A stretch of DNA of 64,000 nt from Clostridia bacterium (GTDB lineage Bacteria; Bacillota; Clostridia; Oscillospirales; Acutalibacteraceae): assembly GCA_017473165.1 (NCBI GenBank), contig JAFUNA010000014.1:62001-126000 (forward strand), given 5' to 3'. Positions 1-64,000 of this stretch are shown piece after piece (the first letter of the stretch is position 1; each line of letters starts with the position of its first letter). Position numbers and translations under genes: made by a program. Below the pieces are notes generated by a model. It was not told where the DNA came from. It ran no database searches and worked only from the letters and a program-made list of their open reading frames with translations.

Positions 1-2176
<2,176 letters not shown>

Positions 2177-2180
<4 letters not shown>

Positions 2181-2205
2181 AAAAACAAAAATAGTGTGTT
2201 ATACT
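2177..2205 (+). promoter_or_regulatory. Promoter of the pheST T-box transcript
   Basis: A TTGAAA -35 (2177-2182) and TATACT -10 (2200-2205) are separated by exactly 17 bp. The -35 overlaps the stop codon of the preceding gene. Transcription would begin at about 2212, just ahead of the T-box Stem I. Confidence 0.75.
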
Positions 2206-2212
2206 ACCAAAG

Positions 2213-2455
2213 ATATGTAAACGCAGAGATCGGGAGAGTAAGCATTCCCAATCCACCCAGAGAATGTCCGTCATCGGCTGTAAGCGGACTGTGCGAAGGA
2301 TTTGCCGAAGTTCACCCGTTAGCGGTGTGTCTGAAACAACAGTAGGACACAACGGTAAGCCCCCGTTAAAGGCTCCGAGCGCATGGAATTCCATGAATGC
2401 AGGGTGGTACCGCGGATTTTATTCGTCCCTCGTCATTTGATGAGGGATTTTTTAT
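2213..2455 (+). promoter_or_regulatory. T-box leader controlling pheST
   Basis: T-box leaders sense uncharged tRNA and switch between terminator and antiterminator. The T-box sequence AGGGTGGTACCGCG lies at 2401-2414, directly before a terminator hairpin (2427-2434 pairing with 2439-2446) and T-run. The 5' part has a GAGAGTA segment (about 2234) typical of the specifier-loop S-turn and a GAAG-TTC-A sequence opposite. TTC at 2311-2313 would be the phenylalanine specifier codon, as expected from the downstream pheS and pheT. The specifier assignment is inference from context; the T-box itself is clear. Confidence 0.93.
2427..2453 (+). terminator. T-box attenuator terminator
   Basis: An 8-bp stem, CCCTCGTC/GATGAGGG with one G-U pair and an ATTT loop, is followed by TTTTTT. 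It is the alternative to the antiterminator formed by the T-box sequence just upstream. Confidence 0.9.
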
Positions 2456-2482
2456 TTTGTAAATTATGAAAGGATGATATAA

Positions 2483-3562
2483 ATGATTCAGAAGTCAGCA
2501 GAACTCAAAAATCTTTTTGAAGAAAAAGCTGCAAAAGTTCAGGCTGTTGCCGACGTTGAACAGCTCCGTATCGAGTTCCTCGGCAAAAAAGGCTCTGTTG
2601 CGGCTCTTATGCAGGAGCTCCGCAACGTTCCCAACGATCAGAAAAAAGAGGCAGGTCAGAAGATAAACGAAACAAAGCAGTTTATCGAAACCGCAATCGC
2701 CGCAAAGCTTGAAGAGCTTAAGGCACTTGAAGAACAGAAATTGATTGACGCTGCAGAAAGCTATGACGAGTCTATGCCCACAGATGCAGACCTCGGCTCA
2801 TACCACCCCATAACTCTTGTCCGCCGTCAGGTTGAAAACATCTTTTTGAGCATGGGCTTTGCCGTTGAGGATTATTCCGAAATCACCGACGACTACAATT
2901 GCTTTGAGGCTCTCAACATTCCCAAGCACCACCCCGCAAGAGATATGCAGGACACATATTATTTAAGCTCCGGTCAGCTTCTCAAAACTCATACCTCTGC
3001 CGCACAGAATACAATTCTCCGCAAGTATGCGGCAAACCTTGAAAACGGCAACCCCATCAGAGCCATTTTCCCCGGCCGCTGCTTCAGAAACGAAAAAATC
3101 GATGCCTGCCATGAAAACACCTTCTTCCAGATGGAAGGTATGATGGTTGACAAGGATATTTCAATCTCAAACCTTATTTATTTCATGAAAACCATGCTCT
3201 CCGAGGTTTTCCAGAAGGATATCACCGTAAGACTCCGTCCCGGCTTCTTCCCCTTCGTTGAGCCCGGCTTTGAGCTTGACATTCAGTGCACAATCTGCAA
3301 GGGCAAGGGCTGCCCCTCATGCAAGGATTCGGGCTGGCTTGAACTCTGCCCCTGCGGCATGATTCATCCCAACGTTCTCACCGCTGCAGGCATTGACCCC
3401 GAAAAATATACGGGCTTCGCTTTCGGTCTGGGCATGACAAGACTTGCCATGATGACCTACGGCGTTAAGGATATCCGTGTTTTCAACAGCGGCAACCTTA
3501 AGTCGCTTTCACAGTTTACCGAAGAATCATTCACAAGACCCGAAGAAAGCAAGGAGGCATAA
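2483..3562 (+). CDS. pheS: Phenylalanine--tRNA ligase alpha subunit
   Basis: PheS is the catalytic class II subunit of the alpha2-beta2 enzyme that charges tRNA-Phe in the cytoplasm. At 359 aa it is slightly longer than the usual 330-345. It has an N-terminal coiled-coil arm (about 1-85), the motif 2 region FRNEKIDACHENTFFQMEG, and the motif 3 region GFAFGLGMTRLAM near the C-terminus. The cysteine-containing insert (CTICKGKGCPSC) typical of Firmicute PheS is followed by LCPCGM where relatives usually have ILGAGM, adding two more cysteines beside the active site. The ATG at 2483 has an AAAGGATG ribosome site. It is the first gene behind the T-box and is separated from pheT by 5 bp. Confidence 0.98.
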   Translation: MIQKSAELKNLFEEKAAKVQAVADVEQLRIEFLGKKGSVAALMQELRNVPNDQKKEAGQKINETKQFIETAIAAKLEELKALEEQKLIDAAESYDESMPTDADLGSYHPITLVRRQVENIFLSMGFAVEDYSEITDDYNCFEALNIPKHHPARDMQDTYYLSSGQLLKTHTSAAQNTILRKYAANLENGNPIRAIFPGRCFRNEKIDACHENTFFQMEGMMVDKDISISNLIYFMKTMLSEVFQKDITVRLRPGFFPFVEPGFELDIQCTICKGKGCPSCKDSGWLELCPCGMIHPNVLTAAGIDPEKYTGFAFGLGMTRLAMMTYGVKDIRVFNSGNLKSLSQFTEESFTRPEESKEA

Positions 3563-3567
3563 GAATA

Positions 3568-5931
3568 ATGTTTGTTTCAATTAACTGGATTAAAGACTAT
3601 GTCGACCTTGAAGGCGTTGACATTAAAAAGCTTATCGAAAGCTTCACTCTTGCAACCGCAGAGGTTGAAGATATAATCGAAAAGGGTGCCGATGTTCAGA
3701 ATGTTGTTGTCGGCGAAATCCTTTCCGTTGAAAACCATCCCAATTCAAACAAGCTCCACCTTCTCAAGGTTGACGCAGGCGAAAAGGTTTGCAACATCGT
3801 TTGCGGTGCACCCAATGTTGCGGTTGGTCAGAAGGTTGCCCTTGCTCTTGCAGGCGGCAGAGTTTGCGGCGGCGAAATCAAGGTTGCTGCCGTTGCAGGC
3901 TATGAATCCGAGGGTATGTGCTGCTCCGAAAAAGAGCTCGGCATCAGCGATGACCATTCGGGCATCATGGAGCTTGACCCCTCACTCAAAAACGGCACAA
4001 ACATCAAGGATATCTTCCCCATTGACGATATAATCTTTGAAGTTGATAACAAGTCACTCACAAACCGTCCCGACCTCTGGGGTCACTACGGCATTGCAAG
4101 AGAGCTTGCCGCACTTTCGGGCAGAGAGCTCAAGCCCCTCGAAATGGGTGACCTTTCCTATGACGGTGACGAAAAGGTTGAGGTTGAAATCGGCAGAAAA
4201 GACCTTGTTTACAGATATTCCTGCATCAAGATGGACAACATCACAAAGAACAAGAGCCCTCTTGACATGAGAATCCGTCTTTACTACTGCGGAATGAGAG
4301 GCATCAACCTTCTTGCCGACGTAACAAACTACATCATGCTTGAAATCGGTCAGCCCACTCACGCTTTCGCAGGCAACGCAATCGACAAGATTGTTGTTAC
4401 AACTCCCGACGAAAAAATCAAGTTCACAACCCTTGACGGCGTTGAGAGAGATATCGACGAAGAAACTCTTATGATTTGCAACGGCGAAACTCCCGTCGGC
4501 ATCGCAGGCATCATGGGCGGTCTTGAATCCGAAATCGTTGAGGATACAGGCTCGGTTGTTCTTGAATCCGCTAACTTCGACGGCGTAAGCATCAGAAAAT
4601 CATCATCAAGACTCGGTCACAGAACAGACGCAAGTGCAAGATACGAAAAAATGCTTGACCCCGAGCTCACAATGGATGCCGTTGGCAGATTTGTTAAGCT
4701 TGTTCAGGATATCGACAGCGGAGCAAGAGTTGCATCGAAGGTTACAGACGAATATGTAAGAAAATATCCCGAAATCACTCTTTCATTCGATAAGAAATAT
4801 GTTGACAAATACACTGGCATCGACATCAGCGACGAGCAGATTGAAAAAACTCTCACCGCTCTCGGCTTTGCCGTTGAAAACGCAGACGGCGAATACACCG
4901 TAAAGGTTCCCTCATGGCGTGCAACAAAAGACGTTACAATCAAGGCTGACATCATCGAGGAAATCACAAGAATTTACGGCTACGATAACTTTGAAATCAC
5001 AACAACAAACAGCCCGCTCAAGCCCGTTGCAGTTGACTATGCAAGAATGGAAGACAACGAAATCAAGGATATTCTTGTTAAAAAATACGGCTTCCACGAG
5101 GTTCACTCATATGTATGGTGTGACGGCAGAAAGTTCAAGAAGCTCGGCATCGAGGTTGAGGATAACATAAAGGTTCTCAACATCGAAAACTCCGAAAACG
5201 GCGTTCTTCGCAACTCAATGCTCCCCACTCTTCTTGTTATGGCACAGGAAAACAAGGATTTTGCCGACAAATATTCAATCTTTGAAATCGGCAGAGTTGT
5301 TGACGGTACAGACGAAAACGGTCTTTGCAACGAGAAAAAGCATCTCGGTGCAGTTATCTATGATAAGAGCGGCAACGAAAAGGCTGCATACCTCAAGGCT
5401 GTTGAAATCATCAACTGCATCATCGGTCAGATTAAGCAGAAGAAGGCGGGCTACAATAAGATTGCTCCCGAGCACGCATGGCAGCATCCCAAGAACACCG
5501 CTGCAATTCTCATTGACGGCGTAAAGGTCGGTACACTCTGTGCAATGCACCCCGCAAACCGTGCAAAGCTTGACAAAACCGCCGCTGCAGTATGCTTTGA
5601 AATCGATATGGACGCATTCAGCTCACTCGATGCAAACTCAATCAGCTTCCGTGAGCCCAGCACACAGCAGTCAACATGGTATGACCTTTCACTTGTTCTC
5701 GGTGCGGATACAAAATATTCCGACCTTGCAGCTTGCTGGGAAAGCCTTAACATTGCAGAGCTTGAAAGTGCAAAAGTTGTTGACACCTACGAAAAAGACG
5801 GCATGAAGAGCATCGCAGTTCGACTTGTGTTCTCCGCAATGGACAGAACTCTTGAAATGGAAGAGGTTCAGGGCTGGATTGACGCAATTATCGCAAATCT
5901 CGGCAAAATCGGCGTAACTTTGAGAGCATAA
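3568..5931 (+). CDS. pheT: Phenylalanine--tRNA ligase beta subunit
   Basis: PheT is the large tRNA-binding and editing subunit. The 787-aa length is normal. The order is: a short N-terminal segment starting MFVSINWIKDYVDLEG, a tRNA-binding OB domain (VVGEILSVENHPNSNKLH, about 45-150), the B3/B4 editing domain (NKSLTNRPDLWGHYGIARELAAL, LESANFDGVSIRKSS), B5 (EITLSFDKKYVDKYTG), a catalytic-like core and a C-terminal anticodon-binding FDX-ACB domain (YDLSLVLGADTKYSDL to the end). It is in one operon with pheS and shares the T-box control. Nothing unusual is seen. Confidence 0.98.
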   Translation: MFVSINWIKDYVDLEGVDIKKLIESFTLATAEVEDIIEKGADVQNVVVGEILSVENHPNSNKLHLLKVDAGEKVCNIVCGAPNVAVGQKVALALAGGRVCGGEIKVAAVAGYESEGMCCSEKELGISDDHSGIMELDPSLKNGTNIKDIFPIDDIIFEVDNKSLTNRPDLWGHYGIARELAALSGRELKPLEMGDLSYDGDEKVEVEIGRKDLVYRYSCIKMDNITKNKSPLDMRIRLYYCGMRGINLLADVTNYIMLEIGQPTHAFAGNAIDKIVVTTPDEKIKFTTLDGVERDIDEETLMICNGETPVGIAGIMGGLESEIVEDTGSVVLESANFDGVSIRKSSSRLGHRTDASARYEKMLDPELTMDAVGRFVKLVQDIDSGARVASKVTDEYVRKYPEITLSFDKKYVDKYTGIDISDEQIEKTLTALGFAVENADGEYTVKVPSWRATKDVTIKADIIEEITRIYGYDNFEITTTNSPLKPVAVDYARMEDNEIKDILVKKYGFHEVHSYVWCDGRKFKKLGIEVEDNIKVLNIENSENGVLRNSMLPTLLVMAQENKDFADKYSIFEIGRVVDGTDENGLCNEKKHLGAVIYDKSGNEKAAYLKAVEIINCIIGQIKQKKAGYNKIAPEHAWQHPKNTAAILIDGVKVGTLCAMHPANRAKLDKTAAAVCFEIDMDAFSSLDANSISFREPSTQQSTWYDLSLVLGADTKYSDLAACWESLNIAELESAKVVDTYEKDGMKSIAVRLVFSAMDRTLEMEEVQGWIDAIIANLGKIGVTLRA

Positions 5932-5965
5932 TTGTTAAGAAATAGTTATAATTTTCAAAAAAACC

Positions 5966-5994
5966 TTGTTTTATTTTAAAAGGTGTTATATAAT
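5966..5994 (+). promoter_or_regulatory. Promoter of ireB
   Basis: TTGTTT (5966-5971), a 17-bp spacer, and a perfect TATAAT (5989-5994), 24 bp before the ireB start codon. Confidence 0.6.
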
Positions 5995-6017
5995 AGCATG
6001 GTACGGAGGTGACCGAA

Positions 6018-6266
6018 ATGACTGATAAAACAATCAAATTTTCAATTAAGGACGAAAATGAGGTGGAGATGAAGAAAAATCTTCTCGCCGTTTACGAAGC
6101 CCTTAACGAAAAGGGATACAATTCAATCAGCCAGATTGTAGGCTATATCCTCTCCGAGGACCCGACCTATATCACAACCCACAATAACGCACGCAGTCTT
6201 GTCAGAAGGCTCGACAGAGATGAACTTCTTCAAGCAATGGTTAAGTGCTATCTCGGAATTAAATAA
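6018..6266 (+). CDS. ireB: IreB family regulatory phosphoprotein (UPF0297)
   Basis: An 82-aa protein of the IreB/YrzL family, recognisable by VYEALNEKGYNSISQIVGY and ITTHNNARSLVRRLDRDELL. In Enterococcus, IreB is a substrate of the PASTA kinase IreK and affects cephalosporin tolerance; it is phosphorylated on two N-terminal threonines three residues apart. Here Thr2 and Thr5 keep that spacing. The start is the ATG at 6018, 8 nt after GGAGG; an in-frame GTG at 6009 overlaps the ribosome site and is rejected. In many Firmicutes ireB is followed by ruvX; here it is followed by a small conserved gene. No kinase gene is in the window, although a PASTA-bearing PBP is. Confidence 0.93.
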   Translation: MTDKTIKFSIKDENEVEMKKNLLAVYEALNEKGYNSISQIVGYILSEDPTYITTHNNARSLVRRLDRDELLQAMVKCYLGIK

Positions 6267-6284
6267 ACTTGGAGGAGTGACGGT

Positions 6285-6575
6285 ATGGCAAAGAAAAAGT
6301 TCCTTATGTATAAGGGCAGACCTCTTGTCAGAAGCGGCAAGACAATTTATTACGGTTTCATGACCGACCCTTATGTTGTTATAATGCAGATAACCAGCAC
6401 CCGTGAGGTTAAGGGCGTTGAAGTTGCTGACAGAGTTGTTGTTCAGCTTGTCAACACAGACCCCGATGTCCGCATGAAGGACAAAATTGTCAAGAAAGCG
6501 GAACGCAGAGGTCTTTACAACGCAATGGATATCGGCTGCATCTGGCTTGAAAGAGAGCTCAAAGAACCCGCATAA
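6285..6575 (+). CDS. Conserved small protein of unknown function
   Basis: A 96-aa basic soluble protein starting MAKKKFLMYKGRPLVR, with no signal peptide, membrane segment or cysteine cluster. I recall similar hypothetical proteins in Clostridia (YKGxPLVR...IYYG...VQLxxTDPDV), but know no function. It lies 18 bp after ireB with its own ribosome site (TTGGAGGAG) and the pair is closed by a terminator, so it is co-transcribed with ireB. The regular beta pattern (VVIMQITSTREVKGVEVADRV) suggests a small beta fold. Confidence 0.8.
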   Translation: MAKKKFLMYKGRPLVRSGKTIYYGFMTDPYVVIMQITSTREVKGVEVADRVVVQLVNTDPDVRMKDKIVKKAERRGLYNAMDIGCIWLERELKEPA

Positions 6576-6587
6576 GCAAAAAGCATT

Positions 6588-6619
6588 AAAAGCACATCGA
6601 TTTTTCGGTGTGCTTTTTG
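6588..6619 (+). terminator. Terminator after the ireB operon
   Basis: A stem with arms AGCACATCGA/TCGGTGTGCT and a TTTT loop, flanked by A's and T's (TTTTTGTTTTC). It is intrinsic and strong. Confidence 0.85.
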
Positions 6620-6665
6620 TTTTCCCGTTTCTTCAAGATTTTTACCACTTTTTCACGTTTTGCTA

Positions 6666-6694
6666 TTGACAACCGTGAATTTTCGTGATATATT
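6666..6694 (+). promoter_or_regulatory. Promoter of the DeoR-family gene
   Basis: TTGACA (6666-6671), a 17-bp spacer and TATATT (6689-6694). Downstream, between the start site and the ribosome site, is a tandem CGTTAA-TATT-CGTTAA (about 6715-6730) that could be an autoregulatory operator; this last point is a guess from position. Confidence 0.6.
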
Positions 6695-6743
6695 GTTAAC
6701 ACAGCAGATTGCAAACGTTAATATTCGTTAAAGGAGAATGTAT

Positions 6744-7517
6744 ATGTTTATTGAAGAAAGACATCAGGCAATACTTGATTTGTTAAACGAAAAAGGTCGC
6801 ATCTCGAACTCGGAGATACAGGAAAAATTTGAAATCAGCTATGATTCGGCAAAAAGAGATTTGAGAATCCTTGAAGAAAAGGGACTTTTAAAAAGGACTC
6901 ACGGCGGTGCAATCCCCGCAAAACAAATAGGCGGTAATATTTGCCGCAATCTGACATCCGAGGAGCGTGTTAAGGATGTCAAGGAAAACTATCTTGCAAT
7001 TGCAAAAAAGGCAGTTTCTATGATTGAAGAAAACGATGTTGTCTACATAACAAACGCAAGCGTCGGCTATCTTATGGCACAGAATATGGGCGACATCAAC
7101 TGCACGGTTGTTACAAACTCCGTTTCAATCGCTGAAAAGCTTCGCACCAACAAAAGCGTTACCGTTATTCTTACGGGCGGTGAAATGAATGAAAACGGTT
7201 GTTTTTATGACAGCTTTACCCTTTCGGTTATAAAACGCCTTCGGTTCGACAAATGCTTTATAACTTCCGCTGCAGTTTCGGCTTCATTCGGTCTTTCAAT
7301 TCAGAAATCAAGAAGCGTTGAGCTTACAAACACGGTTATAAACAACTCAAAATGCGTTGCCGGTCTTTATCCTGTTGAAAAAATTGGCTTTGATTCGGTA
7401 ATCAGCATTTGCGGTGCGGATAAGCTTGATGTGCTTATCACCGACAGCGAAGCATCCGAGGAAGATTTATCGTTGTTTGAAGAAATCGGAATTGATATTA
7501 AAATAGCAAACATATAA
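6744..7517 (+). CDS. DeoR/GlpR-family transcriptional regulator
   Basis: A 257-aa protein with the standard DeoR plan. The N-terminal winged helix-turn-helix (RHQAILDLLNEKGRISNSEIQ... YDSAKRDLRILEEKGLLKRTHGGAI) is followed by a phosphosugar-sensing domain (TVVTNSVSIAEKL, TGGEMNENGCFYD, TSAAVSASFGLSIQ). The ATG at 6744 sits 7 nt behind AAGGAG and is preferred to the ATG at 6738, which is only 1 nt from it. It is transcribed alone, ahead of a 236-bp gap and a SulP transporter. The effector is unknown; the family usually senses sugar phosphates, and no sugar operon is adjacent, so the target may be elsewhere. Confidence 0.9.
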   Translation: MFIEERHQAILDLLNEKGRISNSEIQEKFEISYDSAKRDLRILEEKGLLKRTHGGAIPAKQIGGNICRNLTSEERVKDVKENYLAIAKKAVSMIEENDVVYITNASVGYLMAQNMGDINCTVVTNSVSIAEKLRTNKSVTVILTGGEMNENGCFYDSFTLSVIKRLRFDKCFITSAAVSASFGLSIQKSRSVELTNTVINNSKCVAGLYPVEKIGFDSVISICGADKLDVLITDSEASEEDLSLFEEIGIDIKIANI

Positions 7518-7709
7518 CTCCAACAAAAGAGTAGGGCGGCTTGACCTCAAGCCGCCAAATAAACTAAAAATATCGGCGGGAGCAAGCCCCTCCGCCCTTC
7601 CTTAATGTTCATTTTATCCACTTTTTTCTTTCAAAATCATTTGTTATGGTGCGAATTTCCGAAAATAAAAAAGCTGTCGGATTTTTCTTGAAAACAAAGA
7701 AAAAAAGAG
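7518..7709. other. Gap with two GC-rich hairpins
   Basis: The gap before the SulP gene holds a 10-bp inverted repeat, GGCGGCTTGA/TCAAGCCGCC (7535-7556), and a second GC-rich dyad (7575-7596, GGCGGG.../TCCGCC). The first is also found at 48.5 kb (see the repeat entries). Either may help terminate the DeoR transcript, but neither is followed by a good T-run. Confidence 0.6.
7531..7561 (+). repeat. Dispersed palindromic repeat, copy A
   Basis: This unit begins GTAGGGCGGCTTGACC, continues with TCAAGCCGCC and ends AAATA. Copy B at 48544-48574, read on the minus strand, differs only at the centre and at one base after the stem. The core is a hairpin with a very short loop. Two near-identical copies in separate intergenic gaps indicate a dispersed intergenic element rather than chance. 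Confidence 0.7.
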
Positions 7710-7715
7710 TATAAT
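7688..7715 (+). promoter_or_regulatory. Promoter of the SulP transporter gene
   Basis: TTGAAA (7688-7693), a 16-bp A-rich spacer, and TATAAT (7710-7715). Confidence 0.65.
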
Positions 7716-7753
7716 TAATTTTCGGTAAAAAATGCACATGGAGTGTTTGAATT

Positions 7754-9388
7754 ATGAAACTTTTTCAGCCAAAGCTTTTCACATCGCTTAAAAGCTACAG
7801 TAAAAAACAGGTTGTCAACGACCTCATTGCGGGCGTAATCGTTGCAATCATCGCCCTGCCCCTTTCAATCGCACTTGCAATTGCATCGGGCGTTTCTCCC
7901 GAAAAGGGTCTTTACACCGCCATTATCGCAGGCTTTGTTATTGCATTTCTCGGCGGCAGCAACGTTAACATTTCGGGTCCCACCGCCGCATTCGCAACAA
8001 TCGTTGCAGGCATCGTTGCCCAATTCGGCACAAGCGGTCTTGTTATTGCAACAATCATGGCAGGTCTGATTCTGATTGTCATGGGTCTTTTAAAATTCGG
8101 TACGCTTATCAAGTATATTCCCCACACAATAACAACGGGCTTTACCTCGGGTATCGCTCTGACGATAGTTATCGGTCAGATAAAGGATTTCCTCGGTCTC
8201 ACCTTCCCCGAAGGAATGCCCACGGTTGAAACCGCAGAAAAGGTTGAGGCAATTGCAAAATCAATCACAACATTCAATCCCCAGGCTCTCCTTGTTGGTG
8301 CAATCGGCATGGCAATTCTTATTGTATGGCCCAAAATCAGCAAAAAAATTCCCGGCTCGCTGATTGCGGTTGTTGTCGGCGTTATTATTGTTAAAGCTTT
8401 CAAAATGGATGTTAACACGGTCGGCGACCTTTACACAATTTCAAGAGATCTCCCCTCTTTTTCAATGCCCGAATTCAGCTTTGAAACCGTTGAGCAGCTT
8501 GTTCCGAGTGCGTTCACAATCGCAATTCTTGCAGGCATTGAATCCCTGCTTTCGTGCGTTGTTTCCGACGGCATGATTAACGACCGCCATAACTCCAACA
8601 CAGAGCTTATCGCACAGGGCGTCGGCAACATCTGCTCGGGTCTTTTCGGCGGAATCCCCGCAACCGGTGCAATCGCAAGAACAGCCGCAAACGTTAAAAA
8701 CGGCGGCAGAACTCCCGTTGCAGGCATTGTTCACGCACTTGTTCTTCTTCTCATTCTCGTTGTTCTCATGCCCTACGCCGCATGGATTCCCATGCCCATC
8801 ATCGCCGCAATTCTCTTTATGGTTGCCTATAATATGTGCGAATGGCGTCAGTTTGTCAAGATTTGCAAAACCGCTCCCAAAAGCGACATTCTTGTTCTTG
8901 TTGTAACCTTTGTTCTTACGGTTGTTTTTGACCTTGTTGTTGCAATTGAGGTCGGCATGATTATTGCCGTTGTTTTGTTCATGAAGCGTATGGCTGACGT
9001 TGCACACATCAGAACATGGAGCGAAAAGCCCCACGAAAACGACAGCGAACGCCTCAAGGAAATTCCCGCACACACAGAGGTTGTTGAGTTTGAAGGACCG
9101 ATGTTCTTTGCATCGGCTGAAAAATTCAGCAAAATTCCTATGGGCGAGGATATCAGAGTTATCATTTTGAGAATGCGAAACGTTCCCGCACTTGATGCAA
9201 CTGCGATGCGTTCGCTCAATGAAATCTATTCAATCTGCAAGCATTCGGACAGAACGCTTCTTCTTTCCCACACAAACGAGCAGCCGCTTTCGGTTATGAA
9301 GAAGGCAGGATTTATCGATAAAGTCGGCGAAGAACATTTCCTTGCAAACATCGATGAAGCTCTGGCTTATGCAGAGAAGATACAGTAA
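7754..9388 (+). CDS. SulP-family anion permease with STAS domain
   Basis: A 544-aa inner-membrane transporter. The first 400 residues form many hydrophobic segments with the SulP features: a Pro/Leu-rich first helix (GVIVAIIALPLSIALAIASG), a GGSNVNISGPTAAFATIVAG segment and GIPATGAIARTAANVKNGG. A cytoplasmic STAS domain follows (about 430-544, EGPMFFASAEKF... VIILRMRNVPALDATAMRSL). The family moves sulfate, bicarbonate or other anions with H+ or Na+; the substrate cannot be read from the sequence. It is transcribed alone from its own promoter to a strong terminator. The sulfatase at 24 kb would release sulfate, but a link is only speculative. Confidence 0.92.
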   Translation: MKLFQPKLFTSLKSYSKKQVVNDLIAGVIVAIIALPLSIALAIASGVSPEKGLYTAIIAGFVIAFLGGSNVNISGPTAAFATIVAGIVAQFGTSGLVIATIMAGLILIVMGLLKFGTLIKYIPHTITTGFTSGIALTIVIGQIKDFLGLTFPEGMPTVETAEKVEAIAKSITTFNPQALLVGAIGMAILIVWPKISKKIPGSLIAVVVGVIIVKAFKMDVNTVGDLYTISRDLPSFSMPEFSFETVEQLVPSAFTIAILAGIESLLSCVVSDGMINDRHNSNTELIAQGVGNICSGLFGGIPATGAIARTAANVKNGGRTPVAGIVHALVLLLILVVLMPYAAWIPMPIIAAILFMVAYNMCEWRQFVKICKTAPKSDILVLVVTFVLTVVFDLVVAIEVGMIIAVVLFMKRMADVAHIRTWSEKPHENDSERLKEIPAHTEVVEFEGPMFFASAEKFSKIPMGEDIRVIILRMRNVPALDATAMRSLNEIYSICKHSDRTLLLSHTNEQPLSVMKKAGFIDKVGEEHFLANIDEALAYAEKIQ

Positions 9389-9390
9389 AA

Positions 9391-9424
9391 AAATTTCCCT
9401 CACCGATTTGGTGAGGGATTTATT
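9391..9424. terminator. Bidirectional terminator between SulP and GH36 genes
   Basis: A perfect 9-bp stem TCCCTCACC/GGTGAGGGA with a GATTT loop, flanked by A's and T's on both sides. It serves both convergent transcripts. Confidence 0.88.
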
Positions 9425-9431
9425 GTTATAT

Positions 9432-11615
9432 TCAGTTTTCGATTACCTTGAAGTATCTGACAAAGCTTGCTCCGTCGGAAATATCCTCATTGGGGAAGCA
9501 AAGCCCCGCATTCATAAGAAGTGCGCCCGAATAAACCTCGTCGGTTTCATCGTCCATATAATATTTATCGGGATCAAGACCCTTGAGCTTAATGAAAATT
9601 GCGGAATCCTCGGGTCTTGTGATTGTCACAACCGTAAGCAGAGCTTCATTCTTATCCTCGGAAACGAATTCCCATGCGGCACGCTTCGGATTATCAAAGG
9701 GGCTGATAAGCCTGTAGAGGTCACCGAAATGGATTACATCATAATATTTATGATACTCCTTGACCTGACGCTTGACAATTCTCTTATCGGCATCGGTAAA
9801 TTTGTTGGGGTCAAGCTCATAGCCGAATGTGCCCCAAAGAGCAACGTTGCCCTTTGTGTCATAGCCTGTTCTTCTGCAGGCGGAAACATGAGCACCCATT
9901 GTTGATGCGGGATAGCACATAGAGGTGCCGAACTGAATTGTAAGACGTTCAATGGGGTCGGTGTTGTCACTTGTCCAGATCTGGGGTGAGAAATAAAGCA
10001 TACCGGGGTCAAAGCGTCCGCCGCCGCCCGAGCAGTTTTCAATCAGAAGGTCGGGGAATTCCTTTGTCAGCCTGTTCATAACGTCGTATGTACCAAGCAC
10101 AAAGCGGTGGAATACCTCTTTCTGACGGTCTGCAGGAAGTGCCGCAGAGCCGACTTCGGTGAGATTGCGGTTGAAGTCCCACTTAACATAATCTATCTTG
10201 CAGGTTGAAAGAACCTTCTTCATTTCGCCGAAAATATAGTCACGGACATCCTCTCTTGAATAGTCAAGAACATACTGATGGCGTGCAATTGATTTTTCTC
10301 TGTTCGGAACATGAATGCACCAGTCGGGGTGTGCTCTGTAAAGATTACTGTCACGGGAAATCATTTCGGGCTCGTACCAGATGCCGAACTTTATGCCGAG
10401 AGCTTTGATTTTGTTAACAAATTCAGCAAGAGTTCCGCCAAGCTTTTCTTCGTTGACCTGCCAGTCGCCCAGACCGCTTCTGTCGGAATTTCTGTCACCG
10501 AACCAGCCGTCATCCATAACAAGCATATCAATGCCAAGTTCCTTTGCTCTTTCCGCAAAGGTTACAAGCTGATCGCCCGTGAATTCCATTCCCGTTGCTT
10601 CCCAGTTGTTGATGAGAAGAGGACGCTTGATATCTCTCCACTTGCCTCTGATGAGATGTTTATTATAAAGGCGGTGGAAAATGCGGCTCATTTCGCCGAT
10701 ACCCTTGTCGCTGTAGACCATTACAGCCTCGGGAGAATTGAACTCCGCACCGGGCTCAAGCTTCCAGCCGAAACTGTCGGGATTGATGCCCATGATAACT
10801 CTTGTGCCCGCAAACTGGTTTACCTCGGCTTCAAAAAGGTGGTTGCCGCTGTAAACAAGGTTATAGCCGTAAGCACAGCCGTAATCCTCGGTTGCACCCT
10901 TGTCAACAATTGCAGCAAAGGGGTTATGATGATGGCTTGATGAGCCTCTTTTGCTTGAAATCATCTGTCTGCCGTGGGCAAGAGGACGTCTTTCAAGGCT
11001 TCTCTCCTTTGCCCATCTGCCATAGAGAGTAAGCATTTCATAATCGTGGGTGTGATAGTCAACGCAGGTGCTCATAACTCTTTCAATTTCAACGGTTTTA
11101 TCCGATGCGTTGATAACCTTTACGCTTCTTGTCATTGCACCGAGATTTTCAAAAACCGTGTAATAAAGCACAGCCTGAACACCCGTTACGGAGTCCTCTG
11201 TGAGAACTTCAAGAGTTGTTGCCTCATCATCATTTTCAACGTAAAGCGAGGGAAGTCCGTCAATTGCAGGCTTGCCCTTATAAATTTTATGGGACTTGTA
11301 GCGGACATCGGTGGAGTTGTTGCCGTCTGCGTTTCTAACCGCAAAAGCCGCTGTTCTGAAGTCACCCGTACCCTCTCCCGAATATTCAAGAGGAGTTACG
11401 TCGGCTGAAAACATCCAGTCCTGAACATTGATGTTATTGGGGCTGAATGAAGGAAATCCGCCTCTGTATTTAAGACCCGCAACGTTGTTATCTGGGATTT
11501 TTGATCCGTAATAGAGGTGGACAAGATAATCCTGCTCATAAATCTGGAAAATGTAGCTTGATGTTGCGGTGTCAAGCTTAAAAATCTTTTTTTCGCTGTC
11601 AAAAACTATGGACAT
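9432..11615 (-). CDS. Alpha-galactosidase, GH36
   Basis: A 727-aa GH36 enzyme that removes terminal alpha-1,6-galactose from raffinose-type sugars, melibiose or galactomannan. The plan is complete: an N-terminal beta supersandwich (about 1-320), a TIM barrel and a C-terminal beta domain. The nucleophile is Asp480 in YVKWDFNRN and the acid/base is Asp550 in WTSDNTDPIER; CSGGGGRFDPGML precedes it. There is no signal peptide, so it acts in the cytoplasm on imported oligosaccharides. It begins 1 nt after the DUF4091 gene, with its AAGGAG ribosome site inside that gene's end. No sugar transporter is next to it. Confidence 0.96.
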   Translation of the reverse strand: MSIVFDSEKKIFKLDTATSSYIFQIYEQDYLVHLYYGSKIPDNNVAGLKYRGGFPSFSPNNINVQDWMFSADVTPLEYSGEGTGDFRTAAFAVRNADGNNSTDVRYKSHKIYKGKPAIDGLPSLYVENDDEATTLEVLTEDSVTGVQAVLYYTVFENLGAMTRSVKVINASDKTVEIERVMSTCVDYHTHDYEMLTLYGRWAKERSLERRPLAHGRQMISSKRGSSSHHHNPFAAIVDKGATEDYGCAYGYNLVYSGNHLFEAEVNQFAGTRVIMGINPDSFGWKLEPGAEFNSPEAVMVYSDKGIGEMSRIFHRLYNKHLIRGKWRDIKRPLLINNWEATGMEFTGDQLVTFAERAKELGIDMLVMDDGWFGDRNSDRSGLGDWQVNEEKLGGTLAEFVNKIKALGIKFGIWYEPEMISRDSNLYRAHPDWCIHVPNREKSIARHQYVLDYSREDVRDYIFGEMKKVLSTCKIDYVKWDFNRNLTEVGSAALPADRQKEVFHRFVLGTYDVMNRLTKEFPDLLIENCSGGGGRFDPGMLYFSPQIWTSDNTDPIERLTIQFGTSMCYPASTMGAHVSACRRTGYDTKGNVALWGTFGYELDPNKFTDADKRIVKRQVKEYHKYYDVIHFGDLYRLISPFDNPKRAAWEFVSEDKNEALLTVVTITRPEDSAIFIKLKGLDPDKYYMDDETDEVYSGALLMNAGLCFPNEDISDGASFVRYFKVIEN

Positions 11616-11616
11616 T

Positions 11617-13227
11617 TCAGTTCTCCTTAATCATCTGATTGATTTTTTCTCTCGTTTCAAGCAGCCATTCATTTTCATGAGGATATTCCATGAAGGTCAG
11701 AGGCTTGAAGAGGTCTTTGTCTATGAATTCAAGCACCTTTTCTCTGCCGATTTTGCTTTCGAGAAGCTTAAGGGCAAGAATATCCTGGAATCCGTCATAG
11801 AACACCTTCAAGCGCAGGGATTCAAGAGCTGTTCCGTCGGCTGCGGGATAAACAATATAAGAATCTCCCGACGGGAATCCGCCGCCTGCATCGGAAATCT
11901 TATAAGGGTCAATGGCTTTGATTGAATACTGGGTGTTATAGAAATTATAGCCCCAGTGAAGGAAACCCTTAACGTCATACTTATAAATAATTATGCCAAG
12001 CACACGGTTACGCAGCGAGGGCATTGAGAAGAAACGGTTGGGCATATAGGAATGACCCTGACCGCAGCAATAATATGTCCAGAGCTCGGAAACGTTGCCG
12101 ATAAACGGCTTGATTGAATCCTCGCAGGGAATGGGATTTTTGAGAACACCTTTCTCATAGAAAGCAAAGTCGGAAAGAGCATCGATAACCTTGAAGCCGG
12201 GGAAGATTTCTTCAATCAGAGCTGCTCTGCGTTTATATGTTTCAAGGTCTTTGAGGTGAGGCTCATCGGAAACATGAAGGAAGCATTTTTCACGGATCCC
12301 CTCCTCCTCAACAACTCTCATGAACGCAGATGCAAACTGACGGAGAAATTCGTCATATTTCTTGCTTGACGTTCTCGTTTTCCAGCCAAAGATTTTCTTT
12401 TCTCTGCTTCTGCTGTCAAGAGCAACGATTTTTGGTGCATGCTTTGCACCCCATTGTGTGAAGAAATGGTTTATTTCAAAATATTCAATTCCGCACTCAC
12501 GGCAGATTGAAACCCATTTTCTGAAATTCTTGAAATCGAAATAATATTTTCCGCCGTGATGACGCACGGTTACAAGCTGAACTGTTCTTCTTTCGCCGCC
12601 GACTCTTGTATCAAGAGGAGGAGTGAAAACGGGAGTAAGAATGCAGTTCATGCCGTGCTCCGCAGCGGTTTTAATGAAGTTTCTGTTGATTCTCCAGTAT
12701 TCCTCGCTGAAAGGCTCAATGTTATAGTAGTTGCAGATACAGTCCGAATGATACCAGTTTGTATAGATAAGCTCCTGCTTCGGAAGCTCCGCATCAATAA
12801 CCTCAATTTCAATTTCAGCTTTTTCGCCGTTAATGTCAACTGAAAGCACGGATTTGCCCGTGTAATTTCCGTTTGGCATAACCTCAACCCAAAGGCTGTA
12901 CCATTTACCCGCCTCTGCATCGAATTCGCCGCCTACGGGCACAAGACAGTCGGGATAGTTACCCGATGTTTTGCGAAGATAAAAGTCGTCAACATTTTCC
13001 TTATAGGCAGCCGTGCCGACGGGGATTTCCTTAACCGTAAACATCTTTGCAAATCCCGAAAGCTCTCCGTTTAATTCAAACTTAACCTTTTCGTCTTTTT
13101 CGGTGCAGAATGCAGCCTGGAATGACGAACGCTCGTTTTTGAGCATTGAAAAGCCTTTGAATTCTGCGGCAGAAGGTCTTTCATCGGAAAACACTTTTTC
13201 AAGTGAGCTTAAAACCAATATTTCCAT
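11617..13227 (-). CDS. DUF4091 / GH123-like putative glycosidase
   Basis: A 536-aa protein with an N-terminal beta-sandwich (about 1-150), a TIM-barrel-like centre and a C-terminal DUF4091 region (GFLHWGYNFYNTQYS, FPSGDSYIVYPAADG, LRLKVFYDGFQD). The HVSDEPH segment (Asp321-Glu322) corresponds to the Asp-Glu pair used in GH123 beta-N-acetylgalactosaminidases for substrate-assisted catalysis. No signal peptide is seen, so it is probably cytoplasmic. It sits between proC (14 bp) and the GH36 gene (1 bp), with ribosome site CGGAGG. GalNAc release is inference from the family; many DUF4091 proteins are uncharacterised. Confidence 0.8.
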   Translation of the reverse strand: MEILVLSSLEKVFSDERPSAAEFKGFSMLKNERSSFQAAFCTEKDEKVKFELNGELSGFAKMFTVKEIPVGTAAYKENVDDFYLRKTSGNYPDCLVPVGGEFDAEAGKWYSLWVEVMPNGNYTGKSVLSVDINGEKAEIEIEVIDAELPKQELIYTNWYHSDCICNYYNIEPFSEEYWRINRNFIKTAAEHGMNCILTPVFTPPLDTRVGGERRTVQLVTVRHHGGKYYFDFKNFRKWVSICRECGIEYFEINHFFTQWGAKHAPKIVALDSRSREKKIFGWKTRTSSKKYDEFLRQFASAFMRVVEEEGIREKCFLHVSDEPHLKDLETYKRRAALIEEIFPGFKVIDALSDFAFYEKGVLKNPIPCEDSIKPFIGNVSELWTYYCCGQGHSYMPNRFFSMPSLRNRVLGIIIYKYDVKGFLHWGYNFYNTQYSIKAIDPYKISDAGGGFPSGDSYIVYPAADGTALESLRLKVFYDGFQDILALKLLESKIGREKVLEFIDKDLFKPLTFMEYPHENEWLLETREKINQMIKEN

Positions 13228-13241
13228 AGCAATCCTCCGTT

Positions 13242-14051
13242 TTATTTATTCTGACTCATAAGTCTGTCTTTTTCAACGGTTTTGTCAACCGCTTTCATAA
13301 CGGAATTTTCAAATCCTGCTTCTTTAAGGCTGCAAACGCCCTCGATTGTTGTGCCGCCGGGCGAGCAGACATTTCTCACAAGCTGACTTACCGCCGTATC
13401 GCTTTCAAGCATAAGCTTTGCGCTGCCGAGCAGCATCTGTGCGGCAATATCCTGTGCGGTTTTTGCGGGCAAGCCGTATTTTACGCCCGACATTGCAAGT
13501 GCATCCGCAAACATGAACGCAAAAGCGGGTGCGGAACCTGCAATGGCAGTGAAGCCCGAAAAATATTTTTCTTCAAGGTCAACCGCCTTGCCGAAAAACT
13601 GACAGAAATTTATCGCAAACTCCTTGTCGGAATAGGATGCAAATTCGCTTGTGCAGACCGCAGTCATCGATTCGCCCACCGCTGCGTTGAGGTTGGGCAT
13701 GATGCGTGCGATTTTTGCATCATAGCCGAAATATCCGAGAATTTTGGAAATCTCCGTTCCTGCGGCGGTTGAAATAATCAGCGGATTATTTTTCTTTGCA
13801 TCTTCTTTTATTTCATCTGCAAGAGCCGCAAAATCCTTGGGCTTAACGGCAATTACAACATTTTCACACTTTGAGGCAATTTCGTTTGCGGAGTCGGCAA
13901 CGACAACGGAAAGCTCTTTTTTAAGCTCCGCAAGCTTTTCTTTGTTTATGTCAAAAATCATGATTTCGGAGGGCTTGATTTCCTCTGCCGCAACAACTCC
14001 GCGGAGAATTGCGGTTGCGAGGTTGCCTGTTCCGATAAATCCGAGTTTCAT
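13242..14051 (-). CDS. proC: Pyrroline-5-carboxylate reductase
   Basis: ProC reduces 1-pyrroline-5-carboxylate to L-proline with NAD(P)H, the last step of proline synthesis. The 269-aa protein has the N-terminal Rossmann motif GFIGTGNLATAILRG, the VVIAVKPKDFAAL segment and the C-terminal signature region LVRNVCSPGGTTIEGV. The ATG at 14051 begins with MKLGFIG, as usual. It is the first of three close minus-strand genes (14 bp to DUF4091), an unexpected partner for glycosidases, probably an accident of gene order. proA and proB are not in the window. Confidence 0.96.
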   Translation of the reverse strand: MKLGFIGTGNLATAILRGVVAAEEIKPSEIMIFDINKEKLAELKKELSVVVADSANEIASKCENVVIAVKPKDFAALADEIKEDAKKNNPLIISTAAGTEISKILGYFGYDAKIARIMPNLNAAVGESMTAVCTSEFASYSDKEFAINFCQFFGKAVDLEEKYFSGFTAIAGSAPAFAFMFADALAMSGVKYGLPAKTAQDIAAQMLLGSAKLMLESDTAVSQLVRNVCSPGGTTIEGVCSLKEAGFENSVMKAVDKTVEKDRLMSQNK

Positions 14052-14077
14052 AAAATCACTCCTAAATTAATTGAAAA

Positions 14078-14110
14078 AAGCGCAAAGCAGAAATCTGCTC
14101 TGCGCCGAAT
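14078..14110 (-). terminator. Terminator after mscL
   Basis: A 12-bp stem with one mismatch (arms at 14080-14091 and 14094-14105), with a T-run on the minus strand. It separates mscL from proC. Confidence 0.8.
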
Positions 14111-14119
14111 TTTTCAGAA

Positions 14120-14584
14120 TTAAAGGTCTGATGTGCAGTTGGGGCACTTTGTTGCGTCGATGTCGATTTCGCTCTTGCAGTAGGGGCACTTCTTTGTTGT
14201 GGGTGCTGCGGGAGCTTCTTCGGCAGGCTTCTTTGTTTTTTCTGCAGCAGCGTTGATTCCCTTAACAAGAAGGAATACAACGAAAGCCATAATGATGAAG
14301 TTGAGAATCGCACTGATGAAGTTGCCGTAGTTAAGAGTTGCGGCACCTGCTTCCTGTGCAGCTGCAAGGGTTGCATATTCGCCGCCGTCAAGAGCGATGA
14401 AAAGATCTGCAAAATTGATTCCCTTTGTTGCAAGGCTGATAACGGGCATAACAACATCATCAACAAGCGACTTTACGATTGCCTGGAATGCACCGCCGAC
14501 AATAACGCCGACTGCAAGGTCAATCACGTTGCCTCTCATAATGAACTTTTTGAATTCACCGAAAAATCCGTTCCCTTTTGCCAT
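14120..14584 (-). CDS. mscL: Large-conductance mechanosensitive channel with C-terminal zinc ribbon
   Basis: MscL is a homopentameric membrane pore that opens under osmotic downshock. The 154-aa protein has the N-terminal amphipathic helix and TM1 (FGEFKKFIMRGNVIDLAVGVIVGGAF), a periplasm-side loop, TM2 (about 89-108, NFIIMAFVVFLLVKGIN) and then an unusual tail. An Ala/Pro/Lys linker leads to a Cys4 zinc-ribbon (about 132-154, CPYC...CPNC) where ordinary MscL ends in a short helical bundle. The ATG at 14584 follows CGGAGG. It is transcribed alone. The zinc ribbon would sit in the cytoplasm; its role is unknown. Confidence 0.95.
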   Translation of the reverse strand: MAKGNGFFGEFKKFIMRGNVIDLAVGVIVGGAFQAIVKSLVDDVVMPVISLATKGINFADLFIALDGGEYATLAAAQEAGAATLNYGNFISAILNFIIMAFVVFLLVKGINAAAEKTKKPAEEAPAAPTTKKCPYCKSEIDIDATKCPNCTSDL

Positions 14585-14617
14585 TTTTATTACCTCCGTA
14601 ACATTTATAAGATTAAT

Positions 14618-15511
14618 TTACCAAAAATTTTGTAAAAGGTCAACACCTTCGAGGTTAAAATTTGGAATAAAATTTTCTTCCGCAGAATCCTTGCTCTGGA
14701 AAAAGCAGTTTTCAAATCCAAGAGCAAGAATTTTTTCTTTCACGATTGAATATTCCCTTGCGGAAAGCCGTCTGTTAATCGGCGGCATATCAACCGCTTT
14801 TCCGTATGGAGTATACTGCCGCATAACGCTGATATAGGTTTCGGGCGGAAGATTTTCGCTGACCCATGTAAAAACCTTGACCGCCTGGGAAATGTTCCCG
14901 GGCAAAACCATATGGCGGATTGCAAGACCTTTTTTTGCAATTCCGTTTTCGTCGGTTTCAAGATTTCCGACTTGACGGTACATCTCAAGCACAGCCGAGG
15001 ATGCGAACTCAAAATAATTTTCTGCATTGGAATATTTGAGTGCGGGTGCAGAATCGAAATATTTTATATCGGGCAAATAGATATCCACAAGCCCCTCAAG
15101 CATTTTGAGGGTTTCCGCCTTTTCGTAGCCCGATGAATTCCACACAACAGGCACGGGAGAATCATATTCCTTCAGCACCTTGGCAAGCATGGGTGCGTAG
15201 TGAGTGGGCGTTACGAGGTTGAGGTTATGAACACCCTTTTCAATGAGTGCATCAAAAACCTTCATCAGCTGAACATCGCTTATTTCCTTGCCGAATGCAC
15301 GATGGCTCACATCAAAATTCTGGCAGAAAACGCAGCCGAGATTGCAGCCCGAAAAAAACACCGTGCCAGAGCCTTTTGTGCCGCTGATAAACGGCTCTTC
15401 CCAGAAATGGGGTGCAGCTCTTGCAACTCTGAATTTTTCCGTAACGGAACATACGCCCGTATTTTTTTCTCTTTCCGCACCGCAATTTCTCGGACAGATT
15501 CTGCAATTCAT
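14618..15511 (-). CDS. Radical SAM protein, PflX / PFL-activase-like
   Basis: A 297-aa radical SAM enzyme of the PflX family (COG1313), related to pyruvate formate-lyase activases. The SAM cluster motif is C56-x3-C60-x2-C63 (SGCNLGCVFCQN). An N-terminal CRICPRNC...C adds a second cysteine set typical of this family, and NLVTPTHYAP and LPDIKYFDS are family segments. The start is the ATG at 15511, 7 nt behind AGAGGTG; an upstream in-frame ATG at 15544 has no ribosome site. It is divergent from coaX. No glycyl-radical enzyme lies in the window, so the target is unknown. Confidence 0.9.
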   Translation of the reverse strand: MNCRICPRNCGAEREKNTGVCSVTEKFRVARAAPHFWEEPFISGTKGSGTVFFSGCNLGCVFCQNFDVSHRAFGKEISDVQLMKVFDALIEKGVHNLNLVTPTHYAPMLAKVLKEYDSPVPVVWNSSGYEKAETLKMLEGLVDIYLPDIKYFDSAPALKYSNAENYFEFASSAVLEMYRQVGNLETDENGIAKKGLAIRHMVLPGNISQAVKVFTWVSENLPPETYISVMRQYTPYGKAVDMPPINRRLSAREYSIVKEKILALGFENCFFQSKDSAEENFIPNFNLEGVDLLQNFW

Positions 15512-15535
15512 CTGCAAATCACCTCTTATGGATAT

Positions 15536-15563
15536 ATTATACAATTATATTTTATAAAAGCAA
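15536..15563 (-). promoter_or_regulatory. Promoter of the pflX-like gene
   Basis: On the minus strand TTGCTT (15563-15558), a 16-bp spacer and TATAAT (15541-15536), 25 bp before the chosen start codon. Confidence 0.6.
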
Positions 15564-15574
15564 GTGATTTTTCA

Positions 15575-15603
15575 TTGCATTATTTTAATTAATGGTGTAT
15601 AAT
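15575..15603 (+). promoter_or_regulatory. Promoter of coaX
   Basis: TTGCAT (15575-15580), a 17-bp spacer and a perfect TATAAT (15598-15603), 30 bp before the coaX ATG. Confidence 0.65.
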
Positions 15604-15632
15604 AAGCAGAGATTTTAAAATAGGGTGATATT

Positions 15633-16403
15633 ATGCTTCTTGCAATCGATATCGGCAACACCAACATAACATTGGGCGTTTACAACAAAGACGAGCTTGT
15701 TTTTGTTACACATATTGCTACCGACCGCTCCAGAACTCCCGACCAGTATGCGGTTGAATTCAAGCAGATTTTTGCTCTTTACGATATGCCGCAAAACAGC
15801 TTTGAGGGTGCGGCAATAAGCAGCGTTGTGCCCGAGCTTTCGGCAACGATGAGCAAGGCTGTTGAAACAATCACGGGACACAGACCCATGCTTCTCGGAC
15901 CCGGAATCAAAACGGGAATGAATATTCTTATCGATAACCCCGCACAGCTCGGTGCGGACCTTCTCGCAGGCGGAGTCGGTGCGGCGGCACTTTATCCCCT
16001 TCCCTGCCTCGTAATTGATCTGGGCACGGCAAGCAAGGTCAGCGTTATTGACAAAAACGGCTCATTCTGCGGCTGCACAATTTCTCCAGGCATCGGAATT
16101 TCTCTTGATGCTCTTTCCGCAAGAACATCGCAGCTTCCCAACATCAGCCTCAAAACTCCCGCAAGAGCAATCGGAAAAAACACGGTTGATTCCATGCAGT
16201 CGGGTACGGTTTTCGGCTATGCGGCAATGATTGACGGTCTTTGCGAAAAGCTTGAGGAGGAGCTTGGCGACACGGTTAAAACAACCGTTGCAACAGGCGG
16301 GCTTGCCCGTGACCTTGTCAAAAGCTGCAAAAGAGAAATCATCTATAACGGTGAGCTTGTTCTCTACGGGCTCAAGGTTCTTTTTGAAAAGAACAGAAAA
16401 TAA
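15633..16403 (+). CDS. coaX: Type III pantothenate kinase
   Basis: CoaX phosphorylates pantothenate, the first step from pantothenate to CoA, and unlike CoaA is not feedback-inhibited by CoA. The 256-aa protein begins with the ASKHA phosphate-binding loop LLAIDIGNTNITLGVY and has GPGIKTGM, DLGTASKVSVID, the SPGI segment (CTISPGIGISLDAL) and the adenosine motif VATGGLARDL. Its ATG at 15633 follows AGGGTGAT. It leads a run with an ECF-type substrate-binding membrane protein and metA; the vitamin transporter beside it fits pantothenate supply. Confidence 0.97.
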   Translation: MLLAIDIGNTNITLGVYNKDELVFVTHIATDRSRTPDQYAVEFKQIFALYDMPQNSFEGAAISSVVPELSATMSKAVETITGHRPMLLGPGIKTGMNILIDNPAQLGADLLAGGVGAAALYPLPCLVIDLGTASKVSVIDKNGSFCGCTISPGIGISLDALSARTSQLPNISLKTPARAIGKNTVDSMQSGTVFGYAAMIDGLCEKLEEELGDTVKTTVATGGLARDLVKSCKREIIYNGELVLYGLKVLFEKNRK

Positions 16404-16622
16404 CTGAATATTATATTTATGTTTCGCTAAATTTTGCGTTGCATCCCGAAAACAGATTTTTATTTCAGCACTCGCAGATTAACGAGATGGATTTTTGTCA
16501 GTCGGTTGAAAAAACGGAGTTAATACGAGGTATTAACGAGCATTTTGAAATCGCATGGCGGAAATACAGCCGTTAAGATGCATCTTTCTGTTAAAGGAGC
16601 AGCAGCAAGGAGGAATATATCT
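16404..16622 (+). promoter_or_regulatory. Structured leader of the ECF S-component gene, class unknown
   Basis: A 219-nt stretch between coaX and the transporter gene, far longer than other gaps in this run. It contains a perfect 8-bp hairpin GTTAATAC-GAG-GTATTAAC (16519-16537), a CTCG/CGAG stem around 16470, a GGC...GCC stem just before the 12-bp palindrome AAGATGCATCTT (16575-16586), and a strong ribosome site (AAGGAGG) ending 12 nt before the ATG. One frame is open for about 57 codons ending at the TAA near 16576, without a good start, so a coding reading cannot be fully excluded. I cannot match it to a known riboswitch consensus. Confidence 0.45.
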
Positions 16623-17231
16623 ATGTCAAAATCATCCACCATGAAACGAAATCTCAGCCTTGCACAGCTGGGAGTGATGAGTGCTCTCATCATTGCAATG
16701 ACCTTTGTGCCTTACATCGGATACATCAGCTACGGCGGCTTGAGTATCACGCTGATTCACATTCCGGTCATTATCGGTGCCTGCGTTATGGGCGTCAAGG
16801 GCGGTGCCGTGCTCGGCACGGTGTGGGGCGTTTCCTGCATTGTCAAGGCTCTGCTTGCTCCCCCCTCTCCGCTTGAAGGAATCATCTTCAAGAACCCCAT
16901 CGTTGCACTTATCCCCAGAATTATCGCAGGTGCAGCAGCAGGTCTTATCTTTATGCTTGTTGCCAAAAAAGACAAGAAAAAACACATCGCATCGGCTTTG
17001 GGCGCTTTGGGCGGCTGCCTTTGCAACACAATTTTCGTTATGGGAAGCATCTATCTTCTCTACGGCGAAAAACACGGCACAGAGCTTGGTATCAGCTCCG
17101 TTAATTTCGGCGGTCTGACCAACTATATTCTTGCCGCATTCGGCGTTAATGCAATTGTTGAAATCGTTGTTGCAATCGTTATCGCAATCCCCGTTAGCCT
17201 TGCTTTAAGAAAAGTTAAAACCAAAATCTGA
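16623..17231 (+). CDS. ECF transporter S component, probably pantothenate (PanT-like)
   Basis: A 202-aa integral membrane protein with about six hydrophobic helices and the S-component features: N-terminal basic MKRNLSLAQLGVMSALIIAMTFVPYIG, a helix with IHIPVIIGACVMGVKGGAVLGTVWG, and a short cytoplasmic C-terminus. Such proteins bind a vitamin and work with the shared EcfAA'T module, which is not in this window. Adjacency to coaX suggests pantothenate as substrate; this is context inference. The ATG at 16623 follows AAGGAGGAATATAT; a longer form from 16545 is rejected because it would run through the structured leader. Confidence 0.82.
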   Translation: MSKSSTMKRNLSLAQLGVMSALIIAMTFVPYIGYISYGGLSITLIHIPVIIGACVMGVKGGAVLGTVWGVSCIVKALLAPPSPLEGIIFKNPIVALIPRIIAGAAAGLIFMLVAKKDKKKHIASALGALGGCLCNTIFVMGSIYLLYGEKHGTELGISSVNFGGLTNYILAAFGVNAIVEIVVAIVIAIPVSLALRKVKTKI

Positions 17232-17246
17232 AAGACGGTGAATTAA

Positions 17247-18161
17247 TTGCCAATCAAAATTGCAAACGAGCTGCCCGCACACAAGGCATTGGAGCTTGAA
17301 AATGTTTTTGTTATGACGGAAAAACGTGCGGTTTCACAGGATATCCGCCCGCTCAACATTCTCATTCTCAATCTCATGCCCACCAAAATTGAAACAGAAA
17401 CCCAGCTTTTAAGGCTTCTGAGCAACTCGCCGCTGCAGGTTGAGATTGAGCTTTTGCAGGTTAAATCACACAAATCCAAAAACACCTCGCAGGAGCATAT
17501 GCTCAAATTCTATAAGACATTCGACGAAATCCGTGACAAAAAATATGACGGTCTTATCGTTACGGGTGCTCCCGTTGAGCTTCTTGAGTTTGAGCAGGTT
17601 GACTATTGGGAGGAGCTTTGCGAAATCTTCGAATGGAGCAAAAAGAATGTTTACTCCACCTTCCACATCTGCTGGGGTGCACAGGCAGCTCTCTATTATC
17701 ACTACGGAGTGCCCAAATATCCTCTTGAAGAAAAGCTTTTCGGCGTTTTCCCTCACCGTTGTCTTGATAACCTTCATCCGCTGATGAGAGGCATTGACGA
17801 CGTTTTCTATGTTCCGCATTCAAGACACACCGAAAACCGCCGCAGCGACATCGCTCTTGTGAAAGACCTGCAGATTCTTTCCTATTCAGATTATGCAGGC
17901 GTTCATCTTGTTTCCGACATGGCCTGCAGAAACTTTTTTGCAACGGGTCATTCGGAATATGACCGTGAAACCCTCGCAAAAGAATATTTCAGAGACGTAA
18001 ACAAAGGCTTGCCCATAAATGTTCCGTTCAACTATTTTCCCGATGATGACCCTCAAAGAACTCCGAGAATGAGCTGGAAGGGAACGGCAAACCTTCTTTT
18101 CACAAACTGGCTTAACTATTTTGTTTACCAGCAGACGCCTTATGATTTAAACACACTTTAA
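17247..18161 (+). CDS. metAA: Homoserine O-acetyltransferase (MetA family)
   Basis: MetA-family enzymes acylate L-homoserine for methionine synthesis. The 304-aa protein aligns without gaps to E. coli MetA at its key residues: catalytic Cys142 (HICWGAQA), His235 and Glu237 (ATGHSEYD). Residue 111, in [11 protein letters not shown], is Glu; work on Bacillus MetA shows Glu111 selects acetyl-CoA while Gly111 (E. coli) selects succinyl-CoA. It is therefore called an acetyltransferase despite the 'succinyltransferase' name of the family. The start is TTG at 17247, giving the conserved [10 protein letters not shown]; the ribosome site GACGGTGA is weak. It is 15 bp after the S component. Confidence 0.95.
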
Positions 18162-18167
18162 AAAATT

Positions 18168-18190
18168 AAGGCGGGATTAATTCCCGCCTT
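18168..18190. terminator. Terminator between metAA and the DUF1294 gene
   Basis: A perfect 8-bp stem AAGGCGGG/CCCGCCTT with an ATTAATT loop. The T-run is on the minus strand, so it ends the DUF1294 transcript best; it may also slow the metAA transcript. Confidence 0.75.
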
Positions 18191-18195
18191 GCCCT

Positions 18196-18492
18196 TTATA
18201 TAAAGAATTTAAAAACAATCAGACAAATCAACGCCGCATGAAGTGCAATCATAAGCGGCAGACCTATCATGAACTTTTTATGTTTTGTTTTGTGTCTGAC
18301 TGTTCTCATTGTTATAAACATTGCAGTTGCTCCGCCAAGCAGACCGATAAGCATAAGCGTTGCTTCGGGAATTCTCCACATTCCTTTTTTGGCGGCATAT
18401 TTATCGGCAACCGTTATTATAATTGCAACAAGAGATATTAAAGCAAGGTAAATTAAAGGTAAAAACCAAAAATCAGCAAGCAATAACAGCAT
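18196..18492 (-). CDS. DUF1294 family small membrane protein
   Basis: A 98-aa protein with three hydrophobic segments and the DUF1294 hallmarks: DKYAAKKGMWRIPEATLMLIGLLGG, then RHKTKHKKF before the last helix. The family is widespread and of unknown function, sometimes found fused to a cold-shock domain. It stands alone, convergent with metAA and divergent from the GHL10 lipoprotein gene (46 bp apart). Confidence 0.88.
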   Translation of the reverse strand: MLLLLADFWFLPLIYLALISLVAIIITVADKYAAKKGMWRIPEATLMLIGLLGGATAMFITMRTVRHKTKHKKFMIGLPLMIALHAALICLIVFKFFI

Positions 18493-18538
18493 TTAAACTT
18501 TCCTTTCCGTTTGAATTTACTTTGAAAGAGATAAAAAA

Positions 18539-19768
18539 ATGAAAAAAATCTTTCCCTTATTTTTAATTATATGCCTTCTTCTGTCATCTTGTCAACTCTC
18601 AAATCAGGGCGGCTTTGTTCTTGCCGAAACAACAACGGCTTCAACCGCAACCGAGCCTGTTTTCAGACCCGTTAAGCAAACGGAAATGAGGGCAATCTGG
18701 ATTTCGTGCTACGACCATATCAGTGCACAGGGCAAATCCGAAAAAGAATACAAAGCCGAAACCGACGGAATGTTCAGAACAATAAAAGACGTCGGCTTCA
18801 ACACAGCTTTTGTTCATATGCGTGCATTTTCCGACGCATTTTATAAATCTGAAATCTATCCCTATTCATCATATATCGCAGGCAAAGAGGGTGCAGACCT
18901 GCCGTTTGACCCCTTTGAGGTTATTCTTGAAAGTGCCGAAAAATACGGAATATCCGTTCACGGCTGGATTAATCCTTTCAGAATCTCCTCAAAAAATGAC
19001 CCTTCTTTGATTTCCGACTCAAATCCTGCAAAAACAATTCTCGAAAACGGCAATTCCGACGGTGAAATTGCAATTCTGCCGAGCGGAATTTACTATAACC
19101 CCTCCCACACCGAAAACCACAGACGGATTATTGACGGTGTGCGTGAAATTATTTCGAAATACGATATCGACGGAATTCATATCGACGACTATTTTTACCC
19201 GTCAACCGATGATGCCGTTGATGAAATTCAATATTCTCAATATACCTCGCAGGGCGGCTCGCTGCCGCTTGAGGAGTGGAGAATGACAAACGTCAACGCT
19301 TTTGTGAGCGGACTTTATTCAGCGGTCAAATCCGAAAACAAAAATCTTGTTTTCAGCATCAGCCCCGCCGCACAGCTTGATAAGAATTATAAAGAGCTTT
19401 ATGCAGACTGCAGACTCTGGCTTTCGCAAAAGGGCTATGCAGACATGATAATTCCCCAGATTTATTTCGGCTTCGAGCATGAAACAAACGCATTCGACTC
19501 ACTTCTGCTCAAATGGAGCAACCTTGAAAAGCATTCCGATATCCGCCTTGTCTGCGGGTTAGGGGCATACAAATGCGGCTTTGAGGACGAATATGCGGGC
19601 ACGGGAATCAATGAATGGATTGATAATTCCGACCTTCTCGTGCGTCAGCTTGATGCCGTAAGAAGCAACAGTAATTACAGCGGCTTTGCCGTCTATTCTT
19701 ACCGTGATTTAATAAGAGCGGACTGCTCCGAGGAAACGGAAAATCTGAAAAACTATTTAAAAAATTGA
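18539..19768 (+). CDS. Lipoprotein with glycosyl-hydrolase-like 10 (GHL10) domain
   Basis: A 409-aa exported lipoprotein: an N-terminal signal with lipobox LLSSC (Cys at about 18), a Thr/Ala-rich spacer, then a GHL10 (formerly DUF187) TIM-barrel starting EMRAIWISCYD. Family segments include GFNTAFVHMRAFSDAFY, GISVHGWINPFR, DGIHIDDYFYP, ISPAAQLDKNYKELYADCRLWL and IIPQIYFGFEH. It is anchored outside the membrane and may act on peptidoglycan or another wall glycan; the family is not well characterised. It is 10 bp ahead of a large cell-wall amidase gene and probably co-transcribed with it. Confidence 0.9.
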   Translation: MKKIFPLFLIICLLLSSCQLSNQGGFVLAETTTASTATEPVFRPVKQTEMRAIWISCYDHISAQGKSEKEYKAETDGMFRTIKDVGFNTAFVHMRAFSDAFYKSEIYPYSSYIAGKEGADLPFDPFEVILESAEKYGISVHGWINPFRISSKNDPSLISDSNPAKTILENGNSDGEIAILPSGIYYNPSHTENHRRIIDGVREIISKYDIDGIHIDDYFYPSTDDAVDEIQYSQYTSQGGSLPLEEWRMTNVNAFVSGLYSAVKSENKNLVFSISPAAQLDKNYKELYADCRLWLSQKGYADMIIPQIYFGFEHETNAFDSLLLKWSNLEKHSDIRLVCGLGAYKCGFEDEYAGTGINEWIDNSDLLVRQLDAVRSNSNYSGFAVYSYRDLIRADCSEETENLKNYLKN

Positions 19769-19778
19769 GGACTTTCAC

Positions 19779-22733
19779 ATGAAGAAAAACAAAATTCTGA
19801 TAGCGGCGATGGCGGTTATTCTTGTTGCAATAGCCGCAACAGCGGGAATAATGGTCTATACGGGCAGCAAGGCAGCGAATTCACCCGAAATCGTAACGCA
19901 GGAGCAGGAGCCCGTTTCAACAACCCTGCCTGCAGTTGAAGCCGTCGGCAGACCAAAAACAGCCGTGCCTGCATCTGCCGTTGCTCTTATCTATTCCGAT
20001 TACTCCGAAAAGAGCACCGCTGACCTTGCAGGATTTGAAGCTATGGGCTATAACACGGTTATTTTCGACGTCAACTCACAGAATATCGAATCAGCCGCCG
20101 CTCTTTTCCCTGCCGCACAATCGGGCAAGCTTTATTTCGGATTAAGAGCGGATGTTTCATCGGAGCACGCCTATCTTGTTTCGTTCACGGAAAAATATAA
20201 CTTTGACTTTGTTATTCTCACGGGAAAAGACGAATCACTTTCGGATTATTCTGCCGATACGGGCGAAATTTGCCGAAAAATAAAAACAGTTGACCCCGCA
20301 ATGCAAATCGGACTTGAGCCTGTCCTCTGCTCAAAAGCATCAGATTCCGTAACAAATCTCGTTGCGGCAAAAGCAGCCGATTTTGTTCTCATCTCTCACA
20401 CGGCGGGACAGGATTCCGCATTCCGCACGGCACAGTCGGTATGGAATGAAGAAGCCTGCAATCTCTGGCTCTGCCACGATTTGAAGGGCATCTCCGCTTT
20501 TGACACGGACAAGGCATCCGCTGCGGTTGAGTTTATTTCGGGCTCGGCGGAAATGTCACTTTGCAAGGCAATCGCTTTTGCTCCGTATTCCGAAATTGTT
20601 TCTGCTGCGGGTACGGGTGCTGAAATTGTTAAAAACTACATTCAGAAGCGTGACACCTATCTTCTCGACAAAGAATTCTCGCTCACAAGCCACAGCAAAA
20701 CAAGCATAACCGTTGAGCAGTCAACAATAACTTTCAGAGGTACAAGCAGCCCTGCATATGACCTTCTCTGCAACGGAACAAAGCTTGTTGTTGCAAAAAA
20801 CGGCGATTTCTCCGTTGACTGCGAGCTTAAAGCGGGCAAAAACACAATCAAATTTGAGCATAAGGGCAAAACCTACACCTATAATGTCACATATAAAATA
20901 AAACTTCTCAAATCCGTTTCTCCCACGGATAAAATGTCCGTGCCGGGCGAAATGCAGATTGAAGTTTCGGCAGTTGCTCATAAGAATGCAAGCCTTTCCG
21001 TTTCTTTCAACGGCAAGACCTACACAATGATTCCTTCGGGCGGCAGCTCCGACGAAGATATTAACGATTCATTTTCCGATTTCACAACCTTCACCGCAAT
21101 CCTTGAAACTCCCGCAAGCAAGGAATCCGTTCAGAATCTCGGAAAATTCAAGGTTACGGCAAAATATGAAGGCATGACGGAATCTTTGAACGGTGCAAGC
21201 GTAAATATCACGGCAAAAGAGGTTGTTACCGCTCCGCCGACCACGCAGCCGACAACTCACCCCACCACACAGCCCACAACCGCACCGACAACGCTCCCAA
21301 CATCCTCAAGCTCATCATCGTCTGTACCGTCATCGGGTGAATCCTCATCACAGTCAACGGATTCTCCGCAGACGGGAAGCAACACTTCATCGGAATCTTC
21401 TTCATCCGAAACATCATCCTCAACAGAAACATCATCTTCATCCTCTGCACCTGTTTCGGGAACACTTGAAAAATATTTCTACACAAAGAATTACGGTCTG
21501 GGTACTGCAAGAATCTGCGAAATCATTGACGATTACGTTGAGGTTTATCCGGGAAACACAACAAGTACATTTTCCGTGCCCGACTGCTCTCCCCTGCTCA
21601 AAACCACGGTTGACTATGTTAAAAGCACTGCCACCTATGACGGTGACACATATTATATTCTTGCTTCGGGAGTAAAGGTTCCCCTTCTTCGTGAAGAACG
21701 CCTTGCCTCGGGCAGCAACGGAAAAATCACCCATGTGAGCATCAAAGACGGCTATGTTATGCCCAAAAACAGCGTCAAGGTTGTTTCGTGCTCCTCCGCA
21801 AGCGGCGACACGGTTATTGTTCTTGAAATGAACCGCCCCGTTGCATTTAACGCAAAGCTCCTCGGTCAGAGCTATTCAAACTATAACGGCAACCGTCCCG
21901 TTGTTGTTTCAAGCCTTAACTGCACGGGTCTTGAATTCACTTTCAGCGACACAACCAACGCAGAAGGCTCACTTTCGCTCATTAATTCCGTCTGCAAAGC
22001 GGGTGCATGGAGCACGGATGCCTCAAAATCCACCGCAACTCTCACCTTCCAGCTTACACAGGCGGGAAAATTCTACGGTTTCCACTATGAATATAATTCC
22101 GACGGAAATCTTGTTATAACAATAAAACACAAGCCCGCATCCATGAGCGGCTACACAATTATGCTTGACCCTGGTCACGGAGGAATTGACGGCGGTGCAA
22201 ACACAGCCGTTTCCGCAACGGGTCTTAACGGCGAAAAACACATCAACCTTTCAATCGCAAAGAAGGTCAAAGAGCTTCTTGAAGCAGAGGGTGCAAAGGT
22301 TGTTATGACCAGAAACGATGACAAATGGGTTTGCTACACCGACAGAAACAACGCAGTTCGCAATCAGAATCCCGATATGTTCATAGCAATCCATTGCGAT
22401 TCAAGCACAGCTGCCTCCGCAATGGGCACATCGGCTTATTATTACCGTGCATATTCCCAGCCCCTTGCAAAGGCAATCCATACAAGCATTGTCAACGCCT
22501 ACAAAACAAAAATTTATGCCGACAAATCGGATTCCTTCAAGAGCAACATCAGCAGAGGTGCAGGCTTCTATGCGTTCAGAGTGACACGTGTTGAAGAATG
22601 CCCCGCAATACTCATTGAATACGGCTTTGTTTCAAACGTTACCGAATGTCAGGTTCTTCAGTCTGCCGCAAACCGAGATATTCTTGCCGCTGCAACGGTT
22701 GAGGGCATCAAGAACTATATCGCACAGAGCTAA
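19779..22733 (+). CDS. Multidomain N-acetylmuramoyl-L-alanine amidase
   Basis: A 984-aa surface enzyme. Residues 1-30 are an uncleaved-looking membrane anchor. About 60-300 resemble a TIM barrel (ADLAGFEAMGYNTVIFDV, LYFGLRADVS), similar in style to the GHL10 protein upstream but without clear catalytic acids. Ig-like beta domains follow (about 305-480), then a Pro/Thr and Ser-rich linker (about 485-560), a beta-rich region and a C-terminal Amidase_3 domain (about 793-984). The zinc ligands and catalytic Glu are visible: LDPGHGG, NGEKHINLS, IAIHCDSS, ILIEYGF. It would cleave the stem peptide from N-acetylmuramic acid. The 3' end overlaps the convergent gene by 26 bp. Confidence 0.92.
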   Translation: MKKNKILIAAMAVILVAIAATAGIMVYTGSKAANSPEIVTQEQEPVSTTLPAVEAVGRPKTAVPASAVALIYSDYSEKSTADLAGFEAMGYNTVIFDVNSQNIESAAALFPAAQSGKLYFGLRADVSSEHAYLVSFTEKYNFDFVILTGKDESLSDYSADTGEICRKIKTVDPAMQIGLEPVLCSKASDSVTNLVAAKAADFVLISHTAGQDSAFRTAQSVWNEEACNLWLCHDLKGISAFDTDKASAAVEFISGSAEMSLCKAIAFAPYSEIVSAAGTGAEIVKNYIQKRDTYLLDKEFSLTSHSKTSITVEQSTITFRGTSSPAYDLLCNGTKLVVAKNGDFSVDCELKAGKNTIKFEHKGKTYTYNVTYKIKLLKSVSPTDKMSVPGEMQIEVSAVAHKNASLSVSFNGKTYTMIPSGGSSDEDINDSFSDFTTFTAILETPASKESVQNLGKFKVTAKYEGMTESLNGASVNITAKEVVTAPPTTQPTTHPTTQPTTAPTTLPTSSSSSSSVPSSGESSSQSTDSPQTGSNTSSESSSSETSSSTETSSSSSAPVSGTLEKYFYTKNYGLGTARICEIIDDYVEVYPGNTTSTFSVPDCSPLLKTTVDYVKSTATYDGDTYYILASGVKVPLLREERLASGSNGKITHVSIKDGYVMPKNSVKVVSCSSASGDTVIVLEMNRPVAFNAKLLGQSYSNYNGNRPVVVSSLNCTGLEFTFSDTTNAEGSLSLINSVCKAGAWSTDASKSTATLTFQLTQAGKFYGFHYEYNSDGNLVITIKHKPASMSGYTIMLDPGHGGIDGGANTAVSATGLNGEKHINLSIAKKVKELLEAEGAKVVMTRNDDKWVCYTDRNNAVRNQNPDMFIAIHCDSSTAASAMGTSAYYYRAYSQPLAKAIHTSIVNAYKTKIYADKSDSFKSNISRGAGFYAFRVTRVEECPAILIEYGFVSNVTECQVLQSAANRDILAAATVEGIKNYIAQS

Positions 22734-23103
22734 AGTGTTCACCGATTTTTTCGCACACCCAATATGCGGGAATACACAGAAAAAACCAGACAAGGCTGAA
22801 TTGCGGACAAATTTGACCCTTTAAATTCAGAAATTTGTCGGAATAGTCCCAGACATTCCAGCCGAGTGCAACGTTGACAATCATTCCCACCGAATATTCA
22901 AGGCTTGTTATGACCGTTGCACCCAGCAGACACCGCATCCACAGGCTGATTTTGCTTTGGTTTATAAGATTGAGCAAAACCATAACCGCTCCGCCAAGCA
23001 AAACCATTGTCCAATGGGTGTAGCCCCGAAAAATAATCTCTGTCAAGCCGTAGGCAAATCCGCCAACGGCAAAACACATAAAATATTCTTTCAATTTATT
23101 CAC
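22708..23103 (-). CDS. CmpB-like (PF06541) membrane protein
   Basis: A 131-aa protein with four hydrophobic helices, of the 'putative ABC transporter permease' family (CmpB-like; GFAYGLTEIIFRGYTHWTM, ATVITSLEYSVGMIVNVALGWNVWDYS, ICPQFSLVWFFLC). The family name is historical and there is no evidence it is a transporter. The start is GTG at 23103, a few bases behind AGGTGAT. Its 3' end overlaps the amidase gene by 26 bp, and its 5' end is only 39 bp from the divergent anSME gene. Confidence 0.78.
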   Translation of the reverse strand: MNKLKEYFMCFAVGGFAYGLTEIIFRGYTHWTMVLLGGAVMVLLNLINQSKISLWMRCLLGATVITSLEYSVGMIVNVALGWNVWDYSDKFLNLKGQICPQFSLVWFFLCIPAYWVCEKIGEHFSSVRYSS

Positions 23104-23142
23104 ACCATCACCTATAATATAATTCTCAAAAGAGGTGCTTTT

Positions 23143-24207
23143 ATGCGGCAGATGACCGCTTTAATCAAGCCTGCAGGCGCAAGCTGTAACCTTAATTGCA
23201 GCTATTGCTTTTACTGCGATGAGGCAGGCTCAAGAGAAAAAAACACAAAATCCGTTATGGATATTTCAACTGCCGAAAATCTCATTAAAAAGATGTTCGA
23301 ATTCTGCGGAGATAATTCTGTTCTGGCCTTCATGTTTCAGGGCGGTGAGCCGCTTATTGCGGGACTTAATTTCTTCAAAAGCTTTGTTGAAACAGCTGAA
23401 AAGCTCAAAACAAACGGCAGTCGAATGAATTACTCCCTGCAAACCAACGGCACGCTCATAACCGATGAATTTGCCGAATTTTTTAAAGAGAACAACTTCC
23501 TTATCGGCGTTTCAATCGACGGCGACAAGCCCCTGCATGATAAGCTCCGCTGCGACTCCTTTGACAGAGCCATGCAGGGAATTGAGCTTCTGAAAAAGCA
23601 CGGTGTTGACTTCAATATTCTTTCGGTTATAACCGCAAAAACCGATGCGGAAAAACTTTTTAAATTCTATACGGATAACGGTTTCCGTGATGTTCAGCCC
23701 ATATACTGCCTTGACAACCTTGACGGCAAAAAAGCGGATTACAGCCTCGACGCAAAGCAGCTTGCACGCTTTAAGAAACGCTTTTTCAATATGTGGTTTT
23801 CCGAGGTTTCAAAGGGTAATCACTTTTATGTCCGTGACTTTGACAATCTGCTTTCCCTGCTCACCAAAGGCGTTGCCGAGCAATGCGGTGCAAGCGGAAG
23901 ATGCAACGCACAGCTTGTTGTTGAGGCTGACGGCACCTGCTACCCCTGCGACTTTTACTGCCTTGATGAATTTGAGTGTCTTAACATAAATGATGCGGAT
24001 ATAAACGGCATTCTCAACTGCGACGGACTCAAAAAATTCTTTGAGTATGACGAGCCTAAAAATCCGCTTTGCAGCTCCTGCCCCGTAAAAAATGTCTGCG
24101 GCGGAGGCTGCAAACGGTACAGAGCACTTTATAATCAGCTTTCGGGCTACTGCCCCCAAATGGATTTCATGCTTCATGCAATAAACAAGCTTCGTACCGT
24201 CAGATAA
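23143..24207 (+). CDS. Anaerobic sulfatase-maturating enzyme (radical SAM, SPASM)
   Basis: A 354-aa radical SAM enzyme that oxidises the active-site Cys or Ser of sulfatases to formylglycine in the cytoplasm without oxygen. The SAM cluster is C15-x3-C19-x2-C22 (ASCNLNCSYCFY). FMFQGGEPLIAG, YSLQTNGTLI and IGVSIDGDKPLHD follow, and a C-terminal SPASM region has many cysteines (CGASGRCNAQ, CYPCDFYC, CSSCPVKNVCGGGCKR). The start is the ATG at 23143, 5 nt behind AGAGGTG; longer readings would run through the neighbouring gene's start. It is 12 bp before a Cys-type sulfatase gene, its evident client. Confidence 0.95.
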   Translation: MRQMTALIKPAGASCNLNCSYCFYCDEAGSREKNTKSVMDISTAENLIKKMFEFCGDNSVLAFMFQGGEPLIAGLNFFKSFVETAEKLKTNGSRMNYSLQTNGTLITDEFAEFFKENNFLIGVSIDGDKPLHDKLRCDSFDRAMQGIELLKKHGVDFNILSVITAKTDAEKLFKFYTDNGFRDVQPIYCLDNLDGKKADYSLDAKQLARFKKRFFNMWFSEVSKGNHFYVRDFDNLLSLLTKGVAEQCGASGRCNAQLVVEADGTCYPCDFYCLDEFECLNINDADINGILNCDGLKKFFEYDEPKNPLCSSCPVKNVCGGGCKRYRALYNQLSGYCPQMDFMLHAINKLRTVR

Positions 24208-24219
24208 GGGAGGATTATT

Positions 24220-25503
24220 ATGAACAAACCCAATATTATTTTTTATTTTTCAGACCAGCAGAGAGCGGATTCCGCAGGCTGCTACGGTCAGCGTCTGCCC
24301 GTCACTCCCAATCTTGACGAGGTTGCAAAGGAAGGAACTCTTTTTGAAAACGCCTTCACCTGTCAGCCTGTTTGCGGTCCGATGAGAGCTTGCCTTCAAA
24401 GCGGCGTTTATGCCTCACAAAACGGCTGCTATCGCAATGATATCGCCCTTCCGACCGACACAAAGGGAATCGCTCACTATCTTACCGAAGCAGGCTACGA
24501 CACCGCATATATCGGCAAATGGCACCTTGCGTCGGATAAGGAGCATCGCCTTGCAACAAAGCCCACTCCCAAAGAAAGAAGAGGAGGCTATGATTACTGG
24601 CGTGCGGCGGATATTCTTGAATTCACCTCTCACGGCTACAACGGCTATGTGTTTGACGAAAACTGCAACAAGCTTGAATTCAAAGGCTACCGGGCAGACA
24701 AAATCAATGACTATGCAATCGAATACCTAAAAAAGCCTCACGATAAGCCCTTCTTCATGTTTGTTTCCCAGCTTGAGCCCCATCATCAGAATGACAGACT
24801 CCGTTTTGAATCCCCGAAGGGTCTCAAAAACAAGTTCAAGGATTATGATGTGCCCGGCGATTTGAAGGGCACTCTCGGCGACTGGCGTTTGCAGATGCCG
24901 TCTTATCTTGCCTGCTGCAACAGAGTTGACCATAACTTCGGCAAGCTCATTCAGACTCTCAAAGACGAGGGCTTGTATGATAACACGGTTATTATCTACA
25001 CTTCCGACCACGGCTGCCATTTCAGAACACGCAACATGGAATATAAGCGTTCCTGCCACGAAAACAGCATCCGTGTTCCCCTTGTCATAACAGGCGGCGG
25101 CTTTACGGGCGGCGGAAAAGTCAGCGACCTTGTTTCTCTCATCGACCTGCCCGCAACGGTGCTTGACATTGCAGGTGCCGAAATTCCCGAACATTTCATG
25201 GGCAAGAGCCTTGTTGACAAAAAAGGACATGAAAGCGTGTTCATTCAGATTTCCGAAAGTCAGGTCGGCAGAGCCGTTCGCACGGATAAATGGAAATACA
25301 GCGTTTCGGCAAAGAACCGTGACAGTGCGTTTGCAGACTTTTACACAGAGGATTTCCTCTATGACCTTGAAGCCGACCCCTATGAAAGAAACAATCTGAT
25401 TGATGACCCGAAATATGCACAGACACGCAAGGAACTTAAGGGAATTCTTCTTGAATATATGAAAAAAGCAGGCGAACCTGTTCTTGAAATAGTTGAAAAA
25501 TGA
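24220..25503 (+). CDS. Cys-type sulfatase
   Basis: A 427-aa sulfatase that hydrolyses sulfate esters, probably on a glycan. The formylglycine site is Cys52 in CGPMRACLQSG (CxPxR type), so it needs the maturase encoded just upstream. The metal and substrate residues include the N-terminal FYFSDQQRADSAG (an Asp-Gln version of the usual DD), IGKWHL and YTSDHGCHF. There is no signal peptide, so it is cytoplasmic and would act on imported sulfated sugars. Its ribosome site is GGGAGG. The exact substrate cannot be told. Confidence 0.93.
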   Translation: MNKPNIIFYFSDQQRADSAGCYGQRLPVTPNLDEVAKEGTLFENAFTCQPVCGPMRACLQSGVYASQNGCYRNDIALPTDTKGIAHYLTEAGYDTAYIGKWHLASDKEHRLATKPTPKERRGGYDYWRAADILEFTSHGYNGYVFDENCNKLEFKGYRADKINDYAIEYLKKPHDKPFFMFVSQLEPHHQNDRLRFESPKGLKNKFKDYDVPGDLKGTLGDWRLQMPSYLACCNRVDHNFGKLIQTLKDEGLYDNTVIIYTSDHGCHFRTRNMEYKRSCHENSIRVPLVITGGGFTGGGKVSDLVSLIDLPATVLDIAGAEIPEHFMGKSLVDKKGHESVFIQISESQVGRAVRTDKWKYSVSAKNRDSAFADFYTEDFLYDLEADPYERNNLIDDPKYAQTRKELKGILLEYMKKAGEPVLEIVEK

Positions 25504-25508
25504 ATGTA

Positions 25509-25550
25509 AAAAGCGGCTGTCTCACTCAATGGTGAGGCAGCCGCTTAATA
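25509..25550. terminator. Terminator shared by the sulfatase and AcnX transcripts
   Basis: Nested stems AGCGGCTG/CAGCCGCT and CTCAC/GTGAG, with A's before and TTAATATTTT after. It can act in both directions. Confidence 0.82.
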
Positions 25551-25559
25551 TTTTAATGA

Positions 25560-26000
25560 TTATTCAACTGTAACCGTGCCGTCTTCGTCAACGGTGATTT
25601 TCATGCCGTCCTTAACATAGTCAAGGAATTCCTGACCGAGGCAGTCAACCGTTACCATGGGTTCGTCTGCCCAGACTGCGGCAAGAACTGCACCTGCACA
25701 AGCAAGGGAGTCAATGTGCTCCGAGAAAAGCATGCAGGCAGGGTTTCTCTTCATCATGTTTGCGCAGTAAAGTACCATGCCGCCTGTTGTTGAGCCGATG
25801 GTCTGGGGAAGGCAGAGTGCTGTTCCAACCATGGGCTTCTCATAAAGGTCAGCGTTGTTCTGGTCGCCGCACTTTGCTGTTTTGTCGCCAAACTGAAGTG
25901 CGTTCTGGAATGAGGCGAGTGTGTTGAAACCGCCGTGTGATACAAGTGCGTTTGCCGTGCATTTACCTGCAACAACGGGACGTCCTTTAAACTGTTTCAT
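25560..26000 (-). CDS. Aconitase X swivel-domain (small) subunit
   Basis: A 146-aa DUF126 protein, the swivelling domain of aconitase X enzymes. It has KGRPVVAGKCTANALVSHGGFNT, the core LCLPQTIGSTTGGMVLY (loop expected to contact substrate, with PxxxGSTTG), and a C-terminal VDCLGQEFLDYVKDG. The start is the ATG at 26000, with AAAGGAGG 9 nt before it; a longer reading would overlap the large subunit. It is 1 bp after the large-subunit gene and the two clearly form one enzyme. Confidence 0.92.
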   Translation of the reverse strand: MKQFKGRPVVAGKCTANALVSHGGFNTLASFQNALQFGDKTAKCGDQNNADLYEKPMVGTALCLPQTIGSTTGGMVLYCANMMKRNPACMLFSEHIDSLACAGAVLAAVWADEPMVTVDCLGQEFLDYVKDGMKITVDEDGTVTVE

Positions 26001-26001
26001 C

Positions 26002-27288
26002 TTACTTTGCCTCCTTTGTGATGATATCAAGAATCTCGTCGCTTCTGTAGTAACGGGATGTTGTGTATGTTCTGAGCTTATTGGAGTTTGTGATTACGGG
26101 CATCTTTTTGCAAAGAGGATTGTTCATATACATGAGCGGGCAGATGTAGCTGAGAATAACGCCTGTTGCCTTAAGCTTTGCTGCATAGGGAGTTTTGTTG
26201 AATTCCTCAATAACTGCGGGAGCTGCGGTAAATACGGTGGGAATTGAAACCTTCTTAAGACCGTTCTTCTTAAGACCTGCAGCAACGTTGTCTGTCCATT
26301 CGATGAGCTGTGCGTGTGAAAGATGGGGGCAGCCGACAAAGCAAAGCTTGGGTGTTGCATCCTTGTTCTTCCACATAACGGGATAGTTAGCCTGAACTCT
26401 TGCGAGCTCTGCATCGTCAACAACATAAACCTGTGCACCCTCTGCGATAAGGCTTTCGCCCTGTTCAACTGCTTCGGGAGTAAGGTTTGCAACGTGATAA
26501 AGACCAACAGCACCGTTTGATGCGGTTGCAGCACCGAAATCCTTGAGGTATGCCTTTGTGTCACCGTCAAGCTCTGTGCCGATCCACTTATCAAGACCCT
26601 TGATGTAGGGAACGTCTTCCATAACCTTCATGCCGATTGCGGAACCGAGAATCTGTGCTTCGGGCTTCTTGGAGGTTTTAACCTCAACAATCCATGTTGC
26701 CTTTCTGCCTTCATCGGTAACAAGTCCGAAATAGGGAACTCTGCCGACGATTGAGCCGAAAAGCTCGATGATGCCGGAGTTTCTGTTGCAGCGTGCACCG
26801 AGAACGGAGTTTGCATAAACAACAGCCGAGGACTCTGCCCATGAAAGAACTTCGCCCTTCTTGGGAACGTTGCCGACTTCATCCATGTAGCAGGTGCAGG
26901 TGTAGGACTTATTATCGATAAGACCGAGCTTTGAGAGCTGTGAATCGTAGCTGTCCTGCATGCTGTACATAAATTTATTGAAAATAAGCTTCTGAAGGAA
27001 ATTTGCGGGAACATTGGGGTCAAGGGGTTTGGGGTCAACGGAGAATTTCTGTCCCGAAATTGCACCGCCCTCAATAAGTTGATCCATAAGGTCATAAACA
27101 GGCTTCATAACCTTAAGACCGAAGCTTGTAACAAGGTGACCCATCTTGCTTTCAACAGGAACAAACTTTGTTGCGCCGAAAGCTTCACCGTAAAGAACAA
27201 GGGTTTTCATAACCTTTGCCATTGCCTCGCCCTTGGAGCCGTTAAGGATATCCTGCTCCTCTTGGGTAAGAATCATTTTGTACTCCAT
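26002..27288 (-). CDS. Aconitase X catalytic (large) subunit
   Basis: A 428-aa DUF521 protein. AcnX enzymes are iron-sulfur dehydratases: characterised bacterial ones dehydrate cis-3-hydroxy-L-proline, archaeal ones mevalonate 5-phosphate. Cysteines that could bind the cluster are seen (CTCYMDEVGN, GARCNRNSG, FVGCPHLSH, SYICPLMYMNNP). The pair is alone between its own promoter and a terminator, with no proline or isoprenoid gene beside it, so the substrate is open. ATG at 27288 with AAAGGATA upstream. Confidence 0.92.
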   Translation of the reverse strand: MEYKMILTQEEQDILNGSKGEAMAKVMKTLVLYGEAFGATKFVPVESKMGHLVTSFGLKVMKPVYDLMDQLIEGGAISGQKFSVDPKPLDPNVPANFLQKLIFNKFMYSMQDSYDSQLSKLGLIDNKSYTCTCYMDEVGNVPKKGEVLSWAESSAVVYANSVLGARCNRNSGIIELFGSIVGRVPYFGLVTDEGRKATWIVEVKTSKKPEAQILGSAIGMKVMEDVPYIKGLDKWIGTELDGDTKAYLKDFGAATASNGAVGLYHVANLTPEAVEQGESLIAEGAQVYVVDDAELARVQANYPVMWKNKDATPKLCFVGCPHLSHAQLIEWTDNVAAGLKKNGLKKVSIPTVFTAAPAVIEEFNKTPYAAKLKATGVILSYICPLMYMNNPLCKKMPVITNSNKLRTYTTSRYYRSDEILDIITKEAK

Positions 27289-27369
27289 AATAACATTATC
27301 CTTTCTTTAAAAGGGTAAACGTCTGCCGCAAAGCCTTTTCCGTTTCCCTCCTAATAAGATTTACGGTTT

Positions 27370-27398
27370 ATTGTAACATTTATATCGATATAATTCAA
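27370..27398 (-). promoter_or_regulatory. Promoter of the aconitase X operon
   Basis: On the minus strand TTGAAT (27398-27393), a 17-bp spacer containing TATATCGATATA, and TACAAT (27375-27370). The ATCGAT palindrome inside the spacer could be a regulator site, but nothing supports this beyond symmetry. Confidence 0.62.
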
Positions 27399-27484
27399 TA
27401 GAATTCAGCAAAAATTTTGACATACTGCGTAATTTTTGAGCGAAACTTTATAATAAGTAACATATAATATTATGGGGTGATGCA

Positions 27485-28111
27485 ATGAAGCACCGAAAAT
27501 TCCGCAGATATAATTCAGCCTCATATAAAATTCTGTGTTCCGTTATTCTTTTACTGATTGCCGTGCTGCTGACCGATGCAAAGCTGCGCCCCGCCGTTTA
27601 TGAGCTTGCCGCACATGAAGCATATGCCGAAGCATCAAGAACAATTCATTCCGCCGCCGAAAAAGCCCTGACTCAAAAAGGAGCTTCTTATTCAGACCTC
27701 GTGAACGTTTCCCGCACCGAAAGCGGCAGCATAACAGGGATAACAACCGATATTGTCAAGCTGAATTTGTTCAAATCACAGGTAACAAATGCAATTGACA
27801 ACGCCTTTTCGGAAAAAGAGCGTGCCGTTGTTACCGTTCCGCTCGGCACGGCAACGGGAATCACACTTTTGAGCGGTGCGGGACCCGATATTGACGTTAA
27901 GCTCGGTCTGTCATCGTCTACATATTCAAATTTTGAAAATATTTTTGAGAGTGCGGGCATCAACCAGACCCAGCACAGTCTTATGCTCAACATCAGCTCA
28001 CAGGTTGTTCTTTCTTTGCCGAACAAGCGGATTACAAAGACGGTTGAAACCTCCTTCTGCGTTGCACAGACAATTATAGTCGGAACCGTTCCCGATGTTA
28101 TGGTGGAATAG
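27485..28111 (+). CDS. yunB: Sporulation protein YunB
   Basis: A 208-aa membrane-anchored protein of the YunB family, in Bacillus made in the mother cell under sigma-E and needed for normal spores. It has one N-terminal membrane helix (ILCSVILLLIAVLLTDAKLRPAV), then the family segments YSDLVNVSRTESGSITGITTDIVKLN, TVPLGTATGITLLSGAGPDIDVKL, ESAGINQTQHSLMLNISS and the terminal TIIVGTVPDVMVE. A CATATAAT sequence about 25 bp before the ATG resembles a sigma-E or sigma-K -10 box, but no convincing -35 is seen. ATG at 27485 behind GGGGTGAT. Confidence 0.9.
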   Translation: MKHRKFRRYNSASYKILCSVILLLIAVLLTDAKLRPAVYELAAHEAYAEASRTIHSAAEKALTQKGASYSDLVNVSRTESGSITGITTDIVKLNLFKSQVTNAIDNAFSEKERAVVTVPLGTATGITLLSGAGPDIDVKLGLSSSTYSNFENIFESAGINQTQHSLMLNISSQVVLSLPNKRITKTVETSFCVAQTIIVGTVPDVMVE

Positions 28112-28205
28112 GCTTTTATTTTTTAAAAGAAAAGTTTATAATACACTTAACCGAATTCAAATTGCAGATACTATATTACCGAAAGCTTTCAAAGTAGGTG
28201 AAAAA

Positions 28206-29765
28206 ATGGAACAAAAAAGGGCAGCGGAGCTTCTGAACGAAAACCTGAAAAAGATTTTTGCATTTTCAATTTCAAGGCTCTACAACAAAAACGATGCCGA
28301 GGATTTGACCAATGAAATTGTTTTGAATGTTATGGAATCAGTTCACCGTCTGCAAAATGATGATGCCTTCTACGGCTTCATGTGGAGAATTGCAGAAAAC
28401 ACCTTTAAAAGGTATATCCGCAAAAAGGAAAATAAGGTTGAATATAACGAATCATACATGGGCACTTATTGGGAGTCGCCCGAAGAGGATTATATCAAAA
28501 CCGAAGAAATCAATCTTTTAAGGCGTGAGCTCTCCCTTTTGTCAAAGCAATACAGAAAAGTTACCGTTGACTACTACATTCACGGCAAATCCTGCTCCGA
28601 AATTTCCGTTGAGCAAAAAATCAGCGTGGAAATGGTAAAATATTACCTTTTCCAGACCCGAAAAAAATTGAAAGAAGGTTTCAGTATGACAAGAGAATTC
28701 GGCGAAAGAAGCTATAATCCCGGCGTTTTCAGAATGGATTTCTGGGGCGGAAGGAATTCATATCAGCATTTATTTGACAGAAGCCTGCCCGGCAACATCG
28801 TGCTTGCGGCATACGAAAATCCCGTATCGCTTGAGGATTTATCAATTGAGCTCGGAGTTTCGGCAGCTTATCTTGAAGATGAGCTCGAAATTCTGGTTGA
28901 AAATGAAATTTTAATAAAAACAAAGGGCAAATATCAGACCAACATAATTATTTTTACCGATGAATTTGAAAAAAGGGTCGCAAGCGAAACAAAACCCTCT
29001 TATAAAAAAGCAGCGGAGAACGTTGCAGCTCAAACGGACAAGCTGCTTCCCACACTTAAAGCACTTGATTTCAAAGGTAATGACTATAGCGAAAACCGTT
29101 TGAAGTGGACTTTTGTCAACATTGCCGTGTTTTGCGGACTTCTGATTTCCGATGAAGCTATGTGCAAGCGCTTCGGCAGCTATCCGAAGCTCTCAAACGG
29201 CAGCAGAGGCTTTGTTTACGGCTACGACAACGACTATGCAAACCATCATTTCAACGGTATTTACGGCGATTGCTCAAACAAAGCCGAAACCGCAAGCTTT
29301 TCCGTTGAAAATTATCGCATAATAGAGAAATGCCAGTTCTGGAAGCAGCATAACTGGAATGACTCAATGGAAGCAATGTGCGACGCTATACTTGAAAAGA
29401 CGCCTGATGAAGATAATGAGGCTGTTGTTGACTACATTGAAGCAGGAATCATATCCTGCGAAAACAACAGGCTTTCGGCGGAGTTTCCCGTGTTCGGCGA
29501 AAGTGTTTTTGAGGAAGTGAAAGAAATTCTTCGTCCTGTTTCAGAATCGGTTGCGGATTGCATGAAGGAAATCTGCGAAATTGCCGCAGAAATTCACAAG
29601 GAATATACTCCGAAACAGCTCCACGAAAAAAGCAGACATCTTTGCCATATTCAACAGCAGATGAATGTTATGGCATATATTGTTGAAGATCTTGTTGAAA
29701 CGGGTTATCTTGAAATTCCCAACAGAAAAGAAAATCTTTGCATTTTCGGAATTAAAAAAGCTTGA
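28206..29765 (+). CDS. Sigma-70/ECF-like factor with long C-terminal extension
   Basis: A 519-aa protein. Residues 1-160 are a compact sigma factor: region 2 (FAFSISRLYNKNDAEDLTNEIVLNV... FYGFMWRIAENTFKRYIRKK) and region 4 (LSLLSKQYRKVTVDYYIHGKSCSEIS... VKYYLFQTRKKLKEG). The remaining 360 residues are unlike ordinary ECF factors: a winged-helix-like segment (VSLEDLSIELGVSAAYLEDELEILVENEILI) and a large acidic domain ending in another helical part. The extension may sense a signal or regulate the sigma part. The ATG at 28206 follows GTAGGTG; no anti-sigma gene is adjacent. I do not know its regulon. Confidence 0.85.
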   Translation: MEQKRAAELLNENLKKIFAFSISRLYNKNDAEDLTNEIVLNVMESVHRLQNDDAFYGFMWRIAENTFKRYIRKKENKVEYNESYMGTYWESPEEDYIKTEEINLLRRELSLLSKQYRKVTVDYYIHGKSCSEISVEQKISVEMVKYYLFQTRKKLKEGFSMTREFGERSYNPGVFRMDFWGGRNSYQHLFDRSLPGNIVLAAYENPVSLEDLSIELGVSAAYLEDELEILVENEILIKTKGKYQTNIIIFTDEFEKRVASETKPSYKKAAENVAAQTDKLLPTLKALDFKGNDYSENRLKWTFVNIAVFCGLLISDEAMCKRFGSYPKLSNGSRGFVYGYDNDYANHHFNGIYGDCSNKAETASFSVENYRIIEKCQFWKQHNWNDSMEAMCDAILEKTPDEDNEAVVDYIEAGIISCENNRLSAEFPVFGESVFEEVKEILRPVSESVADCMKEICEIAAEIHKEYTPKQLHEKSRHLCHIQQQMNVMAYIVEDLVETGYLEIPNRKENLCIFGIKKA

Positions 29766-29773
29766 TATAACAA

Positions 29774-29801
29774 AAGACCTGCACCGTATGATGCAGGTCT
29801 T
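29774..29801. terminator. Terminator between the sigma gene and ftsZ
   Basis: A perfect 10-bp stem AAGACCTGCA/TGCAGGTCTT with loop CCGTATGA, A's before and T-rich sequence after. It is bidirectional. Confidence 0.85.
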
Positions 29802-29811
29802 AATCTTTATC

Positions 29812-31062
29812 TTATTTGCCGTCCTTACCCTTGATTATATCGTTAATCATGATATAGAACTGGTCATCCTCAAAGCCGTCCTTTGTTTCCTTTGTGGGAG
29901 TTGAGGTGCTTGAGATGTCATTTGAGCTGTTGTTTGAGCCGAAATGAGGAATGCTGGGAGCAGCGGATGCAGCAGGTGCGGCTGCGGGAGCAACGGGTGC
30001 AGCAGGAGCTACGGGTGCTGCTGCAGTAGCGGGTGCGGCTGCGGGCTTGCTTACTGCTGCAAGGAAGGGATTAGCTGCAACTGCGGGCTTTTCGGGCTCC
30101 TGTGACTTTGAGTCAAAGCCTGTTGCGATAACTGTGATAACCATTTCATCGTCAAGGTCGGGATCGAATGCGATACCCCATGTGATGTTTGCTTCTTCAT
30201 GAGCCTTGGATGTAATGATTTCTGCTGCATTTTCAACGTCTTCAAGGTCAACATCGTCTGAAGCGGTGATGCTGATAATAACGCCCTTTGCACCTGCGAT
30301 TGAGGTTTCAAGAAGGGGGCTGGAAACTGCTGCGTTTGCGGCGGTTTCTGCCTTATCCTTGCCCTTTGCACGGCCAACGCCCATGTGAGCATAGCCTGCA
30401 TCCTTCATAACGCTTGTTACGTCGGCAAAGTCAAGGTTGATGAAGCCGGGAACTTTAATGAGTTCCGAAATGCTCTTAACGCCCTGAAGAAGAACTTCGT
30501 CTGCCTCTGCAAATGCTTCTGCGATGGTCTTCTTTCTGTCGTCAAGTGCACGAAGTCTGTCGTTGGGAATAACGATAAGGCTGTCAACGTGCTCTGCGAG
30601 CTTTGCGATGCCTTCCTGTGCAAGTGTCATTCTTCTCTTGCCTTCAAACTTGAAGGGCTTTGTTACAACGCCGATGGTAAGGCAACCGAGATCCTTTGCG
30701 GTCTGGGCAATGATGGGAGCTGCGCCTGTACCTGTGCCGCCGCCCATACCGGTTGTGATGAATACCATGTCTGTGCCCTTAAGAGCATCAGCGATTGTGT
30801 CCTTGCTTTCTTCGGCAGCCTTTGCACCAACCTCGGGCTTACCGCCGGCACCCTGACCGTGAGTTGACTTTTCGCCAATCTGGATCTTATGGGTTGCCTT
30901 TGAATGAACAAGAACCTGCTTGTCTGTGTTAACAGCGATGAATTCTGCACCGAGAACGCCCTGTGTGATCATTCTGTTTACTGCGTTTCCGCCGCCGCCG
31001 CCAACACCGATAACCTTTATCTGTACTGCACTTTCGAAATCATTGTCAATTGCGAATGCCAT
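29812..31062 (-). CDS. ftsZ: Cell division protein FtsZ
   Basis: FtsZ is the tubulin-like GTPase that forms the division ring. The 416-aa protein has the expected GTP-binding loops: [13 protein letters not shown] (about 19-31) and the signature GGGTGTG (107-113), with NLDFADV as the T7 loop. An Ala/Pro-rich linker (about 325-375) leads to a tail with SIPHFGSNN and ending [18 protein letters not shown], which does not show the usual DIPxFL(R/K)R end peptide. Start ATG at 31062 behind AGGGGGT; a longer reading is rejected. It is last in the division cluster, 142 bp after divIB, with a possible promoter of its own. Confidence 0.97.
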
Positions 31063-31120
31063 TTGGATTGACCCCCTATGGTTTTTATTTTTCCTAATTT
31101 TCACAGTATTAAACAGAATT

Positions 31121-31149
31121 ATAATACCATGTATTTGTTAAAAAAACAA
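31121..31149 (-). promoter_or_regulatory. Possible promoter of ftsZ
   Basis: On the minus strand TTGTTT (31149-31144), a 17-bp spacer and TATTAT (31126-31121), inside the 142-bp AT-rich gap between divIB and ftsZ. A separate ftsZ promoter is common in other bacteria. Confidence 0.4.
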
Positions 31150-31204
31150 GAAGATTTTTAAAAATAATATTATTTTTACAGGTTTTTTTACAATTTATAT
31201 ACAA

Positions 31205-32161
31205 TTAATCTTCATTTTCGCCCGTATTGTCTGAATTTTCCGCGTTTTCGCCGCCGTTTTCCTCTGTTTCAGCTTCGGGTTCCGCTTTTTCGGAGGCATA
31301 TTTTTCTTTGTATTCAACAAGCTCCGCTATATCCTCTTCATCGGAAGGATTGAAGGATGCCTGTCCGAGAATTGTTGAGGTTACAATTCCCGAATCGATG
31401 GGATTTATATTTTTCTCTTCTTTGATTACACGCAGAGCAAGGCTGAGTCTGCGCTCAATTTCACTGCTGTCACCGAGTCTGATTACAATTCGTTCCTGGT
31501 GAATCATATATATGCTTGCTCTTGAAGAAATGTTGATAAGGTCAATATCCTTAACCTCAACAGATGCCATTGCTTTTGAAATAGTTTTAAGAAGCTCAAG
31601 CGTTCTGTCACCCTGTTCGTCATCCTTAACCGCAAATTCAAGCTCGCTGCCGGGTTCTGCCTCCAGAGGTATTGCGCCTGTTATAAGGGTTGTTCCGTCG
31701 GGCAAATCCCCTGAAAGCTCAAGCACCTTCATATCGCCGTTTGTGAGGGCATACATTCCGTTGCCGATTTCCACGGCAAACAAAACCGAAGTTTCTTCAA
31801 GTCTTATTACAATTCCGTTGGGAAGCTTTTTTGTCAGTTTAACGTTATTCGTATAGGGCAGAGTTTTTTCAATTGCCGCCGCAGCCTCATCAAGGTCTGC
31901 AAAAACAAGGCTTTTGCCATAGGCTATGCCGCTTGCTGCAATTATCTCCTCGTTCTGATATTTCGCAGCCCCTTCAACCGTAAAGTTTTTCACACGAAGA
32001 ACCGCAAAAATAATAATCGGGCTGATTATTATTGAAATCACGAGAGCAAAAGCCGCAATAACAATTGCAAGCCTGAACATTCTTTTTCGTTTCAGCTGTT
32101 TGACCCTGATTGCTCTTTCCTCGGGCGTCAGTCTGCGCTGACCGTTCATTTCTCTGTCCAT
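31205..32161 (-). CDS. divIB: Cell division protein FtsQ/DivIB
   Basis: A bitopic division protein linking FtsL/DivIC to wall synthesis. The 318-aa protein has a basic cytoplasmic N-terminus, one membrane helix (about 32-57, RLAIVIAAFALVISIIISPIIIFAV), a POTRA domain (LRVKNFTVEGAAKYQNEEIIAASGI), a beta domain and an acidic disordered tail rich in Glu and Asn. The start is taken as ATG at 32161, 5 nt behind GGAG; an in-frame TTG at 32176 has no ribosome site. It is 18 bp after murA, in the usual place. Confidence 0.88.
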   Translation of the reverse strand: MDREMNGQRRLTPEERAIRVKQLKRKRMFRLAIVIAAFALVISIIISPIIIFAVLRVKNFTVEGAAKYQNEEIIAASGIAYGKSLVFADLDEAAAAIEKTLPYTNNVKLTKKLPNGIVIRLEETSVLFAVEIGNGMYALTNGDMKVLELSGDLPDGTTLITGAIPLEAEPGSELEFAVKDDEQGDRTLELLKTISKAMASVEVKDIDLINISSRASIYMIHQERIVIRLGDSSEIERRLSLALRVIKEEKNINPIDSGIVTSTILGQASFNPSDEEDIAELVEYKEKYASEKAEPEAETEENGGENAENSDNTGENED

Positions 32162-32179
32162 TTCCACTCCTGCCAATCT

Positions 32180-33442
32180 TCAGATTCTTTCTCTTTTTAT
32201 TCTTGCACCCAGCTGCGAAAAACTTTTTTCGATTGCTTCGCAGCCCCTGTCGATATGATAAATTCTGTCTATCTCCGTTCTTCCTGCAGCTCCGAGAGCC
32301 GCAACCGCCAATGCACATCCGCCACGCAAATCGCCTGCGGAAACTTTTGCACCGTGCAGTCTTTCTACTCCGTCTATGACGGCTACGCAGCCGTCCTCAA
32401 CTCTTATGTCCGCACCCATTTTTATAAGCTCGGGAACGTGTCTGAATCTGTTTTCAAATATTTTTTCCGTTACAACGCTTGTTCCCTTTGCGGTAACGAG
32501 CATTGCCATGATAATCGCCTGCGAATCGGTCGGAAAGCCCGGATAAGGCATTGTACGAAGAGATTTTACTCTTGTGAGCTTTCTCGGAGCGGAAATTCTC
32601 ATTTCGTTTCCCGAAAACTCCGTTCTGCATCCAACCGTTTCAAAAACAGGAATAATCGGTGAAAGATGCTCACGCACCGCACCGTTTACGGTTATTTTTC
32701 CGCCTGTCGCTGCAGCTGCAGCCATGAAGGTTGAAGCTACAATTCTGTCGGGAATGATTCTGTGCTCCGTACCCGTCAGCCCTTTCACTCCGCTTATTCT
32801 GACCGTGCTTTGACCCGCTCCGCTTATTTTTGCTCCGCAAGAACAAAGAAAATCGGCAAGGTCAATAATTTCCGGCTCTCTTGCGGCGTTGGTTATTACA
32901 GTTTCGCCCTGTGCGGAAAGAGCGGAAAGAATTATATTTTCCGTTGCTCCGACACTCGGAAATGCAAGGCTTATATGACAGCCCTTCATTCCGTTTTCTG
33001 CCCTGCATTCGAGTATTCCGCCGTTTTCGCAAACGGAAACACCCAAGCTTCGCAGCGAACTCAAATGAAGGTCAATGGGGCGAAGTCCGATTTCGCAGCC
33101 ACCGGGCGGAGTTACGCTTGCTTTTCCGAATCTTGAAAGAAGTGCTCCGAGGAAGACGATTGATGAACGCATTTCACGCATCTGCGTTTCGGGAATTTCA
33201 AATCCGCACGCATTCCTTGCGTCCACAATAACAGTATGTCCCTCACGCTTGACCTTACAGCCGATATGTTCAAGTATTTTTACCGCCGCCGCAACGTCGC
33301 TCAAATCGGGGCAGTTATGTATTACGCTTATTCCGTCAACCGCAGCCGTTGCCGCAAGAACAGGCAACGCACTGTTTTTTGAGCCCTGCAAATCAATCTT
33401 GCCGCAAAGCGGAATTCCGCCGTCAATAACCAATTTTTCCAT
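32180..33442 (-). CDS. murA: UDP-N-acetylglucosamine 1-carboxyvinyltransferase
   Basis: MurA adds enolpyruvate from PEP to UDP-GlcNAc, the first committed step of peptidoglycan synthesis and the target of fosfomycin. The 420-aa protein has GSKNSALPVLAA at the N-terminus, the flexible loop with its catalytic cysteine intact (TPPGGCEIGLRPIDLH; Cys116), and YPGFPTDSQA. Cys rather than Asp predicts fosfomycin sensitivity of this copy. Of two nearby ATGs, the one at 33442 is preferred (7 nt from AAGGGAG). Low-GC Firmicutes often have a second MurA; none is in the window. Confidence 0.97.
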   Translation of the reverse strand: MEKLVIDGGIPLCGKIDLQGSKNSALPVLAATAAVDGISVIHNCPDLSDVAAAVKILEHIGCKVKREGHTVIVDARNACGFEIPETQMREMRSSIVFLGALLSRFGKASVTPPGGCEIGLRPIDLHLSSLRSLGVSVCENGGILECRAENGMKGCHISLAFPSVGATENIILSALSAQGETVITNAAREPEIIDLADFLCSCGAKISGAGQSTVRISGVKGLTGTEHRIIPDRIVASTFMAAAAATGGKITVNGAVREHLSPIIPVFETVGCRTEFSGNEMRISAPRKLTRVKSLRTMPYPGFPTDSQAIIMAMLVTAKGTSVVTEKIFENRFRHVPELIKMGADIRVEDGCVAVIDGVERLHGAKVSAGDLRGGCALAVAALGAAGRTEIDRIYHIDRGCEAIEKSFSQLGARIKRERI

Positions 33443-33505
33443 ATTCATACTCCCTTGCCGTAATAACTCTAATCCATATTATTCGGGAGTATGCAATTGT
33501 GTGAA

Positions 33506-34627
33506 TCAAACTATCTCGCAGAGAGTTTTATAAATTCTGTCGGTTGCGTCAAGCACCGCCATCTGCTTTGCATTCTTGCCGATTCTGTCAAGATTCTGTC
33601 TGTCGGCAAGAAGAATATTTACTCTTTCGGTAAGACTTTCGGGTGTGAGGTTTTTCTCTTCAAGTATCTCCGCCGCACCGTTATTGACAAGTGCCATTGC
33701 GTTATGGAACTGATGGTTTTCGGTTACATAGGGCGAAGGAATGAGTATTGAAGGCTTACCGAGTGCCTGAAGCTCGCTCAATGTGCTTGCACCCGAACGG
33801 CAGATTACAAGGTCTGCTGCGGGCAGGCACTTTGGAATATCGATATATTCGCAAACTCTGATGTGGGGATTTGCGGCAAGGTCAACACCGTTTTCCTTGA
33901 GCTTTTCGGTGAACCAATCGCCGCCCTTACCCGTTGCGTGAAGGAACACGCAGTCATTATCTTTATATTTGTTAAGAATAAGTCCGAGCACAGCATCGTT
34001 AACAGGCTTTGCACCAAGGCTTCCGCCCATTGAAAGGATGAGGGGCTTATTGCCGAGATTAAGCTCCGCTCTCGCAAAATCCGCATCTGCTTTGAGAATA
34101 TCGCCTCTTATCGGCAGACCCGTAATCACACAGGGATTTTTGGGCTTCATATATTTTTCAGCTTGCTGTGCGGTTAACATTACACGGTCAACCTTGCCCG
34201 CAAGAGCCTTGTTTGTTACTCCGGGGAACGCATTCTGCTCATGAATTGCGGTCGGAATTCCCATCTTTGCCGCCATTCGCAGAACAGGTCCGCTGACATA
34301 GCCGCCGAAACCGATAACAAGGTCGGGCTTGAAATCCTTGATGATTTTTTTAGCCTGTGACGAGGATTTGAGCAGCTTGCTGACTGTTCCGAGATTATGC
34401 TTTATTGCTTCGGGAGAAAAGCTTCTCCAGAAGCCGCTGATTTCAATGGTACGAAGCTCATAGCCAGCCTGCGGAACAAGCTTTGCTTCCATTTTATCAG
34501 CCGTGCCTACAAAAACAATTTCCGCAGAGGGATTTTTTTCTTTTATGTAGCCTGCGGTGCCGAGAGCGGGGTTGATGTGACCGCCAGTACCGCCGGTTGC
34601 AATGAGAATTCTTTTATTATCAAACAT
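33506..34627 (-). CDS. murG: UDP-GlcNAc:lipid I N-acetylglucosaminyltransferase
   Basis: MurG makes lipid II from lipid I at the inner face of the membrane. The 373-aa protein has the N-terminal glycine loop ATGGTGGHINPAL, GFGGYVSGP, HEQNAFPGVTNK, SMGGSLGAKPVND and the donor-binding CRSGASTLSELQALGKPSILIPSP. The start ATG at 34627 (AAAGGA upstream) overlaps the end of ftsW by 8 bp. A longer upstream reading is rejected because it lies wholly within ftsW. Confidence 0.97.
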   Translation of the reverse strand: MFDNKRILIATGGTGGHINPALGTAGYIKEKNPSAEIVFVGTADKMEAKLVPQAGYELRTIEISGFWRSFSPEAIKHNLGTVSKLLKSSSQAKKIIKDFKPDLVIGFGGYVSGPVLRMAAKMGIPTAIHEQNAFPGVTNKALAGKVDRVMLTAQQAEKYMKPKNPCVITGLPIRGDILKADADFARAELNLGNKPLILSMGGSLGAKPVNDAVLGLILNKYKDNDCVFLHATGKGGDWFTEKLKENGVDLAANPHIRVCEYIDIPKCLPAADLVICRSGASTLSELQALGKPSILIPSPYVTENHQFHNAMALVNNGAAEILEEKNLTPESLTERVNILLADRQNLDRIGKNAKQMAVLDATDRIYKTLCEIV

Positions 34628-35894
34628 TTTTATTTTTCCTTTCGCTGTTTCTTGAAACCGCAAGCACCATTCCCATTTCCGCAAGAAGCATGACAAGCGA
34701 TGTTCCGCCGTAGCTGAAGAAAGGAAGGCTGATGCCCGTATTCGGTATGGTTGAGGTTACAACTGCAATGTTCAACGCCGCCTGCAAGCCAACCTGAAAG
34801 CTGATGCCCATTGCAAGCATTGCTTCAAATCTTGTTCTTGCACGCAGACCGATAACAAAGCCTCTTGCAACAAGAAGAATGAAAAGCACAATAATGAGAA
34901 ACGCTCTGACAAATCCGAGCTCTTCACAGACAATCGCAAAAACAAAGTCGTTCTGCGGCTCGGGAAGGTACATATGCTTCTGCTTTGAGTTGCCGAAGCC
35001 CAGTCCGAAAAGTCCGCCCGAACCGATTGCATAAAGTGACTGCAGACTCTGCCAGCCGGAGCCTCTTGCTTCTTCTTTGGTGAGTTCTTCGCCCGTGAGA
35101 AGCTTGAGCCAGATTCGGATTCTTTCGGAAGCGTAACCTTTGAGAATATCGTCTGCTTTGAAAACAAACACGAGCACGCCGACAATCACCGCACCGATTC
35201 CGACAATATACATCCATTTCGGGATTTTTATTCCTCCGAAATATACGGTTGCAACGCCGATGCCGAGCATGAGAATTGTGCCCGAAACGTGGTTTTCAAG
35301 TGCAACAAGACCGCAGAAAACGGCGATGACAAGCAGATAAAACCAGATTGCATTGAACTTCTGCTCAACCTTTTTATGGTTGCGTTCCATGCTGAATGAC
35401 AGAAACATTATCAGTGCAAGCTTTGCAATTTCAGACGGCTGGAATGAGCCGATTATCGGAAATTCCATCCAGCGTTTGAACTGCTCCTTACCCGGAACAA
35501 TATATGGGTCAAAAAGAACGTAAATAAGAAAAAGAAGCGAAACAACGGTTATGAAGCCCGTGAAATCCCTGTAAATATCCGTTTTCACAAACGACATACA
35601 AATCATTATGACAATGCCTATCACAGCAAACAAAATCTGATTTTTCACATAATAAAATGCATTGTTATCTACAGTTTCGCTTGAATCATACATTGCGTTA
35701 ACATAGCTTGCCGAAAACATCATTACGATGCCGATTGTCAGAAGCGTGATTACCAAGGTAAGAAAAGTTATGTCAAGAGGTCCGTTTGAAAAGCAGTCCT
35801 TGATTTTTCTTTTACCCGATATTATGTCACGGGCAAGATCGATAAACCCGAAATAAGCAAGAATTTTTTTCTTCAATACTTCCTCCCCTTTCAT
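34620..35894 (-). CDS. ftsW: FtsW/RodA/SpoVE-family glycosyltransferase
   Basis: A 424-aa SEDS protein with about ten membrane helices that polymerises lipid II together with a class B PBP. SEDS features include SFQPSEIAKLALIMFLS, NHVSGTILML, SGWQSLQSLYAIGSGGLFGLGFGNSKQKHMYLPEPQNDFVFAIVCEELGF (catalytic loop region) and GISLPFFSYGGTSLV. The ATG at 35894 overlaps the mraY stop (TAATG); a TTG six codons later (35876) has a much better ribosome site (GGGGAGG, 5 nt), so it may be the true start. It occupies the spot where spoVE or ftsW lies in other Firmicutes. No murD precedes it. Confidence 0.94.
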   Translation of the reverse strand: MKGEEVLKKKILAYFGFIDLARDIISGKRKIKDCFSNGPLDITFLTLVITLLTIGIVMMFSASYVNAMYDSSETVDNNAFYYVKNQILFAVIGIVIMICMSFVKTDIYRDFTGFITVVSLLFLIYVLFDPYIVPGKEQFKRWMEFPIIGSFQPSEIAKLALIMFLSFSMERNHKKVEQKFNAIWFYLLVIAVFCGLVALENHVSGTILMLGIGVATVYFGGIKIPKWMYIVGIGAVIVGVLVFVFKADDILKGYASERIRIWLKLLTGEELTKEEARGSGWQSLQSLYAIGSGGLFGLGFGNSKQKHMYLPEPQNDFVFAIVCEELGFVRAFLIIVLFILLVARGFVIGLRARTRFEAMLAMGISFQVGLQAALNIAVVTSTIPNTGISLPFFSYGGTSLVMLLAEMGMVLAVSRNSERKNKNV

Positions 35895-36931
35895 TATATT
35901 TTATATCCGCCGTAATACATAACGGCAACAGCCGCCGCTCCCGCAAGAGCATTGACCGCAGTAAAGACCAGAGTTATTTTCTTTTCGCTCCAGCCGCTCA
36001 TTTCAAAGTGATGATGAATCGGTGCCATTTTAAAAATCCGCTTGCCGCCTGTTGCTCTGTAATAAACAATCTGAAGAACATCCGAAAGCCCTTCGGCAAC
36101 ATAAATAAAGCCGACAAGAAGAAGTATCAGTGGACAACCGATTGCATATGCAAGGGCAACAACCATTCCGCCAAGAAACATTGAGCCCGTGTCGCCCATA
36201 AAAACTTTTGCGGGGTTTTTGTTCCAGAGAACAAAGCCTGCACACGCACCCGCAAGTGCAGCAGCCGCCATTGAGAAGCCGAAAAGTCCCCTGAGGGCGG
36301 CAACAACTCCGAGAGCCGCTGCCGCCGTCACGGTGACGCTGCCGCAAAGGCCGTCAATCCCATCCGTAAAATTGACTGCATTAACGCAGGCATAAATAAC
36401 AACAATTCCGAAAATCCAATGAAAAAATCCGATTTCCACCGCCCCGACAAAGGGAATGAACATATAGGGCTCACCCTGCATCCCCATATAGAGGCTCAAA
36501 AGATAGCTGACGCAGACTGCAAGCTGCATCGCTGTTTTTTGCTTTATTGTCAAGCCGAGATTTCTGTGCTTGACCGCTTTTATATAGTCATCAACAAATC
36601 CGATAAAGCCGAAGCCGATTGCCATGAGCACGCCGCTCCACAGCTTTGTATACATTTCCTGCGGAACAAGGCTGCCCGATGCAACAATATCGCCGCCCAT
36701 GAGCTTATCGGTTATGACCGTGAGAAGTATTGCCAAAAGAGTTCCGATTATGAACATCAGACCGCCCATTGTTGGTGTACCCTGCTTTGTCATGTGCCAT
36801 TTCGGACCGATATCAAGGATAGTCTGTCCGAATTTAAGCTTTCTGAGCCAGGGTATCATAACAAATCCCAGAAGAGCAGTAACCGCAAATGCGGAAACCG
36901 ATGCGGTGATTATTGCAGCGGCGGTGTTCAT
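35894..36931 (-). CDS. mraY: Phospho-N-acetylmuramoyl-pentapeptide-transferase
   Basis: MraY attaches phospho-MurNAc-pentapeptide to undecaprenyl phosphate to give lipid I. The 345-aa integral membrane protein has the catalytic segments GTPTMGG, FVDDYIKAVKHRNLGLT (DDxxK), NAVNFTDGIDGLCG, FMGDTGSMFLGG and the late PIHHHFE loop. ATG at 36931 behind AAGGAG, 15 bp after murF. All ten helices appear intact. Confidence 0.98.
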   Translation of the reverse strand: MNTAAAIITASVSAFAVTALLGFVMIPWLRKLKFGQTILDIGPKWHMTKQGTPTMGGLMFIIGTLLAILLTVITDKLMGGDIVASGSLVPQEMYTKLWSGVLMAIGFGFIGFVDDYIKAVKHRNLGLTIKQKTAMQLAVCVSYLLSLYMGMQGEPYMFIPFVGAVEIGFFHWIFGIVVIYACVNAVNFTDGIDGLCGSVTVTAAAALGVVAALRGLFGFSMAAAALAGACAGFVLWNKNPAKVFMGDTGSMFLGGMVVALAYAIGCPLILLLVGFIYVAEGLSDVLQIVYYRATGGKRIFKMAPIHHHFEMSGWSEKKITLVFTAVNALAGAAAVAVMYYGGYKI

Positions 36932-36946
36932 ATCCGAAAATCTCCT

Positions 36947-38305
36947 TTATTTATCTAATGATTCGTAGACGGAATAAATAACATCCTCCAGCTTCATACC
37001 TCTGCTTGCCTTGAACAGAGCCGCATCCCCTTCTTTGAGGAAGGCTTTAAGCTCCTCGGCAAGCTCATTTTTATCGCCAAAGCTTTTAACAAGCTTTACA
37101 CCCGCATCTCTTGCTCCCTTTGCGGTTTCAAGAGAGCGTTCGCCGTAGGTGAAAACAACGTCAATTGCATTTTCGCCCGCTTTTTTGCCGACTCCGTAGT
37201 GAGCTTCTTCGCTGACAGAGCCAAGCTCCAGCATATCGCCGATAACGGCAATTCTTCTTTCGGCGTTCATTCCGCCAAGAACGGCAAGAGCTGCCGCCTG
37301 TGAATCGGGGCTTGCGTTGTAGCAATCCTCGATAAAGGTTATGCCGCATTTTTTATTGATTCTCTGACGCATTCCTGCAGGCACATAGTTTTTCAGAGCT
37401 TCAAGTCCGCTCTGAACATCAATTCCGAAAAGAGTACCCGCTGCAACCGCCGCAAGAGCGTTGTAGACATTGTGACGGCCCGGGAAAGGCAGGTTGACCC
37501 TGCCCGACCCGCCGCTGAAACCGACTGTCAGCCCGGTTTCGCTTTCTTTGGAGGTTATTTCCGATGCTTTAAAGCTTGAATTTTCGTTTTCGATTCCGTA
37601 ATAAATCACGGGATGTGCTCCGGGTCTTACGGTTACGAGCATATCGTCATCGCCGTTGAGAATTACGGGTGCATCAGCCTTCATTCCTTCAAGAATTTCA
37701 AGCTTCGCACGAAGAATTCCCTCTCTTGAGCCAAGATGCTCAATGTGGGAAACGCCTATGTTTGAAATTATCGCCGCATCGGGCTTTACCGCCCTTGTCA
37801 TGCGTGAAATTTCGTTGAAGTCGCTCATACCCATTTCAATAACTGCCGCCTCGTGGCATTTTTCGAGTCTGAAAAGAGTGAGCGGAACACCGATTTCGTT
37901 GTTGAGGTTTCCCTCATTTTTCAAGGTGTTATATTTTGAGGACATGACTGCGTGAGTCATTTCCTTGGTTGTCGTTTTGCCGACGCTGCCCGTTATTCCG
38001 ATTACGGGAATATTGAACAGGCTGCGGTAATAGCCCGCAAGGTCAAGAAGTGCAAGACGGGTGTTTTCAACAAGAATCTGCTTTTCGCCGAGTCCGCAGT
38101 CCCTTTCGCAAAGCACGGCACTTGCTCCGCATTCAATCGCCTTTTGAGCGAAGGTGTGACCGTCAAAATTTTCACCCTTAATTGCAATGAACAGGCTGTC
38201 GGGCTCGATTTTTCTGGTGTCGGTGCTGATGCGGTCAAATTTGCCGTTAAGCTCCGTTGTTGACTTTACTGCGGCAGCCGCTTCTTTGAATGTCATGGCT
38301 TTCAT
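36947..38305 (-). CDS. murF: UDP-N-acetylmuramoyl-tripeptide--D-alanyl-D-alanine ligase
   Basis: MurF adds D-Ala-D-Ala to UDP-MurNAc-tripeptide. The 452-aa Mur ligase has the ATP loop GITGSVGKTTTKEM, NLNNEIGVPLTL, the central IEMGMSDFNEISRM and the C-terminal domain with DCYNASPDSQAAAL and GDMLELG. The start ATG overlaps the murE stop by 4 bp (ATGA), the usual coupling between these two genes. Confidence 0.97.
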   Translation of the reverse strand: MKAMTFKEAAAAVKSTTELNGKFDRISTDTRKIEPDSLFIAIKGENFDGHTFAQKAIECGASAVLCERDCGLGEKQILVENTRLALLDLAGYYRSLFNIPVIGITGSVGKTTTKEMTHAVMSSKYNTLKNEGNLNNEIGVPLTLFRLEKCHEAAVIEMGMSDFNEISRMTRAVKPDAAIISNIGVSHIEHLGSREGILRAKLEILEGMKADAPVILNGDDDMLVTVRPGAHPVIYYGIENENSSFKASEITSKESETGLTVGFSGGSGRVNLPFPGRHNVYNALAAVAAGTLFGIDVQSGLEALKNYVPAGMRQRINKKCGITFIEDCYNASPDSQAAALAVLGGMNAERRIAVIGDMLELGSVSEEAHYGVGKKAGENAIDVVFTYGERSLETAKGARDAGVKLVKSFGDKNELAEELKAFLKEGDAALFKASRGMKLEDVIYSVYESLDK

Positions 38306-39750
38306 TTGTTTTCAGCCGCCTTTTCGGAAAGAATTTTTGCAACAACTTCACGCTCGTCATAGTGAATTTTGCCGCTTGCAAGAATCTGATAGGTTTCCTG
38401 TCCCTTGCCCGCAAGAACAACCATGTCGCCCTCTTTTGCGGTTTCAAGAGCTTTTTCGATTGCACCCGTTCTGTCGCTGTCAACAATCACCTTGGCACCG
38501 TAACGTCCGATGCCCGCCGTGATGTCTTCAATTATGCTTTCGGGGTCCTCGCTTCTGGGGTTATCCGAGGTGATAACCGCAACATCCGCCATTTTGACGG
38601 CAATCTCGCCCATGATGGGACGCTTTGTTTTATCCCTGTCACCGCCGCAGCCGAAAACAACAATAACCTTGCCTTCGGTGATTTCACGCACGGTGCTCAA
38701 AACGTTTTCAAGTCCGTCGGGGGTATGTGCATAGTCAATGAGAACGGTGTAGGGTGTGTCTGTGGGCACAACCTCCATTCTGCCGGGAACTCCCGTGCAT
38801 TCCGCAACGGCATCAAGCACCGCCTTGAAATCCATGCCCAATTCAACAAGGCAGACCGCCGCACCCATTGAATTATAAACCGAGAAATTGCCGGGCACCG
38901 CAAACTTTACTCTGCCGATATTGTTATTGCTTACAAGCTCATATTTAACGCCCGAAGCGGAATTTCTGATGTTCTTTGCGGAATAGTCGCAGCGGTCATT
39001 GTTAACCGAGAAGGTAACCGTTCTGCAGTCCGTGCCCTCTGTCATTTCCTCCGCACTTTCATCGTCCATGTTAAGAATTGCAAGGTCGGAGTTTTCAAAA
39101 AGCATATGCTTTGCGGCTTTGTAGTTTTCAAAAGAGCCGTGATAGTCAAGATGGTCACGGGTAAGATTTGTGAAAATTGCAGCATCAAAGCGGATTCCGT
39201 CAACTCTCCTCTGGTCGAGTGCCTGCGAGGAAACCTCCATAACGCAGTATTCGCAGCCGCAGTCAACCATTTCTCTGAACAGGCCGAAAAGCTCATAGCA
39301 GTCGGGAGTTGTCAAAGCGGCGGGATATTCCTTGTCGCCGACAATATTTTTCACCGTACCGAGAAGTCCTGTTTTGTAACCCAGCTTATCAAGAATTGAT
39401 TTGAGAATAAAGCAGGAGGTTGTTTTTCCGTTTGTTCCCGTTACACCGATGATTTTAATTTCCCTTTCGGGATGTCCGTAAAATGCAGCACATATTTTTG
39501 CATATGCACTTCTTGTGTTTTCAACAAGAATCTGGTTTTTAAGTCCCAGATCCTTCTGCACAACAACCGCTGCAGCTCCGTTTGCAAGAGCCTCCGCAGC
39601 CTTTGTGTGACCGTCAAAGCGTCTGCCCTCGATGCAGATAAAAATACATCCATCGCAGACCTTTGCGGAATTGTCCGTTATATACGTTATCTCTCTGTCA
39701 TCAAAGGATTTATCCAAACCCAAATCCTTTACAATCAGATTAAGCTTCAT
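38302..39750 (-). CDS. murE: UDP-MurNAc-L-Ala-D-Glu--meso-DAP ligase
   Basis: MurE adds the third residue to the peptidoglycan stem. The 482-aa protein has CIFICIEGRRFDGH, the ATP loop GVTGTNGKTTSCFIL, TTPDCYELF and a C-terminal VITSDNPRSEDPESII. The DNPR motif is that of meso-diaminopimelate-adding MurE (lysine-adding enzymes differ there), so the wall is predicted to be of the DAP type. ATG at 39750 with CGGAGG upstream; 27 bp after the PBP gene. Confidence 0.97.
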   Translation of the reverse strand: MKLNLIVKDLGLDKSFDDREITYITDNSAKVCDGCIFICIEGRRFDGHTKAAEALANGAAAVVVQKDLGLKNQILVENTRSAYAKICAAFYGHPEREIKIIGVTGTNGKTTSCFILKSILDKLGYKTGLLGTVKNIVGDKEYPAALTTPDCYELFGLFREMVDCGCEYCVMEVSSQALDQRRVDGIRFDAAIFTNLTRDHLDYHGSFENYKAAKHMLFENSDLAILNMDDESAEEMTEGTDCRTVTFSVNNDRCDYSAKNIRNSASGVKYELVSNNNIGRVKFAVPGNFSVYNSMGAAVCLVELGMDFKAVLDAVAECTGVPGRMEVVPTDTPYTVLIDYAHTPDGLENVLSTVREITEGKVIVVFGCGGDRDKTKRPIMGEIAVKMADVAVITSDNPRSEDPESIIEDITAGIGRYGAKVIVDSDRTGAIEKALETAKEGDMVVLAGKGQETYQILASGKIHYDEREVVAKILSEKAAENK

Positions 39751-39777
39751 TCTTTTGTCCTCCGAAAAGCTTTTATT

Positions 39778-42075
39778 TTAGTCCGCATAGTCGCTTACGC
39801 CTGTGTTCGATTTAAAGTAAACCGTTACCGTTGTTCCGTATTCAACCTCTTCCTCGGGAGCTATGCTCTGATCATAGGAAACAAGCTCACCCGTATTCAG
39901 AGCATTGCCCGAAATCTTGATGTTTAATCCCGCTGAAAGAGCATATTTATTTGCCTGTGAAACGCTCATCATTCGAAGGTCGGGAACCTTCACCGTGAGT
40001 CTTTCTTCGGTGTCCTCGGTATAGAGAACGATGATTCCGTCCTGGGGAATTGTCTGATTATAAGCAGGAACCTGATTGAGAACGGTTTCGCCCTCGCCCA
40101 CAACCTTAACCTCAAAGCCCTCTTTTTCAAGCGATGCTTCGGCTTCGTTAACGGATTTGCCGACAAGGTTTGGAGTGTTGGTGTCAAGGAACTCAAGCTC
40201 GTCATCGGTATACTGTCTTTCAACACCGAGATATTCAAGAGTTTTCTCAACAACCTTTGCCGCAACGGGTGTACAAATCTGACCGCCGTTATACTGACCC
40301 ACGGGCTCGTCAACAAGAATAAGAACAGCAATTTCGGGATCATCCGCAGGAGCGAAGCATCCGAACGATGCAACATATTTGCCCTGTCCGCTTGTGAGCT
40401 TCTGCGATGTACCTGTTTTACCCGCTACTCTGTAGCCCGCAACATAGGCGTTCTTACCTGTACCCTTTGTTACAACTGCTTCCATCATTTCGGCAACCGC
40501 CGCTGCGGTCTGCTCCGAAACAACCTGGCGTCTTTCAATCGGCTGTGTTTCTTTTATAACGTTGTTGTCCTCGTCAAGCTGCTTCTGCACAAGATAAGGA
40601 GTCATAAGATGTCCGCCGTTTGCAATTGCGCTTATGGCGGTTATCATCTGAATGGGTGTAACCTGGAACGACTGTCCGAACGAGCAGCTCGAAAGCTCAA
40701 CGATGCCCATGCTGTCAAGTGCGTGATAGTTAACGCCTGCAACGGGCATTAACTCCGCCGGAAGGTCGATTCCCGTTTTCTCGGTAAAACCGAAGGCTTC
40801 GAAATATTCAAAGAACTTTTCCTTGCCGAGCTTCTGACCGACGGTTACGAAGAACGGGTTGCAGGAATTCATGAGTCCCTCCGTGAGGTCCTGTGAGCCG
40901 TGACCAGAGCGCTTGTGGCACTTAATTGTTCTGTCGGACACCTGTATTTTGCCCGAGCAGAAGTAATTCATATCCGTTTCAACGGCATTTTCTTCAAGAG
41001 CAGCTGCCGCAGTTATGATTTTGAAAACCGAACCGGGCTCATAGCTGTCGCTGACAATGAAGTTTCTCCATCTTGCGAAAAGAGCACTGTTTCTTGCAGC
41101 ATCACGGGCAGCGATGTCATCGGGATATTCCTCTTCAAAAGCAGCCTTTTCTTCGTCCGTGAAGCCCTGCGGGTCGTTGAGGTCATAGTTATCCATGGAA
41201 GCCATCGCAAGAATCGCACCCGTATCAACATCCATAACAACGCCGTAAGCACCCGCACCCTTGGAGTCGGTATAAACCTGCTTGAGTTCATCCTCGAGAT
41301 ATCTCTGGATTACCTCGTCAATCGTAAGAACAAGGCTTGTGCCCTGCGACGCATCATAAACCGTTTCGAATTCCTGGCTCATAACGTCGCTTCTGCCGTT
41401 CTGTGCCGTGATAATTCTTCCGGGGGTGCCAGTAAGCACGGTGTCATATTTAAGTTCAAGTCCCGCACGTCCGATATCGTCCGTACCCGTAAAGCCGATT
41501 ACGTTTGAAGCAAGAGTTCCGTAGGGATAATATCTCTTTACGTCGGGGTCAAGTCCGATTGCGGAGCTGTAATAAATCTTTTTGGTTTTTCTTTCAAGAG
41601 TGCCGTCGTCATTCTCTTCGAGCACGTTGTAGGAATAAAAGTCGGAAAGAAGGTTTTCAAGCTTCTTTTTTTCTTCAAGCTCAATCTGTCTTTTGACGGT
41701 GAGATATGAGTGATGGCTCTTGTCAGCCTTCTCTTTTATGGTTTCAAGCTCGATGCCCGTGATTGCTGAAAGCTCTCTGCAAAGGGCATTCTTGAAATCC
41801 TCGTTTTCGATTTCGCAGGGCTTTATGTAGAGCTTCCAGACCGATGCACTTTTTGCAAGCACGGTTCCGTTGGAATCGTAAATAATTCCTCTCTCAGCGG
41901 AGATTTCGGTGTCATGAAGCTGATTTTTTTCTGCCTGCTGCTTGTATTGTTCACTGTCCGCAAGCTGAATTCTTGCAAGGTTAACGGCACTTGAGCCGAA
42001 CACAACCAGCGAAAGAATCAGAAACACCGTGAGTGCTCTGAAGAACAATTTTCTTCTCGGTGTCATTTTTTCCAA
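39778..42075 (-). CDS. Class B PBP with PASTA domains (SpoVD/FtsI type)
   Basis: A 765-aa transpeptidase: one N-terminal membrane helix (about 11-30), a PBP dimerisation domain, the transpeptidase domain and two C-terminal PASTA domains (about 630-755). The active-site motifs are SVFK (Ser349), SCN (404-406) and KTG (553-555). SpoVD-type proteins make spore cortex and FtsI-type proteins the division septum; both carry PASTA in Firmicutes and only one is encoded here, so this may serve division. Two starts are possible: TTG at 42075 behind AAGGAT, or ATG at 42066 with only a weak site. A terminator-like structure separates it from ftsL. Confidence 0.94.
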   Translation of the reverse strand: MEKMTPRRKLFFRALTVFLILSLVVFGSSAVNLARIQLADSEQYKQQAEKNQLHDTEISAERGIIYDSNGTVLAKSASVWKLYIKPCEIENEDFKNALCRELSAITGIELETIKEKADKSHHSYLTVKRQIELEEKKKLENLLSDFYSYNVLEENDDGTLERKTKKIYYSSAIGLDPDVKRYYPYGTLASNVIGFTGTDDIGRAGLELKYDTVLTGTPGRIITAQNGRSDVMSQEFETVYDASQGTSLVLTIDEVIQRYLEDELKQVYTDSKGAGAYGVVMDVDTGAILAMASMDNYDLNDPQGFTDEEKAAFEEEYPDDIAARDAARNSALFARWRNFIVSDSYEPGSVFKIITAAAALEENAVETDMNYFCSGKIQVSDRTIKCHKRSGHGSQDLTEGLMNSCNPFFVTVGQKLGKEKFFEYFEAFGFTEKTGIDLPAELMPVAGVNYHALDSMGIVELSSCSFGQSFQVTPIQMITAISAIANGGHLMTPYLVQKQLDEDNNVIKETQPIERRQVVSEQTAAAVAEMMEAVVTKGTGKNAYVAGYRVAGKTGTSQKLTSGQGKYVASFGCFAPADDPEIAVLILVDEPVGQYNGGQICTPVAAKVVEKTLEYLGVERQYTDDELEFLDTNTPNLVGKSVNEAEASLEKEGFEVKVVGEGETVLNQVPAYNQTIPQDGIIVLYTEDTEERLTVKVPDLRMMSVSQANKYALSAGLNIKISGNALNTGELVSYDQSIAPEEEVEYGTTVTVYFKSNTGVSDYAD

Positions 42076-42128
42076 AGCCGTTCCATCCTTCTATAATTTA
42101 AATTTATTTTTATTTATATAATATAAAA

Positions 42129-42224
42129 AAGCTGCTGTCCCAAAATACAGCGTACAAAAACCGAATTCCCGACAAACTTCGCATCGGAAACGCTTTTTTC
42201 AGTCCGCTTAAATTGAGACAGCCT
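42129..42224 (-). terminator. Terminator-like structure between ftsL and the PBP gene
   Basis: On the minus strand, GCTGTCTCAA pairs with TTGGGACAGC across a loop of about 70 nt and is followed by TTTTTT. The arms are 10 bp with one G-U pair. It could stop part of the mraZ-ftsL transcript. The rest of the 233-bp gap (42076-42308) is AT-rich and has no other feature I can name. Confidence 0.5.
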
Positions 42225-42308
42225 TCAGCTGCAATCCTGACTATAATTATGTATATGCCCGTTGACGTTCTGCATATGCCGATTAATCAGATAAAGCCGC
42301 CGTCAAAA

Positions 42309-42806
42309 TCAGTCGGCTGCTTTCACTTCATCCGAAACAGCTTTTCCGCCCGCCATTACCACTTTGTCGCCATCCCTGTTTTCAAAGTAGCGTACCTGGT
42401 AGCGTTCAAGCTTCTGCATACCCAAAACGGAAACCGCATACGCATCAACCTTTTCGATAGACACCGATGAGTTGAGCGCCATAACAAGTCTTGTGTTCTC
42501 GCTCTCAGCTTCGTCAATTTTCGCTGTTATTTCAGCTATATCTTTCTCTCGCTCAATAAGGCTTATCCGTGAAAAAAGCACCGAGCCGAAAAGAAGAAGC
42601 AAAGTTGCCGAGACAAGGAAAAGCTTGAGAGCTCGCAGAACAGAGGAAACAGATTCCTTGCGGTGCTGCTCTGCCGTTTTTGCTCTTTTAACGGCGGGCT
42701 TTTCTTTTTTGGGGGCATCGTCAATCTGCGGTGCGGCACTTCCTTTTATCACCGGCATATCAAACAGCGAAAGATCATAAGCCTCGCTGCGGTTATATTC
42801 AGCCAT
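42309..42806 (-). CDS. ftsL: FtsL-like cell division protein
   Basis: A 165-aa bitopic protein: a long charged cytoplasmic N-terminus, one membrane helix (about 60-80, LKLFLVSATLLLLFGSVLF) and a coiled-coil (REKDIAEITAKIDEAESENTRLVMAL) ending in VDAYAVSVLGMQKLERYQVRYF, typical of FtsL/DivIC-family proteins. The sequence is poorly conserved across species, so the call rests on topology and on its place between rsmH and the PBP gene. The start ATG at 42806 follows GGAGGATAGAGGAA; a longer reading is rejected. Confidence 0.85.
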   Translation of the reverse strand: MAEYNRSEAYDLSLFDMPVIKGSAAPQIDDAPKKEKPAVKRAKTAEQHRKESVSSVLRALKLFLVSATLLLLFGSVLFSRISLIEREKDIAEITAKIDEAESENTRLVMALNSSVSIEKVDAYAVSVLGMQKLERYQVRYFENRDGDKVVMAGGKAVSDEVKAAD

Positions 42807-42898
42807 TTCCTCTATCCTCCTTTCACAAAACCGTGCAACAATGTCACAGTCATCCGATTGCAGTTTTACAGCCGGCAATCATCTTGCCGCTTATAAAA

Positions 42899-43828
42899 CT
42901 ATAGCTTCTCCGCCGTACGCAATCTCGCACTGCGGCTTCTTATGTTATCGGAAAGCTCCCCTGCACCGGGTGCAACAGCCTTAAGCACTTTAGCTGACGG
43001 AGTTTTTCCGCAAACACACACAGGAAAATTTTTGGGGCAGGTGCACCCCTTCGCAAGAGAAGCAAATTCCTGTTTAACAATCCTGTCCTCAAGAGAATGG
43101 AATGTTATAATGCTTACTCTTCCGCCTTTTTTCAAGCAGCCGAACATATCCTGTACGGCATTGTCAAGCCCCGAAATTTCCGAGTTTGTGAGAATTCTGA
43201 TGGCTTGAAAAGTGCGGCGTGCCGGATGTCCGTCACGTTTTGCGGCGGCCGGCATGGCAGATTTTATTATTTCGGAAAGCTCAAGAGTTGTTTCAATGGG
43301 TTTTATCTCTCTTGCTTTTATGATTGCTCTTGAAATTGAAGGAGCAAATTTTTCTTCACCGTAATCATAAATGATTTTCTGAAGCTCCTGCTGCGAAAGC
43401 GTGTTGACTATTTCCGCCGCGCTCACACCCTCCATGCTCATTCGCATATCAAGCGGTGCATCGTTATGAAATGAAAATCCTCTTGACGGCTCATCAAGCT
43501 GATGGGAGCTGACTCCGAGGTCGGCAAGAATTCCGTCTACGCTTTCTATATTCAATGATTCAAGAATATTTTTTATATTAAAGAAATTATCGTGAACAAG
43601 AGTTACGCATCCGAAAGGCAGAAGCCTTTCTTTGAGCACCTTGATTGCCTGCGGATCTCTGTCAATGGCAATGAGCCTTCCGCCCTTTAGTCTTTGGGCG
43701 ATAGCGGAGGAGTGACCTCCTCCGCCGGAGGTGCAATCTACATAAATCCCATCCGGATTGATATTCAATGATTCAATGCTCTCATTAAAAAGAACAGGTA
43801 CGTGGTGGAAAGATTTCATTTCGCTCAT
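42899..43828 (-). CDS. rsmH: 16S rRNA (cytosine-1402-N4)-methyltransferase
   Basis: RsmH (MraW) methylates C1402 of 16S rRNA in the P site. The 309-aa protein has HHVPVLFNESIESL at the N-terminus, the SAM site YVDCTSGGGGHSSAIA, DLGVSSHQLDEPSRGFSF and the C-terminal FHSLEDRIVKQEF plus RSRSARLRTAEK. The start overlaps the mraZ stop by 4 bp (ATGA). Confidence 0.98.
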   Translation of the reverse strand: MSEMKSFHHVPVLFNESIESLNINPDGIYVDCTSGGGGHSSAIAQRLKGGRLIAIDRDPQAIKVLKERLLPFGCVTLVHDNFFNIKNILESLNIESVDGILADLGVSSHQLDEPSRGFSFHNDAPLDMRMSMEGVSAAEIVNTLSQQELQKIIYDYGEEKFAPSISRAIIKAREIKPIETTLELSEIIKSAMPAAAKRDGHPARRTFQAIRILTNSEISGLDNAVQDMFGCLKKGGRVSIITFHSLEDRIVKQEFASLAKGCTCPKNFPVCVCGKTPSAKVLKAVAPGAGELSDNIRSRSARLRTAEKL

Positions 43829-44283
43829 GTGTTGTTCCTCGGTGCACTGAGGCTGATGTTGCTGAAGTCAAACTTCTTCTTGCTTTCCTCAAACTTCTTC
43901 TGGTTACGATCTTTCCAGACATCGGGATTCCAGAGCTCAACTCTGTCCGTAAGACCTACCGCAAGAACCTCATCGGTAAGTCCCGCAAATTCCTTGAAGT
44001 CCTCTCCGATTGAAATTCGTCCCGACTTATCAACTGTCAGAGGCTCTGCTCTGTCTGCGATAATTCTCTGAACTTCCGCCTGATCTTCGCCCGAGAAGGC
44101 TTCAAGCACTCTGTCATAAAACGAATTCCATGAATTCTCTGAAAAAACAAGAAGGCAGGGCACATCAGTCAGAGGCATCATAATAACAATTTCGTCCCCC
44201 AACTCTTTTTTATACTTCGGAGGTATAGTCATTCTGTTGACCTGATCAAATTTTCTTAATTCTCTACCAAGAAGACCCGGCAC
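43825..44283 (-). CDS. mraZ: Transcriptional regulator MraZ
   Basis: MraZ is an AbrB-like DNA-binding protein that represses its own division-gene operon in E. coli and Mycoplasma by binding short G-rich repeats. The 152-aa protein has the two SpoVT/AbrB-like halves: KFDQVNRMTIPPKYKKELG and TVDKSGRISIGEDFKEFAGL, with the paired Arg residues used for DNA contact. The start is GTG at 44283, 9 nt behind AGGAGG. Upstream are five boxes matching its expected operator. Confidence 0.95.
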   Translation of the reverse strand: MPGLLGRELRKFDQVNRMTIPPKYKKELGDEIVIMMPLTDVPCLLVFSENSWNSFYDRVLEAFSGEDQAEVQRIIADRAEPLTVDKSGRISIGEDFKEFAGLTDEVLAVGLTDRVELWNPDVWKDRNQKKFEESKKKFDFSNISLSAPRNNT

Positions 44284-44292
44284 TTGACTTTT

Positions 44293-44337
44293 CCTCCTTT
44301 TTCACCCTTTTTACTCCTTTTCTTCCCATGAGCACCC
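44293..44337 (-). promoter_or_regulatory. MraZ operator: five 10-bp-spaced G-rich boxes
   Basis: On the minus strand AGGGTG, TGGGAA, AGGAGT, AGGGTG and AGGAGG follow each other at an exact 10-bp step (complementary triplets at 44335, 44325, 44315, 44305 and 44295 of the plus strand). Known MraZ sites are TGGGN-type repeats with 5-bp spacers, i.e. the same 10-bp step. The boxes start about where transcription would begin, and the last one is the ribosome site of mraZ itself, so binding could block transcription. Autoregulation is inference. Confidence 0.75.
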
Positions 44338-44339
44338 TT

Positions 44340-44368
44340 ATTATATAATGAACGTTCAAGAATATCAA
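44340..44368 (-). promoter_or_regulatory. Promoter of the mraZ division/wall cluster
   Basis: On the minus strand TTGATA (44368-44363), a 17-bp spacer containing GAACGTTC, and a perfect TATAAT (44345-44340). Confidence 0.8.
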
Positions 44369-44459
44369 GAGGTTTTTTGCAAAAAATTAAAATTTTTTAT
44401 TGCAAAATTGTGTCTTTGATTTTTTCAAACACAATATATAGATTTTTTCGTTTTCAAAA

Positions 44460-44489
44460 AAATCGGAGCAGAAAAATCCGCTCCGATTT
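44460..44489 (-). terminator. Terminator after gpr
   Basis: A perfect 10-bp stem AAATCGGAGC/GCTCCGATTT with a T-run on the minus strand. It lies between gpr and the mraZ promoter, so gpr is independent of the division cluster. Confidence 0.87.
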
Positions 44490-44499
44490 CCACTGTTTC

Positions 44500-45372
44500 T
44501 CATGCCGTCAGAATCAACATATCCTCCGGGCTGATGTGAGGCTGGAGTGCACAGTTGAGAGCAAGCGAAGTTAGCTTTGATGCACGCTCAATCATCAAAT
44601 CAATTTCCCTCGGCGTAACCATCATACTGCCCGCCTGCCCCGTGACCTGGTGCTCATCAACTCCGTCGCCTATGCAGTCAAGAATCAGCGTTGCCGCATC
44701 AACAACCGTAGGCACACCTATTGAAATAACAGGCACTCCGACTGTTTTTTCGCTTATCTCCTGACGAGAGTTTCCCACTCCCGACCCCGGCACTATTCCC
44801 GTGTTGCACATCTGTACGGTTGTACCGAGTCTGTCGGCATTCCTCGCCGCAAGTGCATCAACGGTAATAACAATATCGGGCTTCAACACCTGCACCGCTC
44901 CGTTTATCAGCTCCGCCGCCTCTGCACCCGTTTCACCCGCAACTCCCGTTGAAAACGAGCTTACCTTTCTTAAATCCGAAAGTCCCGTTGCTTTCAGAAG
45001 CTCACCCGTTATGTGCCTTGTTGCAAAAATCATTGATGCACATTTTGGTCCGAATGCATCGGGGGTTATTTTTGTGTTGCCCAGCCCCGCAACAAGCACA
45101 CTCCCCTTTTCGGGAATCAGCCGCCTCATTTCCTGCATCAGCGTGTCAAAGCTGTCGTCTATAAACTGTGCGTGCTGTGCAAAGGGCTTCACCTCAACCG
45201 TAACATACCGCCCGACAGGCTTTCCTACAGCTTTTTCGCCCTCTGCATTCAGAACATCAATTCTCGTAACCTTGGCTTTTTTTGCATCAAAGCTTTCGAT
45301 TTCAACTCCGTTTATTGACTTTTTGCCCAAAAATTCGCACCTTTCAAGTGCCAAATCCGTTCTGAAATTCAT
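44500..45372 (-). CDS. gpr: Germination protease GPR
   Basis: GPR degrades small acid-soluble spore proteins when spores germinate and is made as a zymogen in the forespore. The 290-aa protein has the N-terminal FRTDLALE, VAGLGNTKITPDAFGPK, PGVAGETG-type segment (STGVAGETGAEAAE), VDALAAR and TGIVPGSGVGN. No propeptide longer than a few residues precedes FRTDLA, shorter than in Bacillus, so zymogen control may differ. The upstream AT-rich DNA has only a poor sigma-G-like sequence. It is transcribed alone. Confidence 0.95.
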   Translation of the reverse strand: MNFRTDLALERCEFLGKKSINGVEIESFDAKKAKVTRIDVLNAEGEKAVGKPVGRYVTVEVKPFAQHAQFIDDSFDTLMQEMRRLIPEKGSVLVAGLGNTKITPDAFGPKCASMIFATRHITGELLKATGLSDLRKVSSFSTGVAGETGAEAAELINGAVQVLKPDIVITVDALAARNADRLGTTVQMCNTGIVPGSGVGNSRQEISEKTVGVPVISIGVPTVVDAATLILDCIGDGVDEHQVTGQAGSMMVTPREIDLMIERASKLTSLALNCALQPHISPEDMLILTA

Positions 45373-45452
45373 ATTTTAAATTACCTCTTGATTTTTTTAT
45401 GAATATTTAGTATTATTAATTGCAAAACTTTTAAAGTTTTTTCAAAAAATTC

Positions 45453-45481
45453 TTGCAATTATTGAAAAAATGTGTTATCAT
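45453..45481 (+). promoter_or_regulatory. Promoter of rpsT
   Basis: TTGCAA (45453-45458), a 17-bp spacer and TATCAT (45476-45481), 30 bp before the rpsT start. Confidence 0.5.
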
Positions 45482-45511
45482 AATCACCTGTATGAAGAAG
45501 GAGGTGTCGTT

Positions 45512-45763
45512 ATGCCCAATATTAAGTCAGCTAAGAAAAGAGTTATCGTTAACAAGACAAGAGCTGCAAGAAACAAGTCAAGAAATACAGCTCTCAAAAC
45601 AGCTATCAAAAAGGCTCACGCAGCCGTTGAAGCTAATGCTCCCGAAGCAAACGCTCTTGTAAGAGATGCTATCAAAAAGGTTGATCAGGCTGCTGCAAAG
45701 GGTCTTATCCACAAGAACAATGCCGCTCACAAAAAGTCGGCACTCGCACAGCTCGTTAAATAA
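45512..45763 (+). CDS. rpsT: 30S ribosomal protein S20
   Basis: S20 binds 16S rRNA early in 30S assembly. The 83-aa basic helical protein begins MPNIKSAKKRVIVNK and ends with the conserved GLIHKNNAAHKKSALAQLVK. ATG at 45512 behind AAGGAGGTG; an overlapping reading that begins upstream in another frame is rejected. It is transcribed alone and closed by a strong terminator. rpsT next to gpr is also seen in other Clostridia and Bacilli. Confidence 0.97.
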   Translation: MPNIKSAKKRVIVNKTRAARNKSRNTALKTAIKKAHAAVEANAPEANALVRDAIKKVDQAAAKGLIHKNNAAHKKSALAQLVK

Positions 45764-45799
45764 GCTGTTGTTAACAACTTAAGAAAACAAAGCTAAATG

Positions 45800-45837
45800 A
45801 CCGTGGTTATCCGTAACCACGGTTATTGAGTTTTTTT
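45800..45837 (+). terminator. Terminator after rpsT
   Basis: A perfect 10-bp stem ACCGTGGTTA/TAACCACGGT with a TCCG loop, followed by TATTGAGTTTTTTT. Confidence 0.88.
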
Positions 45838-45877
45838 GTGCCCCTGTAAACTTTTTGTTACTTTATCACACTACATA

Positions 45878-45906
45878 TTGACATTCCTGCCGTTTTAAGC
45901 TATAAT
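45878..45906 (+). promoter_or_regulatory. Consensus promoter of the small Cys-rich membrane peptide
   Basis: A perfect TTGACA (45878-45883), a 17-bp spacer and a perfect TATAAT (45901-45906). This is the best match to the vegetative consensus in the window and supports a real, well-expressed small gene downstream. Confidence 0.85.
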
Positions 45907-45942
45907 CAGTTCATAAAGATTTACACGGGAGGTAAAATAATT

Positions 45943-46104
45943 ATGGATACTGTTAAGAAAGTTCTCAAAGTTATCGGCATTATCGCTGCCGTTGCAGGTG
46001 TTGCCGCAGGAATCTATTTCGCAGTTAAGAAGTTCCTCGAAAAGAAGAACGCTGAAGCTGATTGCGAAGAAAACTACGTTTCATGCTCCTGCTGTGAAGC
46101 ATAA
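45943..46104 (+). CDS. Small membrane peptide with cysteine-rich tail, 53 aa
   Basis: Not recognised. The 53-aa product starts MDTVKKVLKVIGIIAAVAG, has one membrane helix (about 8-27), a Lys-rich cytoplasm-facing stretch and an acidic tail with four cysteines (CEENYVSCSCCEA). It has all signs of a true gene: a consensus promoter, GGGAGGT ribosome site and its own terminator. It looks somewhat like YtxH-type small envelope proteins by its VAGVAAGIYFAVKKFL segment. The clustered cysteines suggest metal binding or a redox role; this is inference. Confidence 0.8.
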   Translation: MDTVKKVLKVIGIIAAVAGVAAGIYFAVKKFLEKKNAEADCEENYVSCSCCEA

Positions 46105-46120
46105 TTGACGCAAAACCCGT

Positions 46121-46151
46121 TCCCCTTGCTGTTTCGGCAAGGGGATTTTTT
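46121..46151 (+). terminator. Terminator after the 53-aa peptide gene
   Basis: A perfect 9-bp stem TCCCCTTGC/GCAAGGGGA with a TGTTTCG loop, followed by TTTTTT. Confidence 0.88.
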
Positions 46152-46238
46152 CGTAATTTCTAATTTTTTATTAATTTAATCCGTATATCGTTGACAAAGA
46201 CACAAAAATCGATATTATTAATATTGTTGATTGAAAAA

Positions 46239-46604
46239 TCATTTCTCTTTCGGGCGTGCAATGAACGATGCGATTATTCCGCAAAGAATTGCAGCGGTTA
46301 TGCCCGCAGAGGATGCGGTCAGCGCTCCGGTCAGAATTCCTCTGATCCCCTGCTCCGCAATCGCTTTCTCAATTCCTTTCGCCATCGTAAATCCAAAGCC
46401 CGTAAGCGGAACGGTTGCCCCTGCTCCCGACCACTCGACAAGCGGCTCGTAAATACCGAGTGCAGTCAGGATCACGCCCGCAACAACAAACATAACAAGA
46501 ATGCGTCCGGGCGTCAGCTTGGTTGCATCAATCAGAATCTGCCCAACAAGGCAAATTCCTCCGCCTACGGCAAACGCTTTCAGCAAGTCGATAATAATTT
46601 CCAT
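46239..46604 (-). CDS. spoVAE: Stage V sporulation protein AE (SpoVAE/SpoVAEb)
   Basis: SpoVAE is part of the inner-spore-membrane channel that moves dipicolinic acid. The 121-aa membrane protein has the family pattern GGGICLVGQILIDATKLTPGRILVMFVVAGVILTALGIYEPLVEWSGAGATVPLTGFGFTMAKG, here named by its segments only. It is normally in an operon with spoVAC and spoVAD; here it is alone, with 134 bp after it and 145 bp before acpP. A forespore-type promoter lies upstream, so it appears functional. Confidence 0.94.
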   Translation of the reverse strand: MEIIIDLLKAFAVGGGICLVGQILIDATKLTPGRILVMFVVAGVILTALGIYEPLVEWSGAGATVPLTGFGFTMAKGIEKAIAEQGIRGILTGALTASSAGITAAILCGIIASFIARPKEK

Positions 46605-46628
46605 GTTCCACCGCCATCTTTTTTATGT

Positions 46629-46657
46629 TAGTATGGCAATCAATGCTTTTGATATTC
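46629..46657 (-). promoter_or_regulatory. Sigma-G-like forespore promoter of spoVAE
   Basis: On the minus strand GAATA (46657-46653), a 17-bp spacer and CATACTA (46635-46629). The Bacillus sigma-G pattern is roughly GHATR, 17-18 bp, CATNHTA. It fits the expected late forespore expression of spoVA genes. Confidence 0.7.
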
Positions 46658-46678
46658 GGAATTTGTTGAAATCTACTA

Positions 46679-46707
46679 TTGACAAAACGCCGGTTAATCA
46701 ATAATAT
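46679..46707 (+). promoter_or_regulatory. Promoter of acpP
   Basis: A perfect TTGACA (46679-46684), a 17-bp spacer and TAATAT (46702-46707), 42 bp before the start codon. It is divergent from the spoVAE promoter. Confidence 0.72.
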
Positions 46708-46749
46708 GTTATTGTAGTTAAGAAGACATAAGTAAAAGGAGAAAAAATC

Positions 46750-46977
46750 ATGGTATTAGAGAAAATCAAGAAGATCATCAGCGAACAGCTCGAAGTTGAC
46801 CAGAGCATTATTTCAGAGGGTTCAACAATCACAGGTGACCTTGGCGCAGACAGCCTTGATCTCGTTGACCTTGCAATGTCAATCGAAGACGAGTTTGACA
46901 TTGAACTTTCCGACGAAGCTCTTGAAAAAATCAAGACAGTCGGCGACCTTGCTGTTTACATCGAGGACAGAATCTAA
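46750..46977 (+). CDS. acpP: Acyl carrier protein
   Basis: A 75-aa acidic carrier protein that holds growing acyl chains on 4'-phosphopantetheine. The attachment site is Ser35 in LGADSLDLVDL. The rest is the standard four-helix ACP (MVLEKIKKIISEQL... FDIELSDEALEKIKTVGDLAVYI). It is transcribed alone; no other fatty-acid genes are near, so it may be the main ACP separated from the fab cluster or a second copy. Confidence 0.97.
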   Translation: MVLEKIKKIISEQLEVDQSIISEGSTITGDLGADSLDLVDLAMSIEDEFDIELSDEALEKIKTVGDLAVYIEDRI

Positions 46978-46983
46978 TCGGCC

Positions 46984-47018
46984 ATAAACCGCAGTTAAAA
47001 GCTGCGGTTTATTTTTTT
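46984..47018 (+). terminator. Terminator after acpP
   Basis: A perfect 11-bp stem ATAAACCGCAG/CTGCGGTTTAT followed by a T-run that touches the -35 of the nagA promoter. Confidence 0.88.
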
Positions 47019-47045
47019 GACACAGTTCTTTTATTGTGCTACAAT
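47017..47045 (+). promoter_or_regulatory. Promoter of nagA
   Basis: A perfect TTGACA (47017-47022), a 17-bp spacer and TACAAT (47040-47045), 31 bp before the start codon. Confidence 0.8.
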
Positions 47046-47076
47046 ATATTCAACATATCCTATGGAGGCTTTATAT

Positions 47077-48192
47077 ATGATTTTGAAAAACGCCCTTGTA
47101 TACGGAAAGGATTTCACTCCCGAAATCACAGACATTGAAATTGAAGGCGAATTTATCAAGTCTGTCGGCAAGACCGATAAAGAAGGTGTTGACTTTAGCG
47201 GAAAGGTTATTTTGCCCGGCTTTATTGATATTCATATTCACGGCTGCAACATGGCAGATGCAACCGACGGAAATCCGGACTCTGTTCTTGAAATGAGCAA
47301 ATGGCTTGCACAAAACGGCATCACCTCTTTCTGCCCCACAACAATGACAATTTCCGCCGATGAAATCAGAAACAGCTTTAAATATGCTGCACAGGCAATG
47401 GGCAAAGAAGAGGGTGCTTATATCCACGGAATCAACATGGAGGGTCCGTTTATCGCTCCCGAAAAGAAGGGCGCACAGGCTGAAGAACACATTCTGAATC
47501 CCGATTTCAATTTCTTCCGTGAACTCAATGACATCTGCCCCGTAAAGCTTGTTGACATCGCCCCCGAAAGAAAGGGTGCAGAGGAATTCATTAAAAATGC
47601 AAAAAATATCTGCACCGTATCGGCTGCACACACAACCGCCGATTACACCGTGGGCACAAAGGCAATTGAATGGGGCATCACCCACGCAACGCATCTTTAC
47701 AACGCCATGAACGGACTTACATCAAGGGAAGCCGGAATGGTCGGTGCAGTTCTCGACAGCAATAACGTGAACGCAGAGCTTATCTGCGACGGAATACATA
47801 TTTCTCCCGCTACGCTGCGAATCACATTCAAGGCACTCGGCGAAGACAGAACGATTGTTATAAGCGATGCTATGATGGCTGCGGGTCTTGCCGACGGAGA
47901 TTACACTCTGGGCGGTCAGAGAGTTATCAAAAAAGACGGTGCGGCACGTCTTGCAGACGGTACTCTTGCAGGCAGCAGCACAAATCTTTTTGATGAGTTC
48001 AAAAACATCCTTTCATTCGGAATTCCCGTCAGACAGGCTGTTAAATCGGTTACAATCAACCCGGCGAAAGCAATCGGAGTTGACAAAACAACAGGCTCAA
48101 TTGAAGAAGGAAAGCTTGCAGATCTTGTTATTCTTAATGATGATTTTTCAAAAATAGAAAGCGTATTTGTTAAGGGAAAAAGAGTTAAATAA
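47077..48192 (+). CDS. nagA: N-acetylglucosamine-6-phosphate deacetylase
   Basis: NagA turns GlcNAc-6-phosphate into glucosamine-6-phosphate and acetate, for amino-sugar use or wall recycling. The 371-aa amidohydrolase has the metal motif PGFIDIHIHG (His53, His55), the substrate and metal Glu in NMEGPFIAPEKKGA, THLYNAMN and the catalytic Asp in VISDAMMAAGL. The start is ATG at 47077 behind TATGGAGG; a longer reading would run through the promoter. Alone here; nagB is not in the window, but GH84 and the SIS protein at 57-59 kb fit the same substrate. Confidence 0.96.
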   Translation: MILKNALVYGKDFTPEITDIEIEGEFIKSVGKTDKEGVDFSGKVILPGFIDIHIHGCNMADATDGNPDSVLEMSKWLAQNGITSFCPTTMTISADEIRNSFKYAAQAMGKEEGAYIHGINMEGPFIAPEKKGAQAEEHILNPDFNFFRELNDICPVKLVDIAPERKGAEEFIKNAKNICTVSAAHTTADYTVGTKAIEWGITHATHLYNAMNGLTSREAGMVGAVLDSNNVNAELICDGIHISPATLRITFKALGEDRTIVISDAMMAAGLADGDYTLGGQRVIKKDGAARLADGTLAGSSTNLFDEFKNILSFGIPVRQAVKSVTINPAKAIGVDKTTGSIEEGKLADLVILNDDFSKIESVFVKGKRVK

Positions 48193-48277
48193 TCGAAAGT
48201 TGAAGGTTATCCTGCATATTATAATATATATATAAATTATATACATTAATATATACATGAATATATGCAGTAATGGC

Positions 48278-48312
48278 AAAGAGCTTTACAGCCAAAGGTT
48301 GTAAAGCTCTTT
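48278..48312 (+). terminator. Hairpin after nagA
   Basis: A perfect 13-bp stem AAAGAGCTTTACA/TGTAAAGCTCTTT. No long T-run follows, but it is the first structure after nagA and a likely transcript end. Confidence 0.6.
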
Positions 48313-48381
48313 AACTTTCGGATGTGGAAAACTCGGTGGAAAAAGTGAATAACTCGCATTATAATTCCAAAAAGAACATTA

Positions 48382-48417
48382 AACCCGTAAAGTTTTCCAC
48401 TTTACGGGTTGTTTTTA
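48382..48417 (+). terminator. Second terminator after nagA
   Basis: A perfect 11-bp stem AACCCGTAAAG/CTTTACGGGTT followed by GTTTTTATT. A backup terminator for nagA, or the end of a small untranslated transcript from the AT-rich tract. Confidence 0.7.
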
Positions 48418-48543
48418 TTCCGATTTCGAATATTTTTATGCAGAATATACGGTATATGTGTGTGAATAAATTTTGCAGGATTTGCCGATTTCGCCGTCAT
48501 ATTTTGTTCATAAAATTATACTTTTTGTTAAATCATATGAGAT

Positions 48544-48574
48544 ATTCGGCGGCTTGGGTCAAGCCGCCCTACCA
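48544..48574 (-). repeat. Dispersed palindromic repeat, copy B
   Basis: Read on the minus strand this begins GTAGGGCGGCTTGACC and continues with CAAGCCGCC then GAATA, matching the copy at 7531-7561 except for one base missing in the centre and an A/G change. Confidence 0.7.
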
Positions 48575-48762
48575 TAATATTACGGCTTTTACTTGAGGAG
48601 ATGCTACGTCATAGAGAGTGATGAGGTGGAGGTTTTTGTCATCACTTCATCCATCGCAAGCAATCCACCTGCCTTAAAAGCGATGCTCCCCCACCGTGAA
48701 ATAAAACACGATAAACTTTGCACTTAAGGAATTTGCTGTTGTTTTAAATTAAATAAAGAAAT

Positions 48763-48797
48763 TCCCCGACTTTCCGAAGAAAGCCGGGGATATTTTT
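48763..48797 (-). terminator. Terminator of the dockerin-protein gene
   Basis: A 12-bp stem with one mismatch (48763-48774 with 48779-48790), CGAA loop, T-rich on both sides. It lies 30 bp after the stop of the minus-strand gene. Confidence 0.82.
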
Positions 48798-48826
48798 ATT
48801 AAACGCTAACTTGTATAGTTTCAGTA

Positions 48827-51800
48827 TCAGAGAACGACTTCACTTGTTGAGTGTGTAAGCTGGTTAATCTCGCCTCTGAATGTGTAGTGGTTAACGATTT
48901 CTGCAACGTCACCACCATCTACAAAGCCGTCATGGTTTGCGTCAGCTGCTTCATAAACTGCGGAGCCCATGTCACTGCTGTTTGCACTTTCGATAGCCAT
49001 GTAGTACTCAAGGTAAGATGCGTCTGTACCGTCAACACGGGCGTCACCGTTAAGGTCGCCGTAAACAACTGCGAAGTATCTGAACTTTTCAGAGTTGTTA
49101 ACACGTCCGCTGTAGTAAGCGCCTGTACCCATACCACGACCTGAAGGTGTGATTGTAACGGTGTTACCAACGCTTGAGTCAAGAGTCATACCAACAAGTT
49201 CAACGAGATCCATAACAGCACCAACGCCTTCTTCAAGGCCGTAAACCTGACCAACGATACGGTTATTAACGTTGGAGGTCTGGAGAATGTTAACGATGTT
49301 GCCGTTACCTGTTGTTACTTCTGAAGGAAGAATTGTGGGAGCAGTCTTATAAACAAGGAGACCGATTGCCTGGTTGAGTGTAGCAGCCATAACGTCAACT
49401 TCGCCCTGCTGTTCAGCATCGTAGTTTTCATCAGCGCTCATTGTCTTTGCTTCTGCAAGAATCTTGATGAGGTTGTTAAGTCCTGCTTCTTCAACACCGT
49501 AGGTTTCATCATATGTGAATTCATCATCAATAATCGTATCAGCGATTGCGATGAATGCATTAAGCTGTGTCTTATCAGCTGCACCGAGGTACTCGATAAG
49601 TGCCTGGTAAGCATCAAGGATTCCGTAGAATGCCTTTGTAACCTGACCCTGCGTGAAGCCTGCGCCGAGGGTTGCAGCGGATGCTGCGTTTGTAAGTGCC
49701 TGACCGTAGTCATAAGCTCTTCTGAATCTTTCATATGAAGATGAGGTATAAACCTTTACTTCAATGGGGTTGCCGTTAGCATCAAGACCTGTACCAAGCT
49801 TTTTATTTCTCTTGTTGGTTGTGGAGTTAACGTAAGCGGATCTTGTGTGATCAAGAAGCCAGTTAAGCATTGTGGGATCAAGGCGGCGAGCTCTGTCAGC
49901 TTCTGCAAGCTCATGGGTAAAGCCGATCATGTCAATCTTGTTGTAAAGGCTTCTTCTGTTAGAATAAAGAGCCTTTGCATAAGCTTCGTAGCTCTTGTAA
50001 ACCTGTAACTGAAGGTTCTGTGCTTCTGTCTTTTCCTTAACAGCACTGGTGTTCTGATATTCGGTGTAGCTTACGGGGTTGGATGTTACACCGTCAATGA
50101 AGGTGATGTTGTTGAAGATGGGTGCATAAGCAAGATGCTTAATATAATTGTTAACCGTTCCGTCTTCAGCGGTTTCTGATACACGTGTGAAGCCGAAGCC
50201 TGCACAGTAGTTATCAATCTTTGTAAGATCTTCCGCTGTGAGATTGCTCCAGTTCTTTGAGCCGTGGAAGCTGCCGTTTTCGTCAGCTGTAATGTCGAAG
50301 CTCATGTTTCCGAGAGCAGCTCTGACAATCATTTCGGTTTCCATTACGGTAAATACGCGGTCATTATCACGGTCAGCAGCATAATCATTTGCAAGCTGAA
50401 TCTGCTCAAAGTTTGCTGCAGTCATAGCATCTTCATGATCGCCGCCCATGTAAACAGTTAAGTTTTGACCGAGCATATCGTCATAGATTGTGAACGCTGT
50501 TGCTGAAGAGATTGTTAAGGGAAGCATTGCTGTGGGCTGTGAGGGATAGCCGTCAACGGGGTTACCGTCATCAGTCTGATTGCCGTTGGCATCTGTTGTG
50601 GGAGCAACATAGTCGCCATCGGACTCATTCTTTACGCTGTAGCCGTCGCCGTTTCTGTCGTAGATGTCATTGTTGTAAAGCTGGCATTCGATTGTGTACA
50701 TGATCCATGCTTTATAAGCATCGGGAAGATCGTTTGTTGCAAATGATCTGTAGGATGATGCATATTCATCTGCATCTTCGATAGCTTTCTTTGCATTCTG
50801 ATATCTGTAGCCGTTTGTAAAGTCTTCGAATTCAAAGAATCTGTAGTCGCTATCGTATGAAACGAAGGGTGCTCTGTTGGACATTATTGAAAACTTGAAG
50901 TCTGTGTAGTTTGTAACGTCACCGGCAGCATCTGTTGTGTCGTTAGCTTTTGCGGTTGTTGTGAGATAATCTCTTTCTTTGTAGAGATGATAGGTATATG
51001 TTTCAGTCTTTTCGTCTACAAGTTCTGAAACGATGTAGCAATTGTTGAGAGTCTTACGAAGCTCGTTAGCATCTGAATAGTCTTCAAATGTTGCCCAAAC
51101 GCTGCCGTCTGAAAGCTGGAGTTCATAAACGGTACCATCTGTTGAACGAACAACCTTTGAGGTTCCGTTTGTAAGGATTTCAGCTGTGTGTTCATCAAGG
51201 TTTGAAAGATAACGTTCAGCGTTTACGTTATCGGTGAACATCTTAACATAGTTTTCAAGGTCTTCAACTTTATATGCACGCATACCTGCACTTGTGAGAA
51301 CGCTGTCAGCGGGTCTTTCATATGAGGACTGTGCGATAAGGGGAAGAGCAACTGCAAGGAGCGATGCATTGCCGTTTACACCAAGTGTTCCGCCGCTTCT
51401 GTCCATAGCATAAAGCTGGATATAATTGAGGAGATTATAAATAAGAAGTGCAAGGCTGGAATCATTTGAAGGTGAGCCGTTAACCTGGGTTGAAAGAAGC
51501 TCATCAAGTGTTGTGATGTTTGTAACGTTTCCGTTAAGAACAACGCCGCTTCTGTTCTGGGGAGCAAGAACGCCTCTGTCGTTGAATACAGCTGCGAGAA
51601 CACGGTCAATAATTCTGATTACAACTGTGACAGCGGGCTTTGCAAGCTCTGCATCGGCACTTGTGTTAACCGAAAGAAGGTTGAGAATACCCTGGAGGTC
51701 GAAATTGATGAGGTTTTCAAGGAGAACGCTGTTGATGAGCTCGAATGAGCCGTTAAGGTTGGGAAGCCATGATTCGGGAAGAAGCTTAAGGAGAGTGTTA

Positions 51801-54046
51801 TCAATAAGCTGATAGATTGCATCCCAGTTTGCTTCGGGACTGATTGTTCTGCTTTCCCAGTTGGAGTAAACCTGACCGATGAAGTTGTTAACGTCTGCTG
51901 TCCATGTTCTGGCAACAGTTGTATTAACACCCGAGGCTGTTTCTACACCGGTAAGTGCGGGGAAGTAGTTCATAAAGCCCCAGACAAGGAATTCACCTGC
52001 AAACTGTTCAAGAGTTGTGTCGGTGTGGAGTTCGTCTTTTGAGTCTCTGATGAAGAGGATTGAATTGAGCTGTGCAGCAGCATAGGAGCTGATGATATCA
52101 AGAGCTGCCTTGGGAACTCTTACCTGTACGCCGTCATAAACCTTGTCAACATAGTAGTAGAGAGGTTCGATTGCTTCGCCGTTTGCATCAGCGGGAGCAA
52201 CGCCGCCCTGTGTAAGTTCATGGTATGCGTCAAGACGAGCATAGTAGTTGTTTTCGGGAAGGATGGGAACTGTGAGAGCTGCAAGACCGTAAGCAAGAAC
52301 CGAAGGAATGTCGGTTGTCCACTCGGGGAAGTAGCAGCCATCGATGAAATCATTAAGAGCCATCTTAATGATGCAAGCAAAAACGCTGTCTGTTGAAATT
52401 ACATAGTAGGGTCTGATATAGTTGGGGTTCATGTAATTTGCAGCTTTTTCATCTGTTGTGTTAAGAGGAAGATCTGTTGCGAAATAGTTGTAGCTGTCGA
52501 TTACGGTCGCACCGTCAGCTGTAACTGACTTTGATGCGGGGTAAACAAGCTCTTCTGTTTCGTATGTGAGGTAAAGCTGATCAACAATGCCCTCTGCATC
52601 GGGGTCAGAAACGATCTGCTTATCTGCTGTGTAATAATAAACTTCGTTGAGTTCATCTGCTGTGTAAGCAAGATGCATTGAGTCAGCGAAAAGTCCGAGG
52701 CCGGGAAGAAGGTTGATTGCAAGACGTCCAACGTCGTTGAGAAGTGACATGAAAGCGTCCTGAATGTGAATGCCGTAATAGTCAATCTTGATAAGAGTTT
52801 CAAGACCGCCGCCGGGCATCAGGAACCAATCAACAAGCTTCTGAACCTTGGGAATGGGATATGTGTTTTCGAATTCAGTATAGGTGATTTCAGGAGCACC
52901 GTTCTGAACCATGAGTCCTTCAACAGCACCGAGAATTGTGTTGAACATAACGTCGGTCATGAGTGAAGGATCGCCGTAGGGGAACTGCTCTGTTACTTCT
53001 GCATCGATAAGACCGAGAAGAAGGTCAAGAAGGAGATCGCCAAGCATACCGTCAAGGAGAGCCTGGAGAACGTTGTTAACGAGCTGATAGAAGCTCATTG
53101 TGTGGGTTTCGAGAGCACCGTCGCCGTCTCTGTCTGCCTGAATTGATGAAGCATAGAGACCTGCACCGCCGGGCTGTTCACCGATTGCGGGCATGAGAGG
53201 CGTGTGGTTTTCGCCAAGAAGAGAAGCAGCACCTTCTGCAGCGGATGTGCCTGTACCTTCGATAAGTGCCCAGTTAACAAGCTTCTGAACGCCTGTGTCG
53301 ATTGTTTCGCCTGAAGGAATAGTTTCAAGAGTGTCGTCAACAAGCTTTGTGTAAAGAAGGTTCTTGATACCTACGCCGAGGTTATCGAGTGATGAACCGG
53401 GAAGGAAGCCGGTGATGAGGTCGCCGATAAGACCTTCAAGGATAGAGCCCCACTTGAATGTACCGCCTACAACAGCCCTGAAAAGATTCTTCTGGTTACA
53501 TACCCAGTTAATTAACATTTCAAAAGTTTCTTTGTCGGTAACGGTGTTGTACTGTCTCTGAAGCGAAACGTCATAACCTGTACCGTTAAGACCTTTGCTT
53601 GAGTCAAGAACGTCACCAAGCAAACCAACGCCGTCTGCGAAGCCGACAAGCCAGTTGTTATCAAGACAGTCAAGAACGCCACTGAGGGTTCTGATTACGC
53701 CGTCAACGCTTCTGAAGTCAAGAAGACCTTTGGGGTTACCTGCATCTGCAAGCTTGTCGTCAAGGTTGAGCATCATGTTACTTGTGAAAATATTAAGACC
53801 GATGTTAGCCATGTCGTTCAATTCATCACAAGTCATGGTCAGGTTGCCTTCCTTGAGCAGGTTGTCAAGAAGGTCGAGAACATAGCCGCATGACTGTTCA
53901 TAAGTGAACCAGTAGAAGCCCTTGGATTCGTTGGGCTGGCGGAAGTTATCCGATGACAGGTTGGTTGCATAACCGGGAACAACCGCAACGGAGAAAATCA
54001 TAATCGCCGCCAACAAAACCGCTAAAAGTTGTTTTGCCTTTTTCAT
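48827..54046 (-). CDS. Giant secreted protein with FIVAR-like repeats and C-terminal dockerin
   Basis: A 1739-aa secreted protein, the largest in the window; overall function not recognised. It starts MKKAKQLLAVLLAAIMIFSVAVVPGYA, a clear signal peptide. The N-terminal 400 residues are rich in short amphipathic Leu/Gly/Asp helices; no glycosidase or protease motif is seen in the middle. Near the end are FIVAR-like helical repeats (about 1430-1640; YTSSSYERFRRAYDYG). The last 77 residues (from 1663) are a type I dockerin with two calcium loops, DLNGDARVDGTD and DANHDGFVDGGD. Dockerins bind cohesins of cellulosomes or surface scaffolds. The ATG at 54046 follows GGAGGTG. It is transcribed alone. 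Confidence 0.85.
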   Translation of the reverse strand: MKKAKQLLAVLLAAIMIFSVAVVPGYATNLSSDNFRQPNESKGFYWFTYEQSCGYVLDLLDNLLKEGNLTMTCDELNDMANIGLNIFTSNMMLNLDDKLADAGNPKGLLDFRSVDGVIRTLSGVLDCLDNNWLVGFADGVGLLGDVLDSSKGLNGTGYDVSLQRQYNTVTDKETFEMLINWVCNQKNLFRAVVGGTFKWGSILEGLIGDLITGFLPGSSLDNLGVGIKNLLYTKLVDDTLETIPSGETIDTGVQKLVNWALIEGTGTSAAEGAASLLGENHTPLMPAIGEQPGGAGLYASSIQADRDGDGALETHTMSFYQLVNNVLQALLDGMLGDLLLDLLLGLIDAEVTEQFPYGDPSLMTDVMFNTILGAVEGLMVQNGAPEITYTEFENTYPIPKVQKLVDWFLMPGGGLETLIKIDYYGIHIQDAFMSLLNDVGRLAINLLPGLGLFADSMHLAYTADELNEVYYYTADKQIVSDPDAEGIVDQLYLTYETEELVYPASKSVTADGATVIDSYNYFATDLPLNTTDEKAANYMNPNYIRPYYVISTDSVFACIIKMALNDFIDGCYFPEWTTDIPSVLAYGLAALTVPILPENNYYARLDAYHELTQGGVAPADANGEAIEPLYYYVDKVYDGVQVRVPKAALDIISSYAAAQLNSILFIRDSKDELHTDTTLEQFAGEFLVWGFMNYFPALTGVETASGVNTTVARTWTADVNNFIGQVYSNWESRTISPEANWDAIYQLIDNTLLKLLPESWLPNLNGSFELINSVLLENLINFDLQGILNLLSVNTSADAELAKPAVTVVIRIIDRVLAAVFNDRGVLAPQNRSGVVLNGNVTNITTLDELLSTQVNGSPSNDSSLALLIYNLLNYIQLYAMDRSGGTLGVNGNASLLAVALPLIAQSSYERPADSVLTSAGMRAYKVEDLENYVKMFTDNVNAERYLSNLDEHTAEILTNGTSKVVRSTDGTVYELQLSDGSVWATFEDYSDANELRKTLNNCYIVSELVDEKTETYTYHLYKERDYLTTTAKANDTTDAAGDVTNYTDFKFSIMSNRAPFVSYDSDYRFFEFEDFTNGYRYQNAKKAIEDADEYASSYRSFATNDLPDAYKAWIMYTIECQLYNNDIYDRNGDGYSVKNESDGDYVAPTTDANGNQTDDGNPVDGYPSQPTAMLPLTISSATAFTIYDDMLGQNLTVYMGGDHEDAMTAANFEQIQLANDYAADRDNDRVFTVMETEMIVRAALGNMSFDITADENGSFHGSKNWSNLTAEDLTKIDNYCAGFGFTRVSETAEDGTVNNYIKHLAYAPIFNNITFIDGVTSNPVSYTEYQNTSAVKEKTEAQNLQLQVYKSYEAYAKALYSNRRSLYNKIDMIGFTHELAEADRARRLDPTMLNWLLDHTRSAYVNSTTNKRNKKLGTGLDANGNPIEVKVYTSSSYERFRRAYDYGQALTNAASAATLGAGFTQGQVTKAFYGILDAYQALIEYLGAADKTQLNAFIAIADTIIDDEFTYDETYGVEEAGLNNLIKILAEAKTMSADENYDAEQQGEVDVMAATLNQAIGLLVYKTAPTILPSEVTTGNGNIVNILQTSNVNNRIVGQVYGLEEGVGAVMDLVELVGMTLDSSVGNTVTITPSGRGMGTGAYYSGRVNNSEKFRYFAVVYGDLNGDARVDGTDASYLEYYMAIESANSSDMGSAVYEAADANHDGFVDGGDVAEIVNHYTFRGEINQLTHSTSEVVL

Positions 54047-54234
54047 ATTTGCACCTCCAAAAAAATTGAACGCATTTCTGCGCCGAGACCCTTGCAAGAG
54101 GTCTCTTTGGTCGGACAGTTATCCTCTGCCCTACTTTACGTTAATTACTTTATAAAGGAGTTGTTGTGAATTCCGTGTGAATTATTAAACAATTTGTAAA
54201 GAAATTATGAACAAATTATTAACAAGTTCAAAAA
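54047..54234 (-). promoter_or_regulatory. Long leader region of the dockerin-protein gene
   Basis: The 188-bp upstream gap is AT-rich, with a near-palindrome GAGACCCTTGCAAGAGGTCTC read as two 10-base halves about 54086-54106, close to the ribosome site. Several TTG-type -35 candidates exist but none has a clear -10 partner at 17 bp. Confidence 0.4.
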
Positions 54235-54909
54235 TTATTCATGTTGCACAAAGTCTGTTTTCTGCCGTTGTGCATCTTCAACAACGGCTATCAATTCGTG
54301 CAAATTGTCAATCAGCTTTGCACCCGTTTTGTTCAGCCGGGATATATGCTCATGACCGCTCGTCAGCAGCACGCAATCCGCACCCAATTCCGCCGCCATT
54401 TCAGCATCGTGTTCAAGATCGCCGACCACCAGAACATGACCCTTTTCTGCACCGCTTTTTTCAAGGTAATCGACCGCTCTTTCTATCTTTGAGCCTGCAA
54501 AAAAATCACCCGAACCGAGCACGGCATCGAATTTTTCACGCACTCCATACTTGGTCATATTTAGTAATAACTGTTCATTATTAGACGAAGATACAACTGC
54601 TTGTTTTATGCCTTTTTCGGCAAAAAAAGCAATCGCTTCCCGTGCTCCGTCGGTTAATCCGCACCCCTCAAGGTAACGCAGATAACCCTCATTATATTGC
54701 TTTATAATCAAATTGTAATCGTCATTTTCAAGGTCAAAAACACGCTCGTAAAATTTTACAATCGGTACTCCGATGCATTCACGGTAAAAATCAATGTCAA
54801 TGGGCGGTTTTTCCCTCATTTCAAGCATATCGTTAACGCTTTGAAGCGATGATGATATGTCATTTAGCAGAGTACCGTTCCAATCCCATATAATGTGTGT
54901 GTATTTCAA
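54235..54909 (-). CDS. HAD-family hydrolase, phosphoglycolate-phosphatase-like
   Basis: A 224-aa HAD phosphatase: nucleophile Asp9 in IIWDWNGTLLND, motif II in AVVSSSNNEQLL, Lys region GSKIERAVDYL and motif III VVGDLEHDAEMAAELG. Cytoplasmic; substrate unknown (small sugar or nucleotide phosphates are usual). The start is TTG at 54909, 7 nt behind AAGGAGG; no ATG is available. Divergent from the MGMT-type gene. Confidence 0.9.
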   Translation of the reverse strand: MKYTHIIWDWNGTLLNDISSSLQSVNDMLEMREKPPIDIDFYRECIGVPIVKFYERVFDLENDDYNLIIKQYNEGYLRYLEGCGLTDGAREAIAFFAEKGIKQAVVSSSNNEQLLLNMTKYGVREKFDAVLGSGDFFAGSKIERAVDYLEKSGAEKGHVLVVGDLEHDAEMAAELGADCVLLTSGHEHISRLNKTGAKLIDNLHELIAVVEDAQRQKTDFVQHE

Positions 54910-54933
54910 TATTTAACCTCCTTTTTCAATTTG

Positions 54934-54962
54934 TTGATAAATTAAACAATTAATGTTAAAAT
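54934..54962 (+). promoter_or_regulatory. Promoter of the MGMT-family gene
   Basis: TTGATA (54934-54939), a 17-bp spacer and TAAAAT (54957-54962). Confidence 0.6.
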
Positions 54963-54978
54963 AATAACAGGTGATATT

Positions 54979-55287
54979 ATGGATACATTTAATAGAATTT
55001 ATGAAGTGGTTAAAAGAATTCCGAAAGGAAGAGTTGCGTCCTACGGCACCGTTGCCGCCATGGCGGGAAATCCCCGATGGGCAAGGGTTGTGGGATATGC
55101 TCTCCACGTTAATCCCGAGCCGGGCAAAATCCCCTGCCACCGTGTTGTTACCAAAAACGGCGAGGTTTCAAAGGCATTTGCCTTCGGCGGCGAAAATATG
55201 CAAAGAACTCTGCTGTCCGAGGAAGGCGTTGAATTCCTTGAGGACGGCAGAGTAGATATGAAAAAATACGGTTGGATGGGCGATTAA
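54979..55287 (+). CDS. MGMT/Ogt-type DNA-binding alkyltransferase domain protein
   Basis: A 102-aa protein equal to the C-terminal domain of O6-alkylguanine-DNA alkyltransferases, with helix-turn-helix (IPKGRVASYGTVAAMAG), the Arg finger region (WARVVGYAL) and the active-site motif PCHRV (Cys53). Short alkyltransferase-like (ATL) proteins have Trp instead of Cys here; this one keeps Cys, so it could still accept an alkyl group although it lacks the N-terminal domain. Its stop is directly next to the convergent CapA gene with no terminator between. Confidence 0.88.
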   Translation: MDTFNRIYEVVKRIPKGRVASYGTVAAMAGNPRWARVVGYALHVNPEPGKIPCHRVVTKNGEVSKAFAFGGENMQRTLLSEEGVEFLEDGRVDMKKYGWMGD

Positions 55288-56601
55288 TTATGACGGAGAT
55301 ACAATTCCGTTGTCCGAAATCTTTACGCCCTGCGGCTCATAGCTCTCAACCCTGTCAAACAGAGCTCTGCGTTCTTCCGCCGTTTTAAGAATGCGGGTTT
55401 CGCAGCCCTTTTGTGCAAGAGGCATATAGTGAACCTGCATATTCAGCTTTCTGTCAAAATTCAGAGTCACAACGCACGAGTCAAGGCTCTTGCTGTTAAA
55501 CCAGAAGTTTCCCACGCTGTAAACAATCGGTGCGTTTTTATAGTATTCCATGCCCTGCAGACAATGGGTATGACCGCCGATTACGGCATCCGCACCCGCA
55601 TCGATATATTCCCGTGCCATGGTCTTTTGTGCAGCTTCAAGCTTGGTTGAATTCTCCGTGCCCCAATGAACGTAAACCACAAGATAGTCGCATTGAGCAT
55701 CGGCTTTTCTGATTGCCTCCACAAAATCTGTGCTGTCATAGGTTCCCATTATTCCCGCTCTGTTAGGCTCTGCAACGGGGGTAAAATACTTCTTTTCGGC
55801 TCTGCTTGCCGCAACGATTCCTATTTTATAACCATTTATAATAAAATAGTGTCCCTCGGAGGCTTTTTCAAGATTTTTTCCCGCACCGACATATGGCATC
55901 CCCGCTTTTTTGAGGTGTTCGAGGGTATCAAGAAAACCGATTTCGCCGAAATCGTAGACATGATTATTTGCAAGTGAAACAATATCCGCTCCCAAATCCT
56001 TCATAATCTGAATTCTTTCGGGTGCAACCTGGAAAGTCCAGGTTTTGCCGTTAATCCGCTCTCCCCTTTCACCGATTGAAAACTCATTGTTAATGAGAAA
56101 AACATCGCAGGAATTGAGATATTTGATCAAGTCGGCATCAATGCAGTTCAGAACTCCGCCCTTTTTGCTTGCGTGTGCCATGGGTGCAAAATTTGTGTCA
56201 AGAAGAATATCGCCGACAAAAGCAACGCTGAAGTTTTCGCCGCCGTTATCACCCTTGTTTGTGATGTTTTCGGCGGTTAATTTTCTGTCAACCATATCTT
56301 TCATAACGTTGAACGAGCTGCCGGTCACATCGTGCCATGTTTTTTCGGTGTAAGTTCCGTTGAGAATCTCGGTCTGAATCTGCTTTACAAGATCCTCGCC
56401 AAGCGATTTAAGAAACGCCTCGTTGAATTCGTGCCCCGATGCAGCGGAAATCACTTCCGATGCCTGCTCAAAATCGAACTTTTTAGCCTGTTCTTCGATT
56501 GAAGAATCAAAAGAGCCGTTCATGCTGCATCCGACAAACGAAATCAATAATATAAATGTTATTATAATATAAATACCCTTTTTATACAACTTTAAATTCA
56601 C
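55288..56601 (-). CDS. CapA-family lipoprotein (metallophosphatase-like fold)
   Basis: A 437-aa exported lipoprotein (FILLISFVGCSMNGS; lipid Cys about 25) with a CapA domain of the poly-gamma-glutamate-synthesis family: FVGDILLDTNF, LINNEFSIG, SLANNHVYDFGEIGFLDTLE, VYVHWGTE and VIGGHTHCLQGMEYY. CapA proteins occur with capsule genes, but isolated lipoprotein versions are common and poorly known. The start is GTG at 56601 and overlaps the previous gene by 4 bp. It is last in the SIS-GH84-Cys protein-CapA run. Confidence 0.88.
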   Translation of the reverse strand: MNLKLYKKGIYIIITFILLISFVGCSMNGSFDSSIEEQAKKFDFEQASEVISAASGHEFNEAFLKSLGEDLVKQIQTEILNGTYTEKTWHDVTGSSFNVMKDMVDRKLTAENITNKGDNGGENFSVAFVGDILLDTNFAPMAHASKKGGVLNCIDADLIKYLNSCDVFLINNEFSIGERGERINGKTWTFQVAPERIQIMKDLGADIVSLANNHVYDFGEIGFLDTLEHLKKAGMPYVGAGKNLEKASEGHYFIINGYKIGIVAASRAEKKYFTPVAEPNRAGIMGTYDSTDFVEAIRKADAQCDYLVVYVHWGTENSTKLEAAQKTMAREYIDAGADAVIGGHTHCLQGMEYYKNAPIVYSVGNFWFNSKSLDSCVVTLNFDRKLNMQVHYMPLAQKGCETRILKTAEERRALFDRVESYEPQGVKISDNGIVSPS

Positions 56602-57107
56602 TCTCCAAGTAAATGCTTAAGCTCAAGAATATCGGTCAGCTCCTCGCTGACAGCTTTCATATATTCAAGAATTTCCGGGTCACGCATAAGCGACCTTGCC
56701 GCCATTCTGACTTCTTTGACAAATTTAGGGTCAAGAAGGCGGTTTTCTCTTGCAAGCGGGCACATTCCCGCTCTCGGGTCATAAATAATTTTAATTTTAT
56801 TCTTTCCGTTATCCTCATAAACGATGGGAAACAGCGGAAAAATGCGGCAGGCAAGAGGTCTTTCCTCCCTGTTGCACTCTCCGGAGCATATCAGCATAGG
56901 GTAACCGTAGTTTCCCTCGGTTTCGCAAACATCAAAGCCTTCTTTGCCGTCAAAAAACTCCTTCTCATGGGGGTAAAGCCACATACCTTTACTGTCACCC
57001 CTGCAACAGAGTCCGTCGCAAATCCTGCCGCAGTTATAAAATCCGAGGGGTGTTTTATGATAAAGACGCTCATAGGCATCCTTTAATGCAGGGTGCAGAT
57101 TTTTCAT
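56598..57107 (-). CDS. Cysteine-cluster protein (YkgJ-like)
   Basis: A 169-aa soluble protein with many cysteines: GRICDGLCC near the N-terminus, then DVCETEGNYG, LICSGECN, LACRIFPL and AGMCPLARE. This layout resembles the YkgJ-type iron/zinc-chelating (Fe-S or Zn) family, whose function is unknown. The start is the ATG at 57107, which overlaps the GH84 stop (ATGA) and has AAAGGA upstream; a longer reading is rejected. Its stop overlaps the capA start, so all are translationally coupled. Confidence 0.72.
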   Translation of the reverse strand: MKNLHPALKDAYERLYHKTPLGFYNCGRICDGLCCRGDSKGMWLYPHEKEFFDGKEGFDVCETEGNYGYPMLICSGECNREERPLACRIFPLFPIVYEDNGKNKIKIIYDPRAGMCPLARENRLLDPKFVKEVRMAARSLMRDPEILEYMKAVSEELTDILELKHLLGE

Positions 57108-58768
57108 ATTGTAAGTGTCCTTTCGGCAAAGCTCTGCAGCGAAAAATCGCAAAGCGTTTTGGGATGTGCCAGATATTTTTTGAGAATTTCTCTTGTTTTT
57201 TGCTTGTTTTCATCGGAATTATTTACAATTGTTGCCGTTGCGGATTCAAGCAATTCAAGGGCGATTTTTTGTTTTTCCGCCCATGGCAGAAGCTCGGAAA
57301 CTTCAGGCATATCAACGGTTTCGGTAAATTCAATGCATTTCTTCAGCTTTTCAATATATGTCTGCATCACAGAATACGCACCGTTAATATCGCCCGCAAA
57401 AAACATCTGTTGTGCTTCATTGAGCACCGAATTCATCATAGGCGAATTTTCAACCTTAAGACATGAGAAAAGTAGGTTGTCAAGCAAAGGCATGAGCAGC
57501 TCTTTTTTATCCTTAAGCACAATTTCACAGGCCTTTTGCCATGACTCATAGCCGCTGTACTCAATCGGATTCCAAAGGTAGGCACAGACCGTCAGTAAAG
57601 GTATTCTGCTTGACATTCCGAACTCCATAACGTTGGAAATTATGCCCTCGGAATAACGGTACAAATCTTTTTCTCTGCCGTTTATATAGCCGATGTGCAT
57701 CTCGTTTTGCATTTCAGCATCGTTGACAGGGAAGTTATCCCAATAGAGCGGTTTATGATTTGTTGCGTTTTCAAAAACAACCGCTTCACGCACGGTCAGC
57801 TCCTGCGAGCAGATGTTTTTTCCTGTCCAGAAAAGGCTGACCTTTGAAGGGATTCCCCTGCCGAGCTTTGAGATAAAATATTCATCTCCCCTGCCGTGAT
57901 ACTGCAAGGGGCAAACTGTAAGGGAGCAATTCTCATTCAAATTTGTAAGAAATAAGTTGAATTTATTGATAAGGGCAATATGTGCGTTAACGGCTTCACC
58001 GTCAAACGCCGCTTTATCTTCGTCAAACCACAGATTTTCGGGAATGTCATCAAGAAGCAGTCCGAAATTTCTTATTCCAATGTTGTAAAGTTGTTCGACT
58101 TTACGGCAAAGCTTTTCAAAATCGGCATCGGAAGAATATTTCATGCTCAATCCCGGAGCGATGCAATAATGAAAATCAACAAATTTTTCCTTGCAGATTT
58201 CTGCAAGCTCCGAAAGCTGCTTAAGTTCTTTTTCGGGATAAAGCTCGTCCCATTTATCACGGTGATAAGGGTCATCTTTCGGGGCATAATAATGTGTGTT
58301 CATGCCGTAAAAAGACAGTAAATCAAGATTGGAAATGCGTGTTTCAAAATCCCACGGTTTGCCGTAAAAGCCTTCTATATAGCCCCTTTTGACAAACAGA
58401 GGGTAGTCCTCAACCTCTCCGACAAAGAAGTTTTTATCACCAAGCATCTGACGAATTCTGCAAACTGCTCTGAACAGACTTTTTTTGCCCGAAACGGTAA
58501 GCTTGATATGCAGTCCGTCGCTGCGTTTTTCGGAATTTATGATGAACTTTTCATCGGTTATGCGGTTTGCTTCTTCGATATATTCCGTGCGGCGGGTATT
58601 CTCTTTGGATATATCTATGTAAAGTTTATTCGCTTTACATAACTTACTCTTTTTGAAGCTGATTTCACTTGCCGCAAATTCGTTTTCATAGCCCAAAACA
58701 ACAATATCCGAAAACAAACAGTCTGTCCATTCCGTTATTTTGGATTTTTGGAAAGCGGGATAAATCAT
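57104..58768 (-). CDS. GH84 beta-N-acetylglucosaminidase
   Basis: A 554-aa GH84 enzyme (O-GlcNAcase/NagJ type) that removes terminal beta-GlcNAc by substrate-assisted catalysis. It has an N-terminal alpha/beta domain (about 1-120), then RGYIEGFYGKPW (128-139) and the catalytic Asp pair Asp240-Asp241 in GLLLDDIPENL; YYAPKDDPYHRDKW is also typical. The C-terminus is helical. No signal peptide, unlike secreted clostridial NagJ, so it acts in the cytoplasm. Overlaps both neighbours by 4 bp. Confidence 0.93.
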   Translation of the reverse strand: MIYPAFQKSKITEWTDCLFSDIVVLGYENEFAASEISFKKSKLCKANKLYIDISKENTRRTEYIEEANRITDEKFIINSEKRSDGLHIKLTVSGKKSLFRAVCRIRQMLGDKNFFVGEVEDYPLFVKRGYIEGFYGKPWDFETRISNLDLLSFYGMNTHYYAPKDDPYHRDKWDELYPEKELKQLSELAEICKEKFVDFHYCIAPGLSMKYSSDADFEKLCRKVEQLYNIGIRNFGLLLDDIPENLWFDEDKAAFDGEAVNAHIALINKFNLFLTNLNENCSLTVCPLQYHGRGDEYFISKLGRGIPSKVSLFWTGKNICSQELTVREAVVFENATNHKPLYWDNFPVNDAEMQNEMHIGYINGREKDLYRYSEGIISNVMEFGMSSRIPLLTVCAYLWNPIEYSGYESWQKACEIVLKDKKELLMPLLDNLLFSCLKVENSPMMNSVLNEAQQMFFAGDINGAYSVMQTYIEKLKKCIEFTETVDMPEVSELLPWAEKQKIALELLESATATIVNNSDENKQKTREILKKYLAHPKTLCDFSLQSFAERTLTI

Positions 58769-59502
58769 AACGACCTTATCTCCTTTTTATATTTCGCAAC
58801 GTAGGCGTTATTTATCTCATCGCCGCCGTCAACATTGCTGCTGGAGAATACCTCGGGAGCAAATCCGTCGGCAAACATCATTTCAACAGCTCTTGCTTCA
58901 ATCGCATTAAGAATTGCTGCACCCGCAGAGGTTGAGGTGGGTGCAACGTTTCTGCCTATTTCGGGAATAAGCATTGATGCGTCGCCGATACAGCCGCAGT
59001 TATCAATTACGATTGTGCCGAGCTCATAGAGCTTTTTACCGCTTGAATGTCTTGATTTTCCCTGCATGGTGTGTTCCATGTTGGTTATAACAACGGTTTT
59101 GATTCCCTTTTCTTTTGCAATCAGAGCAAGGTCTATAGCAACACCGTTTCTGCCCGAATTTGAGAAAAGGAAAAGCAAATCTCCTTTTTTGACATCATGG
59201 TCATCCATCAGAATTTCGCCGTAGCCCTCAAGACGCTCAAGAACGGTGCTTTTTGAAGCACTTTCATGAAGCATAAGCCCTGTTTCAAGTATGGGATTTA
59301 CGTTTACAAGTCCGCCCGCACGGTAAAAAATCTCCTCTGCAAGCATATGCGAATGACCCGTGCCGAAGGTGTGAATTCTTCCGCCGTTTTCAAGTGTATC
59401 TGCAACTGCACGGGCTGCTTTTTCAATATTATCGATTTGTTCGGTTGCGATTCTTGCAATTATCTTATTTAAATTTTCAAAATATTCAACAGCTTTTGAC
59501 AT
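58765..59502 (-). CDS. SIS-domain phosphosugar-binding protein (COG4821 type)
   Basis: A 245-aa SIS-fold protein: RIHTFGTGHSHMLAEEIFYRAGGL, FLFSNSGRNGVAIDLAL (phosphosugar-binding Ser/Gly loop) and VVITNMEHT. The family is annotated as phosphosugar binding or isomerase. It lacks the full MurQ pattern, so it is not a clear etherase. As the first gene of the GH84 operon it probably handles the released amino sugar after phosphorylation; this is context inference. ATG at 59502 behind CGGAGGA. Confidence 0.87.
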   Translation of the reverse strand: MSKAVEYFENLNKIIARIATEQIDNIEKAARAVADTLENGGRIHTFGTGHSHMLAEEIFYRAGGLVNVNPILETGLMLHESASKSTVLERLEGYGEILMDDHDVKKGDLLFLFSNSGRNGVAIDLALIAKEKGIKTVVITNMEHTMQGKSRHSSGKKLYELGTIVIDNCGCIGDASMLIPEIGRNVAPTSTSAGAAILNAIEARAVEMMFADGFAPEVFSSSNVDGGDEINNAYVAKYKKEIRSL

Positions 59503-59534
59503 GATCTTTCCTCCGATTACAATTTTACACCATA

Positions 59535-59563
59535 ATTCTAAATCATATTAAAGCAAATATCAA
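59535..59563 (-). promoter_or_regulatory. Promoter of the SIS-GH84-CapA operon
   Basis: On the minus strand TTGATA (59563-59558), a 17-bp spacer and TAGAAT (59540-59535). Confidence 0.65.
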
Positions 59564-59637
59564 GTTTTTTTCAAAATTACTTTATTTTAATACATTATTA
59601 TGTTATAATTTAACAAATTGAAAGAAAGGTGTACCCT

Positions 59638-61071
59638 ATGAAAAGACAAAGCGGAATTCTTATGCACATTTCATCGCTCTACGGAGATTATTCAACAGGC
59701 ACTTTCGGAAAAAATGCCTTTGAATTCATAGATTTTCTTGTTGATTCGGGCTTTTCGGTGTGGCAGGTTTTGCCGTTTACCGTAACCGACGAATACAACT
59801 CCCCCTATAAATCCTTTTCGGCATTCGGCGGAAATCCGTATTTTGTTGACCCCGAAAAGCTTTATGATGACGGACTTATCTCAAAAGAAGATTTGGAAAA
59901 CTGCAGACAGAAAACCCCGTATTCTGCGGAATTTGACAGACTTCACAAGGAACGTCTTGCATTGCTGAAAAAAGCATACGGAAACTTCAAAAATCACGGT
60001 GCGGTTTCGGAATTTATTGAAAAGCATCCCAGACTCGAAGCCTTCTGCCGCTTCATGACACTTCGTTCACAGAACAACGAAAAGCCCTGGCAGGAATGGG
60101 AGTCCGACGAAATCACCGACACCGAAACGCTCGGTATGTGGCAATTCATTCAGTATGAATTCTTTACTCAATGGGCTGAAATCAAGGCTTACGCAAACTC
60201 AAATGGAGTCAGCATAATAGGTGATATTCCGATTTATGTTTCGGATGACAGCTGCGACGTCTGGGAAAACAGAAGTCTTTTTCAGATAAATGAGGCAGGA
60301 TATCCGACAAAGGTTGCGGGTGTGCCGCCCGATTATTTTGCAGAGGACGGTCAGCTTTGGGGCAATCCCCTTTATGATTGGGACGAAATGAAAAAAGACG
60401 GCTTTGCGTGGTGGAGAGAGCGTATGAATCATGCACTCACCATGTTTGACGGCGTAAGAATCGACCATTTCAGAGCAATTGAAGCCTATTGGGCAGTTGA
60501 TTCAGGCGAAAAGACCGCAAAAAACGGTGTCTGGGTCAAGGGGCCGGGCATGGATTTTGTTGAGGCAATCAAAAAAGGCAATGAAGATAAGCTTATCATT
60601 GCGGAGGATCTTGGCGATATCACAGACGAAGTGCGTGAGCTTGTTGAAAAAAGCGGATTTCCCGGCATGAGAGTTTTTCAGTTCGGCTTCCTTGACGACG
60701 GAAACAGCATTCATATGCCTCATAACTATATCAGAAATTCCGTTGCGTATTCGGGCACTCACGATAACAACACCCTTTTCGGATTCCTTTGGGAAAGCGA
60801 TGAAGCCACTCGCCGCAGAGCTCTTGACTACTGCGGATTTGAAGGCGGCGACTGGGGCGGAGCAACTCCCCTTTTCCTGCGTGCGGTTTTTGCAAGCGTC
60901 AGCAACCTTGCCGTAATCCCCATACAGGACTATCTGATGTACGGCTCGGACACAAGAATTAATACCCCGGGCGTTGCAGACGGCAACTGGAGCTACCGTG
61001 TTACAAAAGAGCAGCTTGACGGTGCAAACAAAGAATTTTTCAAAACTCTGAACAGAATATATAAAAGGTAA
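59638..61071 (+). CDS. malQ: 4-alpha-glucanotransferase
   Basis: MalQ (GH77) moves alpha-1,4-glucan segments between chains in maltodextrin or glycogen use. The 477-aa protein has RQSGILMHISSLYGDYSTGTFG, WQVLPFTVTDEYNSPY, IIGDIPIYVSDDS, the nucleophile segment VRIDHFRAIEAYW and IAEDLGDIT with the acid/base Glu, and SGTHDNNT. The ATG at 59638 is 8 nt behind AAAGG; an in-frame GTG at 59629 overlaps that site. A TATAAT lies 30 bp upstream with a poor -35. It starts a plus-strand run of four close genes. Confidence 0.95.
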   Translation: MKRQSGILMHISSLYGDYSTGTFGKNAFEFIDFLVDSGFSVWQVLPFTVTDEYNSPYKSFSAFGGNPYFVDPEKLYDDGLISKEDLENCRQKTPYSAEFDRLHKERLALLKKAYGNFKNHGAVSEFIEKHPRLEAFCRFMTLRSQNNEKPWQEWESDEITDTETLGMWQFIQYEFFTQWAEIKAYANSNGVSIIGDIPIYVSDDSCDVWENRSLFQINEAGYPTKVAGVPPDYFAEDGQLWGNPLYDWDEMKKDGFAWWRERMNHALTMFDGVRIDHFRAIEAYWAVDSGEKTAKNGVWVKGPGMDFVEAIKKGNEDKLIIAEDLGDITDEVRELVEKSGFPGMRVFQFGFLDDGNSIHMPHNYIRNSVAYSGTHDNNTLFGFLWESDEATRRRALDYCGFEGGDWGGATPLFLRAVFASVSNLAVIPIQDYLMYGSDTRINTPGVADGNWSYRVTKEQLDGANKEFFKTLNRIYKR

Positions 61072-61075
61072 AGAT

Positions 61076-62341
61076 ATGGAAACTAAAAACTTTTTTGACA
61101 TCAGCGAAAGAATAAAAATTGCAAGCGATGCCGCTTTGAAAAAAGCGGTCGTAAAGCTTGACGAAATTGAGGAAATAACAGAATACAACCAGCAGAAGGT
61201 GCTTGCCGCTTTCATAAACAACCGTGTCAGTGAAGCGGATTTTGCAGGCTCAACGGGCTACGGCTACGGCGACAGCGGCAGAGATAAGCTGGACAGAATT
61301 TATGCGGAAATTTTCGGTGCGGAGGATGCAATCGTGCGTCACAGCTTCACCTGCGGCACTCACACCCTTGCCGTTGCACTTTTCGGAGTGCTCCGTCCCG
61401 GCGACACCATGCTCTGCGTTACGGGCACACCCTATGACACAATTCACAGCGTTATCGGCTTAAGCGGTGAGGGAATGGGCTCGCTCAAGGATTACGGTAT
61501 CGGCTATGAACAGGTAGACCTTGACGAAAACGGCAGACCCGACCTTGCAGCAATTGAAAAAGCTCTGGAAACCAATCCGAAAATGGTATATATCCAGCGT
61601 TCAAGAGGCTACAGCCTCCGACCCAGCCTTTCGGTTAAGGAAATCGGCGAAATTGCCGACCTTGTTCACGCAAAATGCGATGCGGTTGTTATGGTTGACA
61701 ACTGCTACGGCGAACTTGTTGAAAAGCTTGAGCCTACCGACGTCGGTGTAGACCTCATTGCAGGCTCGCTCATAAAGAATGCGGGCGGCTCGATTGCACG
61801 CACGGGCGGCTACATAGCAGGCAGAGCCGACCTTGTTGAGCTTTGTGCATACAGGGCAACAACCCCCGGACTCGGAAAAGAAGTCGGCTGCACTCTGGGC
61901 GAAAACAGAAATATGTATATGGGTATTTTCAACGCTCCCCACGTTGTTGGTCAAGCATTGCAGGCTGCGGTTTTTGCGGCCGCACTCTTTGAAAACCTCG
62001 GCTTTAAGGTCACTCCGTCAAGTGACGAAAGCCGTCACGATATCATTCAGGCTCTCTGTCTTGAAACACCCGAAAGACTTGTTGAATTCTGTCAGGGAAT
62101 CCAGAGCGGTGCTCCCGTCGATTCCTATGTTGTGCCCGAGCCCTGGGATATGCCCGGCTATGACAGCAAGGTTATCATGGCGGCAGGTGCATTCATTCTG
62201 GGCTCGTCAATCGAGCTTTCAGCCGACGCTCCGCTGCGTGAGCCCTATGCGGTATGGCTTCAGGGCGGAATAAATTTCCACTCCGCCAAAACCGCAATTA
62301 TGCTTGCGGCGGAAAAGCTTTCAAAGAAGGGGCTGATTTAA
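61076..62341 (+). CDS. PLP-dependent lyase of the Met-gamma-lyase/aluminium-resistance family
   Basis: A 421-aa fold-type I PLP enzyme (PF06838, sometimes 'aluminum resistance protein'). The Schiff-base lysine is Lys234 in AGSLIKNAGGSIA; other family segments are GYGYGDSGRDKLD, RHSFTCGTHTLAVALFG, VYIQRSRGYSLRPSL and VMVDNCYGELVE. The substrate is not established; cysteine or methionine gamma-elimination is assumed from homology. 4 bp after malQ, 0 bp before the DUF2461 gene, so co-transcribed. Confidence 0.9.
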   Translation: METKNFFDISERIKIASDAALKKAVVKLDEIEEITEYNQQKVLAAFINNRVSEADFAGSTGYGYGDSGRDKLDRIYAEIFGAEDAIVRHSFTCGTHTLAVALFGVLRPGDTMLCVTGTPYDTIHSVIGLSGEGMGSLKDYGIGYEQVDLDENGRPDLAAIEKALETNPKMVYIQRSRGYSLRPSLSVKEIGEIADLVHAKCDAVVMVDNCYGELVEKLEPTDVGVDLIAGSLIKNAGGSIARTGGYIAGRADLVELCAYRATTPGLGKEVGCTLGENRNMYMGIFNAPHVVGQALQAAVFAAALFENLGFKVTPSSDESRHDIIQALCLETPERLVEFCQGIQSGAPVDSYVVPEPWDMPGYDSKVIMAAGAFILGSSIELSADAPLREPYAVWLQGGINFHSAKTAIMLAAEKLSKKGLI

Positions 62342-63025
62342 ATGGAATACAAAGGAATAACCCGTGATGCCCTTTTCCTTATGGCGGACAACCGTTTCAG
62401 AGATTCAAAGGCATATTACGAGGAGCACAAAGAACAAATCAAAAGCTCCATGACAATTCCCATGCGTCAGCTTGCGGGAATCATCGGCGAAGAGCTTGTT
62501 TCCCTTGACCCGCTTATGAATACCATTCCCACAAAAATGGTTTCAAGAGTCCGCCGTGATACACGCTACACCAAGGATAAGAGCCTTTACCGTGAGAATA
62601 TGTGGATAATGTTCATGCGACCCAAGCACGAATGGAGAGGTTATCCCTGCATGTGGTTTGAGGTTACGCCGATGAATTATTCGCTCGGAGTGGGATTTTT
62701 CGGCGATGAGCCCGGACTTCTCGAAGCATTCCGAAAAAACCTGCGTGAAAATCCCGAGGAATTCAGAAAAGCGGCTGATTTGTGCATCGGCACAGGCTCG
62801 CAATTCTTCAGCAGAAAATACAAAAGACCTTTCCCCGGCTGTCCCGAGGGTCTTGAAGAATATTACAACGCAAAAGATGTTGGTTTTATCATGTTTTCGG
62901 GTCAGCTTGAGGACCTTGAGGACGACACGATAATAAAAATCATGCGTGAAACCTATAAGGCATATTCGCCGATGTATAAATTCCTGCTCAAGGTTTCTGA
63001 TGAATATTTCTCAAAGGAGGAATAA
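62342..63025 (+). CDS. DUF2461-family protein
   Basis: A 227-aa soluble protein with the DUF2461 pattern: FRDSKAYYEEHKEQIK, RVRRDTRYTKDKSLYRENMWIMF, FEVTPMNYSLGVGFF and KRPFPGCPEGLEEYYNAK. Function unknown. The ATG follows the previous stop directly (TAAATG), with AAGAAGGGG inside that gene as ribosome site. Confidence 0.88.
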   Translation: MEYKGITRDALFLMADNRFRDSKAYYEEHKEQIKSSMTIPMRQLAGIIGEELVSLDPLMNTIPTKMVSRVRRDTRYTKDKSLYRENMWIMFMRPKHEWRGYPCMWFEVTPMNYSLGVGFFGDEPGLLEAFRKNLRENPEEFRKAADLCIGTGSQFFSRKYKRPFPGCPEGLEEYYNAKDVGFIMFSGQLEDLEDDTIIKIMRETYKAYSPMYKFLLKVSDEYFSKEE

Positions 63026-63026
63026 C

Positions 63027-64000
63027 ATGGACTACTCCAAATTCAAAAGCGGCAGCGACATAAGAGGCTATGCGTTGGGTGATGAGTCAAATCCCCTTTT
63101 CATGAGCGACGAAATGGTTATGCGCGCCTCTGCAGCGTTTGCACAATGGCTGAAAAATAAAACAGGCAAGGAAAAGCTGTTTGTTTCCGTCGGTCATGAC
63201 AGCAGGCTTTCTGCCGAAAGAATCAAGAATGCAGTCATAAAAGCTCTTACCTCAAACGGAATTGACGTTGCCGACTGCGGACTTTCCTCAACGCCCGCTA
63301 TGTTTATGACAACCGTTGATATGGGATGCGACGGTGCGGTGCAGATTACCGCAAGCCACCACCCGAAGGACAGAAACGGGCTGAAATTTTTCACCCGTGA
63401 CGGCGGTCTTGACGGCTCCGACATTGCGGATATTCTTAAAACTGCAGGTGAAATTAATCCTCTCGGCGAGGGCAAGGGCGAATGCAAAGCCTGCAATTTC
63501 ATGAAGCGTTATGCGGAAATTCTTCGTCAGATGATTATTGACGGCGTGGGAGATGAAAAGCCGCTCAACGGAATGAAAATTGTTGTTGATGCAGGCAACG
63601 GTGCAGGCGGATTCTATGCATATGATGTGCTCGAGCCCCTCGGTGCTGACATTTCGGGCAGCGTTTATCTTGAGCCCGACGGAAATTTCCCCAATCACGC
63701 TCCAAATCCCGAAAACGCAGAGGCTATGGCTTGCGTTTCAAAGGCTGCCGTTGATGCAAATGCCGATTTCGGCGTTATATTCGACACAGACGTTGACCGT
63801 GCAGCTTGTGTCGGCAAAGGCGGATTTGAAATCAACCGCAACCGACTTGTTGCCCTTGCATCAAAAATTGCTCTCAATTCCTGCAAAGGCGGCACAATCG
63901 TCACCGACAGCGTTACCTCCGACGGACTTGCGGAATTCATAAAAGAAAACGGCGGCGTTCATTACCGCTTCAAAAGAGGATACCGCAACGTTATCAACAA
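63027..64000 (+). CDS. Phosphoglucomutase/phosphomannomutase, 3' end outside window
   Basis: The first 324 residues of an alpha-D-phosphohexomutase; the frame is open to the end of the window. The phospho-serine is Ser110 in ITASHHPKDRNG (usually TASHNP) and the metal loop is DTDVDR (253-258; usually DGDADR), both with one or two changes from the common form. VDAGNGAGG marks domain 2. The end at 64000 has reached the substrate-loop region of domain 3 (FKRGYRNVINN). ATG at 63027 behind AAAGGAGG, 1 bp after the DUF2461 stop. With malQ it may feed glucose-1-phosphate into glycolysis. Confidence 0.93.
   Translation, partial: MDYSKFKSGSDIRGYALGDESNPLFMSDEMVMRASAAFAQWLKNKTGKEKLFVSVGHDSRLSAERIKNAVIKALTSNGIDVADCGLSSTPAMFMTTVDMGCDGAVQITASHHPKDRNGLKFFTRDGGLDGSDIADILKTAGEINPLGEGKGECKACNFMKRYAEILRQMIIDGVGDEKPLNGMKIVVDAGNGAGGFYAYDVLEPLGADISGSVYLEPDGNFPNHAPNPENAEAMACVSKAAVDANADFGVIFDTDVDRAACVGKGGFEINRNRLVALASKIALNSCKGGTIVTDSVTSDGLAEFIKENGGVHYRFKRGYRNVIN

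What the first reader, a model, noticed from the sequence alone, without database searches (positions are those of the whole stretch)
48827..54046. 1739-aa dockerin protein without a recognisable catalytic domain
Dockerins usually carry enzymes or binding modules to cohesin scaffolds. This protein has about 1650 residues of unknown helical sequence before the dockerin, including FIVAR-like repeats. It could be a new kind of cellulosome or surface component. The gene also appears to use codons like the ribosomal protein and ACP genes, hinting at high expression.
Basis: partly seen in the sequence, partly recalled or inferred. Interest (0 to 1): 0.7.

Follow-up and report, generated by a model that had tools for sequence, protein, structure and literature searches.

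The report
Enzyme-free cohesin-dockerin surface coat protein
This uncultured gut bacterium encodes a 1739-residue protein with a signal peptide and a calcium-type dockerin, and its genome also carries a divergent cohesin-like domain on a giant protein with a cell-wall sorting signal, so the protein is predicted to plug into a surface scaffold that, unlike known sugar-digesting cellulosomes, likely carries no enzymes.

Summary
In detail: a 1739-aa minus-strand gene with signal peptide, about 1,390 residues of unknown sequence, two FIVAR-like repeats, an X-type module and a dockerin with both calcium loops complete. Codon use is ribosomal-like (rank 11 of 83 open frames). Pfam's cohesin model finds nothing in the genome, so the dockerin looks orphaned. 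But a divergent cohesin-like domain (named Coh* here) is present three times; one copy begins a 2434-aa InlB-repeat protein that ends in an IPATG sorting signal and also has ribosomal-like codon use. Coh* is tied to cohesins by Pfam (4 of 41 domains, best 7.7e-6) and by a two-step profile chain (1.8e-12, 1.1e-7); the direct comparison is weak (2.1e-4). It occurs in 23 of 25 genomes that carry this gene family. In relatives, Coh* proteins often end in the same X-dockerin, as adaptor scaffolds would. No catalytic Pfam family was listed for any X-dockerin protein scanned (83 of the 99 collected, plus relatives). Best reading: an abundant, non-catalytic client of a wall-anchored, enzyme-free cohesin-dockerin surface assembly. 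New variant of a known kind.

The parts
48827..54046 (-). whole gene, 1739 aa plus stop codon
   Evidence: GGAGG 7 nt before the ATG
53966..54046 (-). signal peptide, residues 1-27 (end judged by eye; MKKAKRLLAVLLAAVM motif)
   Evidence: alignment of 29 relatives
51272..53965 (-). residues 28-925, unknown region with helical periodicity, holds the most conserved motif GCYFPEW (570-576)
   Evidence: no Pfam or PDB match
49805..51271 (-). residues 926-1414, second unknown region
   Evidence: no Pfam or PDB match
49589..49804 (-). FIVAR-like repeat 1, residues 1415-1486
49349..49588 (-). FIVAR-like repeat 2, residues about 1487-1566
   Evidence: hit in a close relative and by profile-profile comparison
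49067..49348 (-). X-type module before the dockerin, residues about 1567-1660, shared with other dockerin proteins of the family
   Evidence: alignment A4
48890..49063 (-). dockerin, residues 1662-1719
   Evidence: PF00404 1.4e-7
49022..49057 (-). calcium loop 1, residues 1664-1675 (DLNGDARVDGTD)
   Evidence: ligand positions identical in 91 of 91 sequences
48908..48943 (-). calcium loop 2, residues 1702-1713 (DANHDGFVDGGD)
   Evidence: first and last Asp in 91 of 91; N1704 60, D1706 75, D1710 87 of 91
54047..54142 (-). untranslated leader with two hairpins that are kept in relatives
48763..48790 (-). terminator-like hairpin after the gene (12 pairs)
   Evidence: 7 such patterns found, 5.9 expected by chance

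Best explanation
The gene encodes a 1739-residue protein with a signal peptide and a C-terminal dockerin whose calcium loops are complete, and it most likely works as a non-catalytic client predicted to dock, with calcium, onto the divergent cohesin-like domain (Coh*) at the start of a 2434-aa InlB-repeat protein that is likely fixed to the cell wall by sortase. Shown by sequence: the X-dockerin unit, both calcium loops, Coh* three times in the same genome, the sorting signal, two sortase genes, and ribosomal-like codon use of both partners. Inferred: that Coh* is a working cohesin and binds this dockerin, that the pair is abundant at the surface, and that the roughly 1,390 unknown residues form a long, mostly helical structural or adhesive arm. 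In related species Coh* proteins that themselves end in X-dockerin would act as adaptors, so the parts could build chained surface fibres. No enzyme was recognised among the parts, so the assembly is likely a coat or adhesion device rather than a digestive cellulosome.
For: Complete dockerin with loop-1 ligands in 91 of 91 sequences and kept recognition positions (G in 86, T in 74). Coh* in the own genome: contig 18, contig 9 and a contig-edge piece on contig 7. Contig-18 protein ends IPATG-hydrophobic-RKKKED; Coh* proteins with such an end in six genomes (own, G015, G145, G202, G203, G204). Two sortases. Cohesin link: PF00963 in 4 of 41 Coh* domains, best 7.7e-6; Coh* to P0121 family 1.8e-12 and P0121 family to nine cohesins 1.1e-7, 18 decoys 0.094 or worse. 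Co-occurrence: 3 of 200 family genomes, exactly the three congeners; 21 of 23 genomes behind the gene-family loci (18, three more); with own and G015 23 of 25. Codon use 0.746, 0.750 and 0.788 for this gene, the anchor scaffold and the other own X-dockerin protein (ranks 11, 9, 2 of 83). No catalytic family listed in X-dockerin proteins. Same build in Limousia of the same bacterial family: cSca5 with N-terminal cohesin and C-terminal LPxTG, most expressed gene (PMC12997984, passages and section 22).
Against: No binding, location or abundance data. Direct Coh* to cohesin comparison is weak (2.1e-4, 39 columns, 8% identity), 37 of 41 Coh* domains do not match PF00963 even at E up to 10, and a PDB profile search gave no cohesin. 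One unrelated profile pair reached 0.008. G216 and G221 carry the gene but no Coh* was found, and two of 17 other family genomes have Coh* without a full-length copy (G014, G018; G018's domain was in the profile). Co-occurrence is confounded by shared ancestry in one genus. The contig-9 Coh* protein has only 0.582 codon adaptation (rank 27). Many X-dockerins are diverged: Pfam calls a dockerin at 1e-5 in 11 of 28 and 2 of 16 scanned groups. The genome is 88% complete, so partners may be missing.
Confidence: 0.58

Rival explanations
1. It is a new type of enzyme in a cellulosome-like complex: residues 28-1414 form an unrecognised catalytic unit and the dockerin recruits it to the Coh* scaffold for glycan breakdown.
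For: The gene sits near amino-sugar genes: an amidohydrolase and a PF07555 NAGidase. Some aromatic and acidic residues are invariant, such as the GCYFPEW motif.
Against: No catalytic family in Pfam, NCBIfam or PDB matches. The X-dockerin partners scanned are InlB, LRR, Ig-like and helical proteins without catalytic families. The neighbours are conserved by position, not as an operon.
Confidence: 0.13
2. The dockerin does not dock to Coh*: it is a calcium-stabilised end cap or binds a cohesin of another cell or of a mobile element, and the protein is released or held by other means.
For: Pfam finds no cohesin in the own genome. The Coh* to cohesin link is indirect. Genus mate G145 has a canonical cohesin-dockerin protein in a recombinase-rich stretch (L047).
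Against: Coh* travels with the gene family in 23 of 25 genomes, and a Coh* gene lies directly beside a diverged relative in G018. Loop-1 ligands and recognition positions are strongly kept, which an end cap would not need.
Confidence: 0.17
3. It is an S-layer-like lattice protein: the long helical region self-assembles into a two-dimensional coat and the dockerin only tethers it.
For: Ribosomal-like codon use, a leader with kept hairpins, one copy per own genome, large size. A role of dockerins in structuring the cell surface was suggested for Ruminococcus flavefaciens (PMC2930009, passages).
Against: No SLH or other known wall-binding domain in the protein and no test of self-assembly. It cannot be told from the best explanation with the data at hand.
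Confidence: 0.1

Closest known systems
Limousia mucinolysome, above all the anchoring scaffoldin cSca5 (PMC12997984; abstract, passages and section 22 seen)
   Same: Bacteria of the family Acutalibacteraceae; cohesin at the N-terminus and a sortase signal at the C-terminus of the anchor; scaffoldins that carry their own dockerins; anchor very highly expressed.
   Different: There the cohesins are found by Pfam and the dockerins sit on mucin-degrading enzymes and peptidases; here the cohesin escapes Pfam in the own genome and no enzyme was recognised among the dockerin proteins.
Dockerin proteins with unknown domains of Ruminococcus flavefaciens FD-1 (PMC2930009; passages seen)
   Same: 118 dockerin proteins there have regions without known relatives, and LRR-dockerin proteins occur; the authors allow a role in structuring the cell surface.
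   Different: FD-1 has a full enzyme-bearing cellulosome with many dockerins; the present genome has two dockerin proteins by Pfam and by the X-dockerin profile.
Clostridium perfringens cohesin-dockerin pairs of secreted glycosidases (passages in PMC12997984; the FIVAR-dockerin pairing is recalled)
   Same: Few cohesins and dockerins, and FIVAR modules directly before the dockerin (recalled).
   Different: There both partners carry glycosidase domains; here neither does.
Dockerin and cohesin proteins of ANME archaea (PMC9012536; passages seen)
   Same: Cohesin-dockerin modules on extracellular proteins outside cellulose digestion.
   Different: Archaeal; no sequence link was tested.

Membership tests
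Dockerin type I (PF00404) | match over the curated cut-off | tested here: met
   32 bits against 22.9
Dockerin type I (PF00404) | two calcium loops with D/N ligands | tested here: met
   loop 1 in 91 of 91; loop 2 complete in this protein, looser in relatives
Dockerin type I (PF00404) | calcium-dependent binding of a cohesin | not testable with these tools
   needs binding assay; structure tool off
Cohesin (PF00963), for the partner domain Coh* | match to the family model | tested here: inconclusive
   4 of 41 domains match, best 7.7e-6; the own contig-18 domain does not; no match in the own genome by the Pfam search
Cohesin (PF00963), for the partner domain Coh* | profile relation to canonical cohesins | tested here: met
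   two-step chain 1.8e-12 and 1.1e-7; direct 2.1e-4; decoys 0.094 or worse, one unrelated pair 0.008
Cohesin (PF00963), for the partner domain Coh* | nine-strand jelly-roll fold (recalled) | not testable with these tools
   structure prediction switched off
Cellulosome | scaffoldin with cohesin(s) and a surface anchor | tested here: met
   contig-18 protein: Coh* plus IPATG-type end, subject to Coh* being a cohesin
Cellulosome | dockerin-bearing carbohydrate-active enzymes | tested here: not met
   own genome: two dockerin proteins, none with a catalytic family; none listed in scanned relatives
FIVAR (PF07554) | match over the curated cut-off | tested here: not met
   no hit in this protein at E up to 1; best relative 0.00062, under the cut-off
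FIVAR (PF07554) | profile relation to called FIVAR repeats | tested here: met
   6.5e-9 and 9e-8
S-layer protein | known wall-binding domain such as SLH | tested here: not met
   none by Pfam
S-layer protein | two-dimensional self-assembly | not testable with these tools
   needs microscopy

The most novel reading that the evidence does not exclude
A genus of uncultured herbivore-gut Clostridia has turned the cohesin-dockerin system into a pure building kit: a divergent cohesin on wall-anchored and adaptor fibres of InlB repeats, and giant helical dockerin proteins as the coat, with no enzymes at all; a calcium-docked exoskeleton, S-layer-like or adhesive, among the most abundant proteins of the cell.
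Probability: 0.35. Interest if true: 0.8.

Novelty: new variant of a known kind. Interest (0 to 1): 0.62.

Why it matters
Surveys that look for cohesins with the Pfam model alone would call this dockerin an orphan and the genome free of such assemblies. A divergent cohesin subfamily that travels with the dockerin proteins would widen the known range of these modules, offer new binding pairs for protein engineering, and give a directly testable account of how a group of uncultured gut Clostridia builds its surface. If the assembly truly lacks enzymes, it separates cohesin-dockerin assembly from glycan digestion in close kin of mucin and fibre degraders.

Tried and rejected
A canonical cohesin in the own genome was sought and not found. 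A PDB profile search with Coh* gave only two baseplate chains at 0.74-0.76. Pfam near-misses under their cut-offs were dismissed as chance: LBD_receptor 0.015, AcetDehyd-dimer 0.0017 and Adenylsucc_synt 0.0079 in single relatives, Hydant_A_N 0.00021. The longer TTG start was set aside for lack of a better ribosome-binding site. No Rfam family in 48100-54400. Paper searches: 'dockerin' with 'InlB B-repeat' none, 'dockerin' with 'Acutalibacteraceae' three; that Coh* and this gene family are not in print rests only in an open-licence library. Peer et al. 2009 on non-cellulosomal cohesins is not held.

Corrections made: two cohesins (L016, L020) were first read on the wrong strand and corrected; the quoted numbers use the corrected set. 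In one search the machine labels were mended by hand: of 23 'helical-other' rows four bear Coh* (L053:1659, L115:4923, L208:1439, L209:3433) and are counted as adaptors, L046 is a piece of the present family, and L054:4138 is a relative from G063; L049 was labelled an ortholog but by its start belongs to the second helical family, and L049 and L050 were rows of the profile used. Several of the 37 'other' open frames are cut by a contig or fetch edge, so their missing ends were not scanned; alignment scans at 1e-5 would not list weaker matches.

Full report
What is there. The gene runs from 54046 down to 48827 on the minus strand and encodes 1739 residues. GGAGG lies 7 nt before the ATG and a terminator-like hairpin of 12 pairs follows the stop, so it may be a single-gene unit. 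From N to C: signal peptide (by eye), unknown region 28-925, unknown region 926-1414, two FIVAR-like repeats, an X-type module and a dockerin. The five ligand positions of calcium loop 1 are the same in 91 of 91 aligned sequences; loop positions 10 and 11, recalled as the recognition positions, are G in 86 and T in 74. Loop 2 keeps its first and last Asp in 91 of 91, the rest less strictly, and its positions 10-11 vary.

The family. A protein search returned 182 relatives among 7992 scored candidates; the 120 listed are 1682-1958 aa long and cover 98-100% of the query; most, not all, carry a precomputed PF00404. An alignment of 29 shows conservation from signal peptide to dockerin. A scan of one genome per species gave 25 loci, which lie in 23 genomes; 17 of the 25 record titles name a herbivore sample (deer, reindeer, goat, sheep, yak, water buffalo or horse). 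In 200 genomes of the same bacterial family a full-length match appears only in the own genome and in congener G145, with a diverged one in pieces in congener G015; 75 of 200 genomes match in some part, chiefly the N-terminal region or the dockerin end. In seven of the 25 loci, as in the window, the gene lies between a HAD phosphatase gene and an amidohydrolase gene; others show one of the two or are cut, and the diverged loci have other neighbours. In four loci (L024, L025, L029, L035) the far side is instead a gene that I take by eye for an alpha-N-acetylglucosaminidase, followed by pyrH and frr; in the own genome that place holds the other dockerin gene, on contig 14.

The partner. Pfam's cohesin finds nothing in the own genome, not even a candidate, although 134 of 200 family genomes have a match. 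A protein of genome G018 (P0122) whose gene lies directly downstream of a diverged relative led to two large own proteins that share a domain, named Coh* here: residues about 24-220 of a 2434-aa protein on contig 18 and about 854-1048 of a 1476-aa protein on contig 9. A profile added a third copy on contig 7, a signal peptide and the start of Coh* cut by the contig edge. The contig-18 protein continues with InlB/Flg_new repeats (26 stretches) and SHIRT domains (4) and ends IPATGSAAGIAAFAVISCAAAAAYVITRKKKED, a sortase-type signal by eye. Two sortase genes are present.

Is Coh* a cohesin? Of 41 Coh* domains scanned, 4 match PF00963, best 7.7e-6; no other family matches more than two. Profile comparison links Coh* to the P0121 family (1.8e-12, 123 columns) and that family to nine canonical cohesins (1.1e-7, 98 columns); 18 decoy windows gave 0.094 or worse and reversed profiles 0.019 or worse. 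An earlier unrelated pair reached 0.008. The direct comparison is weaker (2.1e-4, 39 columns) and no cohesin chain of the PDB was found. I call it a likely divergent cohesin, not a proven one.

Do they go together? With a single query, Coh* occurs in 3 of 200 family genomes, the three congeners, and in 18 of the 23 genomes behind the gene-family loci. With a profile, three of the five misses become positive and G216 and G221 stay negative; among 17 other family genomes two are positive, G014 and G018, and the G018 domain was part of the profile. G213 is the same genome as G145, judged by identical coordinates and contig length. With the own genome and G015, 23 of 25 genomes that carry the gene have Coh*. 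Shared ancestry within the genus explains part of this.

Architecture of the kit. In six genomes (own, G015, G145, G202, G203, G204) a Coh* protein ends in the sortase-type signal; in others one or two N-terminal Coh* domains are followed by InlB repeats and a C-terminal X-dockerin, often in neighbouring genes. The X-dockerin profile matches in 25 of 25 such genomes, twice in the own. From the fetched stretches 99 distinct X-dockerin open frames were collected and, after hand correction, fall into 26 of the present family, 18 of a second helical family of about 1660-1790 aa with one or two FIVAR-like repeats, one relative from G063, 17 with Coh* plus X-dockerin, and 37 others. Pfam scans covered all 37 others (28, six, two, one), 17 of 17 adaptors (16, one), 18 of 18 of the second family (16, L173, L049), the G063 relative, and 10 of the 26 present-family frames besides the window protein: 83 of 99. 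The families listed are InlB, LRR, Ig-like, MucBP, fn3-type and Chitobiase C-terminal accessory domains, FIVAR, dockerin and two canonical cohesins; no catalytic family was over its cut-off. Dockerins without the X module could have been missed in the relatives; in the own genome the Pfam dockerin and the X-dockerin profile find the same two proteins. Many X-dockerins are diverged from the Pfam model: it is called at 1e-5 in 11 of 28 and 2 of 16 scanned groups.

Expression. Against 20 ribosomal genes of the own genome the adaptation index is 0.746 for this gene, 0.750 for the anchor scaffold and 0.788 for the contig-14 X-dockerin protein: ranks 11, 9 and 2 of 83 open frames of 140 aa or more; the ribosomal genes average 0.705. 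The contig-9 Coh* protein is at 0.582, rank 27. The leader before the gene holds two hairpins; in 10 species 5 of 12 pairs have changes on both sides (reached by 9 of 500 shuffles) and sliding the partners by 1-3 columns lowers the paired cells from 87.5% to 49.2% or less. In Limousia the anchoring scaffoldin is reported as the most expressed gene of its genome (PMC12997984, passages), which fits but proves nothing here.

How it most likely works. Shown by sequence: export signal, dockerin with calcium loops, Coh* scaffold with sorting signal, sortases, codon bias. Inferred: the scaffold is fixed to the wall, Coh* holds the dockerin, and the long unknown region reaches outward as a structural or adhesive arm. 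Not tested: binding, location, abundance, structure. The reading as a kit without enzymes rests on the absence of recognised catalytic domains and cannot exclude an unknown enzyme in residues 28-1414.

Verdict. It is a new variant of the known cohesin-dockerin kind, with a divergent cohesin and no recognised enzymes.

Noticed in passing
54047-54142: Long leader before the gene with two hairpins whose pairs change on both sides in relatives (5 of 12 pairs in 10 species); a possible mRNA-stabilising element.
   Followed up: partly
L049, L173, L176, L178-L180, L182-L185, L188-L191, L197, L200, L202, L203: A second family of giant X-dockerin proteins (about 1660-1790 aa) with FIVAR-like repeats and no catalytic Pfam family; not found in the own, incomplete genome.
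   Followed up: partly
L024, L025, L029, L035 against L051: The relatives of this gene there sit where the own genome carries its other dockerin gene, next to the same conserved cluster; possibly a rearrangement between two X-dockerin genes.
   Followed up: no
L047:3396-4097: Congener G145 has a 234-aa canonical cohesin-dockerin protein among recombinase-like genes, perhaps on a mobile element.
   Followed up: no
L052:7168-14001: In G056 an 881-aa protein related to the N-terminal region is followed by a row of small secreted proteins with dockerin-like repeats near their N-termini.
   Followed up: no
57104-58768: NAGidase (PF07555) protein without an evident signal peptide beside a SIS-domain gene: probably intracellular amino-sugar use.
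   Followed up: no
L164:1-600 and L051:8673-12092 (own contigs 7 and 14): A Coh* start cut by one contig edge and an InlB-X-dockerin end cut by another; they could be two ends of one adaptor gene.
   Followed up: no
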